This document shows, piece after piece, positions 1-54,341 of a stretch of DNA of 54,341 nucleotides; position 1 is the first letter of the stretch; each line of letters opens with the position of its first letter. A model generated the notes under the pieces. The model was not told where the DNA came from. It saw nothing but the letters and a program-made list of their open reading frames with translations, and did no database searches. The position numbers were made by a program, and so were the translations under genes. The DNA comes from Actinomycetes bacterium (GTDB taxonomy: Bacteria > Actinomycetota > Acidimicrobiia > Acidimicrobiales > RAAP-2), in assembly GCA_021828055.1 (NCBI GenBank), contig JAKATH010000008.1:1-54341 (forward strand), in the 5' to 3' direction.

Positions 1-2
1 GG

Positions 3-2831
3 GGCTGTGCGACGGGTCCCAACACCTCTGGCTGCGCGACCACCGCGGGGACGAGCTCGGCCGCGATCTCCACGTCCCCTTGGCTCGCCGTGCCGCCGCC
101 CCTCTACGTCTCACCGAGTGGGACATCTGCTCACGCCGACACGTCGTGCTCGACGGCTGCGTACACGAGCATCCAATCCGCGGTGAACGCGGCGGTCCCG
201 AGCGCGACGGTCTACGTCTGTGCGGGTACATACACGGTCCACGACGTCGTCGTGTCGAAGCCGTTGATCCTGCGGACGACAGGCAAGGCGACGCTCACTG
301 GCACAGGCCCGATCTTCAACCTCACAGACGGGTCCGCGGGTGTGACGACAGTTACGATCACCGGCTTTACCTTCTCGAACGTGACCGGCACTGGGTACAA
401 CGGGGTCATCACCGTCGGCGGTCACGGCGCCGGCAACGTCACGGTCGAGCACAACGTCTTCAGCCACACGACGGACGAAGCCATCGGGTACCACGGGAAC
501 CACGGGCTGAGTGGGACACTCGGGAAGCACTGGACCATCGACACAAACACGATCTCGGACGTGACCGGTAATACAACCGCACGAGACGGCATGTTCCTCG
601 GCAACGTGAGCACAAGCATCGTGCGGGGCAATTCCATCACAACCACCGCATGGGCGGGGATCGTCCTGACCGCAGGCACAACACCACAACCTGGTTACGA
701 GCACAACAACGACATCGTCGACAATGCGGTGAAGCACGTGCCCGAGGAGGGGATCCAAGTCGCATTCGGCCAGAACGACGTGGTGTCGGGCAACTACGTC
801 GATGACGCAGGAATGGGCAGTACGACGGGGGTTGCAGCAATGGCTGGCCAGGTGAGTGGCCGTAACTGCGCCGTCTGCCTCTTCGACACTCAGCAGAAAG
901 ACATCTCGATCACAGGCAATACCCTGACCAACAGCTACGAAGGCGTCGGTGTAGGCCAGGTCAGCGTCAACTCCGCGATCGGCCCACTCGGAACAGGGAT
1001 CGCGGTGACCGGCAACAACGTCACAGGCGACACCCAGTTCGGTGTGACCAACGACGCCACCAGCGGAGTTCTGGACGCGACCGGCAACTGGTGGGGAAGC
1101 GCGAGCGGGCCGTACAACCCCAGCACCAACCCGAGCGGAACCGGTTCGCCGGTGTCGACACACGTCAGCTACAGGCCGTGGTGCATCCGCTTCGCCTGCA
1201 GCTCGCCGCCGCCCCCCCCGACGACACCGCCTGCGCCACCCAAGACATCGACGGACCCTGCGACGGGAAGCTCGTCCACCCAGACAGGCACGACGGGCGA
1301 CGTCACGAGCAGTGACTCGGCGACGAAGACGACGGTGTCGGTGGACGCGACCGGGATCGGCGGGATCACCGTCGCGCAGTACACGGCGAACCCGGTGACA
1401 AAGGAGCCGTTCACCACTTCGACCAGCACGGGCTATTTCGACATCGAAGTTTCCGCCGGCAACAGCTTTACCTCGGTCTCGGTCAAGGTGTGCAGCCCGA
1501 ACGCGGGCGCCGGTGTCGACTGGTACACGGGGAGCGCCTGGGAACCGGTCGTCGGTGATCCAGGACCGACCGCCACCTCGGGCACACCGCCATGCGTCAG
1601 CTTCACCCTGACGGCGTCGAGCACGCCTTCGATCAGCCAGCTGACAGGCACGGTGTTCGCAACCGCGTCCGTGGCGCCGCGAGTCACAACCGTCTACGGC
1701 CAGACAGCCGACGCCACCGCGGCGGCTGAGTTCACGCGGGCGTTCCCCTCGACAAAGGGGGCGTGCCCAAGCTCCCGTGCAGCGGTCATCGCCACGACAA
1801 AGGAGTTCCAGGACGCGCTCAGTAGCCAGTCCCTGGCGGCGCACCTGACAACCGGGACCCTGCTCACCCCGACGGAGAGCCTGGCCCAGGTCACCGCGAC
1901 CACCCTGAAGGACGAGGGGATCACCACCGTCTATCTCGTGGGCGGCCCGCTCGCGATCACGACAACGGTGGCGTCCGCGATCGGGAACCTCACAGCCTAC
2001 GGCTGCGGCGGGTCCACGGCCTCGGGCAAGATCGCCGTCCACCGCCTCGCAGGTACGACGCAGTACGCGACGGCGGAGGCCGTCGCCGAGTTCGTCGGGA
2101 CGGCAAGCAGCCTGGCCTTCCCCGGCGCCTACGCCGGCACGAACGCCACAGGCGGCACGGGCAAGTACAACGACACCGCAGGGAAGGGCTCGTCGGCGCC
2201 GTCCGGCGCGGTGCCGACGGCCATCTTGGCCTCCGGCGTCGAGTTCCAAGACGCGCAGTCGGCGAGCGTGATCGCCTACCGGACAAAGCTCCCGCTGCTC
2301 CTCACCCCTGCGACGACGCTGTCCACAACAGCGGTCGCAGCCATCGAGAAGCTCGGAGTGAAGCAGGTGATCCTGATGGGCGGACCCCTCGCGGTCACCA
2401 ACACAGTCGAGTCGGCCCTCGTGGCCAAGACCGGCGTCTCGGTGCTCCGAGTCGCCGGGAAGGACTACACCGACACGGCCCGTGAGCTCGTCCGCTTCGA
2501 GGCGGCAAGCTCGACAGCCGGCCTCGGGTGGACAGTCGGCCACCGGGTCATGGTCGCCAGGGGGAACGGCTTCACCGACGGGCTCTGTGGCGCGGTGCTG
2601 GAGAACGCCCATAACACCCAGACAGGGGCGCCGGGAACCACGCGTCCGTTGCTGCTCACCGAGAACCCGACGACAGTGGGCACCTACCTCACCACATTCC
2701 TGAAGGTGACAGGGCACACGGGCATTGACGGGAGGGCAGGAGCGACCGTCACGGCCTTCACCGTCCTCGGCGGCCCCCTCGCTGTGAGCACGGCGGAGAT
2801 CTCGGCGATGCAGGCAGACCTGACCGACTGA
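3..2831 (+). CDS. Secreted right-handed beta-helix protein with three C-terminal cell-wall-binding repeat 2 (CWB2) units; 5' end outside the window
   Basis: The frame is open back to the window edge (GCATGPNTSGCATT...), so the listed 90 start is probably internal. N-terminal NxV/TGN beta-helix pattern; C-terminal CWB2-like repeats (EFQDALSSQSLAA...VYLVGGPLAI, EFQDAQSASVIAY...VILMGGPLAVT, TDGLCGAVLE...FTVLGGPLAVS). Confidence 0.8.
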   Translation, partial: GCATGPNTSGCATTAGTSSAAISTSPWLAVPPPLYVSPSGTSAHADTSCSTAAYTSIQSAVNAAVPSATVYVCAGTYTVHDVVVSKPLILRTTGKATLTGTGPIFNLTDGSAGVTTVTITGFTFSNVTGTGYNGVITVGGHGAGNVTVEHNVFSHTTDEAIGYHGNHGLSGTLGKHWTIDTNTISDVTGNTTARDGMFLGNVSTSIVRGNSITTTAWAGIVLTAGTTPQPGYEHNNDIVDNAVKHVPEEGIQVAFGQNDVVSGNYVDDAGMGSTTGVAAMAGQVSGRNCAVCLFDTQQKDISITGNTLTNSYEGVGVGQVSVNSAIGPLGTGIAVTGNNVTGDTQFGVTNDATSGVLDATGNWWGSASGPYNPSTNPSGTGSPVSTHVSYRPWCIRFACSSPPPPPTTPPAPPKTSTDPATGSSSTQTGTTGDVTSSDSATKTTVSVDATGIGGITVAQYTANPVTKEPFTTSTSTGYFDIEVSAGNSFTSVSVKVCSPNAGAGVDWYTGSAWEPVVGDPGPTATSGTPPCVSFTLTASSTPSISQLTGTVFATASVAPRVTTVYGQTADATAAAEFTRAFPSTKGACPSSRAAVIATTKEFQDALSSQSLAAHLTTGTLLTPTESLAQVTATTLKDEGITTVYLVGGPLAITTTVASAIGNLTAYGCGGSTASGKIAVHRLAGTTQYATAEAVAEFVGTASSLAFPGAYAGTNATGGTGKYNDTAGKGSSAPSGAVPTAILASGVEFQDAQSASVIAYRTKLPLLLTPATTLSTTAVAAIEKLGVKQVILMGGPLAVTNTVESALVAKTGVSVLRVAGKDYTDTARELVRFEAASSTAGLGWTVGHRVMVARGNGFTDGLCGAVLENAHNTQTGAPGTTRPLLLTENPTTVGTYLTTFLKVTGHTGIDGRAGATVTAFTVLGGPLAVSTAEISAMQADLTD

Positions 2832-3363
2832 GACACGCGTCGGCCGGACGCTCGCCTCAAGAACGTGTGGCGGCCGGGGGGGCAGCGATGCCTCTCCGGC
2901 CGCCGCCCTCGCCGGTGTGGTTCCGGTGCGCTCTCCGCCCCTCCCGCGCCTTCCTGGGGCTTGGTCCCGTCGTGGTCGCCCTGGCGCCGTCCGGTCAGCG
3001 GGCCCGAGGGCGCGGAACCACCGGGCGAAGCGATGTGCTCCGCCGCCCACGGAGCGATGCTGTGCGTATGACCATCACCTGTCCCCGCTGCGGGCTCGAC
3101 TTCGAGAGCCGGGTCACTTGTCCAGCACCGCCCCACGTCTGATCGCGAAGAGCCCGTTTCCCACGTCTCCCATCCCGACGAGCCCGACGACACCGGGCGG
3201 AACGTCCTGCTCGTCCTGGCGGCCTTCGTCGCCGCCGGCTACCTGGCGTAGCGCCATCTCAGCGAAGATTCCCCCCCCGGCCATCGGGTCAGCAGCGGCC
3301 GACCAGGACCTGTGCGCGATCGGCGCCACGAAGGCCGACCTGCCCACCTGTCGCTGACAGATT

Positions 3364-3439
3364 TGGTGGGCGCTGCCGGGATCGAACCGACGACCTGCTC
3401 GTTGTAAGCGAGCTGCTCTGCCAACTGAGCTAAACGCCC
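3364..3439 (-). tRNA. tRNA-Val (anticodon UAC), CCA encoded
   Basis: Reverse complement GGGCGTTTAGCTCAGTTGGCAGAGCAGCTCGCTTACAACGAGCAGGTCGTCGGTTCGATCCCGGCAGCGCCCACCA: acceptor, D-arm, anticodon loop CTTACAA and GGTTCGATCC T-arm all present. Confidence 0.95.
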
Positions 3440-3540
3440 GATGTTCCGCCAGGCATGCGACATCGGTGCAACCCGGCCCACGCGCCAGGGAGCGCCCAAT
3501 TGTGGGTCTGCGCCTGCTCGGCGCGCAATACCTCGGCCCG

Positions 3541-4296
3541 TCACAGCTCGGCTGCAGACAGCTGAGCGAGCAACGAGGCCGTCGCCGCGGCGATCGGCCT
3601 GCGCGGCGAGCGGTCTCGGACCACGAGGTCGAGCCCGTCCCGTTCGGCGACGACTGCACCCGCCTCGGTGCACACGAGCACCGCTGCGACGTAGTCCCAG
3701 ACCGACAGCGCAGACCGTCCCGCGATGCGGTAGGCGTCGAGCGCGCCTTCGGCCACTGCGCACATGTCCAGCGAGGCGGCCCCGAGCGCTCGGAACTGCG
3801 CCCAACCGGGGTACGCACGCGGGAAGCCAGAGATGCCCACGACTGCATCGGACAGCTCGGTGGTCGTCGCAGGGCGGACGGGGACTGCGTCCCGGAACGC
3901 CCCTTCGCCGCGCACCGCGTGATATCGGGCTCCCGACACCTGGTGGACGACCAGGCCGACGAGCGCGCCTGCCTCGTCGAGCACGCACAGGCTCGTGGCG
4001 TACCACGGGATCCCGAGCGCGGCGTTCGTCGACCCGTCGACCGGGTCCACGACCACGAGGAGCCCCGACTCGGGTCCGGAGCGGCCCGACTCCTCCGACA
4101 GGACCCCCAGACCCTCGCCGTGGAGCACCGCGCACAGCGCGTCGTCGGCCACGACGTCGAAGGCGTACTGCCCTGGCCGCGTGCCAGGTCGACGACGGTC
4201 GACGGGGTCGATCCCGTCCAGCGCGGCCCGTACGGCCCGAGCCCCTTCCAAGAGCACCGGGAGGAGCTCGTCGGGTTCTCCGGGTCCTCTGCCCAC
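3541..4296 (-). CDS. Inositol monophosphatase family protein
   Basis: IMPase motifs VVVDPVDGSTNAALGIPWYATSL and IAGRSALSVWDYVAAVLVCTEAGA; start taken as GTG at 4296 (the ORF track extends to 4362). Confidence 0.85.
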   Translation of the reverse strand: MGRGPGEPDELLPVLLEGARAVRAALDGIDPVDRRRPGTRPGQYAFDVVADDALCAVLHGEGLGVLSEESGRSGPESGLLVVVDPVDGSTNAALGIPWYATSLCVLDEAGALVGLVVHQVSGARYHAVRGEGAFRDAVPVRPATTTELSDAVVGISGFPRAYPGWAQFRALGAASLDMCAVAEGALDAYRIAGRSALSVWDYVAAVLVCTEAGAVVAERDGLDLVVRDRSPRRPIAAATASLLAQLSAAEL

Positions 4297-4334
4297 GGCC
4301 CGGCAGACTACCGGTGGGGTCGCGCACCGCTCGC

Positions 4335-4380
4335 GGCACGACGGAGACGGCCCTGCTGGCACGACGGAGACGGCCCTGCT
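4335..4380. repeat. 2 x 23-bp tandem repeat (ggcacgacggagacggccctgct)
   Basis: Two identical adjacent copies in the divergent intergenic region. Confidence 0.95.
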
Positions 4381-4436
4381 CGGCGCCTCACCGGCGCATC
4401 ACCGCCCTCCGTCCACCCCGTAATCTCGTACTCACT

Positions 4437-4994
4437 GTGGCTGCTATCGATGTCGCCGGCTACGTCGCCGACCTGAAGGACCACTCCGTCGACCACGGGT
4501 TCCACGTCCACGACGAGCGCCATTTCGTCGAGACGTACTCCCTGCGGCAGGTCTGGGAGGTCGACCTCCACCCCGAGGAGGGTTGCGGAGGGCCGCTGGA
4601 CCTGCACCTCGCGCTCGAGGTCGACCCGCGGGTGCTGCTCTCCTTCGAGGACGTGGTCATGGAGCTCTCGGACGACGAAGAGCCGCCCGACGACTTCCAC
4701 TTCCCATTGACGTTCACGTGGGCCCTCCCCCCGCTGCCGCACGGACCCGACCTCCTCCGGCTCGCCATCGACCTGGCAGGCATCGGCGGCATCGAGCTGC
4801 CCCTCGAAGTGTCGGCGATCGACTCGTTCGCGTCGGCGACCGACGGGCCCGAGCGCCGGCTCAACATCGTCGCCAGGCACCCGGTCTCCCTCGCCAGGGT
4901 GCTCGGCGGCGAAGAGCTGCTCTGCGACGTCTTCGATCGGTGCCTCGCGGTCAGCCGCTTCCTCCTCGAAGCTGCCGAGACCTGGCTGGGGTGA
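4437..4994 (+). CDS. Conserved hypothetical protein
   Basis: Protein-like C-terminal portion of the 3441..4994 ORF from GTG 4437 (VAAIDVAGYVADLKDHSVDHGFHVHDERHFVETYS...). Confidence 0.65.
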   Translation: MAAIDVAGYVADLKDHSVDHGFHVHDERHFVETYSLRQVWEVDLHPEEGCGGPLDLHLALEVDPRVLLSFEDVVMELSDDEEPPDDFHFPLTFTWALPPLPHGPDLLRLAIDLAGIGGIELPLEVSAIDSFASATDGPERRLNIVARHPVSLARVLGGEELLCDVFDRCLAVSRFLLEAAETWLG

Positions 4995-5458
4995 CGAAGC
5001 CCGTGGACGCGCCGGCGACCCGCACCCGCCAGCTGCGTGCCGCGCGCATCCCAGTCCTCGCAGTCGCGTTGACCGCCGGTCCGGCGCTGCTCCTGGGCGG
5101 GTGCTCGAACGGCGGCGCCGCGCTCGCTCAGGCCGCCTGTGTCCATATCTACGCCTCGATCCACCTCTACACGGAAGCCGAGCATGCGACCTCCACGGCA
5201 GCCGTGCGTGCCAAGGTCGGCAGAGCAACGAGCGAGCTCGACCAGGCGCTGCAGCTGGCGGCCCAGGCGAACTCCGCCAACCCGGCGTTCAACCCCCTGA
5301 TGACGACGCTCCAGGAGGCCGGACGAACGTCTGAGTCGAACCTGATCGCAGCGTTGCGCGCGCAGTGCGAGGCCGCGCACAACCCGACATCGCAGTCCCC
5401 GGTCCCTGGTCCCACGACAGCGGGCACAGCGCCTGCAGGCGCGGGCTCCTCGGGCTGA
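4991..5458 (+). CDS. Predicted lipoprotein
   Basis: GTGA start/stop overlap with the upstream gene; signal peptide with lipobox ALLLGGCSNGG. Confidence 0.7.
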   Translation: MTKPVDAPATRTRQLRAARIPVLAVALTAGPALLLGGCSNGGAALAQAACVHIYASIHLYTEAEHATSTAAVRAKVGRATSELDQALQLAAQANSANPAFNPLMTTLQEAGRTSESNLIAALRAQCEAAHNPTSQSPVPGPTTAGTAPAGAGSSG

Positions 5459-5480
5459 TCGGAAGGCGCCCCCCGGCCAG

Positions 5481-5585
5481 CGATCGCACGCCGGCCACCT
5501 CACAACGGCCGCCGGCCACCTCCGATCGCACGCCGGCCACCTCCGATCGCACGCCGGCCACCTCCGATCGCACGCCGGCCACCTC
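5481..5585. repeat. 5 x 21-bp tandem repeat (cgatcgcacgccggccacctc)
   Basis: Units at 5481, 5502 (variant), 5523, 5544 and 5565; begins 22 nt after the lipoprotein stop. Confidence 0.97.
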
Positions 5586-5728
5586 AGAACGGCCGACGGG
5601 GGCTGCAGCGCCGACGGACGGCCGTCGGTCGCAGCCATCCGAACGGCAGCGACAGAGCAACGACACGAGAGACGAAGTGTGCGTCGATATGGTGGCCGCG
5701 ACGCAGGAGGTGAGGAGATGGGCACGCA

Positions 5729-6634
5729 ATGCCGTCGGGGACGCGCCGCCCCGCGTCCAGCCGAGGAAGCAAGGGAGCACCTCTGGAAGAGCCGCGCACC
5801 GAGAGCCGGAAGGTGAAGGACACCGCTCCGGGCACGAGACTGGCGGTGCGGGCTTCGAAACCCCTCGATCGCGCGCGTCGAGGTGCCGCGGCGCCCGCGA
5901 CCCCCTCGACGCGTCGCGGCCGGGGCTCGGCGGGTCGTCGCTCGGCGCGTCGTCGCGCCGCCGTGCTGCTGCGCCGCCGCAGGCGGCGCGCCGTGGCACT
6001 GTCGGTCGTCACGGCCGTCATAGTCCTGGGGCTCGTCGCGGTCGGGCTCTCGGAGTCGAACGGGTCCGCCCTCCCTCCCCTCCCGTCGACACCGTTCCGA
6101 GCGCGCATCGTGACGATCGCCGAGTCCCAGCTCGGGTACCGGACCGACCCAGCTCATTCCTACTGCAACAAGTACACCGCTTTCTGGCACGTGGGCACAG
6201 CCACAGGGTGCGGCCGCGGCCTGCGCAGCGAGGAGTGGTGCTCCGACTTCGCGGCGTGGGTGTGGCGGCAGGCCGGTGCACGGTTCGCCTATGGGTACGG
6301 CCAGGCGGACGTCAACGCCGCGTCGGCGAGCTTCTACCTCTGGGCCGCCGCGCACGGCACGTGGCATCCAGCGGGGAGCGGCTACGTGCCCCGGCCGGGC
6401 GACGTGGCCGTCTACGGCCTCGATCCCACAGGGGGCGCGGCGGCACACGTCGCGATCGTGACCTACGACGCGCCGGGGTCCCGCGGGCCCGACGTCGTCA
6501 ACGGCGACGGGGACCGCACGGGGTTCAGCGTCGTCGAGACCGGCACCGACCAGTACACGGCGGACATCCCGGGAACGCACGCTCCCCTCTCGGGCTACGC
6601 GTCACCGATCCCTCCCGCCGCTCCTGCCGCGTAG
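5729..6634 (+). CDS. Arg-rich N-terminus, one TM helix, CHAP-type amidase domain
   Basis: TM AVALSVVTAVIVLGLVAVGL; CHAP-like EEWCSDFAAWVWRQAG ... GYVPRPGDVAVYG ... AHVAIV. Start uncertain (5729 or about 5812). Confidence 0.75.
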   Translation: MPSGTRRPASSRGSKGAPLEEPRTESRKVKDTAPGTRLAVRASKPLDRARRGAAAPATPSTRRGRGSAGRRSARRRAAVLLRRRRRRAVALSVVTAVIVLGLVAVGLSESNGSALPPLPSTPFRARIVTIAESQLGYRTDPAHSYCNKYTAFWHVGTATGCGRGLRSEEWCSDFAAWVWRQAGARFAYGYGQADVNAASASFYLWAAAHGTWHPAGSGYVPRPGDVAVYGLDPTGGAAAHVAIVTYDAPGSRGPDVVNGDGDRTGFSVVETGTDQYTADIPGTHAPLSGYASPIPPAAPAA

Positions 6635-6639
6635 GGCGA

Positions 6640-6972
6640 TCAGGAGGCAGAGGGCCAGATCACCGTAGCGGGCGCGGCCAAGACCGAGCCGTGCGGCCGG
6701 TCTTCGCAGACCTCCCTGAAGCGCCGTTCCCAGTCGTCGTCGACCTGTCCCGCGGCGTGGAAGAGCACGGCATCCGCCCGCAGATGCGCCGTGCCGTCCT
6801 GCTCGAGGGTGCCGACGTTGGTCGCGGCGAGGACGTCGGCGAGCCGGTGCACTGTCGTCTCGGACGCGGCAGAGGCATGGGCCGGCGCTGCGACGACCAC
6901 CGAGACCTCGCGCACGTCGCCCGCTTCGGCGAGGACGACCGTCACCTTCTCGAGGTCGACCACGAACCGCAT
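6640..6972 (-). CDS. Hypothetical protein (110 aa)
   Basis: ATG MRFVVDLEKVTVVLAEAGDVREVSVVVAAP...; tightly packed with the upstream minus-strand gene. Confidence 0.55.
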   Translation of the reverse strand: MRFVVDLEKVTVVLAEAGDVREVSVVVAAPAHASAASETTVHRLADVLAATNVGTLEQDGTAHLRADAVLFHAAGQVDDDWERRFREVCEDRPHGSVLAAPATVIWPSAS

Positions 6973-6976
6973 GCTG

Positions 6977-7369
6977 TCAAGGTGTGACCGCGGCGCCGGG
7001 GGCGAGCACTCCCCGCTCTCGAAGCCGCCCGACGAGCCATGCCACGCTGTCGGGTCCCTCGACGGCCTCCTGCCACCCCTCAAGCAGCCGCTCGACCTCC
7101 TCGCGGCTCGGCACGGTCCCGACGACCTCGACGGTCATGCCCTCGAGCTCCTTCTCGTCGGTGCTGTGGGAGCCCCTTGCGTGGATCCCGCCGAACGGTG
7201 TCGCCCATCCGGACGGCGCCGGCTCGCGCATCACGTAGAGCTCCCCCGTGTCCTCGACCCAACTGAGCTCGTAGCGAACGCCGTGCGCGTCCCGCCAATC
7301 CTGACCGAACTCCACCTCGACGGAGCTCCGCCGCCGCGCGTCCTCGTCGTAGAACTCCTCGATGTCCAT
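6977..7369 (-). CDS. Hypothetical protein (130 aa)
   Basis: ATG MDIEEFYDEDARRRSSVEVEFGQDWRDAHGVRYELSWVEDTGELYVMREP... Confidence 0.6.
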   Translation of the reverse strand: MDIEEFYDEDARRRSSVEVEFGQDWRDAHGVRYELSWVEDTGELYVMREPAPSGWATPFGGIHARGSHSTDEKELEGMTVEVVGTVPSREEVERLLEGWQEAVEGPDSVAWLVGRLRERGVLAPGAAVTP

Positions 7370-7547
7370 CCGGGCGCACTGTAGCCGCCCACCCCCCGGG
7401 CCCGAGGCCCGCGGCCCCAGAGCCGCTCCGAGGCCGCGGGCGGGCGGGAGGCAGCTCGTTCCTCGGTGTGCCCTGGTCACGAGCATTTTCCCTCGGGGGA
7501 GCGTGGGTGGGAGCGGCGGGGGGAGCGCCGACGCGCACCGTCGCCGC

Positions 7548-8306
7548 ATGACGACCGACGCACTCCGACCGCTCGACCGGCTCGTATGGGACTGGGAGTC
7601 CCGACGTCGCTCGCAGGCGTCTCGAGACGCGTTGCGAGCGCTCGCACATGCCGAGCCCGAGGTGGCACGGGTCGGCGCGGCGGACCTCGGCGACCTCGTC
7701 GAGGCGCTCATCGGCTCGAGCCGGACCCCACGTCCGGCGGGGCGGGGGCGGCCCGAGCGCGACCTCGCCGGTGCGCTGTTCAGGGCCGCGTTGCGCTCGG
7801 GGCACGTCCACCCGCTGGTGTCCCGCGCGCTCGTCCAAGCGCTCGTGCCGGGGCTCGTCGGCGTCGCGCGCCGCCTCACATGGGGAAGAGGGGGCGAGTG
7901 GGAGAGCCAGGGCGCCTTCTTCGTCGACGCGATCACCACCGCGTGGGAGGTCGTCGAGGAATGGAGCGGGCAGGACCGGACGTACGCGGTGCTCGACGTG
8001 CTCTCGGCCATCCGCTGCCGGCTCCGCCGGCGCATCCGTCGGCATCACGACCTGCGTCTCTCCGAGCGCCTTGCCTCCGACGACGAGCGACTGCCGGAGT
8101 GGGCGACTCCCAGCGGGAGCGACGTCGAAGAGCTGGCGCGTGCCATCGACAGGGAGCGACGCGAGCTCGACGCGGGTGACGCCGCCGTGCTCTACGCCCA
8201 CCGGGTCCTCGGCTACTCGCTCTCCGAGATCTCTGCGCGCTCGGGCCACTCGCGGCGATTCCTGGCAGCGGGTCGGGACCGGGCGGCTCGCGCGCTCATC
8301 GCTTGA
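7548..8306 (+). CDS. Sigma-70-like / sigma-region-4-type regulator
   Basis: Overall sigma-factor-like layout with C-terminal HTH AVLYAHRVLGYSLSEISARSGHSRRFLAAGRDRAARAL. Confidence 0.6.
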   Translation: MTTDALRPLDRLVWDWESRRRSQASRDALRALAHAEPEVARVGAADLGDLVEALIGSSRTPRPAGRGRPERDLAGALFRAALRSGHVHPLVSRALVQALVPGLVGVARRLTWGRGGEWESQGAFFVDAITTAWEVVEEWSGQDRTYAVLDVLSAIRCRLRRRIRRHHDLRLSERLASDDERLPEWATPSGSDVEELARAIDRERRELDAGDAAVLYAHRVLGYSLSEISARSGHSRRFLAAGRDRAARALIA

Positions 8307-8487
8307 GAATCGGCGTGGAGCGCCATGGCGAGATCGGGTCGACGCTCGCAGGGACCCTGCAGCGAACGCTGCAGCCCGCTACGTTGTCGGGGCGTGGAAG
8401 GTGCGTGCCCGGCGGGCACGGACTTGGGGAATGGGAAGACGGCGCGCGGCAGGGCCCGGTTGCCCGGCGACCGGCGCCGTCCTCGGC

Positions 8488-9642
8488 ATGCACGCGGTGG
8501 CTGATCTTGCGCGCCGGTCCCGTGCCTGGGGCGTCCTCGCGGTGTCGCTCGCGCTCATGGCGCTCGTGACGGCGCTCTCCACCAGGACCGACCACCCCGG
8601 CGATGCGCAGGGGGCGGCGGCTCTCGAGCCCTCCAGGCCCGGGCAGGCTGCGCCCGCCGGGCGGCAGCGTCCGCCTGCGAAGCCGGCGACGACGCACGTG
8701 TCCGGTGCAGCCTCGGGAGCCCTCGGGCCCAGGGGCGACTCGGTCGGACGACGCGCCGCCGCTCAGGGGCCCGGCGGGGCCGCGACGTCGAAGGGGCCCG
8801 GGGGGGCCGCAACGTCGAAGGGAGCCGGCTCGGCCGCGGTCAAGAAGACGGGTCCGACCGAGAGCGGGCAGAGCAGCGCATCCGACGTGGGCGCCTCCCT
8901 CGGGGGTCTCGCGTCGGCCGTCTTCTCTCCATCCCCCTTGTCCACCACCTCCACCACCAGCGGTCCCCAAAGCGGTCCCAGCGGTCCCCCAACGAGAACC
9001 GCCGCTACAGGCGCTGCAGCCCTTCAGGGGACGGCGAACGCACGGACAGCTCCCACCACCTCCCGCACGACCACGACGTCGTCGGCGCCCCGCACCTCGA
9101 CCCGCACGGCCACGACGTCATCGGCGCCCCGCACCTCGACCCGCACGGCCACGACGGCGCCGGCGCCCCGCACCTCGACCCACACGGCCACGACGTCGTC
9201 GGCGCCCCGCACCTCGACCCACACGACCACGACGTCGTCGGCGCCCCGCACCTCGACCCACCACCAGACGCCCCCGACGACATCGTCGGGGGCGAGGGGT
9301 GCCGGCGGCAGCAGCGCCAGCACGCAGGGTGCCACGGCAACGCCGACAAGCCCCGAACACGGTCGGATCGAAGCGCCCTCTACGTCGGTCTCGTATGCCG
9401 CAGCGGGGGGAGGGACGGTCTCGGCCATGGCCACCTGGACCGGCTCCGCGACGCTCGAGCTCGAGATCGCCTGCCCAGGTGGTGTCGCCGTCGCGCGCAG
9501 GGGTTCGTCGGGGCTGTCCCTCGAGGTCGACGACAGCAACGACTCTGCGACCTGCATGGTCACGCTCAGCCTTCCACCGGGCGTGCACGCCGACGTGTCG
9601 TTCACGCTCGTCGTCGGGCCCGCCGCGTTGGCGCAAGGATGA
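8488..9642 (+). CDS. Secreted or membrane-anchored Thr/Ser/Ala-rich stalk protein
   Basis: N-terminal hydrophobic segment AWGVLAVSLALMALVTAL; GPGGAATSK repeats and 5 x 13-aa TTSSAPRTSTRTA repeat; compact C-terminal domain. Confidence 0.65.
   Translation: MHAVADLARRSRAWGVLAVSLALMALVTALSTRTDHPGDAQGAAALEPSRPGQAAPAGRQRPPAKPATTHVSGAASGALGPRGDSVGRRAAAQGPGGAATSKGPGGAATSKGAGSAAVKKTGPTESGQSSASDVGASLGGLASAVFSPSPLSTTSTTSGPQSGPSGPPTRTAATGAAALQGTANARTAPTTSRTTTTSSAPRTSTRTATTSSAPRTSTRTATTAPAPRTSTHTATTSSAPRTSTHTTTTSSAPRTSTHHQTPPTTSSGARGAGGSSASTQGATATPTSPEHGRIEAPSTSVSYAAAGGGTVSAMATWTGSATLELEIACPGGVAVARRGSSGLSLEVDDSNDSATCMVTLSLPPGVHADVSFTLVVGPAALAQG
9064..9258. repeat. 5 x 39-bp in-frame tandem repeat
   Basis: Units at 9064, 9103, 9142, 9181 and 9220 (cgcacgaccacgacgtcgtcggcgccccgcacctcgacc consensus). 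Confidence 0.95.
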
Positions 9643-12617
9643 GGAGCGCTCGCGTGCGTCGCTCCGCGAGGGAGGCCGTCGTCGGGGCCGCCGCCGCGTT
9701 GCTCGTCTTCGGTGCGGTACCGGGGGTGCTCGTCGGGCTCGTGGGCCTGCCGGTCCCCCACCGATGGACGGCCCACGCCGTCGTGTCGTGGCATGGCCTC
9801 TTCGACCTGCTGGCCGTTGCGAGCTGGTGCGCGTGGGCAGGATGCGCGTGGCCCATCCTGAGATCGGTGGCCTCCCGAGTGCGGTCAGGCGACGTCGCGC
9901 CGACCGCCCGGTTCTCTGACCGGATCGCGGTCCGGATCACGCTCGGCGTGCTCGTGCTGGCGTCCTGTTTCGGGCTGGGCGCGTCGGTTGCCGGCGCGTC
10001 GGTTGCCGGCGCGTCGGTTGCCGGCGCGTCGGTTGCCGGCGCGTCGGTTGGGGGCGCGTCTGCGGCGGCGCGGGCGACCGCGGCGGCACCTCCGACCTCG
10101 CCACCGGCACCATCCTCACGTGGTGCGGCGACGCCCGGGACCGAGCAGGTGGAAGCGGTCGGCATACGGGGCTCCACGAAGACGGCCTCTTGGGTCATGA
10201 GGCCGGGCGACACGCTCGCGAGCCTCGCGGCGACCCACTACGGCGCCGTGTCCGACTGGCCCGCGATCGCCGCAGCCAACCTTGGCCGGCTCATGGACGA
10301 CGGAACGCGCTTCGTCGACCCGGCCGTCATCGCTCCGGGGTGGACCCTCGTGCTGCCGGCGCTCGACGCGGACACCCGCTCCGACACGGGGCTGGAGCGA
10401 GCAGCCGGCGCCGGGCCCGCCCCCGGCACCCCTGTCGACGGCTCTGCCACCGCCGCCCTGCTTCCCTCGGGCGGCTCCGTGCTGCCCCTCGCCGAGCTCG
10501 CGGCGTCGGGCATCAGCGCCCTCGTCGCTGGGCTGCTCGCCCGCCGCGCTCGTCAGCTGCGCCGCCTGCGCGCCTTCCTCCGAGAGGAGGGGGAGGAGAG
10601 CGCCCTTCCGGATGCGCGGGAGGCCGATCTCGGCGCCCTCCTCGCGCCGTTCGAACAGGTCCCGCTCGTCGACATGGTGGAGGTGGCCGCACGCGATCTC
10701 GGAGACGTGCTCGCGACACTCGCCCCCACTCCCGGCGCGGTCCTGTGGCTGCGCGCCGGGCGCGACGGCGTCGAGGTCCGCTTCTCGACACCGGTGCCCG
10801 AGCGCGTGCGTGGCTGGCGCCGTACCGGGCATGCGACGTGGCTGCTCCCCGCCACGGTCGACCTCGCGGAGCGAGCGCATGCGTCGCCACGAGCCGAGCC
10901 CTGGTGCGCGCTGCTCCTCCCCATCGGTGACGACGACCGCGGCACGTGGCTGCTCCCGGTCGGCGCCGGATCGAGGGTCGCCGTGGTCGGGCCGCGGGCG
11001 GCAGACCTCGTCCGCACGATGCGCGCAGCGGTGACGACGTGGAGCTGGCACGAAGAGGTCGTCGTGACCGAGGACGTCGACGAGGTGACCGATGCGCTGG
11101 GCCGCGCGGCGCGCTCCTCGACCGGTGTGCGGGCGGTCGGGCCCCAGGTGCTCTTCGTCGGCGACCCGAAGGCGCTCTCGGCGAGGGCGCGAGGAGCGTG
11201 CGCGGTGCTCAGCGCCGGAGTGACCGACGCGGAGACGGTCGTCTTCGTCGACGACCGGGCCGCGAGCGCCCACCCGCTCGGGCTGACCGTCCGCCCCCCG
11301 TTGCTCGACGCCTCCTTGAAGGGTGCCGTCGACGCGCTGACCGGCCCGAGCAACGGAGACCTGGCAGCGGATCGGCGAGACGGGCAGCACGGACGGGGGG
11401 AGCCGCCATCGGGCGGCCCGGCACCTGCGAGCCCTGCGCGCTCGCTCGTCCACCGCGGGACCGCACTCGCCACCGTCCGTGTCGCCGACGACGGGCCCGG
11501 CACCGGCACGACGACGCACCTCAGCCCCACCTCGTCTTCCGGCACGGCGCGTGGCGGCGCGTCCACAGCTGCAAGCCGTGGAAGCGCATCGGAGGTGCAG
11601 TCTCGGGGCAGGGCGGAGGTCCAGTCTCGGGGCAGGGCAGAGGTCCAGTCTCGGGGCAGGGCGGAGGTCCAGTCTCGGGGCAGGGCGGAGGTGCGGCTGC
11701 TCGCGACCGTGCCCGGCATCGTCGGCCTTCAGGGGGAGCTGCCGGCGAAGCGAGCCCGGCGGGCGCTGGAGCTGATCGCCTACCTGGCCGTGCAGACGCC
11801 CGACCCGGTCACCGGCGACCGGCTGCGGACGCGGGTCCTCGGGTCAGCCGACGCCGACGCTGCGGCCAAGACCCTCTTCAACACGGTGGGTGCCGCACGA
11901 CGGGCCCTCGGCGTCGCGCCGGACGGCGAGCCCCTCCTCCCTCCGGCGTCCCGTTCGGGCCACTACCGCCTGTCCCCGCTCGTGACCGTCGACGCGTTGC
12001 GTGCGTGCGCGTTGGTCCACGAGGGGCTGGCATGCCGTGATGCGACCGGGTCGGTGGCCCGGCTCCGGGAGGCGCTCGAGCTCGTGAAGGGCGAGCCGCT
12101 CGGTGGCGTCCTCACCGGCTACGCGTGGTGGCGGGCGGAGGGCCACGAGCGGCGGGTGGCCGACGCGGTGGTCGACGGCGCCTGCGCGCTCGTCGGCGCG
12201 GCCCTCGACTCGGGCGACGTCGACCTCGCCCGGTGGGCCCTCGTGCAGGCGAGGAAGGTGGAGCCCTACAGCGAGTCGCTCGCGCGCGCGGCGATGCGCG
12301 TCGCCGCGGCAGGTGGGGACGTGCGCCGCCTCCACGCGGAGTGGCTGGAGTGCCAGCGCAAGATGGACGAGCTCGACCCGGGCGGAGTGCCCTCGGAGCG
12401 CACCGAGCGGCTCTATGCGACGCTCCGAACGCAGCTCGCAGGCTCCAGCAACGGCACCAGCACCAGCACCAGCTCCGGCACCAGCTCCGGCACCAGCTCC
12501 GGCACCGGCACCGGCTCCGGCTCCGGCACCGGCAAGGAGAGCCCCGGTCAGGCGAGCTTCGCCGCGATCGAGGCTGCGCCCTTGAGGAGCGTGCCGTCGG
12601 CGCCTTCGACCGTGTAG
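9639..12617 (+). CDS. Multi-TM LysM protein with C-terminal SARP-like winged helix and bacterial transcriptional activator domain (BTAD)
   Basis: ATGA overlap with the upstream gene; N-terminal TMs; LysM MRPGDTLASLAATHYGAVSDWPAIAAAN...PGWTLVLP; later TM; C-terminal EVRLLATVPGIVGLQGELPAKRARRALELIAYLAVQ... (wHTH) and BTAD region. Confidence 0.8.
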   Translation: MRSARVRRSAREAVVGAAAALLVFGAVPGVLVGLVGLPVPHRWTAHAVVSWHGLFDLLAVASWCAWAGCAWPILRSVASRVRSGDVAPTARFSDRIAVRITLGVLVLASCFGLGASVAGASVAGASVAGASVAGASVGGASAAARATAAAPPTSPPAPSSRGAATPGTEQVEAVGIRGSTKTASWVMRPGDTLASLAATHYGAVSDWPAIAAANLGRLMDDGTRFVDPAVIAPGWTLVLPALDADTRSDTGLERAAGAGPAPGTPVDGSATAALLPSGGSVLPLAELAASGISALVAGLLARRARQLRRLRAFLREEGEESALPDAREADLGALLAPFEQVPLVDMVEVAARDLGDVLATLAPTPGAVLWLRAGRDGVEVRFSTPVPERVRGWRRTGHATWLLPATVDLAERAHASPRAEPWCALLLPIGDDDRGTWLLPVGAGSRVAVVGPRAADLVRTMRAAVTTWSWHEEVVVTEDVDEVTDALGRAARSSTGVRAVGPQVLFVGDPKALSARARGACAVLSAGVTDAETVVFVDDRAASAHPLGLTVRPPLLDASLKGAVDALTGPSNGDLAADRRDGQHGRGEPPSGGPAPASPARSLVHRGTALATVRVADDGPGTGTTTHLSPTSSSGTARGGASTAASRGSASEVQSRGRAEVQSRGRAEVQSRGRAEVQSRGRAEVRLLATVPGIVGLQGELPAKRARRALELIAYLAVQTPDPVTGDRLRTRVLGSADADAAAKTLFNTVGAARRALGVAPDGEPLLPPASRSGHYRLSPLVTVDALRACALVHEGLACRDATGSVARLREALELVKGEPLGGVLTGYAWWRAEGHERRVADAVVDGACALVGAALDSGDVDLARWALVQARKVEPYSESLARAAMRVAAAGGDVRRLHAEWLECQRKMDELDPGGVPSERTERLYATLRTQLAGSSNGTSTSTSSGTSSGTSSGTGTGSGSGTGKESPGQASFAAIEAAPLRSVPSAPSTV
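9978..10052. repeat. 5 x 15-bp in-frame repeat (ggcgcgtcggttgcc; GASVA)
   Basis: Direct reading, between the last N-terminal TM and LysM. Confidence 0.97.
11592..11687. repeat. 4 x 24-bp in-frame repeat (gaggtccagtctcggggcagggcg; EVQSRGRA)
   Basis: Units at 11592, 11616, 11640 and 11664, immediately before the wHTH. Confidence 0.97.
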
Positions 12618-13669
12618 TGGTGCGAGGGGCGGGCGCCGGCCTCCGCGACCATGTCGGAGAGCAGGGTCCGGAACGGCACAGGGGGGTCGATCCACAGGTA
12701 CCTGGCGAGTGATCCCGGGATGGTGTTGACCTCGTTGACGTAGAGCTCCTGGCCGTTGGAGAGGAAGTCCACCCGGGTGACGCCGCGCACCGAGCAGAGC
12801 CGGGCCACCGACGTCGCCACGTCGCGCAGCGTCTTTTCGAGGCCGCCGCCGATGGCCGCGGGAAGCTCGCGCGGCGCGCTCGCCATGCCCTCGCCGCCGG
12901 TGTACTTGTCCGCGTACCCGAGGATGTCGGGCTCGCCCGCCGCCCCTCCGGCGCGCGGGGTGCGCAGGGGCCGCTCGATGGCCGAGAGCGCGAGCTCCGG
13001 CCACGAGCGCACCGCGATCTGGAGGTCGTACAGGTCGGCGCGATAGGGCTCGATGACCGCGCCCTTCCTCAGGTGACGGTTGGCGTCGAGCAGTGCGAGC
13101 GCCGTCTGGAGGTCGGCGACGTTCGCGGCGATCCCGATGGAGGACCCGCCGAACCGCGGCTTCACGATGTAGGGAGGTCCGAAGCCTGCGTCTTTCGTCG
13201 ACCCGTCCAAGAGGGCACGCGGCAGCGTGGGAAGGCCGGCTGCGGCCATCACGTCGCCGAACGCGAGCTTGTCCATGCCCAGGGCCGCGCCGGCAACCGT
13301 CGGGCCGGTGTACCGGACTCCTGCGAGGTCGAGGGCGGCCTGCAGCGTGCCGTCCTCACCGGGTCCCCCGTGGCAGCACACCACTGCCACGTCCACGCCG
13401 ATGGGCCGCGCCCTCCCCAGCCGCCCCGCCTCCGAGGCGAACCCGGACTCAAGGAGGAGCTGGACGCGGGTCGCGCCTCGCGGCACCCCCTCCGAGAAGG
13501 CGCTCGCCTCCAGGCCGGGGTCGACTTCGTACCACTCGCCCGTCTTGGTCCAGTACAGGCAGCGTGCGCCGAGCGCGCGCGCAGCCTGGAGACCGGTGAG
13601 GACGCTGACGTCGTGCTCGGGGGACGGGCCGCCGAAGACGACGGCACGATCGGAGGTGGCATCGGCCAC
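12548..13669 (-). CDS. ddl: D-alanine--D-alanine ligase
   Basis: MADATSDRAVVFGGPSPEHDVSVLTGLQAARAL...; ATP-grasp IVKPRFGGSSIGI; LYVNEVNTIPGSLARYLW. Confidence 0.93.
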   Translation of the reverse strand: MADATSDRAVVFGGPSPEHDVSVLTGLQAARALGARCLYWTKTGEWYEVDPGLEASAFSEGVPRGATRVQLLLESGFASEAGRLGRARPIGVDVAVVCCHGGPGEDGTLQAALDLAGVRYTGPTVAGAALGMDKLAFGDVMAAAGLPTLPRALLDGSTKDAGFGPPYIVKPRFGGSSIGIAANVADLQTALALLDANRHLRKGAVIEPYRADLYDLQIAVRSWPELALSAIERPLRTPRAGGAAGEPDILGYADKYTGGEGMASAPRELPAAIGGGLEKTLRDVATSVARLCSVRGVTRVDFLSNGQELYVNEVNTIPGSLARYLWIDPPVPFRTLLSDMVAEAGARPSHHYTVEGADGTLLKGAASIAAKLA

Positions 13670-13759
13670 GGTGCGCTCCCTGGGGGTGCGAGGTGCCGGA
13701 GACGCCCCGGCGACGGCGGCCGGTCGGCGACCGGTCGGTGACTCAGGGTACTAAGGGTA

Positions 13760-15316
13760 CTAGGGGTAGTGGTCCGGCAGGTCGTTCTCGTAGAGGACGG
13801 CGTCGCCTGGCCCGAGGTTGGCCCGCACCCAGGCCACAGCCTGCTCGCGCGTGCGGACCGCGACTCCCGGCCCGAGACTGTCTGCGCCGCGGAGCAGCGC
13901 GCGCCGGTTGGTGAGCCCTACGATCACCACGCTCGACGCGACCGCGCACGCGGCGCGGCCGAACGCTTCGTTCTCGCCGGCCTGGCGCCGTCCCAGCTCG
14001 ACCATCCCCGGGGTCACCACGACCCTCTTCCCCGTCGCCGGACTCGCAGCGAGGAGCTCGAGCGCGGCGCGCGCCCCGGCCGGGTTCGAGTTGAAGGTGT
14101 CGTCGATGACGTGGACGCCGGACGCCGACGTGTCAGCGGTGAGGCGGTTGGCCACGGTCGGGATGGTCGGGATCCGCTCGACCACCGTCTCTGCGGGGAC
14201 GCCCAGCTGGAGCGCGACGGCCACCGCACAGGCGACGTTGGTTGGCTGGATCCCCGGGCGAAGCGGTACCGGTGCGCCCACGGCCGTACCGCCGACGATC
14301 ACCGTGGCCCCTCCGTCCCCCATGTGGAGCCTGACGTCGGCGCTCGGGTCCTCGACCGCCGCCCGCACCACCCGAGGGTGCTCGGCACCGGCGTCGAGCC
14401 GCGATCCCAGCGCGGCGAGACGGCGATCGTCGGCGTTCACGACGACCGTTCGGGCCCCCTCGGTGATCTCGGACTTGGCGGCGAGGATCGCGTCCTCGGT
14501 GCCGAAGCGCTCGAGGTGCACGGGCCCGACCGCGGTCATGACGGCGATCTCAGGAGGGCACCAGCGGCACAGGTCGCGGATCTCTCCCGGCCCGTACGTG
14601 CCCATCTCCGCGACGAAGACGTCGGTGCCTTCGGCGAGCTGCTCGTTCACCGCGCGCGCGAGACCACCGCGGTTGTTGTACGACGCAGGAGTGCTCACCA
14701 CCGTCTTCGTGCCGGCGACGAGGTGTGCGATGTGGTTCTTCGTCGACGTCTTGCCGTACGAACCGGTGATCGCGACGATCGTCGGTCCGACCCGGCGGAG
14801 CCGCTCGGCCGCCATGGCCACGAACCGCTCGGACAGCCGGCGTTCGATCGGCGCCGTCGTGAGCAACGCAGCGTCGACGAGGGCCGGTGCCGCCACGAGG
14901 GCCGCGGCGGCGAACGGCGCCGGGGCGCCGACACCCGCTCCGATGCCGAGCAGCGCAGCCTCGAATGCCAGCCAGACCGCCGCGAGCGTCTCGAGGCGTC
15001 GGGTGAAGACGAGCGGTGAGGTGCGTCCCCGGATCGACAGGTGCAGAGGGGCGAAGACCGCGACGGCGGCCGTCGCGAGGGCGACCAGCGGCCAGAGCCC
15101 GGCCAGCACGACGCCTGCGAGCCCGACCACCCCGAGCAAGACGTTCACCGGTTCGCTCGTCCACCACCGGAGGGCGAATCGACTGGCCGAGTCGGGGATG
15201 TAGTGCTCTCGTTGCGCGACGCGGAGCCACCGCGCTCCCGCGGGCACGATCGCGAGGGTGCACGCGCCAAACGCACCCCACGCCGCCGGGCTCGTGCCAG
15301 CCAGTGCCGCCACCAT
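13760..15316 (-). CDS. murF: MurF-like UDP-MurNAc-tripeptide--D-Ala-D-Ala ligase with N-terminal membrane segment
   Basis: Mur ligase P-loop AITGSYGKTSTKNHIAH; YNNRGGLARAVNEQL; VHVIDDTFNSNPAGARAALELL; N-terminal hydrophobic helices. Confidence 0.85.
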   Translation of the reverse strand: MVAALAGTSPAAWGAFGACTLAIVPAGARWLRVAQREHYIPDSASRFALRWWTSEPVNVLLGVVGLAGVVLAGLWPLVALATAAVAVFAPLHLSIRGRTSPLVFTRRLETLAAVWLAFEAALLGIGAGVGAPAPFAAAALVAAPALVDAALLTTAPIERRLSERFVAMAAERLRRVGPTIVAITGSYGKTSTKNHIAHLVAGTKTVVSTPASYNNRGGLARAVNEQLAEGTDVFVAEMGTYGPGEIRDLCRWCPPEIAVMTAVGPVHLERFGTEDAILAAKSEITEGARTVVVNADDRRLAALGSRLDAGAEHPRVVRAAVEDPSADVRLHMGDGGATVIVGGTAVGAPVPLRPGIQPTNVACAVAVALQLGVPAETVVERIPTIPTVANRLTADTSASGVHVIDDTFNSNPAGARAALELLAASPATGKRVVVTPGMVELGRRQAGENEAFGRAACAVASSVVIVGLTNRRALLRGADSLGPGVAVRTREQAVAWVRANLGPGDAVLYENDLPDHYP

Positions 15317-16077
15317 CAGACGAGGTACCGCTCGACGGCTGCCCGCAGCTCGCCGGGAGCGGCGAGGGGGACGAGATGACCGGCGTGCGGCAGCACGACG
15401 AGGTCCACGGCGCGCTCCGCGTCGGCGTCGTGCAGACGAGCGAGGCCGGCCTGCGCGACGCGAAGCGGCACTGTCAGGTCGTCCTCGCCCCACACGAGCG
15501 TCACGGGGCAGGAGATGGCGTCGAGCTGCGCTTCGTAGCTCTCCGCCACGATCCGGCCGTGCACCTGGCGCATCACCCCGCTCGCCGCCGCATAGTCCGC
15601 CGAGCCGTAGCGCCGCCGCGCGCGCTCCATGCGCTCATCGGAGAGGACACCCGCCCGGTGCAGCGTGCGCAGCGCGCGGTACCCGAGCCGGGGCCGCCGC
15701 GCCGGCCCGGGGCGCAGGAGCGGCACGCCGGTGAGCACGAGCGCGTGGACCGCGTCGGGGCGGTCGGCTGCCAGGTGGACCGCGACCCGGCCCCCGAAGG
15801 AGTGTGCGAGGACGACCACGGGGCTTGCCATCTCCTCGAGCACCGCGCCGACGCAGTCCGCGTAGTCGGCCGAGCCCCACGGCTGGGCGGGGGGCGGGGC
15901 AGTCCCGAACCCGGGAAGGTCGACCGCGATCGCCGCGAGCTCCGCGGCGCCCGCGGGGCGAAGCACGGCGTCGAAGTCACGATGGGTCCGGCCCCAGCCG
16001 TGCAGCGCCAAGACCCTCGGCTCCCCGTCCCCCGTCCGGGTGCCGAAGAGCCTCCCGCCGGCGAAGGTGCGCAGCAC
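15316..16077 (-). CDS. Alpha/beta hydrolase
   Basis: LALHGWGRTHRDFDAV, nucleophile elbow LAHSFGGRVAVHLA, VWGEDDLTVPL, HAGHLVPL. Confidence 0.88.
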   Translation of the reverse strand: MLRTFAGGRLFGTRTGDGEPRVLALHGWGRTHRDFDAVLRPAGAAELAAIAVDLPGFGTAPPPAQPWGSADYADCVGAVLEEMASPVVVLAHSFGGRVAVHLAADRPDAVHALVLTGVPLLRPGPARRPRLGYRALRTLHRAGVLSDERMERARRRYGSADYAAASGVMRQVHGRIVAESYEAQLDAISCPVTLVWGEDDLTVPLRVAQAGLARLHDADAERAVDLVVLPHAGHLVPLAAPGELRAAVERYLV

Positions 16078-16286
16078 CTCACCGCTCCTCTCCGGCGCCG
16101 TCGCTCCGGCGCCCGTCGGTGCCCATGTGCTGCCGCATTCTCCCCTCTGGCGTCGTCCCGCGAGCGGTCCGGCCTGGTCACGGCGTCGCGTCGCCTCCGC
16201 AGCGACCGGGGTCGGCGGGAGCGACGCGCCTGCTGGCGGGCCACCCTACCGACTCGAGGCCCCTGCCCGGCCACGACGGCTGCTGC

Positions 16287-16427
16287 GCGCCGCCTCGCCA
16301 GCCGCCGGAGGACTGGGTCTGCGCGCCGCCTCGCCAGCCCCCGGAGGACTGGGCCTGCGCGCCGCCTCGCCAGCCGCCGGAGGACTGGGTCTGCGCGACA
16401 CCTCGCCAGCGCGGCAGGACTGGGTCT
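16287..16427. repeat. About 4 x 36-bp tandem repeat (gcgccgcctcgccagccgccggaggactgggtctgc)
   Basis: Units at 16287, 16323, 16359 and a shortened variant from 16395, in the divergent intergenic region before the helicase. Confidence 0.95.
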
Positions 16428-16457
16428 GCGCGCAGGGCCTCGGTAGCGTGGACACGA

Positions 16458-18236
16458 GTGCCTGCCCCCACCGACGTCGCGCGTTCCCCCGACATCATCG
16501 GGCTCGTCGCCGGCCTCGAGCCGGCCCAGCGCGAGGCGGTGCTGGCCGACGACCCCGTGGTCTGCGTCCTTGCCGGCGCGGGGACCGGGAAGACGAGAGT
16601 CCTCACGTTGCGGGTCGCGCGCCGCGTCCGGGACAAGAGCGCGCATCCGACCCACGTCCTGGTGTGCACCTTCAGCCGCAAGGCGGCCGACGAGCTGCGC
16701 GACCGCCTCTTCACGCTCGACGTCGGGCGTGAGGTGCAGGCCGGGACGTTCCACCGCACGGCCCTCCGCCTCATCACGCACTACCGCCGCGATCGTGGGC
16801 AGCCACCACCCGCGATCCTCGCGGATCGTCGGCCGCTGCTCGCCGACCTTCTCGATGGCGGGCGAAGGTCGTCGCGCGAGTGGACCGGAGCCGGCGCCGG
16901 CCCCGTACGCCCCACCGCGCGCCGGCGAAGCGACGTCGTCCGCCTCGACGCGGAGATCAGCTGGGCCAAGGCGCGCCTGATCGGGCCGCCCGACTTCGAA
17001 GAGGCCGCGCGGCGTGCCGGGCGTCGACCGTTCATGCCGGCAGCGCGGGTGGCAGAGCTCTACGACCGCTACGAGGTGGCACGGGGCCAGCGCGGCGCGC
17101 TCGACCTCGACGATCTCCTCTGGCACTGCGGAGACCTTCTCGCCGAGGACGCCGCGTTCGCGCGTGCGATGCGTTGGTGGCACCGCCACCTCTTCGTCGA
17201 CGAGATGCAGGACATGAACGACGCCCAGTATCGGCTCCTGTGCCTGCTCGTCGGCGAGGAGCCGGACCTCTTCGTGGTCGGCGACCCGAACCAGTCCGTC
17301 TACGGCTGGAACGGCGCCGACCCGGATCTGCTGCAGCGGGTGACCGAGGAGCACGCCGGCACCCGCGTCGTGCACCTGGAGACCAACCACCGCAGCGCGG
17401 CTCCCGTCGTCCGCGTCGCCGCCGCGGCCCTCGGGAAGGACGGGCCTCCGCCGAGCGCGAGAGCAGAAGGTCCGCTGCCGACGGTCGTCTGCCTGGGAGA
17501 CGACGAGGCAGAGGCCCGCTGGGTGGCGCGCCGGACCTGGCTCGCCCATCGCCCCGGTCGCCGCTGGTCGTCGATCGCAGTCCTCGCGCGGACGAACGCT
17601 CAGCTTGTCCGGATCGCAGCGGCACTCGACGCCGAGCACGTGCCGCACAGGTTCTCCGGCGCCGAGGTCGGGCCGGCGAGCGACGTCCGCGACCTGCACG
17701 ACGGACCGGAGGGCGCCGTGCGGGAAGGCGAGCCCGCCGGCTCCGGCTCCGCCGGCTCCGGCTCCTCCGGCTCCTCCGGCTCCTCCGGCTCCGGCTCCGG
17801 CTCCGGAGACGACGGCACGCCGGTCGCGAGCCCGGGCGACGACGACGACGCCGTCGTGCTCAGCACCCTGCACCGGGCAAAAGGGCTGCAGTGGCGGACC
17901 GTCTTCGTGGTCGGCGTCTCCGACGGCCTCATCCCGCTCGTCACGGCTCGCTCGCACGCTGCCAAGGCGGAGGAGCGCCGGCTGTTCTACGTCGCGCTCA
18001 CCAGGGCCGAAGAGGAGCTCTCCTGCAGCTGGGCGCTCCGGCCGGGCGGGGACGCCGTGCTCAGCGAGTCGGCAGAGCGGCGACCCTCACCCTGGCTCTC
18101 CTCCGTCGAGCAGGTCCTCGCGCAGCTCCGCGAGGACGCGGCCGAGGCGGGCCCGTCGCGTGCCGCCGAGCGCCTCGCCGAGATCCGCAGCATGCTTCCT
18201 CGCCCGCCTGCCGCCGGCGACGCAACGGTGCGATGA
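16458..18236 (+). CDS. UvrD/PcrA/Rep-type SF1 helicase, apparently lacking a 2B subdomain
   Basis: LEPAQREAVLADD; Walker A GAGTGKT; VDEMQDMNDAQ; GDPNQSVYGWNGA; NHRSAAPV; LSTLHRAKGLQW; RRLFYVALTRAEEEL. Only a GS-rich linker lies between IV-like and V motifs. Confidence 0.85.
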   Translation: MPAPTDVARSPDIIGLVAGLEPAQREAVLADDPVVCVLAGAGTGKTRVLTLRVARRVRDKSAHPTHVLVCTFSRKAADELRDRLFTLDVGREVQAGTFHRTALRLITHYRRDRGQPPPAILADRRPLLADLLDGGRRSSREWTGAGAGPVRPTARRRSDVVRLDAEISWAKARLIGPPDFEEAARRAGRRPFMPAARVAELYDRYEVARGQRGALDLDDLLWHCGDLLAEDAAFARAMRWWHRHLFVDEMQDMNDAQYRLLCLLVGEEPDLFVVGDPNQSVYGWNGADPDLLQRVTEEHAGTRVVHLETNHRSAAPVVRVAAAALGKDGPPPSARAEGPLPTVVCLGDDEAEARWVARRTWLAHRPGRRWSSIAVLARTNAQLVRIAAALDAEHVPHRFSGAEVGPASDVRDLHDGPEGAVREGEPAGSGSAGSGSSGSSGSSGSGSGSGDDGTPVASPGDDDDAVVLSTLHRAKGLQWRTVFVVGVSDGLIPLVTARSHAAKAEERRLFYVALTRAEEELSCSWALRPGGDAVLSESAERRPSPWLSSVEQVLAQLREDAAEAGPSRAAERLAEIRSMLPRPPAAGDATVR

Positions 18237-19663
18237 ACGAGCTCGAGCTTGTCGACGCGTTGCGCGCGATCGTCGGCGCTGCGCACGTCGACGCGGGAGC
18301 CGACGTCCGCGCGGAGGACACGCACGACGAGTCGTTGACCGGCGAGCCCGTCACGCCGGTTGCCGTGGTGAGGCCCTCGACCACCGGTGAGGTGAGCAGG
18401 CTCCTCTCGCTCGCCGATTCGGCGCTCCTGCCCGTGGTGGCGCGGGGCAGCGGCACGGGGCTCTCGGGCGGGGCCCGGCCGGTGGCCGGCGGCATCGTCG
18501 TCTGCTTCGACCGCATGGACAGGATCCTCGAGATCGACGAGCAGAACCACGTCACTGCCGTCCAGCCCGGCGTCACGTTGCGCGAGCTGGACGACGCGCT
18601 CCGTCCCTTCGGCCTCGTCTATCCCGTCTACCCCGGCGAGATGGGCTCGTCGATCGGCGGCAACGTCGCGACGAACGCCGGCGGGATGCGCGCTGTCCGC
18701 TACGGCGTGACGCGGCACCACGTCCTCGGCCTGGAAGTGGTCCTCGCAGGCGGTCAGGTCCTGCGGACCGGCGGCAAGTTCGTCAAGTCGTCGTCGGGCT
18801 ACGACCTGACCCAGCTGGTGCTCGGCAGCGAGGGGACGCTCGCGCTCGTCACCGAGGTGACCGTGAAGCTGGCACCGCGTCTCGTGCACAACGCCACGCT
18901 GCTCGCGCCCTTCCCGACCATGGAGCTCATCGGGTCGGCCGTCGCGCCGATCCTCTCGGGCGGTGTCACCCCGCTCATCCTCGAGTACCTCGACGCCCTG
19001 GCGATGGGCGGGATCGTGAGAGAAGCCGGGCTCGAGCTCGGCGTTCCCGACGAGGTGCGCGAGTCGGCTGCCGCGTACCTCGTCGTCGTCCTCGAGAGCT
19101 CCCGTGCCGAACGGCTCGAGCAGGACACGGAGGCGACGGCACGCCTCCTCGGGCGCCTCGGCGCGCTCGAGGTCTACGTCCTTCCGCCCACGGCTGGCGC
19201 GGACCTGATCGTGGCACGCGAACGTGCCTTCTTCGCCGCCAAGGCCATGGGTGTGGACGACATCGTCGACACCGTCGTGCCGCGGGCCGAGATCCCGGCC
19301 TTCCTCGAGCAGGCGGCGCGGCTCGCGGCCGAGCACCAGGCGATCGTCTCGGGCTGCGGCCATGTGGGTGACGGCAACGTCCACCTGTCGATCTTCCAGC
19401 CGGACGCAGCTCGACGCCACGAGCTCCTCGAGGCCATCTTCCGCGCGGCACGCGACCACGGAGGTGCGATCTCCGGCGAGCACGGGATCGGCACGGAGAA
19501 GCAGCCCTACTGGCTCGAGCTCGAAGACCCGGTGAACATCGGGCTCATGCGACGCATCAAGGCCGCCTTCGACCCCAACGGCATCCTCGGCCCCGACCGC
19601 CTGCTCGACGGTCAGGTCTCTGCCGGCAGCACGCCGAGATCGCGAAGCCGTGCGGCGGAGTAG
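18233..19663 (+). CDS. FAD-linked oxidase, glycolate/D-lactate oxidase GlcD-like
   Basis: ATGA overlap with helicase; VVARGSGTGLSGGARPV; PGEMGSSIGGNVATNAGGMRAVRYG; GCGHVGDGNVHLSIF; ISGEHGIG. Confidence 0.9.
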   Translation: MNELELVDALRAIVGAAHVDAGADVRAEDTHDESLTGEPVTPVAVVRPSTTGEVSRLLSLADSALLPVVARGSGTGLSGGARPVAGGIVVCFDRMDRILEIDEQNHVTAVQPGVTLRELDDALRPFGLVYPVYPGEMGSSIGGNVATNAGGMRAVRYGVTRHHVLGLEVVLAGGQVLRTGGKFVKSSSGYDLTQLVLGSEGTLALVTEVTVKLAPRLVHNATLLAPFPTMELIGSAVAPILSGGVTPLILEYLDALAMGGIVREAGLELGVPDEVRESAAAYLVVVLESSRAERLEQDTEATARLLGRLGALEVYVLPPTAGADLIVARERAFFAAKAMGVDDIVDTVVPRAEIPAFLEQAARLAAEHQAIVSGCGHVGDGNVHLSIFQPDAARRHELLEAIFRAARDHGGAISGEHGIGTEKQPYWLELEDPVNIGLMRRIKAAFDPNGILGPDRLLDGQVSAGSTPRSRSRAAE

Positions 19664-19739
19664 GAGCACGCCGAGATCGCGCCGCCGTGCGGCGGAGTAG
19701 GAGCACGCCGAGATCGCGACGCCGTGCGGCGGAGTAGGA
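19629..19739. repeat. 3 x 37-bp tandem repeat containing a short hairpin and TAG
   Basis: Units at 19629, 19666 and 19703 (gcacgccgagatcgcg..gccgtgcggcggagtagga); first copy supplies the GlcD stop. Confidence 0.95.
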
Positions 19740-19807
19740 AGAAGAGGAAGAGGAAGAGGAAGAGGAAGAGGAAGAAGAGGAGGAGGAGGAGGAGGAGGAG
19801 GAAGAGG
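19736..19807 (+). promoter_or_regulatory. Uninterrupted purine (GAR)n leader with repeated AGGAGG-type Shine-Dalgarno cores before the ThDP-enzyme start
   Basis: No pyrimidine from 19736 to the GTG at 19807; ends GGAGGAGGAAGAGGTG. Confidence 0.75.
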
Positions 19808-21396
19808 TGAACGGCGCCGAAGCGTTGCTGCGGACCCTGGTGGGGTCGGACGTCGACGTCTGCTTCGCCAATCCCGGCACCTCCGAGATGCATTTCGTCG
19901 CCGCCCTCGACCGCGTGCCCGAGATGCGCGGCGTGCTCACCCTGTTCGAAGGGATCGCGACCGGGGCGGCCGACGGCTACGCACGCATGACCGGGAAGCC
20001 CGCGACGACGCTGCTCCACCTCGGCCCCGGGCTCGCCAACGGCTGGGCCAACCTCCACAATGCGCGCCGCGCGAGCACCCCCCTCGTGAACATCGTCGGC
20101 GACCACGCCACGTACCACCGTCGCTTCGACTCCCCCCTGCAGGCCGACCTCTGGGGTCTCGCGCGCACGATCTCGGCGTGGCAGCGCTCGACCGCGCGCG
20201 TGGACGACGTCGGCGCCGACGCGGCCGACGCGGTCCTCGCGAGCTACGGCCCGCCCGGTCGCATCGCCACGCTCATCGTGCCGGCGGACGTCTCCTGGAG
20301 CGAGGGCGGCGCACCCGCGTCCCGCCGTCCCGTCCCGCCTCTGCCGCTGGTCCCGCCCGAGACGATCGAGGAGATCGCGAAGGTGCTGCGTGGCAGCGAG
20401 CGCGCCGTGCTCCTCATCGGGGGAGCTGCCATGCGCGAGCGGGGACTCGGCGCGGCAGCCCGCATCGCCCGCTCCACGCAGGCGAAGGTCCTGTGCGAGA
20501 CCTTCCCGGCCGTGCACGCCCGGGGCGGTGGGCTCCTCGAGGTGGAGAAGCTCGCCTACTTCGGCGAGATGGCGATGGCGCAGCTCGATGGCGCCCAGCA
20601 CCTCGTGCTCGCCGGCGCGAGGGCACCGGCATCGTTCTTCGCGTATCCCGGGAAGCCGAGCGATCTCGTCCCCCAGGGCGTGACCGTCCACGAGCTCGCC
20701 GCGCCAGGGGTCCACGTGCCCGCAGCACTCGACGCGCTGGCCGACGCGCTGGGGGCCCGCGCGCTGGGGGCCCGCGCGCTGGGGGCCGACGCGCTGGGGG
20801 CCCGCGCCCCCGCGCCGCAGGCGGCGCCCCGGCGCCCAGGCCGCCCGTCGGGGCGGCTCACGGCCGAGTCCATGGCCGCCGCCGTCGGGCACCTGCTGCC
20901 CGACGGCGCGATCGTCGTCGACGAGTCGATCACGAGCGGGCTGTCGGTGCCCGCGGCCACGGCCGGCGGCCCGCGCCACGACTGGCTCGCGCTCACCGGC
21001 GGCTCCATCGGTCAGGGGCTGCCGGTGGCCACCGGCGCTGCCGTGGCGTCGCCGGGACGGCGTGTGCTGAGCCTCGAGGCCGACGGTAGCGCGATGTACA
21101 CGCTGCAGGCGCTGTGGACCCAGGCGCGCGAGAGCCTCGACGTGACGACCCTCGTGCTCGCCAACGGGTCGTACGCGATCCTGCAGCTCGAGCTCGCGCG
21201 CGTCGGCGCGGCGGGGGACGGCGAGCGTGCCGCGGCCCTGCTCGACCTCCACCGTCCGACCCTCGACTTCGTCTCGCTCGCGCGCGGCATGGGCGTCCCC
21301 GCGGAGCGGGCGACCGACGCGGAGGGCCTCGCCGCGCTCCTCGAGCGCAGCTTCTCCGAGGACGGGCCGATGCTCGTCGAGGCCGTCCTGGGCTGA
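19807..21396 (+). CDS. ThDP-dependent enzyme, acetolactate synthase/benzoylformate decarboxylase-like family
   Basis: FANPGTSEMHFVAALDRVP; LFEGIATGAADGYARMTGKPA; C-terminal GSIGQGLPVATGAAV...LEADGSAMYTLQALWTQARE. Start is GTG 19807. Confidence 0.85.
   Translation: MNGAEALLRTLVGSDVDVCFANPGTSEMHFVAALDRVPEMRGVLTLFEGIATGAADGYARMTGKPATTLLHLGPGLANGWANLHNARRASTPLVNIVGDHATYHRRFDSPLQADLWGLARTISAWQRSTARVDDVGADAADAVLASYGPPGRIATLIVPADVSWSEGGAPASRRPVPPLPLVPPETIEEIAKVLRGSERAVLLIGGAAMRERGLGAAARIARSTQAKVLCETFPAVHARGGGLLEVEKLAYFGEMAMAQLDGAQHLVLAGARAPASFFAYPGKPSDLVPQGVTVHELAAPGVHVPAALDALADALGARALGARALGADALGARAPAPQAAPRRPGRPSGRLTAESMAAAVGHLLPDGAIVVDESITSGLSVPAATAGGPRHDWLALTGGSIGQGLPVATGAAVASPGRRVLSLEADGSAMYTLQALWTQARESLDVTTLVLANGSYAILQLELARVGAAGDGERAAALLDLHRPTLDFVSLARGMGVPAERATDAEGLAALLERSFSEDGPMLVEAVLG
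20746..20805. repeat. 4 x 15-bp in-frame repeat (gcgctgggggcccgc; ALGAR)
   Basis: Direct reading; lies between central and C-terminal ThDP domains. Confidence 0.95.
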
Positions 21397-21445
21397 CGCC
21401 TCGTCCGGCGCGCCGGCTCGCGGCGGGCCGCTCCCCGAGCAGGGG

Positions 21446-22225
21446 TCAGCCCAGCTCCACCACGACGACGGTGTGGTCGGAAGGCTTGTTGCCCTTGGGG
21501 CTCTTCCTCCGCGCGTCGCGATCGATCTCGGCCGACATTGCTCGCGAGGCGAGCGGTGCGGAGAGGAGCACCAGGTCGATGCGCATCCCCATGCCCTTGT
21601 GGAAGTTGCCGGCGCGGTAGTCCCACCACGAGAAGATCCCGCCCTCGGGGTGGAGCCGGCGGAACGTGTCTTCGAGCCCCCAGTCGAGGATCTCTCCGAG
21701 AGCCCGGCGCTCGGGCTCGCTCACGTGCGTGGCACCCGCGAAGGCCGCGGGGTCCCAGACGTCGGCGTCGTCGGGGGCGACGTTGAAGTCGCCGCACACG
21801 GCAACCGCGTCGTCGGGGGCGTAATGCTCCGCCAGGTACGCGCGCAGGCGGGCAAGCCACTCGAGCTTGAAGCGGTAGTGCTCGCTGTCGAGGCTCCTGC
21901 CGTTCGGCACGTAGACGGAGTGGACGCGCATGCCTGCGCACGTGGCCGCCAGCATGCGGCATCCGTGCACGTCTTCTTTGGACCCGAGCCCGCACACCGG
22001 TGCCTCGAGCCCGACCCGGCTCGCGATCGCCACGCCGTTCCACCGGCCGTCGCCGTGGTGCGCAGAGTCGTAGCCGATCGCTGCGAAGGCAGCGAAGGGG
22101 AACGCGTCATCGGCGAGCTTGGTCTCCTGCATGCACAGGATGTCGGGACCGTTGGCCTCGGTCCATTCCAGGACCAGCGGGAGCCGAGCGCCCAGCGAGT
22201 TCACGTTCCAGGTGGCGAGCTTCAC
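21446..22225 (-). CDS. xthA: Exodeoxyribonuclease III
   Basis: MKLATWNVNSLGARLPLVLEW; CMQETKLAD; VCGDFNVAPDDADVWDP; KPSDHTVVVVEL. Confidence 0.92.
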   Translation of the reverse strand: MKLATWNVNSLGARLPLVLEWTEANGPDILCMQETKLADDAFPFAAFAAIGYDSAHHGDGRWNGVAIASRVGLEAPVCGLGSKEDVHGCRMLAATCAGMRVHSVYVPNGRSLDSEHYRFKLEWLARLRAYLAEHYAPDDAVAVCGDFNVAPDDADVWDPAAFAGATHVSEPERRALGEILDWGLEDTFRRLHPEGGIFSWWDYRAGNFHKGMGMRIDLVLLSAPLASRAMSAEIDRDARRKSPKGNKPSDHTVVVVELG

Positions 22226-22656
22226 GACGTCACGCCGCCTTCCGCCGGCACCAGCACGAACAGCAGGTCCGCCTCGCAGGCGGGCTCGTCCCCCACGCGC
22301 GCCCGGCCGTGCCCGGACCCCGCGCGTGCGGACATCCGCCCGACGACGATCTCCAGCTCGAGCGTCTCTCCGGGCACGACCTGACGGCGGAAGCGGGCAC
22401 GGTCGACGCCGCCGAAGAGTGGCAGCCTGCCCGAGAAGCGCCGGTCGGCGAGCACGGCGACGCCGCCGAGCTGCGCGAGCGACTCGAGCATCAGGACCCC
22501 CGGCAGGGTCGGCCGGCCGGGAAAGTGGCCGCCGAAGAAGTCCTCCTCACCCGTGAGGTGCCAGCGGCCCGTCGCGGACCGCCCCGGGTCCACCGAGACG
22601 ATCTCGCTCACGAAGAGGAACGGGTCGCGATGGGGCAGGACGTCGGTCGGGCGCAT
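22222..22656 (-). CDS. fabZ: 3-hydroxyacyl-ACP dehydratase, FabZ-like
   Basis: VLPHRDPFLFV; GHFPGRPTLPGVLMLESLAQLGGV; 4-nt overlap with xthA. Confidence 0.88.
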   Translation of the reverse strand: MRPTDVLPHRDPFLFVSEIVSVDPGRSATGRWHLTGEEDFFGGHFPGRPTLPGVLMLESLAQLGGVAVLADRRFSGRLPLFGGVDRARFRRQVVPGETLELEIVVGRMSARAGSGHGRARVGDEPACEADLLFVLVPAEGGVTS

Positions 22657-22698
22657 CGTCGCGACGCTACCAACGACGGACTTCGCGGTCCGAAGCGC

Positions 22699-24435
22699 TC
22701 AGCGCTCGGGACCGGTCCGACCCGCGACGAGCTCGGGGAGCGCGAGCTCGGCGACGCGACGCGGCGGGTCAAGGGCCACGAGCACGAAGCGTCGCCGCTC
22801 CCCGCGCGTCAGCACCTGCCGGGCCTTGCTCGGGGGTGGATCTCCCATCGCAGCCAGCGGGATGTAGGCGTGCAGCACCCCGCCTCCCGGCAGGTCGACG
22901 TCGACCATGGCTCCGTGCGAGGTGAACGACACCACCTGGCCCTCGATCTCGCGCTCGAGGGGGTACGTCGCGACAAACGTGATGAACGCGAGCGGCTCGT
23001 TGACCGCCGGCGGCGGCGCTGCCGACCGGCGACGGCGATGGCGCCCGTCCTTCTCTTTGCGCTTCCCGCGCCCTTGGTCTCCGTGGCTGTCTCGGCCGTC
23101 CCCGGCGGGCTCTCGGGCAGGGGCGATCGCCTCGGCGAGCGCCTGGCCGATCGCCTCTCTGACCGCGGGGTTCGCCGCGGCCGCGCTGCGCACGGCGCCA
23201 GCTTGCGCCGCGCCGTTGGTGGTCGTCGCCGGAACGAGCGCGGCCTTCTTCGGGGCAGCTTTCTTGAGAGCCGCCTTGGTCGCCGCCTCCTTCTTCGCGG
23301 CGGTCTCCGCCTGCTTCCTGGCCGCGGCCTTCCTGGCTGCGGCCTTCTCGGGCGCTGCGTCCTTCTTTGCCGCCGCCTTCTTGGCCGCCGCCTTCTTGCC
23401 CGCCGCCTTCTTCGCGGCGGGCTCCGCCTGCTTCTCGGCCGCCTGCTTCCTGGCCGCCTGCTTCCTGGCCACGGCCTTCTCTGGCGCGGCCTTCTCTGGC
23501 GCGGCCTTCTCTGGCGCGGCCTTCTCCGGCGCGGCCTTCTCCGGCGCGGCCTTCTTGCCCGCGGCCTTCTCCGGCGCGGCCTTCTCGGGCGCTGCAGCCT
23601 TCTTGCCCGCGGCCTTCTCCGGCGCGGCCTTCTCCGGCGCTGCGGCCTTCTTGCCCGCGGCCTTCTCGGGCGCGGCCTTCTCCGGCGCTGCGGCCTTCTT
23701 GCCCGCCGCCTTCTTCGCGGCGGGCTCCGCCTGCTTCTTGGCTGCGGCCTTCCTGGCTGCGGCCTGCTTGGGCCCTTCTGCGACGAGCCTTGCGATCGCG
23801 GTCTTCTTCTTGGCGGCCGCAGCCGGAGGCGGCCCTTCCGGCCAGACGTCACCGACCTTCGGGGTCGAGCCGTCCGGGAGAAGCGGCGCTCTGCGGGCGG
23901 CGACCTTCTTCGCTGCCTTCGCGAGCTCTGCTGCCTTGACCGGCGGTGACAACGCGCGCACGTCGCCGCTCTTCGCCTTCCCCTGCGCCTGCCGGCTCTT
24001 CGGACCGCGCACGGGGATCCTCGGCGTGAAGATCCACCCGACGCCCGGCACGGGTTTGCCGCCGACGAGCCTGCCCTTTTCGAACAGCCATGGGTGCTCG
24101 ACGTGGAACTCCTGGAACGAGTCGTTCGAGAGCACGATCGCTCCGGTCCGTTCGGCGATCCGCAGCACGAACGCGTCACCGCGCCCGATCGCGCCGGCAG
24201 GCGGCGAGACGACCTCGCCGTGGAGCTCGGCGTCGATCAGCTGCTTGCGCTCGGACGGATCGACGCGGTGCTCGAAGGACGCGTCGACGACCACGACGAT
24301 CTCCGCGCCGGGGTTCTCGGCCGCGTAGCTTCGGACGGCTTCGTCGAGTTGGCGAAGGCTCGGGGTGGTGCGCCCCTCGGTGGCGAGGTTGGAGCCGTCC
24401 ACCACGACGACGTGCTTTGCGGGCGAGAGCGTCAC
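22699..24435 (-). CDS. NYN/Zc3h12a-like ribonuclease domain, long Lys/Ala-rich H1-like tail, C-terminal S1-like domain
   Basis: VVVVDGSNLATEG...IVVVVDASFEHR...GDAFVLRIAERTGAIVLSNDSFQEF; PEKAAPEKAAGKKAA repeats; EIEGQVVSFTSHGAMVDVDLPGGGVLHAYIPLAAMG. Confidence 0.8.
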   Translation of the reverse strand: MTLSPAKHVVVVDGSNLATEGRTTPSLRQLDEAVRSYAAENPGAEIVVVVDASFEHRVDPSERKQLIDAELHGEVVSPPAGAIGRGDAFVLRIAERTGAIVLSNDSFQEFHVEHPWLFEKGRLVGGKPVPGVGWIFTPRIPVRGPKSRQAQGKAKSGDVRALSPPVKAAELAKAAKKVAARRAPLLPDGSTPKVGDVWPEGPPPAAAAKKKTAIARLVAEGPKQAAARKAAAKKQAEPAAKKAAGKKAAAPEKAAPEKAAGKKAAAPEKAAPEKAAGKKAAAPEKAAPEKAAGKKAAPEKAAPEKAAPEKAAPEKAAPEKAVARKQAARKQAAEKQAEPAAKKAAGKKAAAKKAAAKKDAAPEKAAARKAAARKQAETAAKKEAATKAALKKAAPKKAALVPATTTNGAAQAGAVRSAAAANPAVREAIGQALAEAIAPAREPAGDGRDSHGDQGRGKRKEKDGRHRRRRSAAPPPAVNEPLAFITFVATYPLEREIEGQVVSFTSHGAMVDVDLPGGGVLHAYIPLAAMGDPPPSKARQVLTRGERRRFVLVALDPPRRVAELALPELVAGRTGPER

Positions 24436-24462
24436 GTGCAGGCAGCCTCAGGTCTCCGGAGC

Positions 24463-27400
24463 TCAGCCGATCGCACGGTCGAGAAGGGAAGACTGTTCGA
24501 GCTGGTGCAGCGCGCCGCTCCCGGTCGCAGGGCTCGCGGACTCCGGGCGGCTCACGTGGAGCAGTGCGTAGCGGTCGCGCAGGATCCGATGGAGACGCGA
24601 GTGCACGAACGACCACGCCCCCATGTTCTCGGGCTCCTCCTGGAGCCAGACCACCTCGGTCGCTGTGGGGTACCGGTCGAGGACGTCGCCGATCGGCCGC
24701 TGCGGCCAGGGGTACAGCTGCTCGACGCGCACGACCGCCACCGCCGCCGGCGGGTGCGGCTCGATCGGCGCCACGGCCCGAGCAGGGCCGCCGCCCTCGA
24801 GACGCTCGTCGCGGCGCTGCATCGCCTCGTGGGCGACCTTGCCGCTGCAGAGCACGACGCGTCGCACCCCCGCAAGATCGCGCACCGAAGGGTCGTCCAG
24901 CACCTCTGCGAACGATCCGGACACGAGCTCGGAGAGCGGCGAACGTGACCGCGCGGCGCGCAACATCGACTTCGGGGTGATGACCACGAGCGGGGTTGCG
25001 GGCATCCGCATCGGCTGCGCCCTCAGGAGGTGGAAGTACTGGCCAGCGGTCGACGGCACCGCGATGCGGAGGTTGCCGCGCGCCGAGAGCGTCAGGAAAC
25101 GCTCGATCCGGGCCGAGGAGTGCTCGGGGCCCTGGCCCTCGTAGCCGTGAGGCAGGAGGAGGACGAGACCGGCATGCTGGCCCCACTTGTCCTCCGCTGC
25201 GACGAGGAAGTTGTCGATGATGATGCTCGCGCCGTTCACGAAGTCGCCGAACTGGGCCTCCCACGCCACGAGCGCGTCCGGCGCCTCGACCGAGTAGCCG
25301 TACTCGAACCCAACGGCGGCGTACTCGGAGAGGAGCGAGTCGCGCACCGTGAAGCGCCCTGGCCTCCCGCGCTCGGCGTCGGCGAGATCTCCCAGGTGCG
25401 CGAGCGGCACGTACTCGTGGCCGTTGTCGTGGTCGACGAGCACCGAGTGGCGCTGGCTGAACGTGCCGCGCCTCGTGTCCTGGCCGGTGAGACGGACGTC
25501 GACGCCTTCCGCGAGCAGCGAGCCGATCGCGAGCTGCTCGGCGAGCGGCCAGTCCACCTCGCCAGCCGCGACGAGCTCGGTGCGCTGGGCGAACTGGCGG
25601 ACGAGCTTCGGGTGCAGCGTGAAGCCTTCCGGCACCGTGGTCGTGCGGTGAGCCAGCTCGACGAGGAGCGGCTCTTCGACTCCGGTCTCGACGCGCGGCA
25701 CCTCGGGCCCGGGCTCGCCCTCGGGCTCCGAGCCTCCCTCGGCCACCCGCGACCTCGCCGGCGGGTGCGGCGGTGCGGCTCGGACCTCGTCGAGGACGGC
25801 CTGCAGCTGCGCGTTGAACGCGTCGAGCGCCCGCTCCGCCTCCTCGAGGGTGATGTCGCCGCGCCGCACGAGAGTCTCGGTGTAGAGCTTGCGAACCGAC
25901 CGTCTGGCGTCGATCCGCCGGTACATGAGGGGCTGGGTGTAGCTCGGATCGTCGCCCTCGTTGTGCCCGTGCCGCCGGTAGCACACGAGGTCGATGACGA
26001 CGTCCTTGCGGAAGGCCTGGCGGAATCCGAAGGCAAGGCGCGCCGCCCGGACGCAGGCTTCGGGGTCGTCGCCGTTCACGTGGAAGATCGGCGCCTGCAC
26101 CATCTTCGCGACGTCGGTCGGGTACACGGAGCTGCGCGCCGCGCCGGGCGCGGTGGTGAACCCGAGCTGGTTGTTCACGACGATGTGCACGGTGCCGCCG
26201 ACGCGGTACCCCGAGAGCGCGGAGAGGTTCAGCGTCTCGGCGACCACCCCCTGGCCGGCGAAGGCCGCGTCGCCGTGGACGAGCACCGCAAGGATCGGGA
26301 ACTGGGTCGGCTCCCTCGCGCCGGGAAGCGAGAGGGTGCCGTCCGTCGGAGGGAGGAAGTGGTCCTGCTTCGCCCGGGCCATCCCCTCGACCACCGGGTC
26401 GACCGCCTCGAGGTGCGAGGGGTTGGACGCCAAGGTGATCGCCAGGTCCAGACCGGACGGCCCGCTGAATTTCCCCGTGGCGCCCTTGTGGTACTTCACG
26501 TCGCCCGACCCTTGCACGGAGTCGGGGTCGAGGATGCCTTCGAACTCCTCGAAGATGTCGCGGTAGGACTTGCCGACGATGTTGGCGAGCACGTTCAGCC
26601 GGCCGCGGTGGGCCATGCCCATCACGGCTTCCACGACCCCGCCGCGCGCCGCGTCGTCGAAGAGCGAGTCGAGCACGACGATGAGGGACTCCGCACCCTC
26701 GAGCCCGAAGCGCTTCTGCCCGACGTACCGGCTGTGGAGGAACCGCTCGAACACCTCGGCGGCGTTCAACCGGTCGAGAATGCGCCGTTGCCCCTCGGGG
26801 GAGACCGCGTGGTCCACCCCTTCCACGTGCTCTTGGATCCAGCGCTTCTGCTCGGGGTCTTGGATGTGCATGTACTCGATGCCGAGAGTCCTGCAGTACG
26901 CGTCGCGCAGGATGTGGAGGATCTCTTCGAGGGTGGCCCGCTCGTGCCCGGCCAGCCCGTCCGCGACGAACCGGCGCGGGAGGTCCCAGATGGTCAGCCC
27001 GTACGTGAGCGGGTCGAGCTCCGGATGGATCCTTGGCGGCTCGGCGTCGAGCGGGTCGAGGTGGGCGATCAGGTGCCCGCGCACCCGGTACATGTTGATG
27101 AGGGTCTGGACGTGGACTTGCTTCAAGAGCCGCTCGTGCTCCCGGTCGTCGGACGCCGGCCGGTCGGCGTGCCAGCGGACCGCCTTGTAGGGCACGGCCA
27201 TCGACTCGAAGACCTCGTCGTAGAAGTCGTGGCCCCCCCTGAGGCACTCGGCGACGTACGCGAGGAACAGCCCCGACTCGGCCCCCTGGATGATCCGGTG
27301 GTCGTAGGTCGACGTGAGGGTGACGACGCGACCCGCGCCGAGCTCGGCGAGCAGCTGGGGGTCCGCCGCCTCGAACCCTGCCGGGTTCGAGATCGCGCCG

Positions 27401-28599
27401 ACCCCCACGATGACGCCCTGGCCGGGCATGAGGCGCGGCACCGACTGCGCCGTGCCCAGCGTCCCGGGGTTGGTCAGGCTCACGGTCACCCCGGCGAAGT
27501 CGTCGGGGCCCACCCTCCCGGAGTGGACCTTGCGGACCAGGTCCTCGTAGGCGAGGACGAACTCCCGGAAATCGAGGGTGTCGGCGTCCCTCACGCACGG
27601 GACCAAGAGGGTGCGCGACCCGTCTCGTCGCTCGACGTCCACGGCGAGGCCGAGCCCGATGTGGGAGTGGTGGACGACGCCGGGCGAGGTCCTCCCGCCG
27701 GCGCCCTCCTCCTCCACGTAGGACGAGTTCAGCGCCGGCACCGCCCCGAGCCCCTTGAGCACGGCGTAGCCGATCAGGTGGGTGAAGCTCACCTTCGCCC
27801 CGGTCGTGCGGGCGAGCTGGTTGTTCAGGATCTGGCGGTTGACCTCGAGCAGCTTGGCGGGCACGGTGCGCACGCTCGTCGCCGTGGGCACTGCGAGGCT
27901 CGCAGCCATGTTGGCGGCGATCCGGGCCGCCGCGCCCCGGAGCGGGACCGTGGGGTCGGGGGCTCGTGCCGCGTCCTGCCGTGCCAGGCCCTGCCCCGGC
28001 TCCAGCTCGCCACCTTCCACCCGGCGCTGGACGGAGGGGGCGCCGGCGGCTGCGGCCGGCGGCGTGCCCGGGGCCGGCGGCGTGCCCGGTGCCTGCGGCG
28101 GGGCGGCGCCCGGGGCCTGCGGCGCGCCCGGGGCCTGCGGCGGGGCGGCGCCAGGGGCCTGCGGCGGGGCGGCGCTCGGGGCCGGCGGCGCAAGAGGTGC
28201 CTGCGGCGGGGCGGTCCCGGCGGCCGGCGGGGGTCCGGTTCGAGCCCCCCAGGGCGCCGGCGCGCCGGCGTGGCCGTTCCCTACCGCCGACCCGGGCGGG
28301 CCGGGCTGGCCGGTTCGAGTCTCGTCGGGGGCCGGGGCGGGCTCGTCGGCGGCGCGCCGAGCGCGCGCCGCGACCTGTCTCGCGAGCGTGTCCATCGGGG
28401 CAGGCAGCGGAGCCGGGTGGTAGTCGGCGAAGAAGTCGCGCCAGCTCTCGCTGACCGAGCCGGGATCTGCCCGGTAGCGGTCGTACATGTCGTCGACCAG
28501 CCAGGCGTTGGGCCCGAACGCGCCCTCGGAGGGACGACGGGCGCGCGTCCCCGCCGCGGGCCGACGGTCATCTTCACCGGGTTCACCGGGCGAAGTCAC
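24463..28599 (-). CDS. kgd: Multifunctional 2-oxoglutarate decarboxylase/dehydrogenase E1 with E2 succinyltransferase domain (Kgd type)
   Basis: N-terminal FGPNAWLVDDMYDRYRADPGSVSESWRDFFADY; E2 STYDHRIIQGAESGLFLAYV; E1 MGMAHRGRLNVLANIVGK and VVNNQLGFTTAP. Start GTG 28599. Confidence 0.93.
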   Translation of the reverse strand: MTSPGEPGEDDRRPAAGTRARRPSEGAFGPNAWLVDDMYDRYRADPGSVSESWRDFFADYHPAPLPAPMDTLARQVAARARRAADEPAPAPDETRTGQPGPPGSAVGNGHAGAPAPWGARTGPPPAAGTAPPQAPLAPPAPSAAPPQAPGAAPPQAPGAPQAPGAAPPQAPGTPPAPGTPPAAAAGAPSVQRRVEGGELEPGQGLARQDAARAPDPTVPLRGAAARIAANMAASLAVPTATSVRTVPAKLLEVNRQILNNQLARTTGAKVSFTHLIGYAVLKGLGAVPALNSSYVEEEGAGGRTSPGVVHHSHIGLGLAVDVERRDGSRTLLVPCVRDADTLDFREFVLAYEDLVRKVHSGRVGPDDFAGVTVSLTNPGTLGTAQSVPRLMPGQGVIVGVGAISNPAGFEAADPQLLAELGAGRVVTLTSTYDHRIIQGAESGLFLAYVAECLRGGHDFYDEVFESMAVPYKAVRWHADRPASDDREHERLLKQVHVQTLINMYRVRGHLIAHLDPLDAEPPRIHPELDPLTYGLTIWDLPRRFVADGLAGHERATLEEILHILRDAYCRTLGIEYMHIQDPEQKRWIQEHVEGVDHAVSPEGQRRILDRLNAAEVFERFLHSRYVGQKRFGLEGAESLIVVLDSLFDDAARGGVVEAVMGMAHRGRLNVLANIVGKSYRDIFEEFEGILDPDSVQGSGDVKYHKGATGKFSGPSGLDLAITLASNPSHLEAVDPVVEGMARAKQDHFLPPTDGTLSLPGAREPTQFPILAVLVHGDAAFAGQGVVAETLNLSALSGYRVGGTVHIVVNNQLGFTTAPGAARSSVYPTDVAKMVQAPIFHVNGDDPEACVRAARLAFGFRQAFRKDVVIDLVCYRRHGHNEGDDPSYTQPLMYRRIDARRSVRKLYTETLVRRGDITLEEAERALDAFNAQLQAVLDEVRAAPPHPPARSRVAEGGSEPEGEPGPEVPRVETGVEEPLLVELAHRTTTVPEGFTLHPKLVRQFAQRTELVAAGEVDWPLAEQLAIGSLLAEGVDVRLTGQDTRRGTFSQRHSVLVDHDNGHEYVPLAHLGDLADAERGRPGRFTVRDSLLSEYAAVGFEYGYSVEAPDALVAWEAQFGDFVNGASIIIDNFLVAAEDKWGQHAGLVLLLPHGYEGQGPEHSSARIERFLTLSARGNLRIAVPSTAGQYFHLLRAQPMRMPATPLVVITPKSMLRAARSRSPLSELVSGSFAEVLDDPSVRDLAGVRRVVLCSGKVAHEAMQRRDERLEGGGPARAVAPIEPHPPAAVAVVRVEQLYPWPQRPIGDVLDRYPTATEVVWLQEEPENMGAWSFVHSRLHRILRDRYALLHVSRPESASPATGSGALHQLEQSSLLDRAIG

Positions 28600-28715
28600 G
28601 CTCCAAACCCTACCGGTGCGGATGTGCCGGCCGGCTTGACGGTACCGGCGCGGACGCGGCGGCCCGCCTCCGCTCCACTCGGGGGGAGGCCGACCACCTC
28701 CGGTATGGTCCTTGG

Positions 28716-28883
28716 GTGGTCCCGACCCCCTCCCGTGTCGGCACGGAACCGCGCGCCGGCGGCCGCCCCGTCCTTCCCGGGCTGCCCGAGGAGCTCTTCG
28801 TCGCCGAGCGGTCCTTCCGGCGCGTCGTCCCGTTCGACGTGGCGGCGACGGGCGCACGCGCTCGCGCCCGAGACACGGATTGA
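28716..28883 (+). CDS. Possible small protein (55 aa) overlapping the next gene's TTG start
   Basis: GTG..TGA frame MVPTPSRVGTEPRAGGRPVLPGLPEELFVAERSFRRVVPFDVAATGARARARDTD; no homology check possible. Confidence 0.35.
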   Translation: MVPTPSRVGTEPRAGGRPVLPGLPEELFVAERSFRRVVPFDVAATGARARARDTD

Positions 28884-30067
28884 GCGCAGGCCGCACGCCG
28901 CCAGGAGCCGCGCCGGCGGCCGGCCGCCCCCGCGACGCGCTCAGGACCGCGGGCTGGGTCGCCGTGGCCGTGGCGCTCCCGGCGATGGGTGCTGCCCTCG
29001 CGCTCGACGGGCGCGCCGTGGGCGGCGCGGCGTCCCAGGACTGGCCCCCCTTCGTGCTCGTCGCAGGGCTGCTCGTCGTCGGCCTCGTGGCCCGGGCCGA
29101 CGGGCTCTTCGACGCAGCCGGCACGGCCATGTCGGACGCCGCCCGCGGCGGGTGGTCGCTCTTCCTCGCCGCCGCCGCACTGGTGGCCGTCGTCACCGCG
29201 GTGCTGAACCTCGACACGGCGGTCGCGTTCCTGACGCCGGTCCTCGTGGTCGCTGCGCGGCGGCGGCGGACCGCGGAGACGCCGTTCCTCTATCTCGCGG
29301 TCTTCCTCGCCAACGGCGCGTCGCTGGCCCTGCCAGGGTCCAACCTCACGAACCTGATCGTCCTCGGGAGGGTGCACCAGTCCGGGAGCGCGTTCGCCGG
29401 GACCATGGCGCTGCCGTGGCTCGCCTCGGTCCTCGCGGTCTGCGCGGTGGTCGCAGCCCTGTGGCGCCGGTCGTTGCACCGCGCAGGGCCGCCGCTCGAC
29501 GAGCCGGTCGAGTGGCGCGCGGGCGCGGGTCTCGCCGGGATCTGCGTCGTCGTGGTCGCGATGCTCGTCCTTGCGCCGTCGTGGGAAGCGGTCGCCGCGC
29601 TCGGCGCCGGGGCGGCGTCGGCCGCCTGGGCCCTTCGTGCTCGGAGCGTCCACCTCGACGAGCTCCGCCGGACGGTGAACCTGCCGCTCCTCGGCGGGCT
29701 CTTCGCCGTCGCCGTCGACCTCGGCACGCTCGGGCGTGCCTGGTCCGGCCCTGCCCACCTGCTCGCCCACGCCTCCACCGTGTGGACGGCGGCCATCGGA
29801 GCCGGGGCGAGCGTCCTGGTCAACAACCTGCCGGCCGCGTCGCTGCTCGCTGCCCGCGTGCCCCCCCACGCGCACGCTCTCCTCGTCGGGCTGGATCTCG
29901 GCCCGAACCTCGCGGTCAGCGGCGCGCTGTCCGCCGCGCTGTGGCTGCAAGTGGCCCGCACCGTGGGGGCGCGGCCGAGCGCCTGGCGCTACACGGCGGC
30001 GGGCGCCCTCGTCGTCCCGGTGTCGATGGCGCTCGCGCTCCTCGCGCTCGGCGCTGCTGCTCGCTGA
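28880..30067 (+). CDS. ArsB/NhaD-like (ion transporter superfamily) membrane protein
   Basis: Multiple TMs; paired LNLDTAVAFLTPVL and GAGASVLVNNLPAASLLAA motifs. Start uncertain (TTG 28880 proposed). Confidence 0.75.
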   Translation: MSAGRTPPGAAPAAGRPRDALRTAGWVAVAVALPAMGAALALDGRAVGGAASQDWPPFVLVAGLLVVGLVARADGLFDAAGTAMSDAARGGWSLFLAAAALVAVVTAVLNLDTAVAFLTPVLVVAARRRRTAETPFLYLAVFLANGASLALPGSNLTNLIVLGRVHQSGSAFAGTMALPWLASVLAVCAVVAALWRRSLHRAGPPLDEPVEWRAGAGLAGICVVVVAMLVLAPSWEAVAALGAGAASAAWALRARSVHLDELRRTVNLPLLGGLFAVAVDLGTLGRAWSGPAHLLAHASTVWTAAIGAGASVLVNNLPAASLLAARVPPHAHALLVGLDLGPNLAVSGALSAALWLQVARTVGARPSAWRYTAAGALVVPVSMALALLALGAAAR

Positions 30068-30158
30068 CCGGAGCGCCGTCGCCACGAGCGACACCACGAC
30101 CGCAGCTGCGGGCTACGCGCGGCGCATCTCGCCCCCGGCGCAAGGCGCCGCCGGCGCG

Positions 30159-31106
30159 TCAAGCGCCGCCGGAGTGGAGACCAGAGGCGGGCTCCGGGCT
30201 GCGGGATGTGAGCCGGTGCCGGAACCGTGGTCCGAGGCGGTCCGCGTCGGGGGACTCGCTGCCGCGGATCCCCGCGATGAGTGGCGAGTTGCTGAGGACC
30301 AGGCCCCCGCCGAAGAGGACGAGCAGCGAGAGCGCCTCCAACGGACCCCATGCCCCATTCGTGCGCAGGTTGTCGTCGAAGAGCGCGATGCCGATCAGGA
30401 TGCTCGCGAGCGGGTCGACCAGCACGAGCGCCGACTGGGACGCTGCGATCGGGCCGGCATGGTAGGCGTTCTGGGCGAGGAAGACCGCGAGCGCACCTGA
30501 TCCTGCGAGGGCGTACGTCTGCCAATGCCAGAAGATGGACGCCCAGTCGTGCGCAGCAAAGCCGGAGACCTCCTTGGTGCACGCAGCGGCGAACGCGTAC
30601 GCCACGGCGCCGGCGAACCCGAAGCTCGCGGCGCGCCACCAGCGCGGGCCGCGCAGCGCGAGCAGCGTCGCGCAGGCGACGGCGGCTCCGCACGCCACAC
30701 CCACCTCCGTCCAGTCGACAGCCGTCGGGAGCCCGTTGCCGCGCCCGGGGTCCGCGAAGATCAGGAATCCCGCGAGCCCGAGGGCTGCAGCCGTCGCGCC
30801 GACCCACTCTCTCCAGCCGAGCGAGTACTGAAACCAGACGCCGAGGATCACGACGAGGAAGAGCAGCTCGAGGATGAGGATCGGCTGCACCTCCGAGAGC
30901 CTGCCGAGGTGCAACGCGGTCGCCTGCATGACGAAGGACAGCAGCATCAGGCCGAACCCAGCGAGCCACACCCGGCTGCGGAGCGCGTGGACGATGAGGC
31001 GCAACCTCATCGTGTCGGACGCCGGCGCGTCCTCGACCCCCAATCGCTGGAGGATGCTCGTCAGCGCATTGGCCAGCGCCGCACCCATTGCGAGCAGGTA
31101 GACCAT
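30159..31106 (-). CDS. DMT-family (EamA-like) transporter
   Basis: About 9-10 hydrophobic helices, MVYLLAMGAALANALTSILQRLG...SQSALVLVDPLASILIGIALFDD. Confidence 0.8.
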   Translation of the reverse strand: MVYLLAMGAALANALTSILQRLGVEDAPASDTMRLRLIVHALRSRVWLAGFGLMLLSFVMQATALHLGRLSEVQPILILELLFLVVILGVWFQYSLGWREWVGATAAALGLAGFLIFADPGRGNGLPTAVDWTEVGVACGAAVACATLLALRGPRWWRAASFGFAGAVAYAFAAACTKEVSGFAAHDWASIFWHWQTYALAGSGALAVFLAQNAYHAGPIAASQSALVLVDPLASILIGIALFDDNLRTNGAWGPLEALSLLVLFGGGLVLSNSPLIAGIRGSESPDADRLGPRFRHRLTSRSPEPASGLHSGGA

Positions 31107-31137
31107 CCTAAGGACATCCTAAGAGAGGAACCGAGCC

Positions 31138-31956
31138 TCAGCGCCAGGGGAGATCCGACACGAAGGCCCAGCTCCGCCGGTGGATCGCCGAGAGGCCGTA
31201 CCCCGCCAGCGCGATCTTGTGGCGGGGCGACGGGTAGCCCTTGTTCCGCTCGAAGCCGTACGGCGGGAAGTGGACCGCCTCCTCCCGCATCATCCGGTCT
31301 CGTACCACCTTGGCGAGGACGGACGCCGCCGCCACCGCGGCGCAGCGGGCGTCGGCTCCGACGATCGTGAGCACCCGCGCGGGCACGGGGGCGTCCGGGA
31401 GCCTGAAGTCGTCGTCGGACGGTGCGCGCGCCTCCTCCCCCGCGACGTCCGCCCCGGCCGCTCGCTCGCCCCCAGGACCCGCCAGCGGAGACCGCGCCCC
31501 CCGCTCGTGCAGGAAGTCGTAGGGGCCGTCGATCACGAGGGCGTCGGGCACGAGGTCGAGGCCCGCGAGCGCCCGATGGGCCGCGAGCCGCCACGCCCGC
31601 GTCATCCCGAAGCGGTCGCACTCCCCGGCGGTCGCGTGCCCCACCGCTGCGTCGGCGCACCAGCGCGCGACGTCGTCGAACACCAGCTCGCGGCGGTGCT
31701 CGGGGAGCATCTTGGAGTCGCGGAGCCATCCGGGCACGGTGCGCGTACGCAGCGCGGCGTGCACGACCGCGACCCCCACGCTGAGCGGTCCGGCCCACGC
31801 GCCGCGGCCCACCTCGTCGACGCCGGCCACCCACCGGCACCCCTCGCGCCACAGCCGGCGCTCCACCTCGAGCGTCGGGTGGGCGGCAGCGGTCCGGGCG
31901 GCGGCGGCAGGGTGGGCGGCAGCGGTCCGGGCGGCGTCAAGTGCGACCGCGTTCAT
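31138..31956 (-). CDS. rnhB: Ribonuclease HII
   Basis: VAGVDEVGRGAWAGPLSVGVAVV; DSKMLPEHRR; ASVLAKVVRDRMM; FERNKGYPSPRHKIAL. Confidence 0.92.
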   Translation of the reverse strand: MNAVALDAARTAAAHPAAAARTAAAHPTLEVERRLWREGCRWVAGVDEVGRGAWAGPLSVGVAVVHAALRTRTVPGWLRDSKMLPEHRRELVFDDVARWCADAAVGHATAGECDRFGMTRAWRLAAHRALAGLDLVPDALVIDGPYDFLHERGARSPLAGPGGERAAGADVAGEEARAPSDDDFRLPDAPVPARVLTIVGADARCAAVAAASVLAKVVRDRMMREEAVHFPPYGFERNKGYPSPRHKIALAGYGLSAIHRRSWAFVSDLPWR

Positions 31957-32369
31957 CCCTGCGGCTCCAGCCGGGCGACCAGCGGCAGCTCCGACGCGTC
32001 GGCGTCGGTGCGCAGGAAGGCGTCCAGCATCTCGGCGGCGACGACCTCCGTCGTGAGCCGCAGCCCGAACGCGAGCACGTTCGCGTCGTTCCACCGGCGC
32101 GCGCCCGCGGCGGTCGGCGCGTCGGTGCAGAGGGCCGCGCGCGCGCCCGGGACCTTGTTGGCGGCGATCGACACGCCGGTTCCGGTCGTGCAGCAGACCA
32201 CCCCGCGGTCGGCTTCCCCCGACGCGACCGCCTCGCCGACGGCGCGGCCCGCGTCCGGCCAGTCCGAGCCTTCCGCCAGGACTTTCACCTCGTGCCCCTT
32301 GGACCTGAGGAGCTCCACCACCGCCGCCGTCAGGGGGGTCCGCTCGTCCGTGCCGAAGGCGATCCTCAC
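31953..32369 (-). CDS. rpiB: Ribose-5-phosphate isomerase B / RpiB-LacAB family
   Basis: VRIAFGTDERTPL...GVVCCTTGTGVSIAANKVPGARAALCTD...ANVLAFGLR; overlaps rnhB by 4 nt. Confidence 0.9.
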   Translation of the reverse strand: MRIAFGTDERTPLTAAVVELLRSKGHEVKVLAEGSDWPDAGRAVGEAVASGEADRGVVCCTTGTGVSIAANKVPGARAALCTDAPTAAGARRWNDANVLAFGLRLTTEVVAAEMLDAFLRTDADASELPLVARLEPQG

Positions 32370-32504
32370 GACGGGCTCCTCATGGTGGCCCCACCGTACC
32401 GAACGGGGACCGTCGCGCGGGCCACGTGCACGACGGCCAGGACCGGTCCCAGTGGGCCGCCGTCCGTCGATTCGCCGGCTGGCGTGAGCCCTAACCTTGC
32501 CCGC

Positions 32505-35210
32505 ATGGCTCCCCGACGGGTCGCGATCGTGCCCCACACCCACTGGGACCGCGAGTGGTACGAGCCGTTCCAGTCGTTCCGCCTCAGGCTGGTCGAGGTG
32601 ATCGACGAGCTGCTCTCCCTCCTCGAGTCCGACCCCTCCTACGCCCGGTTCCTCTTCGACGGCCAGGTGGCGGCGCTCGACGACTACCTGGAGGTCCGCC
32701 CCCAGGCGGAGGAGCGGATCCGGCACCTCGCCGCGTCGGGCCGGCTCACGGTCGGGCCGTGGTACACGCTCATGGACGAGTTCCTCGTCTCGCCCGAGAC
32801 GATCGTGCGCGACCTGCAGCTGGGCGTCCGCAGGAGCGCAGCGTTCGGCGGGGCGATGGAGGTGGGCTACCTGCCCGACATGTTCGGGCACGTCGCCCAG
32901 ATGCCCCAGATCCTCCGTCTCGCCGGCTTCGAGCACGCGGTGGTCTGGCGCGGCGTCCCCTCCTCCATCACGTCCACCGGGTTCATCTGGGAAGCGCCGG
33001 ACGGGTCCTCGGTCCGCGCCGAGTACCTGCCCTTCGGCTACGCCAACGGGTCGCACCTGCCGGACGACGCCAAGGCGCTGGTCCGCAGGGTGCGCGACCA
33101 CCTCGAGCAGATCGGGCCCTTCCTCGTCTCCGACCTCCTGCTCATGAACGGCTCGGACCACCTGCCGCCCCAGCCCGGGCTCGGGCGAGTCGTCGCCGAG
33201 GCGAACGCCCTCCAAGACGACCTGCGCTTCGAGATCACGTCCCTCCCCGAGTACCTCGCGCAGGCCCCGGCCGGCGGGCTCGCGAGGTGGCGCGGCGAGC
33301 TCCGCTCGGGCGCGCGGGCCAACGTGCTCATGGGGGTGACCTCCAACCGCGTCGACGTGAAGCGCGCGGCGGCGGCCGCCGAGCGGGCCCTCGAGCGCCG
33401 CGCGGAGCCCTACGCCGCGCTGTTCCTCCCCTCCGAGTCGTGGCCGGAGGCGCAGCTCGACCTGGCGTGGAAGGAGGTCGTGCGGAACGCGGCGCACGAC
33501 TCGATCTGCGCGTGCTCGGTGGACGACGTCGTCGACGAGGTGCTGCAGCGCTTCGCGGCCGCCCGCGCGATCGCAGACGGCCTCGCAACCCGAGCGCTCG
33601 TCGCCCTCGGTGCGTCGGCCGCCGCACCCGGCCCGCTGATCGTGAACCCCTCGGCCCGGGAGCGGTGCGGGACCGTCGAGGTCGTCGTCTCCTGCGACGA
33701 AGCCGGCACGGTCGAGGGCGCGTCGGAGCGCGGCCCCGTCCAGGTCGTCTCGGCACGCGCGGGGCTGCCCGGCATGCTCACCCTCGACGCCCAGACCGTC
33801 CGCACGATCCTCGGCATGATCGACGGCACGAGGATCGACGCCGACGCGTGGGTCCAGGACGTCGTGATCGACGAGGACGCCACCGGGATCGACGTCACCG
33901 TCTCGATCGGCCCGGACGAGCGGCCCGAGCTGCCGATCGCTCGAGCTCGGGAGGACCTGATGGCGCGGCTCGGCGCCCGCCCCACGGCGCCGGTCCGGGT
34001 CCGTCTCGACCAGCCTCCGATCCACCGCGTCGTCGTGCGCGTCGGGCCGGTGCCCGGCTTCGGCTGGCGGTCGTACGCCCCGTCGCCTCTCGCTCATCCG
34101 GTCACCGTGGAGGAGCGGGAAGGTGCGGTCGCGATCGACAACGGCCTCCTCGCGGTGCGCGTCGACCTCTCCGACGGCACCTACTCGCTCGGCGACCTCG
34201 CGGGGTTCGGCCGCCTCGTCGACGGCGGAGACCTCGGCGACTCCTACAACTACTCGCCGCCGGCGAGCGACCTGGTGGTGGACGTGCCCGAGTCCGTGAC
34301 GGCGGAGGTCACCGAGCGCGGGCCGGTGAGGGCGCGGGTCGTGGTCTCCAGCCGCCACCGATGGCCCGATCACGCGGAGTCCTCCTCCCAACGCCGTGTG
34401 GGGACCCAGGTCGCAGACGTCACCACGACCCTCGAGCTGCGCGCCGACGACCCGGTGCTCTCGGTGACGACGTCCTTCGTCAATCCCTCACGGGACCACC
34501 GGGTGCGCGTCCACCTCCCGCTCCCCGAGCCCGCCTCCTGCTCGGAGGCGGAGTCCGCCTTCGGCACGGTCGAACGGGGCCTCGGCGCCGAGGGCCGCGC
34601 CGACGAGCGACCTCTGCCGACCTTCCCGGCCCGGCGGTTCGTCCGCGCCGGCGGCCTCACCGTCGTCCACGACGGCGTCACCGAGTACGAGCTCGCCGAC
34701 GTGACCGGCACCGGCGACGGCGCGAGGGCGCACACCCTCTGCCTCACGCTGCTGCGGTCGACGGGGATGCTCTCCCGCCTCGGCATGGCGTACCGCCCGT
34801 TCCCCGCCGGACCGCTCACCCCCGTCGACGGGCTCCAGCTCGTCGGGAGGACCGTGGAGCTCCGCTATGGCGTGGCGCTCGGCGACACCGACCCCTGGGC
34901 GCTCGCCGACGACGTGCTCCTCCCCCTCGAGGTGGTGGGGTCCTTCGGCGGCGGCTGGCGTGAGGAGGAGGGGAGCGCGCTTCAGGTGGAGGGGGCGGAG
35001 GTGAGCTCGGTGCGGCGCGAGGGCGGGCTGCTCGAGGTCCGCGTGTTCAACCCGTCGGACACCGCGACCACGGTGCGCGTCGGTGAGCGGTCCGGGTGGC
35101 TCGTGGACCTGCGCGGCTCTGCCGTCGCGCGCTTCGACGGCGACTTCGAGCTCCGCCCGCACGGCATCGCGACCGTGCGCCTTGCCGGTCGTGACGCCCG
35201 GCACCCGTAG
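32505..35210 (+). CDS. GH38 alpha-mannosidase
   Basis: VPHTHWDREWYEPFQSFR; GYLPDMFGHVAQMPQIL; AHDSICACSVDDVVDEV. Confidence 0.92.
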   Translation: MAPRRVAIVPHTHWDREWYEPFQSFRLRLVEVIDELLSLLESDPSYARFLFDGQVAALDDYLEVRPQAEERIRHLAASGRLTVGPWYTLMDEFLVSPETIVRDLQLGVRRSAAFGGAMEVGYLPDMFGHVAQMPQILRLAGFEHAVVWRGVPSSITSTGFIWEAPDGSSVRAEYLPFGYANGSHLPDDAKALVRRVRDHLEQIGPFLVSDLLLMNGSDHLPPQPGLGRVVAEANALQDDLRFEITSLPEYLAQAPAGGLARWRGELRSGARANVLMGVTSNRVDVKRAAAAAERALERRAEPYAALFLPSESWPEAQLDLAWKEVVRNAAHDSICACSVDDVVDEVLQRFAAARAIADGLATRALVALGASAAAPGPLIVNPSARERCGTVEVVVSCDEAGTVEGASERGPVQVVSARAGLPGMLTLDAQTVRTILGMIDGTRIDADAWVQDVVIDEDATGIDVTVSIGPDERPELPIARAREDLMARLGARPTAPVRVRLDQPPIHRVVVRVGPVPGFGWRSYAPSPLAHPVTVEEREGAVAIDNGLLAVRVDLSDGTYSLGDLAGFGRLVDGGDLGDSYNYSPPASDLVVDVPESVTAEVTERGPVRARVVVSSRHRWPDHAESSSQRRVGTQVADVTTTLELRADDPVLSVTTSFVNPSRDHRVRVHLPLPEPASCSEAESAFGTVERGLGAEGRADERPLPTFPARRFVRAGGLTVVHDGVTEYELADVTGTGDGARAHTLCLTLLRSTGMLSRLGMAYRPFPAGPLTPVDGLQLVGRTVELRYGVALGDTDPWALADDVLLPLEVVGSFGGGWREEEGSALQVEGAEVSSVRREGGLLEVRVFNPSDTATTVRVGERSGWLVDLRGSAVARFDGDFELRPHGIATVRLAGRDARHP

Positions 35211-35240
35211 CGGGCCCTGCGCCGGCGCCGGCACGGCGGC

Positions 35241-36281
35241 TCAGTCCCCGACCTCCCGGAGGAGCGCGTCGTCCCACTCGGGCCGCGGCGGTCGCTCCAT
35301 GAGCGCCGAGAGCGCGTCCGCGGGCGAGGTCTCCCCCGCGACGAGCGCCGCGACCTGTGCGGCGATGGGCATCTCCACACGATGGGCCTCCGCGAGCCCG
35401 ACGAGGGGCCGCGCGGTCCGCACCCCCTCGGCCACCATGTGCATGCCGGCGAGGACCTCCTCGAGCTGCCGGCCGCTGCCGAGCGCCGCACCGAGCGAGC
35501 GGTTGCGGCTCTGCGGGCTCGTGCACGTCGCGACGAGGTCACCGACGCCGGCGAGCCCGCCGAAGGTGAGGGCGTGCCCCCCGAGCGCGAGCCCGAGCCG
35601 CACCTGCTCGGCCAGCCCGCGGGTCACGAGCACCGCCCGCGTGTTGTCACCGAAGCCGAGGCCGTCGCACACCCCGGCGGCGATGGCGATCACGTTCTTG
35701 CTCGCGCCGGCGATCTCGCACCCGACGACGTCGGTGCCCGTGTACACGCGGAAGGTGCCGCAGTGGAGGAGGTCTTGGACGCACCGGGCGACCGACTCGT
35801 CCTCGCAGGCGACGACGGTCGCCGCGGGATGCCCTGCCGCGACCTCGCGGGAGAGGTTCGGACCGGTCAGCACCGCGACAGGGTGACCGGGGAGCACCTC
35901 AGCGACGATCTCGGACATCCGGAGGTTCGTCCCGGCCTCGATCCCCTTCGCGAGGCTGACGACGGCGGCACCTGCGGGCAGCAGCGGCGCCATGGCCTCG
36001 AGGACGGCGCGGACCCCGTGCGAGGGAACGGCCACGAGCACGACCGCCGCGTCCGCCACCGCGTCCGCGAGCGACGCAGTGGCGCGCACGGACGGCGGGA
36101 GCGCGACCTCGGGCAGGTACCGAGGGTTGACATGGGTCGAGTCCAGCACCCGGGCGAGCTCCGAAGAGCGCGCCCACAGGGTCACCGGCCTCTTGGCGGA
36201 GAGAAGGAGCGCGATCGTGGTGCCCCACGAGCCGGCGCCCACCACCACCACGCCGCCGACCTCTTCGGAGGAGCCTGACAC
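35241..36281 (-). CDS. gpsA: NAD(P)H-dependent glycerol-3-phosphate dehydrogenase
   Basis: VVVGAGSWGTTIALLL; SLAKGIEAGT; LTGPNLSREVAAGHPAA; GASKNVIAIAAGVCDGLGFGDNTRA. Confidence 0.95.
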   Translation of the reverse strand: MSGSSEEVGGVVVVGAGSWGTTIALLLSAKRPVTLWARSSELARVLDSTHVNPRYLPEVALPPSVRATASLADAVADAAVVLVAVPSHGVRAVLEAMAPLLPAGAAVVSLAKGIEAGTNLRMSEIVAEVLPGHPVAVLTGPNLSREVAAGHPAATVVACEDESVARCVQDLLHCGTFRVYTGTDVVGCEIAGASKNVIAIAAGVCDGLGFGDNTRAVLVTRGLAEQVRLGLALGGHALTFGGLAGVGDLVATCTSPQSRNRSLGAALGSGRQLEEVLAGMHMVAEGVRTARPLVGLAEAHRVEMPIAAQVAALVAGETSPADALSALMERPPRPEWDDALLREVGD

Positions 36282-36391
36282 TCTCCTCGAGCCTACGGAC
36301 GCCGCCGTCCCTCGTGCGAGCCTTGACCGTCACCGTCTCGCCCCGGCTCCCCGTGGGCGGGGCCTCGCCGCACGGGGGTAGGGTGCAGAGC

Positions 36392-37063
36392 GTGAACGGC
36401 GACGACGACGTCGCCCGCTGCGCTCCCGGATGGTGGAGCGGTCCCACAGCCACCCATCGCCTCGGCGACCACGCGGTGCTCGTCCCGGTGAAGGCGTTCG
36501 CGCACGCCAAGCGGCGCCTCACGGCCGCGCTCTGCGACGACGACCGAAGAGCGCTCGTCCGCCGAATGGCCGAGCAGGTGTTGCGGGCAGCCGCGCCCTT
36601 CCCCGTCGCCGTCGTCTGCGACGACCCCGAGGTGGCCGCATGGGCTCGCGGCCACCACGCGCTGGTCCTCTGGGAACCGGGACGGGGATTGAACGGGGCG
36701 GTCCAGTCAGGTGTCGCGCAGCTTGCGGCAAGGGGCGTGCGCCGAGTGGTGGTCGCCCATGCAGACCTGCCGATGGCCCGCGACCTTCCCCGCCTCGCGG
36801 GCTTCGACGGGGTGACGCTCGTGCCAGACCGTCGTGACGACGGCACCAACGTCATCGAGCTCTCGACGGGCGCGGGGTTCCGCTTCTCGTACGGGCCGGG
36901 ATCGTTCGCACGGCACCTCGCGGAGTGCGAGCGGCTCGCGCTGGCGGTCCGCGTCGTGCGCGAGCCGCTCCTCTCCTACGACGTCGACTGGCCGAGCGAC
37001 CTGTCCGAGCCCGTGCTGGCCGAAGACGGCGACCAGCACGCCTATCGCTGGACACGCCGCTAA
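36392..37063 (+). CDS. cofC: 2-phospho-L-lactate guanylyltransferase (CofC-like)
   Basis: VLVPVKAFAHAKRRLTAAL; VVVAHADLPMARDL; DRRDDGTNVIEL; FRFSYGPGSFARHLAEC. Confidence 0.85.
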   Translation: MNGDDDVARCAPGWWSGPTATHRLGDHAVLVPVKAFAHAKRRLTAALCDDDRRALVRRMAEQVLRAAAPFPVAVVCDDPEVAAWARGHHALVLWEPGRGLNGAVQSGVAQLAARGVRRVVVAHADLPMARDLPRLAGFDGVTLVPDRRDDGTNVIELSTGAGFRFSYGPGSFARHLAECERLALAVRVVREPLLSYDVDWPSDLSEPVLAEDGDQHAYRWTRR

Positions 37064-37123
37064 TTCGGACTGGCAGGAGGCTGGTTCGGACTGGCAGGAG
37101 GCTGGTTCGGACTGGCAGGAGGC
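37064..37123. repeat. About 3 x 21-bp tandem repeat (ttcggactggcaggaggctgg)
   Basis: Units at 37064, 37085 and 37106, starting at the first base after the cofC stop. Confidence 0.95.
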
Positions 37124-37238
37124 CGTCGTGGGACGGCTCTGGACGCGGAACCGCCGGGTCCCGGGGAGGAGCCTCCCCAAGGGCCCGGCAGCTCCCGCAC
37201 GACAGGCGTTCCGGACCGCTCGCGCTGGTGCGCAGCGG

Positions 37239-37286
37239 CTCAGGTCGTCGCCGGCTCAGGTCGTCGCCGGCTCAGGTCGTCGCCGG
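37239..37286. repeat. 3 x 16-bp tandem repeat (ctcaggtcgtcgccgg) spanning the H1-like stop
   Basis: Units at 37239, 37255 and 37271; each carries TCA (TGA on minus strand). Confidence 0.95.
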
Positions 37287-37829
37287 CGCAGCCGCCTTCT
37301 TCGCCGCGCGCGTCTTGGTCGCCCGCTTGGCCGTCGCCTTCTTCACGGCCCGCTTGGCGGGCGCCTTCTTCACGGCCCGCTTGGCGGGCGCCTTCTTGAC
37401 GGCGCGCTTGGCGGTCGTCCGCTTGACGGCCCGCTTGGCGGTCGTCCGCTTGACGGCCCGCTTGGCGGTCGCCTTCTTCACGGCCCGCTTGGCGGGCGCC
37501 TTCTTGACGGCGCGCTTGGCGGTCGCCTTCTTCACGGCCCGCTTGGCGGTCGTCCGCTTGACTGCCCGCTTGGCGGTCGCCTTCTTCACGGCCCGCTTGG
37601 CGGTTGCCTTCTTGACGGCGCGCTTGGCGGTCGCCCGCTTCACGGCCCGCTTGGCGGTCGCCCGCTTGGCGGTCGCCCGCGTCGCCGTCGACTTGCGCGC
37701 GACCGTCTTGCGCGCGGTCGTCTTGCGGGTACCCGCCGCCTTCTTGGCGGTCCGTTTCACGGCCTTTGACGCCGTGGTCCGTTTGGCCGCCCTCTTGGCC
37801 GGCGCTCTCTTGCTTGCGGCAATCGCCAC
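37272..37829 (-). CDS. Histone H1-like Lys/Arg/Ala-rich protein (185 aa)
   Basis: GTG start preceded by GGGAGG; AKRAVKKAT-type 9-aa (27-bp) repeats throughout. Confidence 0.8.
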   Translation of the reverse strand: MAIAASKRAPAKRAAKRTTASKAVKRTAKKAAGTRKTTARKTVARKSTATRATAKRATAKRAVKRATAKRAVKKATAKRAVKKATAKRAVKRTTAKRAVKKATAKRAVKKAPAKRAVKKATAKRAVKRTTAKRAVKRTTAKRAVKKAPAKRAVKKAPAKRAVKKATAKRATKTRAAKKAAAPATT

Positions 37830-38405
37830 AGGTGCACCTCCCTGATAGGTCAACGATGACTCGAGGTGGAGCCTGCGGGCGCCGACTGATCCGAGGATCG
37901 GCCTCCGCATCGCTGCACCGCTTGATTGGTTGTCAACGCGTGCGTCGCCCGTCGTCCTCCCTTGTTCATCGCCGTTCGACGCACCCTTCCGGACCCGGCT
38001 CGTCGGTGGAACGCGCTACGTCGGTGCGATGCGACCGTTCTGTGCGATGCATCACGTCCGCCTCGCACAAGACCATCCGCCGCGCGCTCCATCGTCCAAT
38101 CGTCCACCACGTGTCGGGTCGTACACATTCTCCGTGCCCTTTGGTATGCAGGTCAAGCATTCACGCGCTCTCGCGCGATCGCGGCACCTGCCCGCATCCC
38201 TCGGGCGCCGCGCGCGCGCAGCGTCGTCGTGGACGCACGGATCGAGTGGCCGGCGCGCGAACACGTTGCCGCTGTTGATGATCTTCACCTCCACGCAGTC
38301 GGCGCGCGCGCAGGTGCACTGATCGTCGGACGTTCGCGAGACGACCATGCGACCGTCGAAGGAATTTTCGGGAATTCGACCGGTTGAGCTCCGTTTCGCT
38401 CGAGC

Positions 38406-39887
38406 ATGACTCCGGGGGCGCCGTATCTTCGCGACGCCGGAGGTCGTGCCGGCTCGTTCGCCCGGGTCCAGGACGCGGCACGCGCAGGCAGTGGTGGCGT
38501 GTACCTCGGTCTCGGCGATCGAGGCTGGGCATGGACGGGTCCGGAGCGTTCGGTGCTCGTGCTCGGACCGTCACGCTCGGGAAAGACGTCAGCTCTCGTC
38601 GTGCCGAACGTGCTCGCGGCGCCCGGTCCGGTGGTCGTCACGTCCACGAAGGCAGACGTCCTGCGGGCCACCGCCGGCGCGCGCACGACCTGTGGCTGGT
38701 GCCTCGCCTACGACCCCACGGGCTCGCTCGAGCTTCCTCCGGGGGTCCACCGCGTCGGCTGGTCGCCGGTGAGCGCCGCGCAGGAGTGGCACGGCGCGCT
38801 CGAGGTCGCCGACGCGATGGTGCACACGGCGCGGGGGAAGCCGGCCGGCGCGCACGGCACCGGCGCCGGTGCCGAGGGCCACTGGACCGAGCGTGCGGCG
38901 GCGCTGCTCGCAGCGCTGCTCCACGCTGCGGCGCTCGAGGAGCTCGCGATGCGGGACGTGCTCCACTGGGTCGACCGCCACCACGGCACCCCGGCCCTCG
39001 ACGTGCTCGCCGCGCAGGTGGGGGACGCCGCGGTGCCCACGGATCTCCTGGCGGGCATCCTGAGCACCGACGAGCGTGAGCAGTCGGGGATCTGGTCCAC
39101 CGCTTCGGGCGTCCTCGCAGCCTTCCGGTCCCCCGGCGCCCTCGCGTCCACGGAAGGGCCGCTGCTCGATCCCGACGGGTTCTGCGCCGGCCCGCACACC
39201 CTCTACGTCTGCGCGCCCGCGACGCGCCAGCAGCTCGTCGCGCCGCTGGTCGTCGCGATGCTGTCCCAGGTGCGCGACGCGGCGTACCGGCGCGCGGGCA
39301 GCCCGACCACCCGGAGTCCCGGCCGCGCGGACCGGCGCGTCCCCCCGGTCCTGTTCGCGCTCGACGAGGTGGCGAACATCGCGCCGCTGCCAAGCCTCCC
39401 TTCCATGGTGACCGAGGGCCCCGGCCAAGGTCTCCTCACGCTCGCGTGCCTGCAGGACCTCTCCCAGGCGCGGGCGCGCTGGGGGGCGGAGGCCGACGCC
39501 TTCGTGTCGATCTTCGGCACGACGGTCGTGCTCGGGGGGATCGCCGACATGCGGACGCTGGAAGCGCTCTCGGCACTGGGCGGGGACAGGGAGGTGCGCA
39601 GCCGCACCGTGAGCTTCTCGGAGGGTACGAGCGGCCGGCAGGTGGCCGCGACCGACGCGACGGTCCTGCGCCGCCGCCTCCCCATCGACCTCGTCGCGCG
39701 CGGGGTGGAGGGCTGGGCGCTGTGCGTCGACGCGCGCAACCGGCTCGGGTGGGTCCGGCTGACCCCCGCCCACCAAGCGTGGCCGTGGCGCGACTGCACC
39801 GCGGACCGTGCGCGCGCCGCGCACGCCCGCGATCTGCGCGAGCTGCCTCCACCGCCTGCCGGGCACGCCGGCCGGGGCGCACGCTGA
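38406..39887 (+). CDS. VirD4/TraG-family type IV coupling protein, apparently without N-terminal TM helices
   Basis: Walker A VLGPSRSGKTSALVVPNVL; SPGRADRRVPPVLFALDEVANIAPLPSLP; LTLACLQDLSQARARWG. Confidence 0.85.
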   Translation: MTPGAPYLRDAGGRAGSFARVQDAARAGSGGVYLGLGDRGWAWTGPERSVLVLGPSRSGKTSALVVPNVLAAPGPVVVTSTKADVLRATAGARTTCGWCLAYDPTGSLELPPGVHRVGWSPVSAAQEWHGALEVADAMVHTARGKPAGAHGTGAGAEGHWTERAAALLAALLHAAALEELAMRDVLHWVDRHHGTPALDVLAAQVGDAAVPTDLLAGILSTDEREQSGIWSTASGVLAAFRSPGALASTEGPLLDPDGFCAGPHTLYVCAPATRQQLVAPLVVAMLSQVRDAAYRRAGSPTTRSPGRADRRVPPVLFALDEVANIAPLPSLPSMVTEGPGQGLLTLACLQDLSQARARWGAEADAFVSIFGTTVVLGGIADMRTLEALSALGGDREVRSRTVSFSEGTSGRQVAATDATVLRRRLPIDLVARGVEGWALCVDARNRLGWVRLTPAHQAWPWRDCTADRARAAHARDLRELPPPPAGHAGRGAR

Positions 39888-39922
39888 CCCCGGGGCGCAC
39901 GCTGACCCCGGGCTCACGCTCC
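39872..39922. repeat. About 2.8 x 18-bp tandem repeat (ccggggcgcacgctgacc) spanning both convergent stop codons
   Basis: Units at 39872 and 39890, degenerate third at 39908; T4CP TGA at 39885, relaxase TCA at 39914. Confidence 0.9.
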
Positions 39923-41443
39923 GTCGCGCTCCAGCCCGCGCGCGCCGTCCCTGCGCCGCTCCAGCTCGCGTCGGCGCCCGAGCGCGGCCATCGCCTCGTC
40001 GATCGCGCGAGCGGTGGAGAGGTGGTCGGAGAGACGGCTCGCCGGCATCGCTGCGAGCTCGGACCGCCCTCCTCCGCCGAGCGCCTGCCACCTGTCGTTC
40101 ACCTCCCAGCGGGTGCGGTAGCGGAGGATGGACGAGGCGGCGGAGAGCCACACGGAGAGCCGCTCCGGCGACGACGGGCGCGGCCCGAGCGCACGGAGGA
40201 CGTGGGGCCGGGGGATCAGCGCGGCGGGCGGGTGCAGCGTCTCTGCCACGCCGCCTCCGGCTCCCCAGTGGTGGAGCGCGTCGACGCAGCGCTCGATCGA
40301 CTCGGCAGGTGCCCCTGTCCCGATCGCCACGGCCCACGCACGGATCGCGTCCCGGCGTGCGACGCCACGATGCCCGGACTCGAGGATCGCCGCCGCGAAA
40401 CGGTGCTCGTCGACGTCCACGCGCGCGGCGCGTCGCGCCGGCACCTCTGCCCCGAGCGTCGCGGGCGAGCCCGCGTCGCGGGCGATCCGTGCCCAGCGCG
40501 CCCGCAGCTCGGCCGAAGACGGCGCCGGGACCTTCGGATCGCGCGTCACCGCCCAGGCGACAGCCCGCGCGCGCCGCGAGGCCGGCGCCCGGGTCCCTCG
40601 CGCCCGGTCCGGCCCGGCGTCCCCTCGCGCCCGGTCCGGCCCGGCGTCCCCTCCCGCCCCTCCCGCCGGAGCCTGCCGGCGGGCACGCCCCTCGAGCTCG
40701 GCCAGGATCTCCGCGCGCCGTTCCGACAGCGCGCCGGCGAGGACCGGGTCGACCGCCGAGACCTCCCAGCCCGACGGACGCCTCGGCGACCACTCGAGGC
40801 CCAGCCGCGCCGTCACGCCGTGGCGCAGGGCTGCGTCGTAGAGCGCCCCCGCCGCCCGCGCGTGCGCGTACAGACCCCGCCCGTCGATGGCCCGCCACCG
40901 CCCGTCGCCGCCGCGCGCCAGGTTCGCGACGACCACGTGGGAATGGAGGTGCGGGTCGAGCGCCCTGCTCACGCAGTGGGTGAAGGCGGCTGCGACGAGG
41001 CCGTCGACGGAGCTGGCCGAGCGACCGTCCGGACCCGCCTGCCGCACCACCGCCGCGTGCCCGGCGACGTAGCCCGCGGCGGCGTCGACCGCCTCCTCGT
41101 GGGCGTCGCGCACCGCGCCCGCCGCGTCCGGCGTCCCCAGCGCGAACAGCACGCTCGCCGACTTCGGGGCGGCGAACGTGAGGTCGTACGCGCGCACGGC
41201 CGGCTCTCGCGCCGAGAGCCGATGGCCCCCCGACGGGTGGCGCCCCGAGAGCACGGCTGCGAGCTGGGCATCCTCCACGCGCCCGCAGAGCGCGAGCCCG
41301 GCGGCGCCGGCGCCGAGCCAACGTGCCGGCAGCGGACCGGGCCGGTCCTCGCCGGTCTGGAATGCGGCGCCGGCGAGCTCGAGATCGCGGTCCGAGAGGT
41401 AGTACCGCCCCGTCGAGTCCGTGACACGCGCGACCCTGAGCAC
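39914..41443 (-). CDS. MobF/TrwC-type relaxase domain protein without helicase module
   Basis: Tyr pair GRYYLSDRDLELAGAAFQTGED; YDLTFAAPKSASVLFAL; three-His motif HCVSRALDPHLHSHVVVANLA. Only 509 aa. Confidence 0.85.
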   Translation of the reverse strand: MLRVARVTDSTGRYYLSDRDLELAGAAFQTGEDRPGPLPARWLGAGAAGLALCGRVEDAQLAAVLSGRHPSGGHRLSAREPAVRAYDLTFAAPKSASVLFALGTPDAAGAVRDAHEEAVDAAAGYVAGHAAVVRQAGPDGRSASSVDGLVAAAFTHCVSRALDPHLHSHVVVANLARGGDGRWRAIDGRGLYAHARAAGALYDAALRHGVTARLGLEWSPRRPSGWEVSAVDPVLAGALSERRAEILAELEGRARRQAPAGGAGGDAGPDRARGDAGPDRARGTRAPASRRARAVAWAVTRDPKVPAPSSAELRARWARIARDAGSPATLGAEVPARRAARVDVDEHRFAAAILESGHRGVARRDAIRAWAVAIGTGAPAESIERCVDALHHWGAGGGVAETLHPPAALIPRPHVLRALGPRPSSPERLSVWLSAASSILRYRTRWEVNDRWQALGGGGRSELAAMPASRLSDHLSTARAIDEAMAALGRRRELERRRDGARGLERDGA

Positions 41444-41467
41444 CGCTGGTCACCCCGCCGCCGGCAG

Positions 41468-41635
41468 GGGCATGGCCCCCTCCCGCGCCGCCCCGGCCAT
41501 CTCCGGCTCCGCAATGACCCCATCCGGCACCGCCCCGGCCATCCCCGACTTCGCCCAGGTCATTCCGGGCACCGCCCCGGCCATCCCCCGCGCCGCCCAG
41601 GTCATCTCCGACTTCGCCCAGGTCATCCCGGCCAT
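41468..41635. repeat. About 8 degenerate 21-bp tandem units between relaxase start and pafBC stop
   Basis: Units at about 41468, 41489, 41510, 41531, 41552, 41573, 41594 and 41615 (cgcccaggtcatctccgactt / cgccccggccatccccgactt). Confidence 0.85.
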
Positions 41636-41695
41636 CTCCGGAGACCGCTCACGGGGCATTCTCTACCTCTTCATACGGTCCCATGCCCTTTCATC

Positions 41696-43717
41696 TTACC
41701 GATACCGGGAGCGCAGCAGGCGCGTCGCGGCCTTCGGCCCGGCGTCGGCGAGCTCGGGCGGCGCCAGCACCCGTGCCCGCGGGCCCGCTTGGAGGAGGAT
41801 CCGCTCGAGCCAAGCACGGCCTCCCACCGCGAGCACGACCCGGACGGCGGCGCCCGGACCCTCCTCCCTCGCGAGCACGGGGACCGAGTCGGCGACCCAG
41901 CGCGCGTCGCCGCGGAGCTCGAGCGTCGCCTTCTCGGCCCCAGGCCCTGGGACGAACGCCCCGGCACCCGCGTGGCCGGCGAGACGGGCGGTGACCGGCC
42001 GGCCGATCGGTCGAGCCCGCCGGATCCGGTCGACGCGGAAGCGTCGCACCCCCTCGGCTCTGTGGCAGTAGGCGTCCAGGTACCAGTGGCCGTCGAGCGA
42101 GAGCACCTCGAGCGGCTCGACGACGCGCTCGGTCGTCTCGTCGGTCGACGCCGAGTGGTACACGATGGCGACCTGCTCGCCCGCGGCGGCGAACGCCTTC
42201 ACCTCGTCGAGGAGCGGGGGGGCGTCGATCCGGATCACGAGGCGCCGGCCGTCGCCGAGCAGGGCCTCGAGCTTGCCCAGCGCACGCGCGAGCGCCCCGT
42301 CGCGGTCCGCGCCCGGGACCGCCAGGATCGTGCGTGCCGAGGCCGCGAGCGCGAGGCCCTCGGCGGGGGTGAGCCGGCGCGGACGAGCGAGCTCCCTGGG
42401 CAGGGAGGCCCGCACGGCATCGTCGCTCACGACGATCTCGAGCAGCGTGTCGGGCGTGTACGGGGGGACGCCGCAGCAGGCCGCGAGCTCGAGCTCTTGG
42501 ACCACCTCGCCGGGGCTCATGTCGAAACGGCTCGACAGCTCCGCGATCGGCACCTCGCCCGCCTCCGCGAGCCAGGCCACGATCGCGAGCAGCCGGCGGA
42601 GCCGCGCGCTCGCCGCGCTGCCAGGCTGGCGCGACGGCGGGCGCCTCTGACCGGGAGCCGGGCCGGCGACGCGGCCGGTCGGCGCGGCGGCAGGCCCAGC
42701 CGGCGCCCGCTCGGGGACGCCAGCCTGCGACGCGGGGACGCCCGCCTGCGACGCAGGGACGCCCGCCTGCGACGCGGGGACGCCCGCCTGCGACGCGGGG
42801 ACGCCAGCCCCGATCTCCTCCAGCCACGACACGACCGCCGCCCGGGACTGCGGGGGCCCGACCACCTCTGCGTGGTCGAGCAGCCCGAGGACCCACGAGC
42901 GGAGGACGTCGAAGCTGCTCACGCCGAGACGCAGCAGGACCGACCCGGACGCCGTGCGCTCGACGACCGCACGCTCCCCCACCTCGGCCGCGACGCGCGG
43001 CCCCTCGACCGCATCGACGCGGACGAGCACCTGCTCTGCCTCCTCGTCGTCTCGCCAGGGGTCGAGCGCGGCGTCGTGCCCGGGGTAGCCCTCCGGCACC
43101 GTCCCGCTCCCCGGCAAGCCCGCCGCGACGCGGGAGTCGATGCGGTCGACGCGGTACGTGCGCGGTGCGGCGCGCTCGCGGTCCCATCCGGCGAGGTACC
43201 ACCGGCCCCCGCGGAACTCCAGCGTCGCGGGGGCCACGATTCGCGCCACGTCACGGTAGGAGAAGCGGACCTCGGCCTGCGAGCGAACGGCGTCGAAGAG
43301 CGGGACGAGCGCTTCGGGTGCGTCGACCTGCGCGACGGTGTGGGCTTGCGCGACGCCCCACGCGCCCAGCTTCGCCAGCGCGTCTCTCCCGCTCGGGTCC
43401 CCGAGCTGGACGCCGGCGACGGCGAGGTACAGCGCCGCCTGCTCGTCGGGCTCGAGCTCGAGATCGGGCAGGTAGAAGGCGTCGGGGTCGATGCGGTACC
43501 CGTACTGCTCGGGACCCTCCACCGGCTCGGTCACGACGGGGATCCCCTCGTCGCGCAGGATCCTCTTGTCGCGCTCGAACGCCTGTCGGCGGGCCGCGTG
43601 CGAGGCAGGGTACCCGGGCACCGCGGCCGCGATCTCCTCCAGCGTGCGCGGTCTTCGCGCGTCGAGCAGCACCAGCACGAGGTCCGTCAGCCGTTCGAGG
43701 CGGTCGAGGGTCGCCAT
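41696..43717 (-). CDS. pafBC: Fused double-WYL regulator, PafB-PafC type
   Basis: MATLDRLERLTDLVLVLLDARRPRTLEEIAAAVPGYP...WYLAGWDRERAAPRTYRVDRI; second module ARLRRLLAIVAWLAEAGEVPIAELSSRF...WYLDAYCHRAEGVRRFRVDRI. Confidence 0.85.
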   Translation of the reverse strand: MATLDRLERLTDLVLVLLDARRPRTLEEIAAAVPGYPASHAARRQAFERDKRILRDEGIPVVTEPVEGPEQYGYRIDPDAFYLPDLELEPDEQAALYLAVAGVQLGDPSGRDALAKLGAWGVAQAHTVAQVDAPEALVPLFDAVRSQAEVRFSYRDVARIVAPATLEFRGGRWYLAGWDRERAAPRTYRVDRIDSRVAAGLPGSGTVPEGYPGHDAALDPWRDDEEAEQVLVRVDAVEGPRVAAEVGERAVVERTASGSVLLRLGVSSFDVLRSWVLGLLDHAEVVGPPQSRAAVVSWLEEIGAGVPASQAGVPASQAGVPASQAGVPASQAGVPERAPAGPAAAPTGRVAGPAPGQRRPPSRQPGSAASARLRRLLAIVAWLAEAGEVPIAELSSRFDMSPGEVVQELELAACCGVPPYTPDTLLEIVVSDDAVRASLPRELARPRRLTPAEGLALAASARTILAVPGADRDGALARALGKLEALLGDGRRLVIRIDAPPLLDEVKAFAAAGEQVAIVYHSASTDETTERVVEPLEVLSLDGHWYLDAYCHRAEGVRRFRVDRIRRARPIGRPVTARLAGHAGAGAFVPGPGAEKATLELRGDARWVADSVPVLAREEGPGAAVRVVLAVGGRAWLERILLQAGPRARVLAPPELADAGPKAATRLLRSRYR
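42715..42798. repeat. 4 x 21-bp in-frame repeat (GVPASQA on minus strand)
   Basis: Units at 42715, 42736, 42757 and 42778, in the linker between the two WYL modules. Confidence 0.97.
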
Positions 43718-43837
43718 CGCGTCAAGCGTACGACGCCGTGGCGGGGGTGCCCGTGGGCGGCGCGCGGCCCCTCGGCACGCGGCCCGAGCAAGCGGGGCCC
43801 CACGGCGCGCCCCGGCGCCTTCGGGGCGGGGCCTGTC

Positions 43838-45058
43838 TCAGTGCACGTACTTGATGTAGGTGAGCATCGGCAGGTACAGGCTGATGATCACCGTGCCGAC
43901 GACGCCTCCCATCATCACGACGAGGAGCGGCTCGAGGATCGACGACAAGTTGTCGACGGTCTGGTCGACCTCGCCCTGGTAGTAGGAGGCGGCCTTGTCG
44001 AGCATGTCGTCGAGCGCGCCGGTCTGCTCACCGACCTCGACCATCTGGACCATGAGCTGGGGGAACACCGGGTTGGCTCGCATCGGGTCGGCGAACGGCC
44101 TCCCCGCGCGCACCGCCCGCTTGATCTCCTGGGTCGCCTTGGAGAAGACCGCGCTGCCAGACGCCCGAGCGACGATGTCGAGGGACTCGAGGACGGGCAC
44201 CCCCGACCTCGCGAGCGAGGCGAGCGTGAAGGAGAAGCGCGCGAGCGCAGTCTTGTGGACGAGCGGTCCGAAGATCGGTGGCCGGAGCTTCAGCGCGTCC
44301 CACTTCTCGCGGCCGCTCTCGGTCCCGATCCAGCGCCGCACCCCGACGATCCCGAAGACGACGACCGCAACGACGATCCCGGCGCGCCAGCTCGCCAGCG
44401 TGTTGGAGATCTCGATGACGATCCGGGTCGGCACCGGCAACGGGGCTCCCAGCGTCACGAAGAGGTTCTTGAAGACGGGGACGATCACCACCATCATCAC
44501 GACGAACAGGATCGAGATGACGCTCACCACGACCACGGGGTAGGTCATCGCGCCGCGGACCTTGCGGGAGATGGCCACCTGCTTCTCCAGTGCTGTCGCG
44601 ACCGACTTGAGCACGACGTCGATCGACCCGCCGACCTCCCCGGCGCGGACCATCGACACGTACAGCTCGTCGAAGACCTTCGGGTGCTTCGCCAGCGCCT
44701 CCGAGAGCGCGAGGCCGGTCTCCACGCCGTCGCGGACCTCGCGGATGACCCGGCTGAAGTGCTTGTTGGCGACCTGGGCCGAGAGCACCGTGAGCGAGCG
44801 GTTGATGGAGAGGCCGGACTCCACCATCGTGGCGAACTGCCGGGTGAACGCCGCGATCTCCTTGCCCTTGATCCGGTCGGTGATCCCGGGGATCTCGATC
44901 TCGCCCCGGAAGCCCGCGCGTGCGGGCGTGACCGAGACGGGCAGGTACCCCATCGAGCGGAGCCTTCCCACCACGAGGGCGAGGTTGTCGCCGTCGAGCG
45001 ACCCTTCGATCAGGTTGCCGCTACGGTCGCGCACCTTGTAGTCGAACGTGGTGGCCAT
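43838..45058 (-). CDS. pilC: Type IV pilus inner-membrane platform protein PilC/GspF
   Basis: KGKEIAAFTRQFATMVESGLSINRSL; MVRAGEVGGSID; repeated GspF modules with TMs. Confidence 0.92.
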   Translation of the reverse strand: MATTFDYKVRDRSGNLIEGSLDGDNLALVVGRLRSMGYLPVSVTPARAGFRGEIEIPGITDRIKGKEIAAFTRQFATMVESGLSINRSLTVLSAQVANKHFSRVIREVRDGVETGLALSEALAKHPKVFDELYVSMVRAGEVGGSIDVVLKSVATALEKQVAISRKVRGAMTYPVVVVSVISILFVVMMVVIVPVFKNLFVTLGAPLPVPTRIVIEISNTLASWRAGIVVAVVVFGIVGVRRWIGTESGREKWDALKLRPPIFGPLVHKTALARFSFTLASLARSGVPVLESLDIVARASGSAVFSKATQEIKRAVRAGRPFADPMRANPVFPQLMVQMVEVGEQTGALDDMLDKAASYYQGEVDQTVDNLSSILEPLLVVMMGGVVGTVIISLYLPMLTYIKYVH

Positions 45059-45061
45059 GGT

Positions 45062-46201
45062 CTATCTCCCCACCAGGTGGCTGCGGAGGTCCTCCGCGCT
45101 GCGGCATCGGTCGATCGCGACCCCTTCGCTCACGGCACGCTCCCGCACGAGCTGCGCCAGGCTCTGGTCCATCGTCTGCATGCCGTGCTGCGAACCGGTC
45201 TGCATCAGCGAGTAGATCTGGTGGGTCTTCGCCCCGCGGATGAGGTTCTGGACCGCGGGCGTGCACATGAGGACCTCCGACGCAACTCGCCTTCCCTTCA
45301 TGTCCTCGGTCGGCACCAGCTGCTGGGTGACCACGCCGGCGAGCGAGGACGCGATCTGGATGCGGATCTGCTCCTGCTGGTTCGGCGGGAACAAGTCGAT
45401 CACCCGGTCGACCGTGGACGGGGCGTCCTGGGTGTGAAGGGTCGCGAACACGAGGTGGCCGGTCTCCGCCGCCGTGAGCGCGGTCGCGATGGTCTCGAGA
45501 TCGCGCATCTCGCCGACCAGGATCACGTCGGGGTCCTGGCGGAGCGCGCGCCGCAGCGCCTCGGCGAAGGACTTCGTGTCCAGACCCACCTCGCGCTGGG
45601 TGATGATCGAGCGTTTGTGCTCGTGGATGAACTCGATCGGGTCCTCGACCGTGACCACGTGCACCGGACGCGTCCGGTTGATGACGTCGATCAGCGCTGC
45701 GAGGGTCGTCGACTTGCCCGAGCCCGTGGGTCCCGTCACGAGCACGAGGCCGCGCCGCAGGCGTGCGAAGGTCCCGACCGCGCTCGGGAGCCCGAGGGTC
45801 TCGAGCTCGGGGACCTGGTTCGGGATCGGTCGGAGGGCCACGCGGACCGTGCCGCGCTGGAGGCACACGTTGACACGGAACCTCCCCACGCCGGCGATCT
45901 CGTGCGACGTGTCGAGCTCGTGGTCTGCTTCGAACTGCTCGCGCTGTGCCTGCGTCAGGATGCCGTAGACCAGGTTTCTCAGGGTCTCGTGGTCGATCCG
46001 CCCCACCTCCTCCATCGGCCGGAGCGCCCCGTGCAGGCGGATGGTGGGCGGCATGTGCGCGGTGAGGTGGAGGTCCGACGCGCCCACTGCCACGGCGTAG
46101 CGAAGGAGGTCGTCGACGTGCAGGGGCAGCGGCCCCTCGGAGATGGAGAGCAGGGGCAGCGGCGTCGTGCCGTTGAGCCCGTTGGTGGAGACGTCGGTCA
46201 T
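45062..46201 (-). CDS. pilT: PilT twitching-motility ATPase
   Basis: VTGPTGSGKSTTLAALIDVIN; DPIEFIHEHKRSIITQREVGLDTKSF; LVGEMRDLETIATALTAAETGHLVFATLHT. ATGA overlap with pilB. Confidence 0.93.
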   Translation of the reverse strand: MTDVSTNGLNGTTPLPLLSISEGPLPLHVDDLLRYAVAVGASDLHLTAHMPPTIRLHGALRPMEEVGRIDHETLRNLVYGILTQAQREQFEADHELDTSHEIAGVGRFRVNVCLQRGTVRVALRPIPNQVPELETLGLPSAVGTFARLRRGLVLVTGPTGSGKSTTLAALIDVINRTRPVHVVTVEDPIEFIHEHKRSIITQREVGLDTKSFAEALRRALRQDPDVILVGEMRDLETIATALTAAETGHLVFATLHTQDAPSTVDRVIDLFPPNQQEQIRIQIASSLAGVVTQQLVPTEDMKGRRVASEVLMCTPAVQNLIRGAKTHQIYSLMQTGSQHGMQTMDQSLAQLVRERAVSEGVAIDRCRSAEDLRSHLVGR

Positions 46202-48300
46202 GCCACCACCCTCAGGACTTCCTCCAGGGTCGTGTAGCCGGTGATGGCCTTGCGGAGGCCGTCCTGGCGCAGCGTCCGCATGCCCTGCTCGACCGCCTGG
46301 CGCTCCATGGCGAGGATCGACCGCTGCTCGATGATCATCCGCTGGACTTCTTCGGTCATCGACATCATCTCTCCGAGGATCATCCGTCCGTAGTAGCCGG
46401 TGTTGCTGCAGGTGCCGCAGCCGGCCGCACGGTAGAGGCGCGAGACGTCGAGGCCCTCGAGGTCCGTCTCCTTGTAGCCGGCCGCGTAGAAGTCGGCGAG
46501 CGACGCGTCGTACGCCACCTTGCACCGGCTGCAGAGCACCCTTGCGAGGCGCTGGGTGAGGACGCCGCTCACCGCGGAGGTCACCAAGAACGGCTCGATC
46601 CCCATCTCGGTGAGGCGGAGCGGCGTGCTGGCCGCGGTGTTCGTGTGCAGCGTCGAGAGCACGAGGTGCCCCGACAGCGCGGCCTCCATGGCGATGGTGG
46701 CGGTCTCGATGTCGCGGATCTCTCCCACGAGCACGATGTCGGGGTCGGCGCGCAGGATCGAACGCAGCGCGGTCGAGAAGTGCATCCCCACCTTCGAGTT
46801 GATCTGGACCTGGGTGATGCCGGCGATCTGGTACTCGACCGGGTCCTCCACCGTCACCACCGACTTCTCCTTCGACATCACCTCCTGGAGGGTGGCGTAG
46901 AGGGTGGTGGTCTTGCCCGCGCCGGTCGGCCCGGTGACGAGGATCACGCCGTAGGGCTGGTGGTACGCCTGCGCGTACCGCTCGAGCGTGTCGGGGAAGA
47001 ATCCGAGCTCGGAGAGGCGGCGGATGCTGGCGGTCTTGTCGAGGAGCCGCATGACGCACGCCTCGCCGTAGAGCGAGGGGATGACCGCGAGCCGAAGGTC
47101 GATCTGGCGGTCCCCCACCGTCACCGACACGCGCCCTTCCTGGGGGACGCGGTGCTCGGTGATGTCCATCTCGCCCAGCACCTTCAGCCTGCTGATGACT
47201 GCCGCGTGGATCGCCGGCGACGCCGAGCTCGCGTCCTGCATGACGCCGTCGATCCGGAAGCGGATCCGGAGCCTCCTCGGTGTCGGCTCGATGTGGATGT
47301 CCGACGCGCGCTCGTTGAGCGCCTGGAGGATGATCAGGTTCACGTAGCGGACGATCGGCGCGTCCTCGACGACCGATTGCAGTCGTTCGAGCTCCAAGCC
47401 GCCCGAGTCCGGCGCCGCGCGCCCCGCGGCGTGCTGGGCCGCGGCCTGTACGTCGCTGCCGGGCTCGTGGAGACGGCGCAGGTGCAGCTCGATCTGCGCC
47501 CGCGTCGCCACCACCGGCTTGAAGTTGCGCCCGAGGATGCTGCGGAGATCGTCGAGGGCGAAGACGTCCGTCGGGTCGGCCATCGCGACGACGGGCATGC
47601 CGCCGTCGAACCCGACAGGCAGGACCATGTGGCGTCGCGCGACCGCCGCCGGGACGAGCTCGGCGGCTTCGGGGTCCGGCGGTGTCGCCGTGATGTCGAG
47701 AAATGGCAGGCCCACCTCTCGGGCCATCACCTGGACGAGGTCCTCTTCGGTGACGAGGCGCTCGCTCAGGAGGAAGCTCGTGAGGGACTCCCCGTGCGAC
47801 TCGTGGGTCCGCAGCGCACGGGCCATCTCCTCGTGGGTGACCTTGCCGGTCGAGACGAGCGCGCGGGCGATGGGGGGCCAGCCGGGGTCGCCTGCCGACC
47901 CGCCGGCGGCGCCCAGAGGGGCGTCGCCGGGCAGGCCGGAGGCGTCGACCGCCTCACCGCCGGGGGAGCCTGAGCCGGGCAGCGGTGCGGGCGGCGACGA
48001 AGCGTGCGGGGCAGCCGGGACGGGCGCGGCCACGGCGAGGGGCGCCGGCGCGGGCGGGGTTTGGGCCGCCGGCGGGCCTGCACCCTCTTCGGCCGTCCCC
48101 CATCGTGCAGGCACTGAGCCGCCCTGCGGCGCGGTCACCGCCTGCCCCTCGTCGTCCTCGTCGTCCTCGGCGTCGGATGGCAGGAGGCTGAGCCGCGCCG
48201 TGCGCTCCCACTCACGCGGGTGCGAGGCGCGATGGCGCCCACGGTGGAGTGCGAGTTGCTGCGCGAGCTCCTGCTCCGACTGCTCGGTGTCCCCTGTCAT
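46198..48300 (-). CDS. pilB: PilB/GspE assembly ATPase
   Basis: MshEN-like N-terminus; VTGPTGAGKTTTLYATLQEVMSKEKSVVTVEDPVEYQIAGITQVQIN; Cys motif CSRCKVAY...CGTC. Confidence 0.93.
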   Translation of the reverse strand: MTGDTEQSEQELAQQLALHRGRHRASHPREWERTARLSLLPSDAEDDEDDEGQAVTAPQGGSVPARWGTAEEGAGPPAAQTPPAPAPLAVAAPVPAAPHASSPPAPLPGSGSPGGEAVDASGLPGDAPLGAAGGSAGDPGWPPIARALVSTGKVTHEEMARALRTHESHGESLTSFLLSERLVTEEDLVQVMAREVGLPFLDITATPPDPEAAELVPAAVARRHMVLPVGFDGGMPVVAMADPTDVFALDDLRSILGRNFKPVVATRAQIELHLRRLHEPGSDVQAAAQHAAGRAAPDSGGLELERLQSVVEDAPIVRYVNLIILQALNERASDIHIEPTPRRLRIRFRIDGVMQDASSASPAIHAAVISRLKVLGEMDITEHRVPQEGRVSVTVGDRQIDLRLAVIPSLYGEACVMRLLDKTASIRRLSELGFFPDTLERYAQAYHQPYGVILVTGPTGAGKTTTLYATLQEVMSKEKSVVTVEDPVEYQIAGITQVQINSKVGMHFSTALRSILRADPDIVLVGEIRDIETATIAMEAALSGHLVLSTLHTNTAASTPLRLTEMGIEPFLVTSAVSGVLTQRLARVLCSRCKVAYDASLADFYAAGYKETDLEGLDVSRLYRAAGCGTCSNTGYYGRMILGEMMSMTEEVQRMIIEQRSILAMERQAVEQGMRTLRQDGLRKAITGYTTLEEVLRVVA

Positions 48301-48579
48301 CCCCTGTCATCCCCTGGCCCGGTCGGGCGACGCGGTCGAAGAGAGGCAAGAGAGCAGAGAGCCGCCATGGCTGCCCGCGCGTGCTGCACCGCTCCCCTGT
48401 GGTCCCATCCCACGGCCGCTCCGCGTACGAAGTGCCGGAGGCAGCTTACCCCCGATCCGCCCCGGAGGAAACCCCGGATCCGGCGGCGGCGGAGGCTCGC
48501 CCGAGGACCCCCCCCGATCCGCCCCGGGGGGTGCGCCCGGCGACGGCGGAGGCTCCCCCGGGGGTGCGCCCGGCCGCCG

Positions 48580-49392
48580 ATGGCGAAGCGACGCACGCCC
48601 CGGCGCTACAGTCCGCTCGCGGTGAGCCCGAGCGAGGTGGCGCAGCTTCTCACCGTCCTCATGAGCGGGATGGCAGGCCTCGTCGTCGGCTCGTTCCTGA
48701 ACGTCGCCGTCTACCGGCTCCCCCTCGAGATGTCGGTGGTCCAGCCGCCCTCGCACTGCCCGACGTGCGCGACCCGCCTGACCGTCGTCGACCTGGTCCC
48801 GGTGCTCTCCTGGCTCTGGCTGCGCGGCCGATGCCGCCACTGCGGGGCGCGCATCTCGTGGCGCTATCCGACGGTCGAGCTCGGGGCAGGGCTGCTCTGC
48901 GCCGCGACGGCCGAGGCGCTCGGGTCGCTCTGGCCGCTTCCCTCGGTCGCCGTGATCGTGGTCTGCGCGCTCGGAGCGGCGATCGTGGACGCCGAAGGCG
49001 CCGCGGTCCCGCTCGCGTTCTCGCTCGTGGGCGCGCTCGCAGCGGTGTCCCTCCTGCCCATCGCCGTCGCCCTCGGGCATGCGGACCGGCTCGCCTGGGC
49101 GGCGCTCGGGGCGGCGCTGGCAACGGCGCTCGGGGCTGCGCTCGGGACGCGCTCGGGCTCCGTCGCCGACCGCTCGGACGGTCGGCAGCGCCTGGCCAGG
49201 ATCGCCCTGCTCGCCTGCCTCGCCTGGACGGCGGGCTGGCTGTGGCCAGGCGGCGTCGCGTGCGTCGCCGGTTGGATCGTGCTCGCGACGGCGGCTGCCC
49301 GCCTCGGATACCGCCGTCGGGCGCCGTTCGTGGTCCTCGTCGGCGGCTCGGTCGTGGGTGTCCTTGCCGCCGCGCTGGTCAGCCGCCCATGA
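48580..49392 (+). CDS. A24-family prepilin peptidase-like protein with degenerate second catalytic motif
   Basis: LVVGSFLNVAVYRLPLEM...SHCPTCATRL...RCRHCGARISWRYPTVE; VDAEGAAVP fits the first Asp motif. Alternate starts at 48622 and 48661. Confidence 0.7.
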   Translation: MAKRRTPRRYSPLAVSPSEVAQLLTVLMSGMAGLVVGSFLNVAVYRLPLEMSVVQPPSHCPTCATRLTVVDLVPVLSWLWLRGRCRHCGARISWRYPTVELGAGLLCAATAEALGSLWPLPSVAVIVVCALGAAIVDAEGAAVPLAFSLVGALAAVSLLPIAVALGHADRLAWAALGAALATALGAALGTRSGSVADRSDGRQRLARIALLACLAWTAGWLWPGGVACVAGWIVLATAAARLGYRRRAPFVVLVGGSVVGVLAAALVSRP

Positions 49393-49472
49393 CGCGCCGG
49401 GCGCCCGTGGACCCCCGTCCTCAGCGGGAGCGGGTCGACCTCAGCCGCCCATGACGCGCGGGGCGCCCGTGC

Positions 49473-50570
49473 TCAGCCCCTGCCGGTCTGCACGAGCCCC
49501 CGGCGCTCGAGCGTGACCCGCAGGTCGTGCGGGTTCGTCGCCATCTCGAGCGCGTCGGCCAACGAGATCGCCCCGGACTCGAGGTGCGCGGCGAGGCTCT
49601 GGTCGAAGCTCTGCATCCCGTAGTAAGCGCCGTCGGCGACGATGTCGGCGATGTCACTCGTGTGCTCGGCGTCCTCGATGCACTGGCGGATCCGACCGTT
49701 CACGACCATCACCTCCACCGCGGGAAGGCGCCCGTTGCCGTCGGCCCGGCGCACCAGGCGCTGCGCGACGGTGCCGCGCAGGGAGCCCGCGAGCGAGGTG
49801 CGGATCTGCTGCTGGTGGTGCGGGGGGAAGAAGTCGACGACACGAGCGATCGTCTCGGTGGCGTCGATCGTGTGGAGGGTCGAGAGCACCAGGTGGCCGG
49901 TCTCAGAAGCGGTCAGCGCGGCCGAGGCCGTCTCCACGTCGCGCATCTCGCCGACCAGGATGACGTCGGGGTCCTGGCGGAGCACGACGCGCATCGCCGA
50001 CGGGAAGGAGTCCGTGTCGAAGCCCACCTCGCGCTGGCTGATGGAGGCGAGCACGTCGGAATGCAGGTACTCGATCGGGTCCTCGATCGTGATGATGTGG
50101 CAGGACCGGAAGCGGTTGATGTGGTCGATCATCGCGGCGAGGGTCGTCGTCTTGCCCGATCCGGTGGGCCCGGTCACGAGCACGAGGCCCCGGCGTTCCT
50201 CCGCGAGCTTGGCGACCGCAGGGGGCAGCCCGAGCTCTTCGGTCGAGCCCGGGCTGGCCCGGACCGCCCTGAAGGCGAGCGCCACCGAGCCCCGCTGGTA
50301 GTAGGCGTTCACCCGGTAGCGTCCGACCCCGGACACCGAGTACGCGAAGTCGGCCTCGCGGTGGCGCTCGAACTGCGCGGTGACCTCCGCCGGCATGATC
50401 GCCCGCGCGACCCCCAGCGTGTCGGTGGGGGTGGACCTGGGCTCGCTGGTCACCTGTCGCAGCTCGCCGTCGATCCGCACCCGCGGGACGACGCCGGCCT
50501 TCAGGTGGAGGTCCGAGCCGCCCCACTGGCCGAGCAAGCCCAGGAGGCGGTCGAGGTCGCGTCGGTCCAC
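49473..50570 (-). CDS. Second PilT/PilU-like ATPase
   Basis: GGSDLHLKAGVVPRVRIDGEL; VTGPTGSGKTTTLAAMIDHIN; HIITIEDPIEYLHSDVLASISQREVG. Confidence 0.92.
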   Translation of the reverse strand: MDRRDLDRLLGLLGQWGGSDLHLKAGVVPRVRIDGELRQVTSEPRSTPTDTLGVARAIMPAEVTAQFERHREADFAYSVSGVGRYRVNAYYQRGSVALAFRAVRASPGSTEELGLPPAVAKLAEERRGLVLVTGPTGSGKTTTLAAMIDHINRFRSCHIITIEDPIEYLHSDVLASISQREVGFDTDSFPSAMRVVLRQDPDVILVGEMRDVETASAALTASETGHLVLSTLHTIDATETIARVVDFFPPHHQQQIRTSLAGSLRGTVAQRLVRRADGNGRLPAVEVMVVNGRIRQCIEDAEHTSDIADIVADGAYYGMQSFDQSLAAHLESGAISLADALEMATNPHDLRVTLERRGLVQTGRG

Positions 50571-50695
50571 GCCACGAGAGCCTACCCAGACCGCGGTGCA
50601 GCGGCCGGGACGCACGCGCGATGGGCTCCGTCCCCGATGCGCAGCCTGCTCACGGTGCAGCGGCCGGGGCGCACGCGCGACGGCCCGCGTGGGGC

Positions 50696-51010
50696 TCAGC
50701 CGAGCGCTGCGCTCCGGAGCTCGTCCAACGAGAGCTCGGCGGTGGCCTCACCACCGCACTGCGGGCAGTGCTCCACGTGCCGCCACGATCGCAGCAGCCG
50801 CGTGCCCTCAGGGTTCAACAGGACGACGAAGGACTCCGACAGCGAGTCCAGCTCGAGCCCGTAGTACGGTCGCCACGCCGTCGAGGCCTGCCGGGCATCG
50901 AGCTCGAGGCCCTTCAGGATGCGACGAAAACGCATGCGCTCGGTGTCGAAGATCCACGTGCTGTGGCAGGACTCGAGTACGAGCGGCGCGTCAGTCGTTG
51001 GTCGGATCAC
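50696..51010 (-). CDS. Hypothetical protein (104 aa) with CPQCGG motif
   Basis: MIRPTTDAPLVLESCHSTWIFDTERMRFRRILKGL...HVEHCPQCGGEATAELSLDEL. Confidence 0.6.
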   Translation of the reverse strand: MIRPTTDAPLVLESCHSTWIFDTERMRFRRILKGLELDARQASTAWRPYYGLELDSLSESFVVLLNPEGTRLLRSWRHVEHCPQCGGEATAELSLDELRSAALG

Positions 51011-51094
51011 CGCTCCATCTTTCCCGAAGTCCCTATGGATTAGCTATGACGCCGATTGCAGTTCTATGACGATCAGGCAACAGTGCAGCGAGCG

Positions 51095-51207
51095 GCCGCG
51101 TCGATCCCAGGCGCACGCCCGCCGCGTCGATCCCAGGCGCACGCCCGCCGTCCCGAGCGTTGTCCCGAGCCCGTTGTCCCGAGCCCGTCGTCCCGAGAGC
51201 GTCGTCC
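51095..51207. repeat. 2 x 26-bp repeat followed by about four 14-bp units ending at the carboxylase stop
   Basis: gccgcgtcgatcccaggcgcacgccc at 51095 and 51121; then ttgtcccgagcccg/tcgtcccgagagcg-type units. Confidence 0.9.
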
Positions 51208-52563
51208 TCAGAGCGGGCCCGCGTCGTGCTTCCGGCGGCGCAGGACCTCGCGCTTGGTCGAGAGCGCGCGGAGGCCTGCGGTGAGCGCGCGTCGGGTGTC
51301 GGCGGGATCGATGACCTCGTCGACGAAGCCCCGTTCCGCCGCGGGCCAGGGCGTGAGGTACCGCTCGCGGTACTCCTGTTCGCGCGTGCGGCGATCTTCC
51401 TCCGATGTCCTGCGGTGGAGGATCTGGACGGCGCCCGGCGCGCCCATGACCGCGATCTCCGCCTGGGGCCACGCGAGGCACAGGTCGTTGCCGAGCCCCC
51501 TCGAGTCCATCACGATGTAGGCGCCGCCGAACGCCTTGCGCAGGATGACGCACAGCCGGGGGACGGTCGCCTCCGCGTACGCGAACGCGAGCTCCGCGCC
51601 ATGACGGATCATCCCCCGCCATTCGAGGTCCTTGCCCGGGAGAAACCCAGGCGTGTCGACAAACGTGAGGATCGGCAGGTTGAACGCATCGCAGAGGCGG
51701 ACGAACCGCGCGCCCTTCTGCGACGCAGCGATGTCGAGCGTCCCGGCCAGCGCGCGCGGCTGGTTGGCCACGATGCCGACCGCCCGCCCGTCGAGCCTGC
51801 CGAACGCGGTCACGAGCTGCGGCGCCCACCGTCGCCAGAGCTCGCAGTGGACCCCGTCGTCCACCACGAGGCCCACGACGTCCCGGACGTCGTACGACGC
51901 GCGTTCGTGATCGGGAACCACGTTGCGAAGCTCGGGCGCGTGACGGTCGGCGGGATCGTCGGTCGGCACCCTCGGCGCGTCGGCGTCGGTGTGGTCGGGG
52001 AGGTACCCGAGCACCTCCGCAAGTCCTTCCATGGCGTCGTCGGCCTCCAGGGCGCACACGCCGCTCGTGGTGGCGTGCACCCCGGGGCCCCCGAGCGCCT
52101 CGGTGCTGACGCGGACACCGGTGAACGCCTCGACCATCGCAGGGCCCGAGACGAACGCCACTGCGGACGGGCCCATCACGACGATGTCGCTCAGCCCCAG
52201 CAGGAAGGCCGGTCCCGAGACGACCGGGCCGACCGCCGCGGCCAGGACGGGCACGATGCCCGAGCACGCCGCGACGGATGCGGCGGCGGTCCCCCACCCG
52301 TGGAGCGCGTCGAGCCCGACCGAGACGTCCACACCGCTCGACGCGAGCTCGATCAAGAGGGGGATGCGGGCGCCGCGCGCGAGCTCGGCGGCCCGCGCGA
52401 GCGACGCTCCGTCCTCCCGTGCGAGGGCTCCGCGGCGGCGGTCCGAGGTCGTGCGGGCATGGACGACGCGGCGGCCCCCGACCTCCTCGATGCCGACGCC
52501 GACGGTTCCGTCGATCCCCGCTCGCACGGGCACGCCGGCACGTCGCACGACGACCGAGCTCAC
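51208..52563 (-). CDS. Acyl-CoA carboxylase carboxyltransferase (beta) subunit
   Basis: FVDTPGFLPGKDLEWRGMIRHGAELAFAYAEATVPRLCVILRKAFGGAYIVM; WPQAEIAVMGAPGAVQILHRR; FVDEVIDPADTRRAL. Confidence 0.88.
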   Translation of the reverse strand: MSSVVVRRAGVPVRAGIDGTVGVGIEEVGGRRVVHARTTSDRRRGALAREDGASLARAAELARGARIPLLIELASSGVDVSVGLDALHGWGTAAASVAACSGIVPVLAAAVGPVVSGPAFLLGLSDIVVMGPSAVAFVSGPAMVEAFTGVRVSTEALGGPGVHATTSGVCALEADDAMEGLAEVLGYLPDHTDADAPRVPTDDPADRHAPELRNVVPDHERASYDVRDVVGLVVDDGVHCELWRRWAPQLVTAFGRLDGRAVGIVANQPRALAGTLDIAASQKGARFVRLCDAFNLPILTFVDTPGFLPGKDLEWRGMIRHGAELAFAYAEATVPRLCVILRKAFGGAYIVMDSRGLGNDLCLAWPQAEIAVMGAPGAVQILHRRTSEEDRRTREQEYRERYLTPWPAAERGFVDEVIDPADTRRALTAGLRALSTKREVLRRRKHDAGPL

Positions 52564-52811
52564 CGCCTGCGGATCCTATCGGCGGGGTCCCGGGGCGCCG
52601 GGCGCGTGCCGAAGGCCCCGGCGCGCTGGCACAGGCCACGGAGAGCCGCTGGTTGCCGGAGACCGCGGCCGGCAATTTTCCTTGGACAAGCAATCATCGC
52701 AACCGTATGCTCGGCCCAGTGCGCAGGAGCGCACCGGCAGGGGGCGATCTGCAGGAGCGGTCGCGGGTCGGCGCTCTCGGACGACGTTCTCGGACAGTGG
52801 AGGAGGGCATC

Positions 52812-53519
52812 ATGCACGGATTCGCTCATCGGCTCGTCGCGGTCACGGCGAGCAGCGCGGTGTTGCTGGCGGTAGCCGTCGTCGGTCTGTCGGGTCTGGC
52901 CCAGGCCGCGGTCGGGGGCAGCGAAGCTTCTGGCTGGCACGTCTCCTATTTCCAGAACACCGCCCCGTACCCGTCGTTTGCCGAGGCTCCGAGCGCCGGG
53001 GCGGCGGGGATCGCGATGCTCGGCTTCACCGCCGAGGACAACACGTCGTTGCTGGTCACGGACCAGAAGGCGCAATTCCCCAGCCTGCTCGGCGACCTCA
53101 CAGGCGAGACGATCACCGCCACCTTCACGGTGAGCGGCGTGACGGGCGCATTCACGTACTACGACGAAGGCACACCGACCAATTCGTGTTCAACTCCCGC
53201 CAGCGCTCGCCTGTACTTCCAGACCTCGAACGCCACAGGCTTCGACGAGACCCACTACTGGTGGTCGAACCCGGCGGCCGCGGTGCTCGCCAACGGCACG
53301 TTCACGGTGACCGCACCAGTCGACGGGGCCACATGGTCGGACTTCTACGGCCACCTCGGCAGCACAGGCGCATACAGTGCCGGGTTCTCGGCGGCAGCCG
53401 GCAACGTCACCTCGATCGGACTGTCTTTCGGAGGGGGCTGCTTCTTCGAGAACGGCGTCGGCACCACGAACGGGTCCGGCACCCTCACGCTCGACTCGTT
53501 CACGGCCGCAGCCCGGTAG
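52812..53519 (+). CDS. Secreted protein of unknown function
   Basis: GGAGG before ATG 52812; signal peptide MHGFAHRLVAVTASSAVLLAVAVVGLSGLAQA; Gly/Ser/Thr-rich mature region. Confidence 0.75.
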   Translation: MHGFAHRLVAVTASSAVLLAVAVVGLSGLAQAAVGGSEASGWHVSYFQNTAPYPSFAEAPSAGAAGIAMLGFTAEDNTSLLVTDQKAQFPSLLGDLTGETITATFTVSGVTGAFTYYDEGTPTNSCSTPASARLYFQTSNATGFDETHYWWSNPAAAVLANGTFTVTAPVDGATWSDFYGHLGSTGAYSAGFSAAAGNVTSIGLSFGGGCFFENGVGTTNGSGTLTLDSFTAAAR

Positions 53520-53836
53520 CCGGTCCGCTCGTTCCCCGCGGGTCGTCGCCCTCCGGCACGACCGACGGCGGGGACAGGGCGCACGAAGGGGTTCCTTTGG
53601 GTCGCCCCGGGCCGCAGCGCACCCCCAGGCAGGGCTCCCGCGCACGACGCGGTCCGGGCAGGCGCACGCGTGCGGGACGGCACGGTGCCCCGGCTCGGCT
53701 TACCCCGGCTCGGCTGCCCCGCCCGCACGGCCCCCCGGCCCAACGTTGATCGATTGTTGAGCATCGTTGGATGGCCCAGTGACACCCCAATTGCACCATT
53801 CCGGGACGGAGAACGGCAGCGCGGACGGCGGCGAGC

Positions 53837-54341
53837 ATGCATGCCCGACGCAAGCGCCGGTGGGAGGCGAGCCAGGACGATGAGGCAGACATGCGCGACT
53901 CGCTGCTCGTGAGGGCCCAGCACGCCCGTGAGGTGGAGGGGGGCTCGGGCGCGCGCGCCCCCCGGCCGCTCCTCGGGCAGCTGCTCGTGAACAGCGGCGC
54001 GATCACCCACCTGCAGCTCGCCGACGCGCTCGCCCAGCAGACCTCGTCGGGCAGGCGCCTGGGCGCCATCCTCGTCGAGCAGGGCGCGCTCGCCGAGGCC
54101 GACCTCGCCCTGGCCCTGTCGACGCGCCTCGGCATCCCGCTGGTCGACCTCTCCCACGCGTCCCCCGCGGCCGACGCGGCCGACCTCCTGCCCGAGACCA
54201 TCGCCCGCAGCCACCTCGCCGTCCCGATCGCGACCGACGACGGGGGGGTGACCGTCGCCGTCGCCGACCCGACCCCCGAGGTCATCGCCGCGCTCCAGGC
54301 CGAGATGGGCCAGCGGGCCCGCATCGCGGTCGCGCCCCGCT
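53837..54341 (+). CDS. N-terminal part of a second PilB/GspE-type protein (MshEN domain), truncated by window end
   Basis: Open frame MHARRKRRWEASQDDEADMRDSLLV...LLGQLLVNSGAITHLQLADALAQQ...RLGAILVEQGALAEADLALALSTRLGIPLVDL; absent from the ORF track because no stop is reached. Confidence 0.75.
   Translation, partial: MHARRKRRWEASQDDEADMRDSLLVRAQHAREVEGGSGARAPRPLLGQLLVNSGAITHLQLADALAQQTSSGRRLGAILVEQGALAEADLALALSTRLGIPLVDLSHASPAADAADLLPETIARSHLAVPIATDDGGVTVAVADPTPEVIAALQAEMGQRARIAVAPR

Follow-up and report, generated by a model that had tools for sequence, protein, structure and literature searches.

A short MobF relaxase and a TM-less coupling ATPase as the probable DNA-processing half of a domesticated chromosomal conjugation system in Acidimicrobiales

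Genes and features of the locus

The stretch of DNA analysed here (the window, 54,341 bp) is a single contig (C125) of a 2.64 Mb MAG, 84% complete, from the Acidimicrobiales family referred to below as f1. Its central feature is a pair of convergent genes, encoding a type IV coupling protein (T4CP) and a relaxase, set among housekeeping genes:

35241–36281, reverse strand: gpsA, conserved neighbour on the T4CP side (domains and synteny)
36314–37063, forward strand: cofC, conserved neighbour on the T4CP side (domains and synteny)
38406–39887, forward strand: TM-less T4CP, a VirD4/TraG-type coupling ATPase of 493 aa (PF02534/PF12696/PF10412; alignment of 14 homologues)
38565–38588, forward strand: Walker A motif of the T4CP, GPSRSGKT, residues 54–61 (near-invariant in the 14-homologue alignment)
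39351–39368, forward strand: Walker B motif of the T4CP, LFALDE, residues 316–321 (D320 and E321 invariant in the same alignment)
39914–41443, reverse strand: helicase-less MobF relaxase of 509 aa (PF08751, NF041492)
39944–40222, reverse strand: C-terminal block of MobF, residues 408–500, homologue of the terminal region that follows the helicase in full-length MobF
40587–40659, reverse strand: in-frame minisatellite in the MobF linker (GDAGPDRAR repeats), missing from most aligned relatives
40937–40978, reverse strand: stretch of MobF with the His triad H156, H167 and H169 (52/52 distinct core MobF; TrwC/TraI alignment)
41399–41404, reverse strand: first catalytic Tyr pair of MobF, Y14–Y15 (38/38 aligned core MobF)
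41696–43717, reverse strand: pafBC (WYL/HTH_PafC), conserved neighbour upstream of MobF (domains and synteny)

Domain matches confirm the convergent pair at the coordinates and strands given in an initial annotation, which had also, correctly, taken the surroundings for chromosomal (gpsA, cofC and pafBC are conserved core genes across relatives) and had seen neither VirB4 nor an integrase nearby; there is none of either among the genes called at 33–50 kb of the window. A defence function was considered and dropped, PADLOC having returned no match for MobF or the T4CP. Minisatellite-like tandem repeats crowd the window from 1 to 54341 (60 TRF rows, some overlapping, in 54 kb; for example 5481–5599, 9062–9259, 37321–37672, 40587–40659, 41472–41629 and 42712–42809), and several of them are intragenic, in the linkers of MobF and pafBC and in a Lys-rich ORF. 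A Lys/Ala-rich, histone H1-like ORF at 37272–37910 adjoins the pair, with similar short ORFs near the pair in some relatives.

Anatomy of the coupling ATPase and the relaxase

The coupling ATPase matches PF02534 (1.4e-23), PF12696 (6.5e-20) and PF10412 (1.7e-10) and has both the RecA-like ATPase with Walker A/B motifs and the TraG-D_C domain of the VirD4/TraG type, with a mean column identity of 64% over its 14 aligned homologues. Its first 160 residues contain no hydrophobic segment, in contrast to the VirD4 encoded elsewhere in the genome, which has one at residues 5–23, and the open frame extends only 6 codons upstream of the noted start; the missing TM anchor is therefore real, and the first description of the protein, as possessing Walker motifs and lacking an N-terminal anchor, is borne out by alignment, hydrophobicity and frame extent alike.

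The relaxase is recognised by PF08751 (2.4e-67) and, above the cut-off of that model, by NF041492 MobF (4.5e-63), and it matches TrwC/TraI across the relaxase domain, H156, H167 and H169 aligning with the His residues of TrwC. A domain search found no helicase domain after the relaxase domain, in agreement with the helicase-less form first proposed, and the RecD-like helicase expected of MOBF is missing. A profile of residues 408–500 nevertheless finds the extreme C-terminus of MobF proteins of 950–1240 aa (L104 1156–1240, 1.3e-8; L118 865–938, 3.6e-8; L122 1038–1070, 9.7e-9). As this C-terminal block corresponds to the end of the long form, the short MobF reflects internal loss of the helicase, not simple truncation. 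Partial AAA_30 remnants are kept in the MobF of some other families.

The YY at residues 14–15 and the His triad are among the most conserved columns of the core MobF alignment: the three His are invariant in all 52 distinct core proteins, drawn from about a dozen families, and the YY in each of the 38 of these whose N-terminus aligned. Within f1, twenty aligned homologues keep both (the YY in all those with an N-terminus). Diverged members escaped automatic alignment at this end, and in the few read by eye at least one Tyr remains there. Neither these twenty proteins nor the core MobF of other families have a second Tyr pair, a feature that ICE-type MobF proteins from the same genera do have, within EEYYTGSGEAPG. 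What had been said of the catalytic residues thus holds for the His triad and for Y14/Y15, the first Tyr pair, the second pair being absent, and the alignment gives no sign of mutation at these kept residues. AlphaFold models built from three-row alignments reached a pLDDT of 42 (MobF) and 34 (T4CP), too low for active-site geometry. A recent plasmid origin of the pair was considered and dropped, the best plasmid matches being about 36% identical for the T4CP and about 42% identical, over a third of MobF, for the relaxase.

Distribution and synteny of the pair

In a search of 150 f1 genomes (T4CP threshold E<=1e-30), the T4CP was matched in 149, about 144 of these matches being as strong as those of the syntenic family and the others looking VirD4-level, and MobF in 146, a few as element-type copies. 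Among the 107 genomes whose two best places (T4CP and MobF) were parsed, the genes are adjacent and convergent in 105 and on different contigs in the other two. The shared order is gpsA-cofC-[T4CP> <MobF]-pafBC, and in most loci read alpha-mannosidase, gpsA and cofC lie on one side and pafBC, often with T4P genes, on the other; outside f1, no T4P neighbours occur in the loci read. As the same arrangement recurs in families f24, f36 and f37, the synteny proposed for checking in relatives is conserved both across f1 genera and beyond the family.

A class-wide search of 296 genomes placed the T4CP in f1, f16, f18, f20, f24 and f32–f38 of the order, with a few weaker matches in other families of the class; among the families listed it was not found in f3, f7, f15, f19, f21 and f22. 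The arrangement varies: in f18 and f32 the T4CP is not beside MobF, and in f9 MobF stands beside pafBC, and there is a VirB4-VirD4 locus. Homologues of all parts occur in a genome of 2,158,157 bp on one contig (G178), taken as the cultured Acidimicrobium ferrooxidans.

A core T4SS operon in the same genome

The pair had been described as an orphan without a T4SS. That description fails once the rest of the genome is searched, as the initial annotation had recommended: contig C51 of the same genome (G000) encodes a DUF6112 pilin, a TrbL/SCO6881-like VirB6, a SCO6880-family protein, VirB4 and a TM-bearing VirD4, so that relaxase, T4CP and T4SS modules are all present. Transporter genes interrupt the operon in this genome; in several relatives it is contiguous and is flanked by a PhoR-like kinase and an OmpR-type regulator (a divergent HK/RR pair) and by a ROK kinase; the block with its kinase pair is also found in the putative A. 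ferrooxidans, in f33, f36 and others. The splitting MFS/ABC transporter block and a tyrosine integrase near the contig end were noted on C51 (L064, 6609–15013 and 925–2112).

VirB4 is present in 134/150 f1 genomes, the matches in genus g9 being weak. It is also found in 25 of 26 chosen genomes, of which 24 belong to families other than f1. In f16 (G039, G386, G426) MobF adjoins, and is divergent from, pilin-VirB6-SCO6880-VirB4, so that a single locus unites what lies apart in f1. Judged by its gene order across relatives, the T4SS operon is a core, syntenic, non-ICE locus, and the genome holds one MobF only; the pair is consequently not the property of a complete ICE elsewhere, a possibility that had been raised against it.

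Co-evolution and selection

Pairwise distances at the T4CP and MobF loci correlate closely with those at the unlinked VirB4 (Spearman 0.945 and 0.904, respectively), and those of both T4CP and VirB4 follow the chromosomal marker gpsA (0.95 and 0.96; Mantel p 0.001), which fits vertical inheritance. Across three species, dN/dS is 0.27–0.34 for MobF, 0.21–0.26 for the T4CP and 0.10–0.14 for VirB4, within or close to the values of the chromosomal comparators gpsA (0.18) and pafBC (0.28), and the frames of MobF and the T4CP are open in nearly all genomes read. By these ratios, all three genes are under purifying selection.

These results bear on the three readings offered at the outset: a decayed element, a minimal mobilisable module and a domesticated DNA-processing pair. 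Slow decay of an old conjugative element would account for the lost helicase and second Tyr pair and for the reduced, fast-evolving MobF of the small-genome genus g9; it is nonetheless very improbable for genes with dN/dS of 0.2–0.34, largely open frames and a His triad kept throughout the core proteins. A gene order shared between genera and between families, together with purifying selection and catalytic residues that do not vary, argues against both decay and mobility, and lends support to domestication.

Domestication need not imply a link to the T4SS. The pair might act inside the cell, in chromosome processing, replication restart or repair, as could suit a TM-less ATPase, a locus that in f1 lies apart from the T4SS, and the adjacency of pafBC, a DNA-damage regulator by its known homologues. 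Several genomes (G004, G019, G020, G052 and others) also keep the pair and have no strong VirB4 match, which may reflect divergence of VirB4 or a function that does not need the T4SS; G020 has a diverged VirB4-like ORF on closer reading. Such a T4SS-independent role is nevertheless improbable, as the pair evolves in step with VirB4, MobF stands beside the T4SS operon in f16, and a TM-less T4CP of the same family accompanies a full MobF on the element-like contigs described next.

Mobile relatives and the search for an oriT

Two contigs carry a tandem of a 944-aa MobF, which has both Tyr pairs, and a TM-less T4CP after it:

G009:C293 (L118), 4245–8437: tandem MobF and T4CP
G001:C146 (L117), 8064–12331: tandem MobF and T4CP

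Their T4CPs belong to the same family as the core protein (1.8e-144 for G001:C146, 3.2e-148 for G009:C293), but, unlike the pair in the window, these elements have the full-length relaxase, the helicase domain being seen in the G009 copy. The contigs contain transposase, restriction-type or helicase genes, and no T4SS genes occur in the 13–20 kb read around the tandem pairs. In the T4CP tree the element proteins join those of the f16 core (99/95) and are nested in the core set, and in the MobF tree they also fall among core families, with several deep forks of low resolution; with forks so poor, the trees fit capture in either direction, from or by mobile elements. The tandem elements may use the core T4SS as a helper.

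Their existence argues for regarding the pair in the window as an IME, a minimal mobilisable module hitch-hiking on a helper T4SS. Such a module should hardly keep one fixed chromosomal place among housekeeping genes from genus to genus and family to family, be near-universal in f1, be free of an integrase among the genes called nearby, and have distances that track gpsA, and we regard this reading as highly unlikely.

No shared inverted repeat that might mark an oriT was found in the intergenic regions adjoining the pair or the T4SS locus. The repeats upstream of MobF (41472–41629) were considered as oriT iterons and dropped, the window being rich in minisatellites and most compared relatives having less than 100 bp there. 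Nor was an oriT found in the gap between HK and pilin genes, where just three of ten genomes have TGRAA repeats, spaced by approximately 10 bp: upstream of the pilin in L215 (G344:C23, ~6408–6445), and in G003 and G007. These repeats are a possible candidate box for the divergent response regulator.

The missing oriT leaves some room for a different fate of the machinery, in which T4SS and relaxase were domesticated for DNA release or protein secretion, not for cell-to-cell transfer, with the relaxase serving release, much as in the DNA-secreting GGI of gonococci or in T4SSs that have no relaxase. Chromosomal T4SSs have often been recruited for secretion (PMC3158045; for Patescibacteria, PMC12102498). 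Pure protein secretion is hard to reconcile with an invariant nuclease site and the retention of two DNA-type coupling ATPases, release of DNA into the medium may still occur, and this reading as a whole, the strongest of the alternatives, is on the unlikely side.

Comparison with known systems

The relaxase resembles TrwC of R388 and TraI of F in its PF08751 domain, three-His site and first Tyr pair, and its partner resembles TrwB/TraD-type coupling proteins in its Walker A/B motifs and TraG-D_C domain; the pair differs from those systems in having no helicase half, second Tyr pair or T4CP TM anchor, and in its convergent order at a fixed chromosomal locus. The T4SS shares a DUF6112 pilin, an SCO6881/TrbL-like VirB6, an SCO6880-family protein, VirB4 and VirD4 with actinobacterial conjugative elements of the SCO6880/SCO6881 type, but the f1 operon has no relaxase, is accompanied by a two-component pair and keeps the same chromosomal place across families.

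In Patescibacteria, a core T4SS is similarly widely conserved, chromosomal and not on a mobile element, and is mostly without a relaxase (PMC12102498). Unlike it, the Acidimicrobiales system keeps a relaxase and a second coupling ATPase. The GGI of Neisseria gonorrhoeae, an island of horizontal origin whose relaxase is of the MobH type, encodes an ssDNA-secretion T4SS that exports chromosomal DNA. The Acidimicrobiales loci are alike in combining a chromosomal relaxase with a T4SS, from whose genes export is predicted, and differ in being MobF-type and, apparently, vertically inherited over many families. No paper on this system was found in the library searched, whose coverage excludes most subscription journals.

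A probable chromosomal DNA-export system and the absence of ComEC

One Acidimicrobiales clade probably has, as part of its core genome, a chromosomal conjugation (DNA-export) system that was domesticated and is passed on vertically, with the relaxase and T4CP as its DNA-processing half. From the protein families involved we infer four steps: nicking, unwinding, recruitment and transfer between cells. MobF would nick chromosomal DNA through Y14 at a putative oriT-like site and remain on the 5' end, while the TM-less T4CP would act as a soluble motor docking the relaxosome onto the membrane channel of VirD4/VirB4. A host helicase would replace the lost helicase half and, with the T4CP, drive ssDNA out, to enter a neighbouring cell (or the medium) and recombine. 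That the second Tyr pair was lost is in keeping with a process that has no need to recircularise a plasmid.

Conjugation is usually ascribed to selfish mobile elements. Were the model correct, about a dozen families would have, fixed in their chromosomes, a form of bacterial sex owned by the host, its relaxase pared down to a minimal nuclease. The presence of homologues of all parts in A. ferrooxidans, a cultured type species, would make the system testable.

Such a system could stand in for natural transformation in a clade without the ComEC channel. ComEC (PF03772) was found in none of the 61 genomes tested from families that have the system and in every one of the 25 tested from families scored as lacking it, f9 being scored as positive on the strength of MobF beside pafBC and its VirB4-VirD4 locus, and negative families being those in which the T4CP was unmatched in the class search or T4CP matches were few or none. 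The positives probably form one clade, so the pattern probably amounts to one correlated event at most, not 86 independent ones. It suggests that the system replaced natural transformation and yields a concrete evolutionary hypothesis. The full proposition, of an order-level clade in which a built-in machine for conjugation, inherited vertically, carries the chromosome from cell to cell in place of transformation after loss of ComEC, is a tentative one, rather less likely to be right than wrong. DprA is found in every tested negative and is patchy in the positives.
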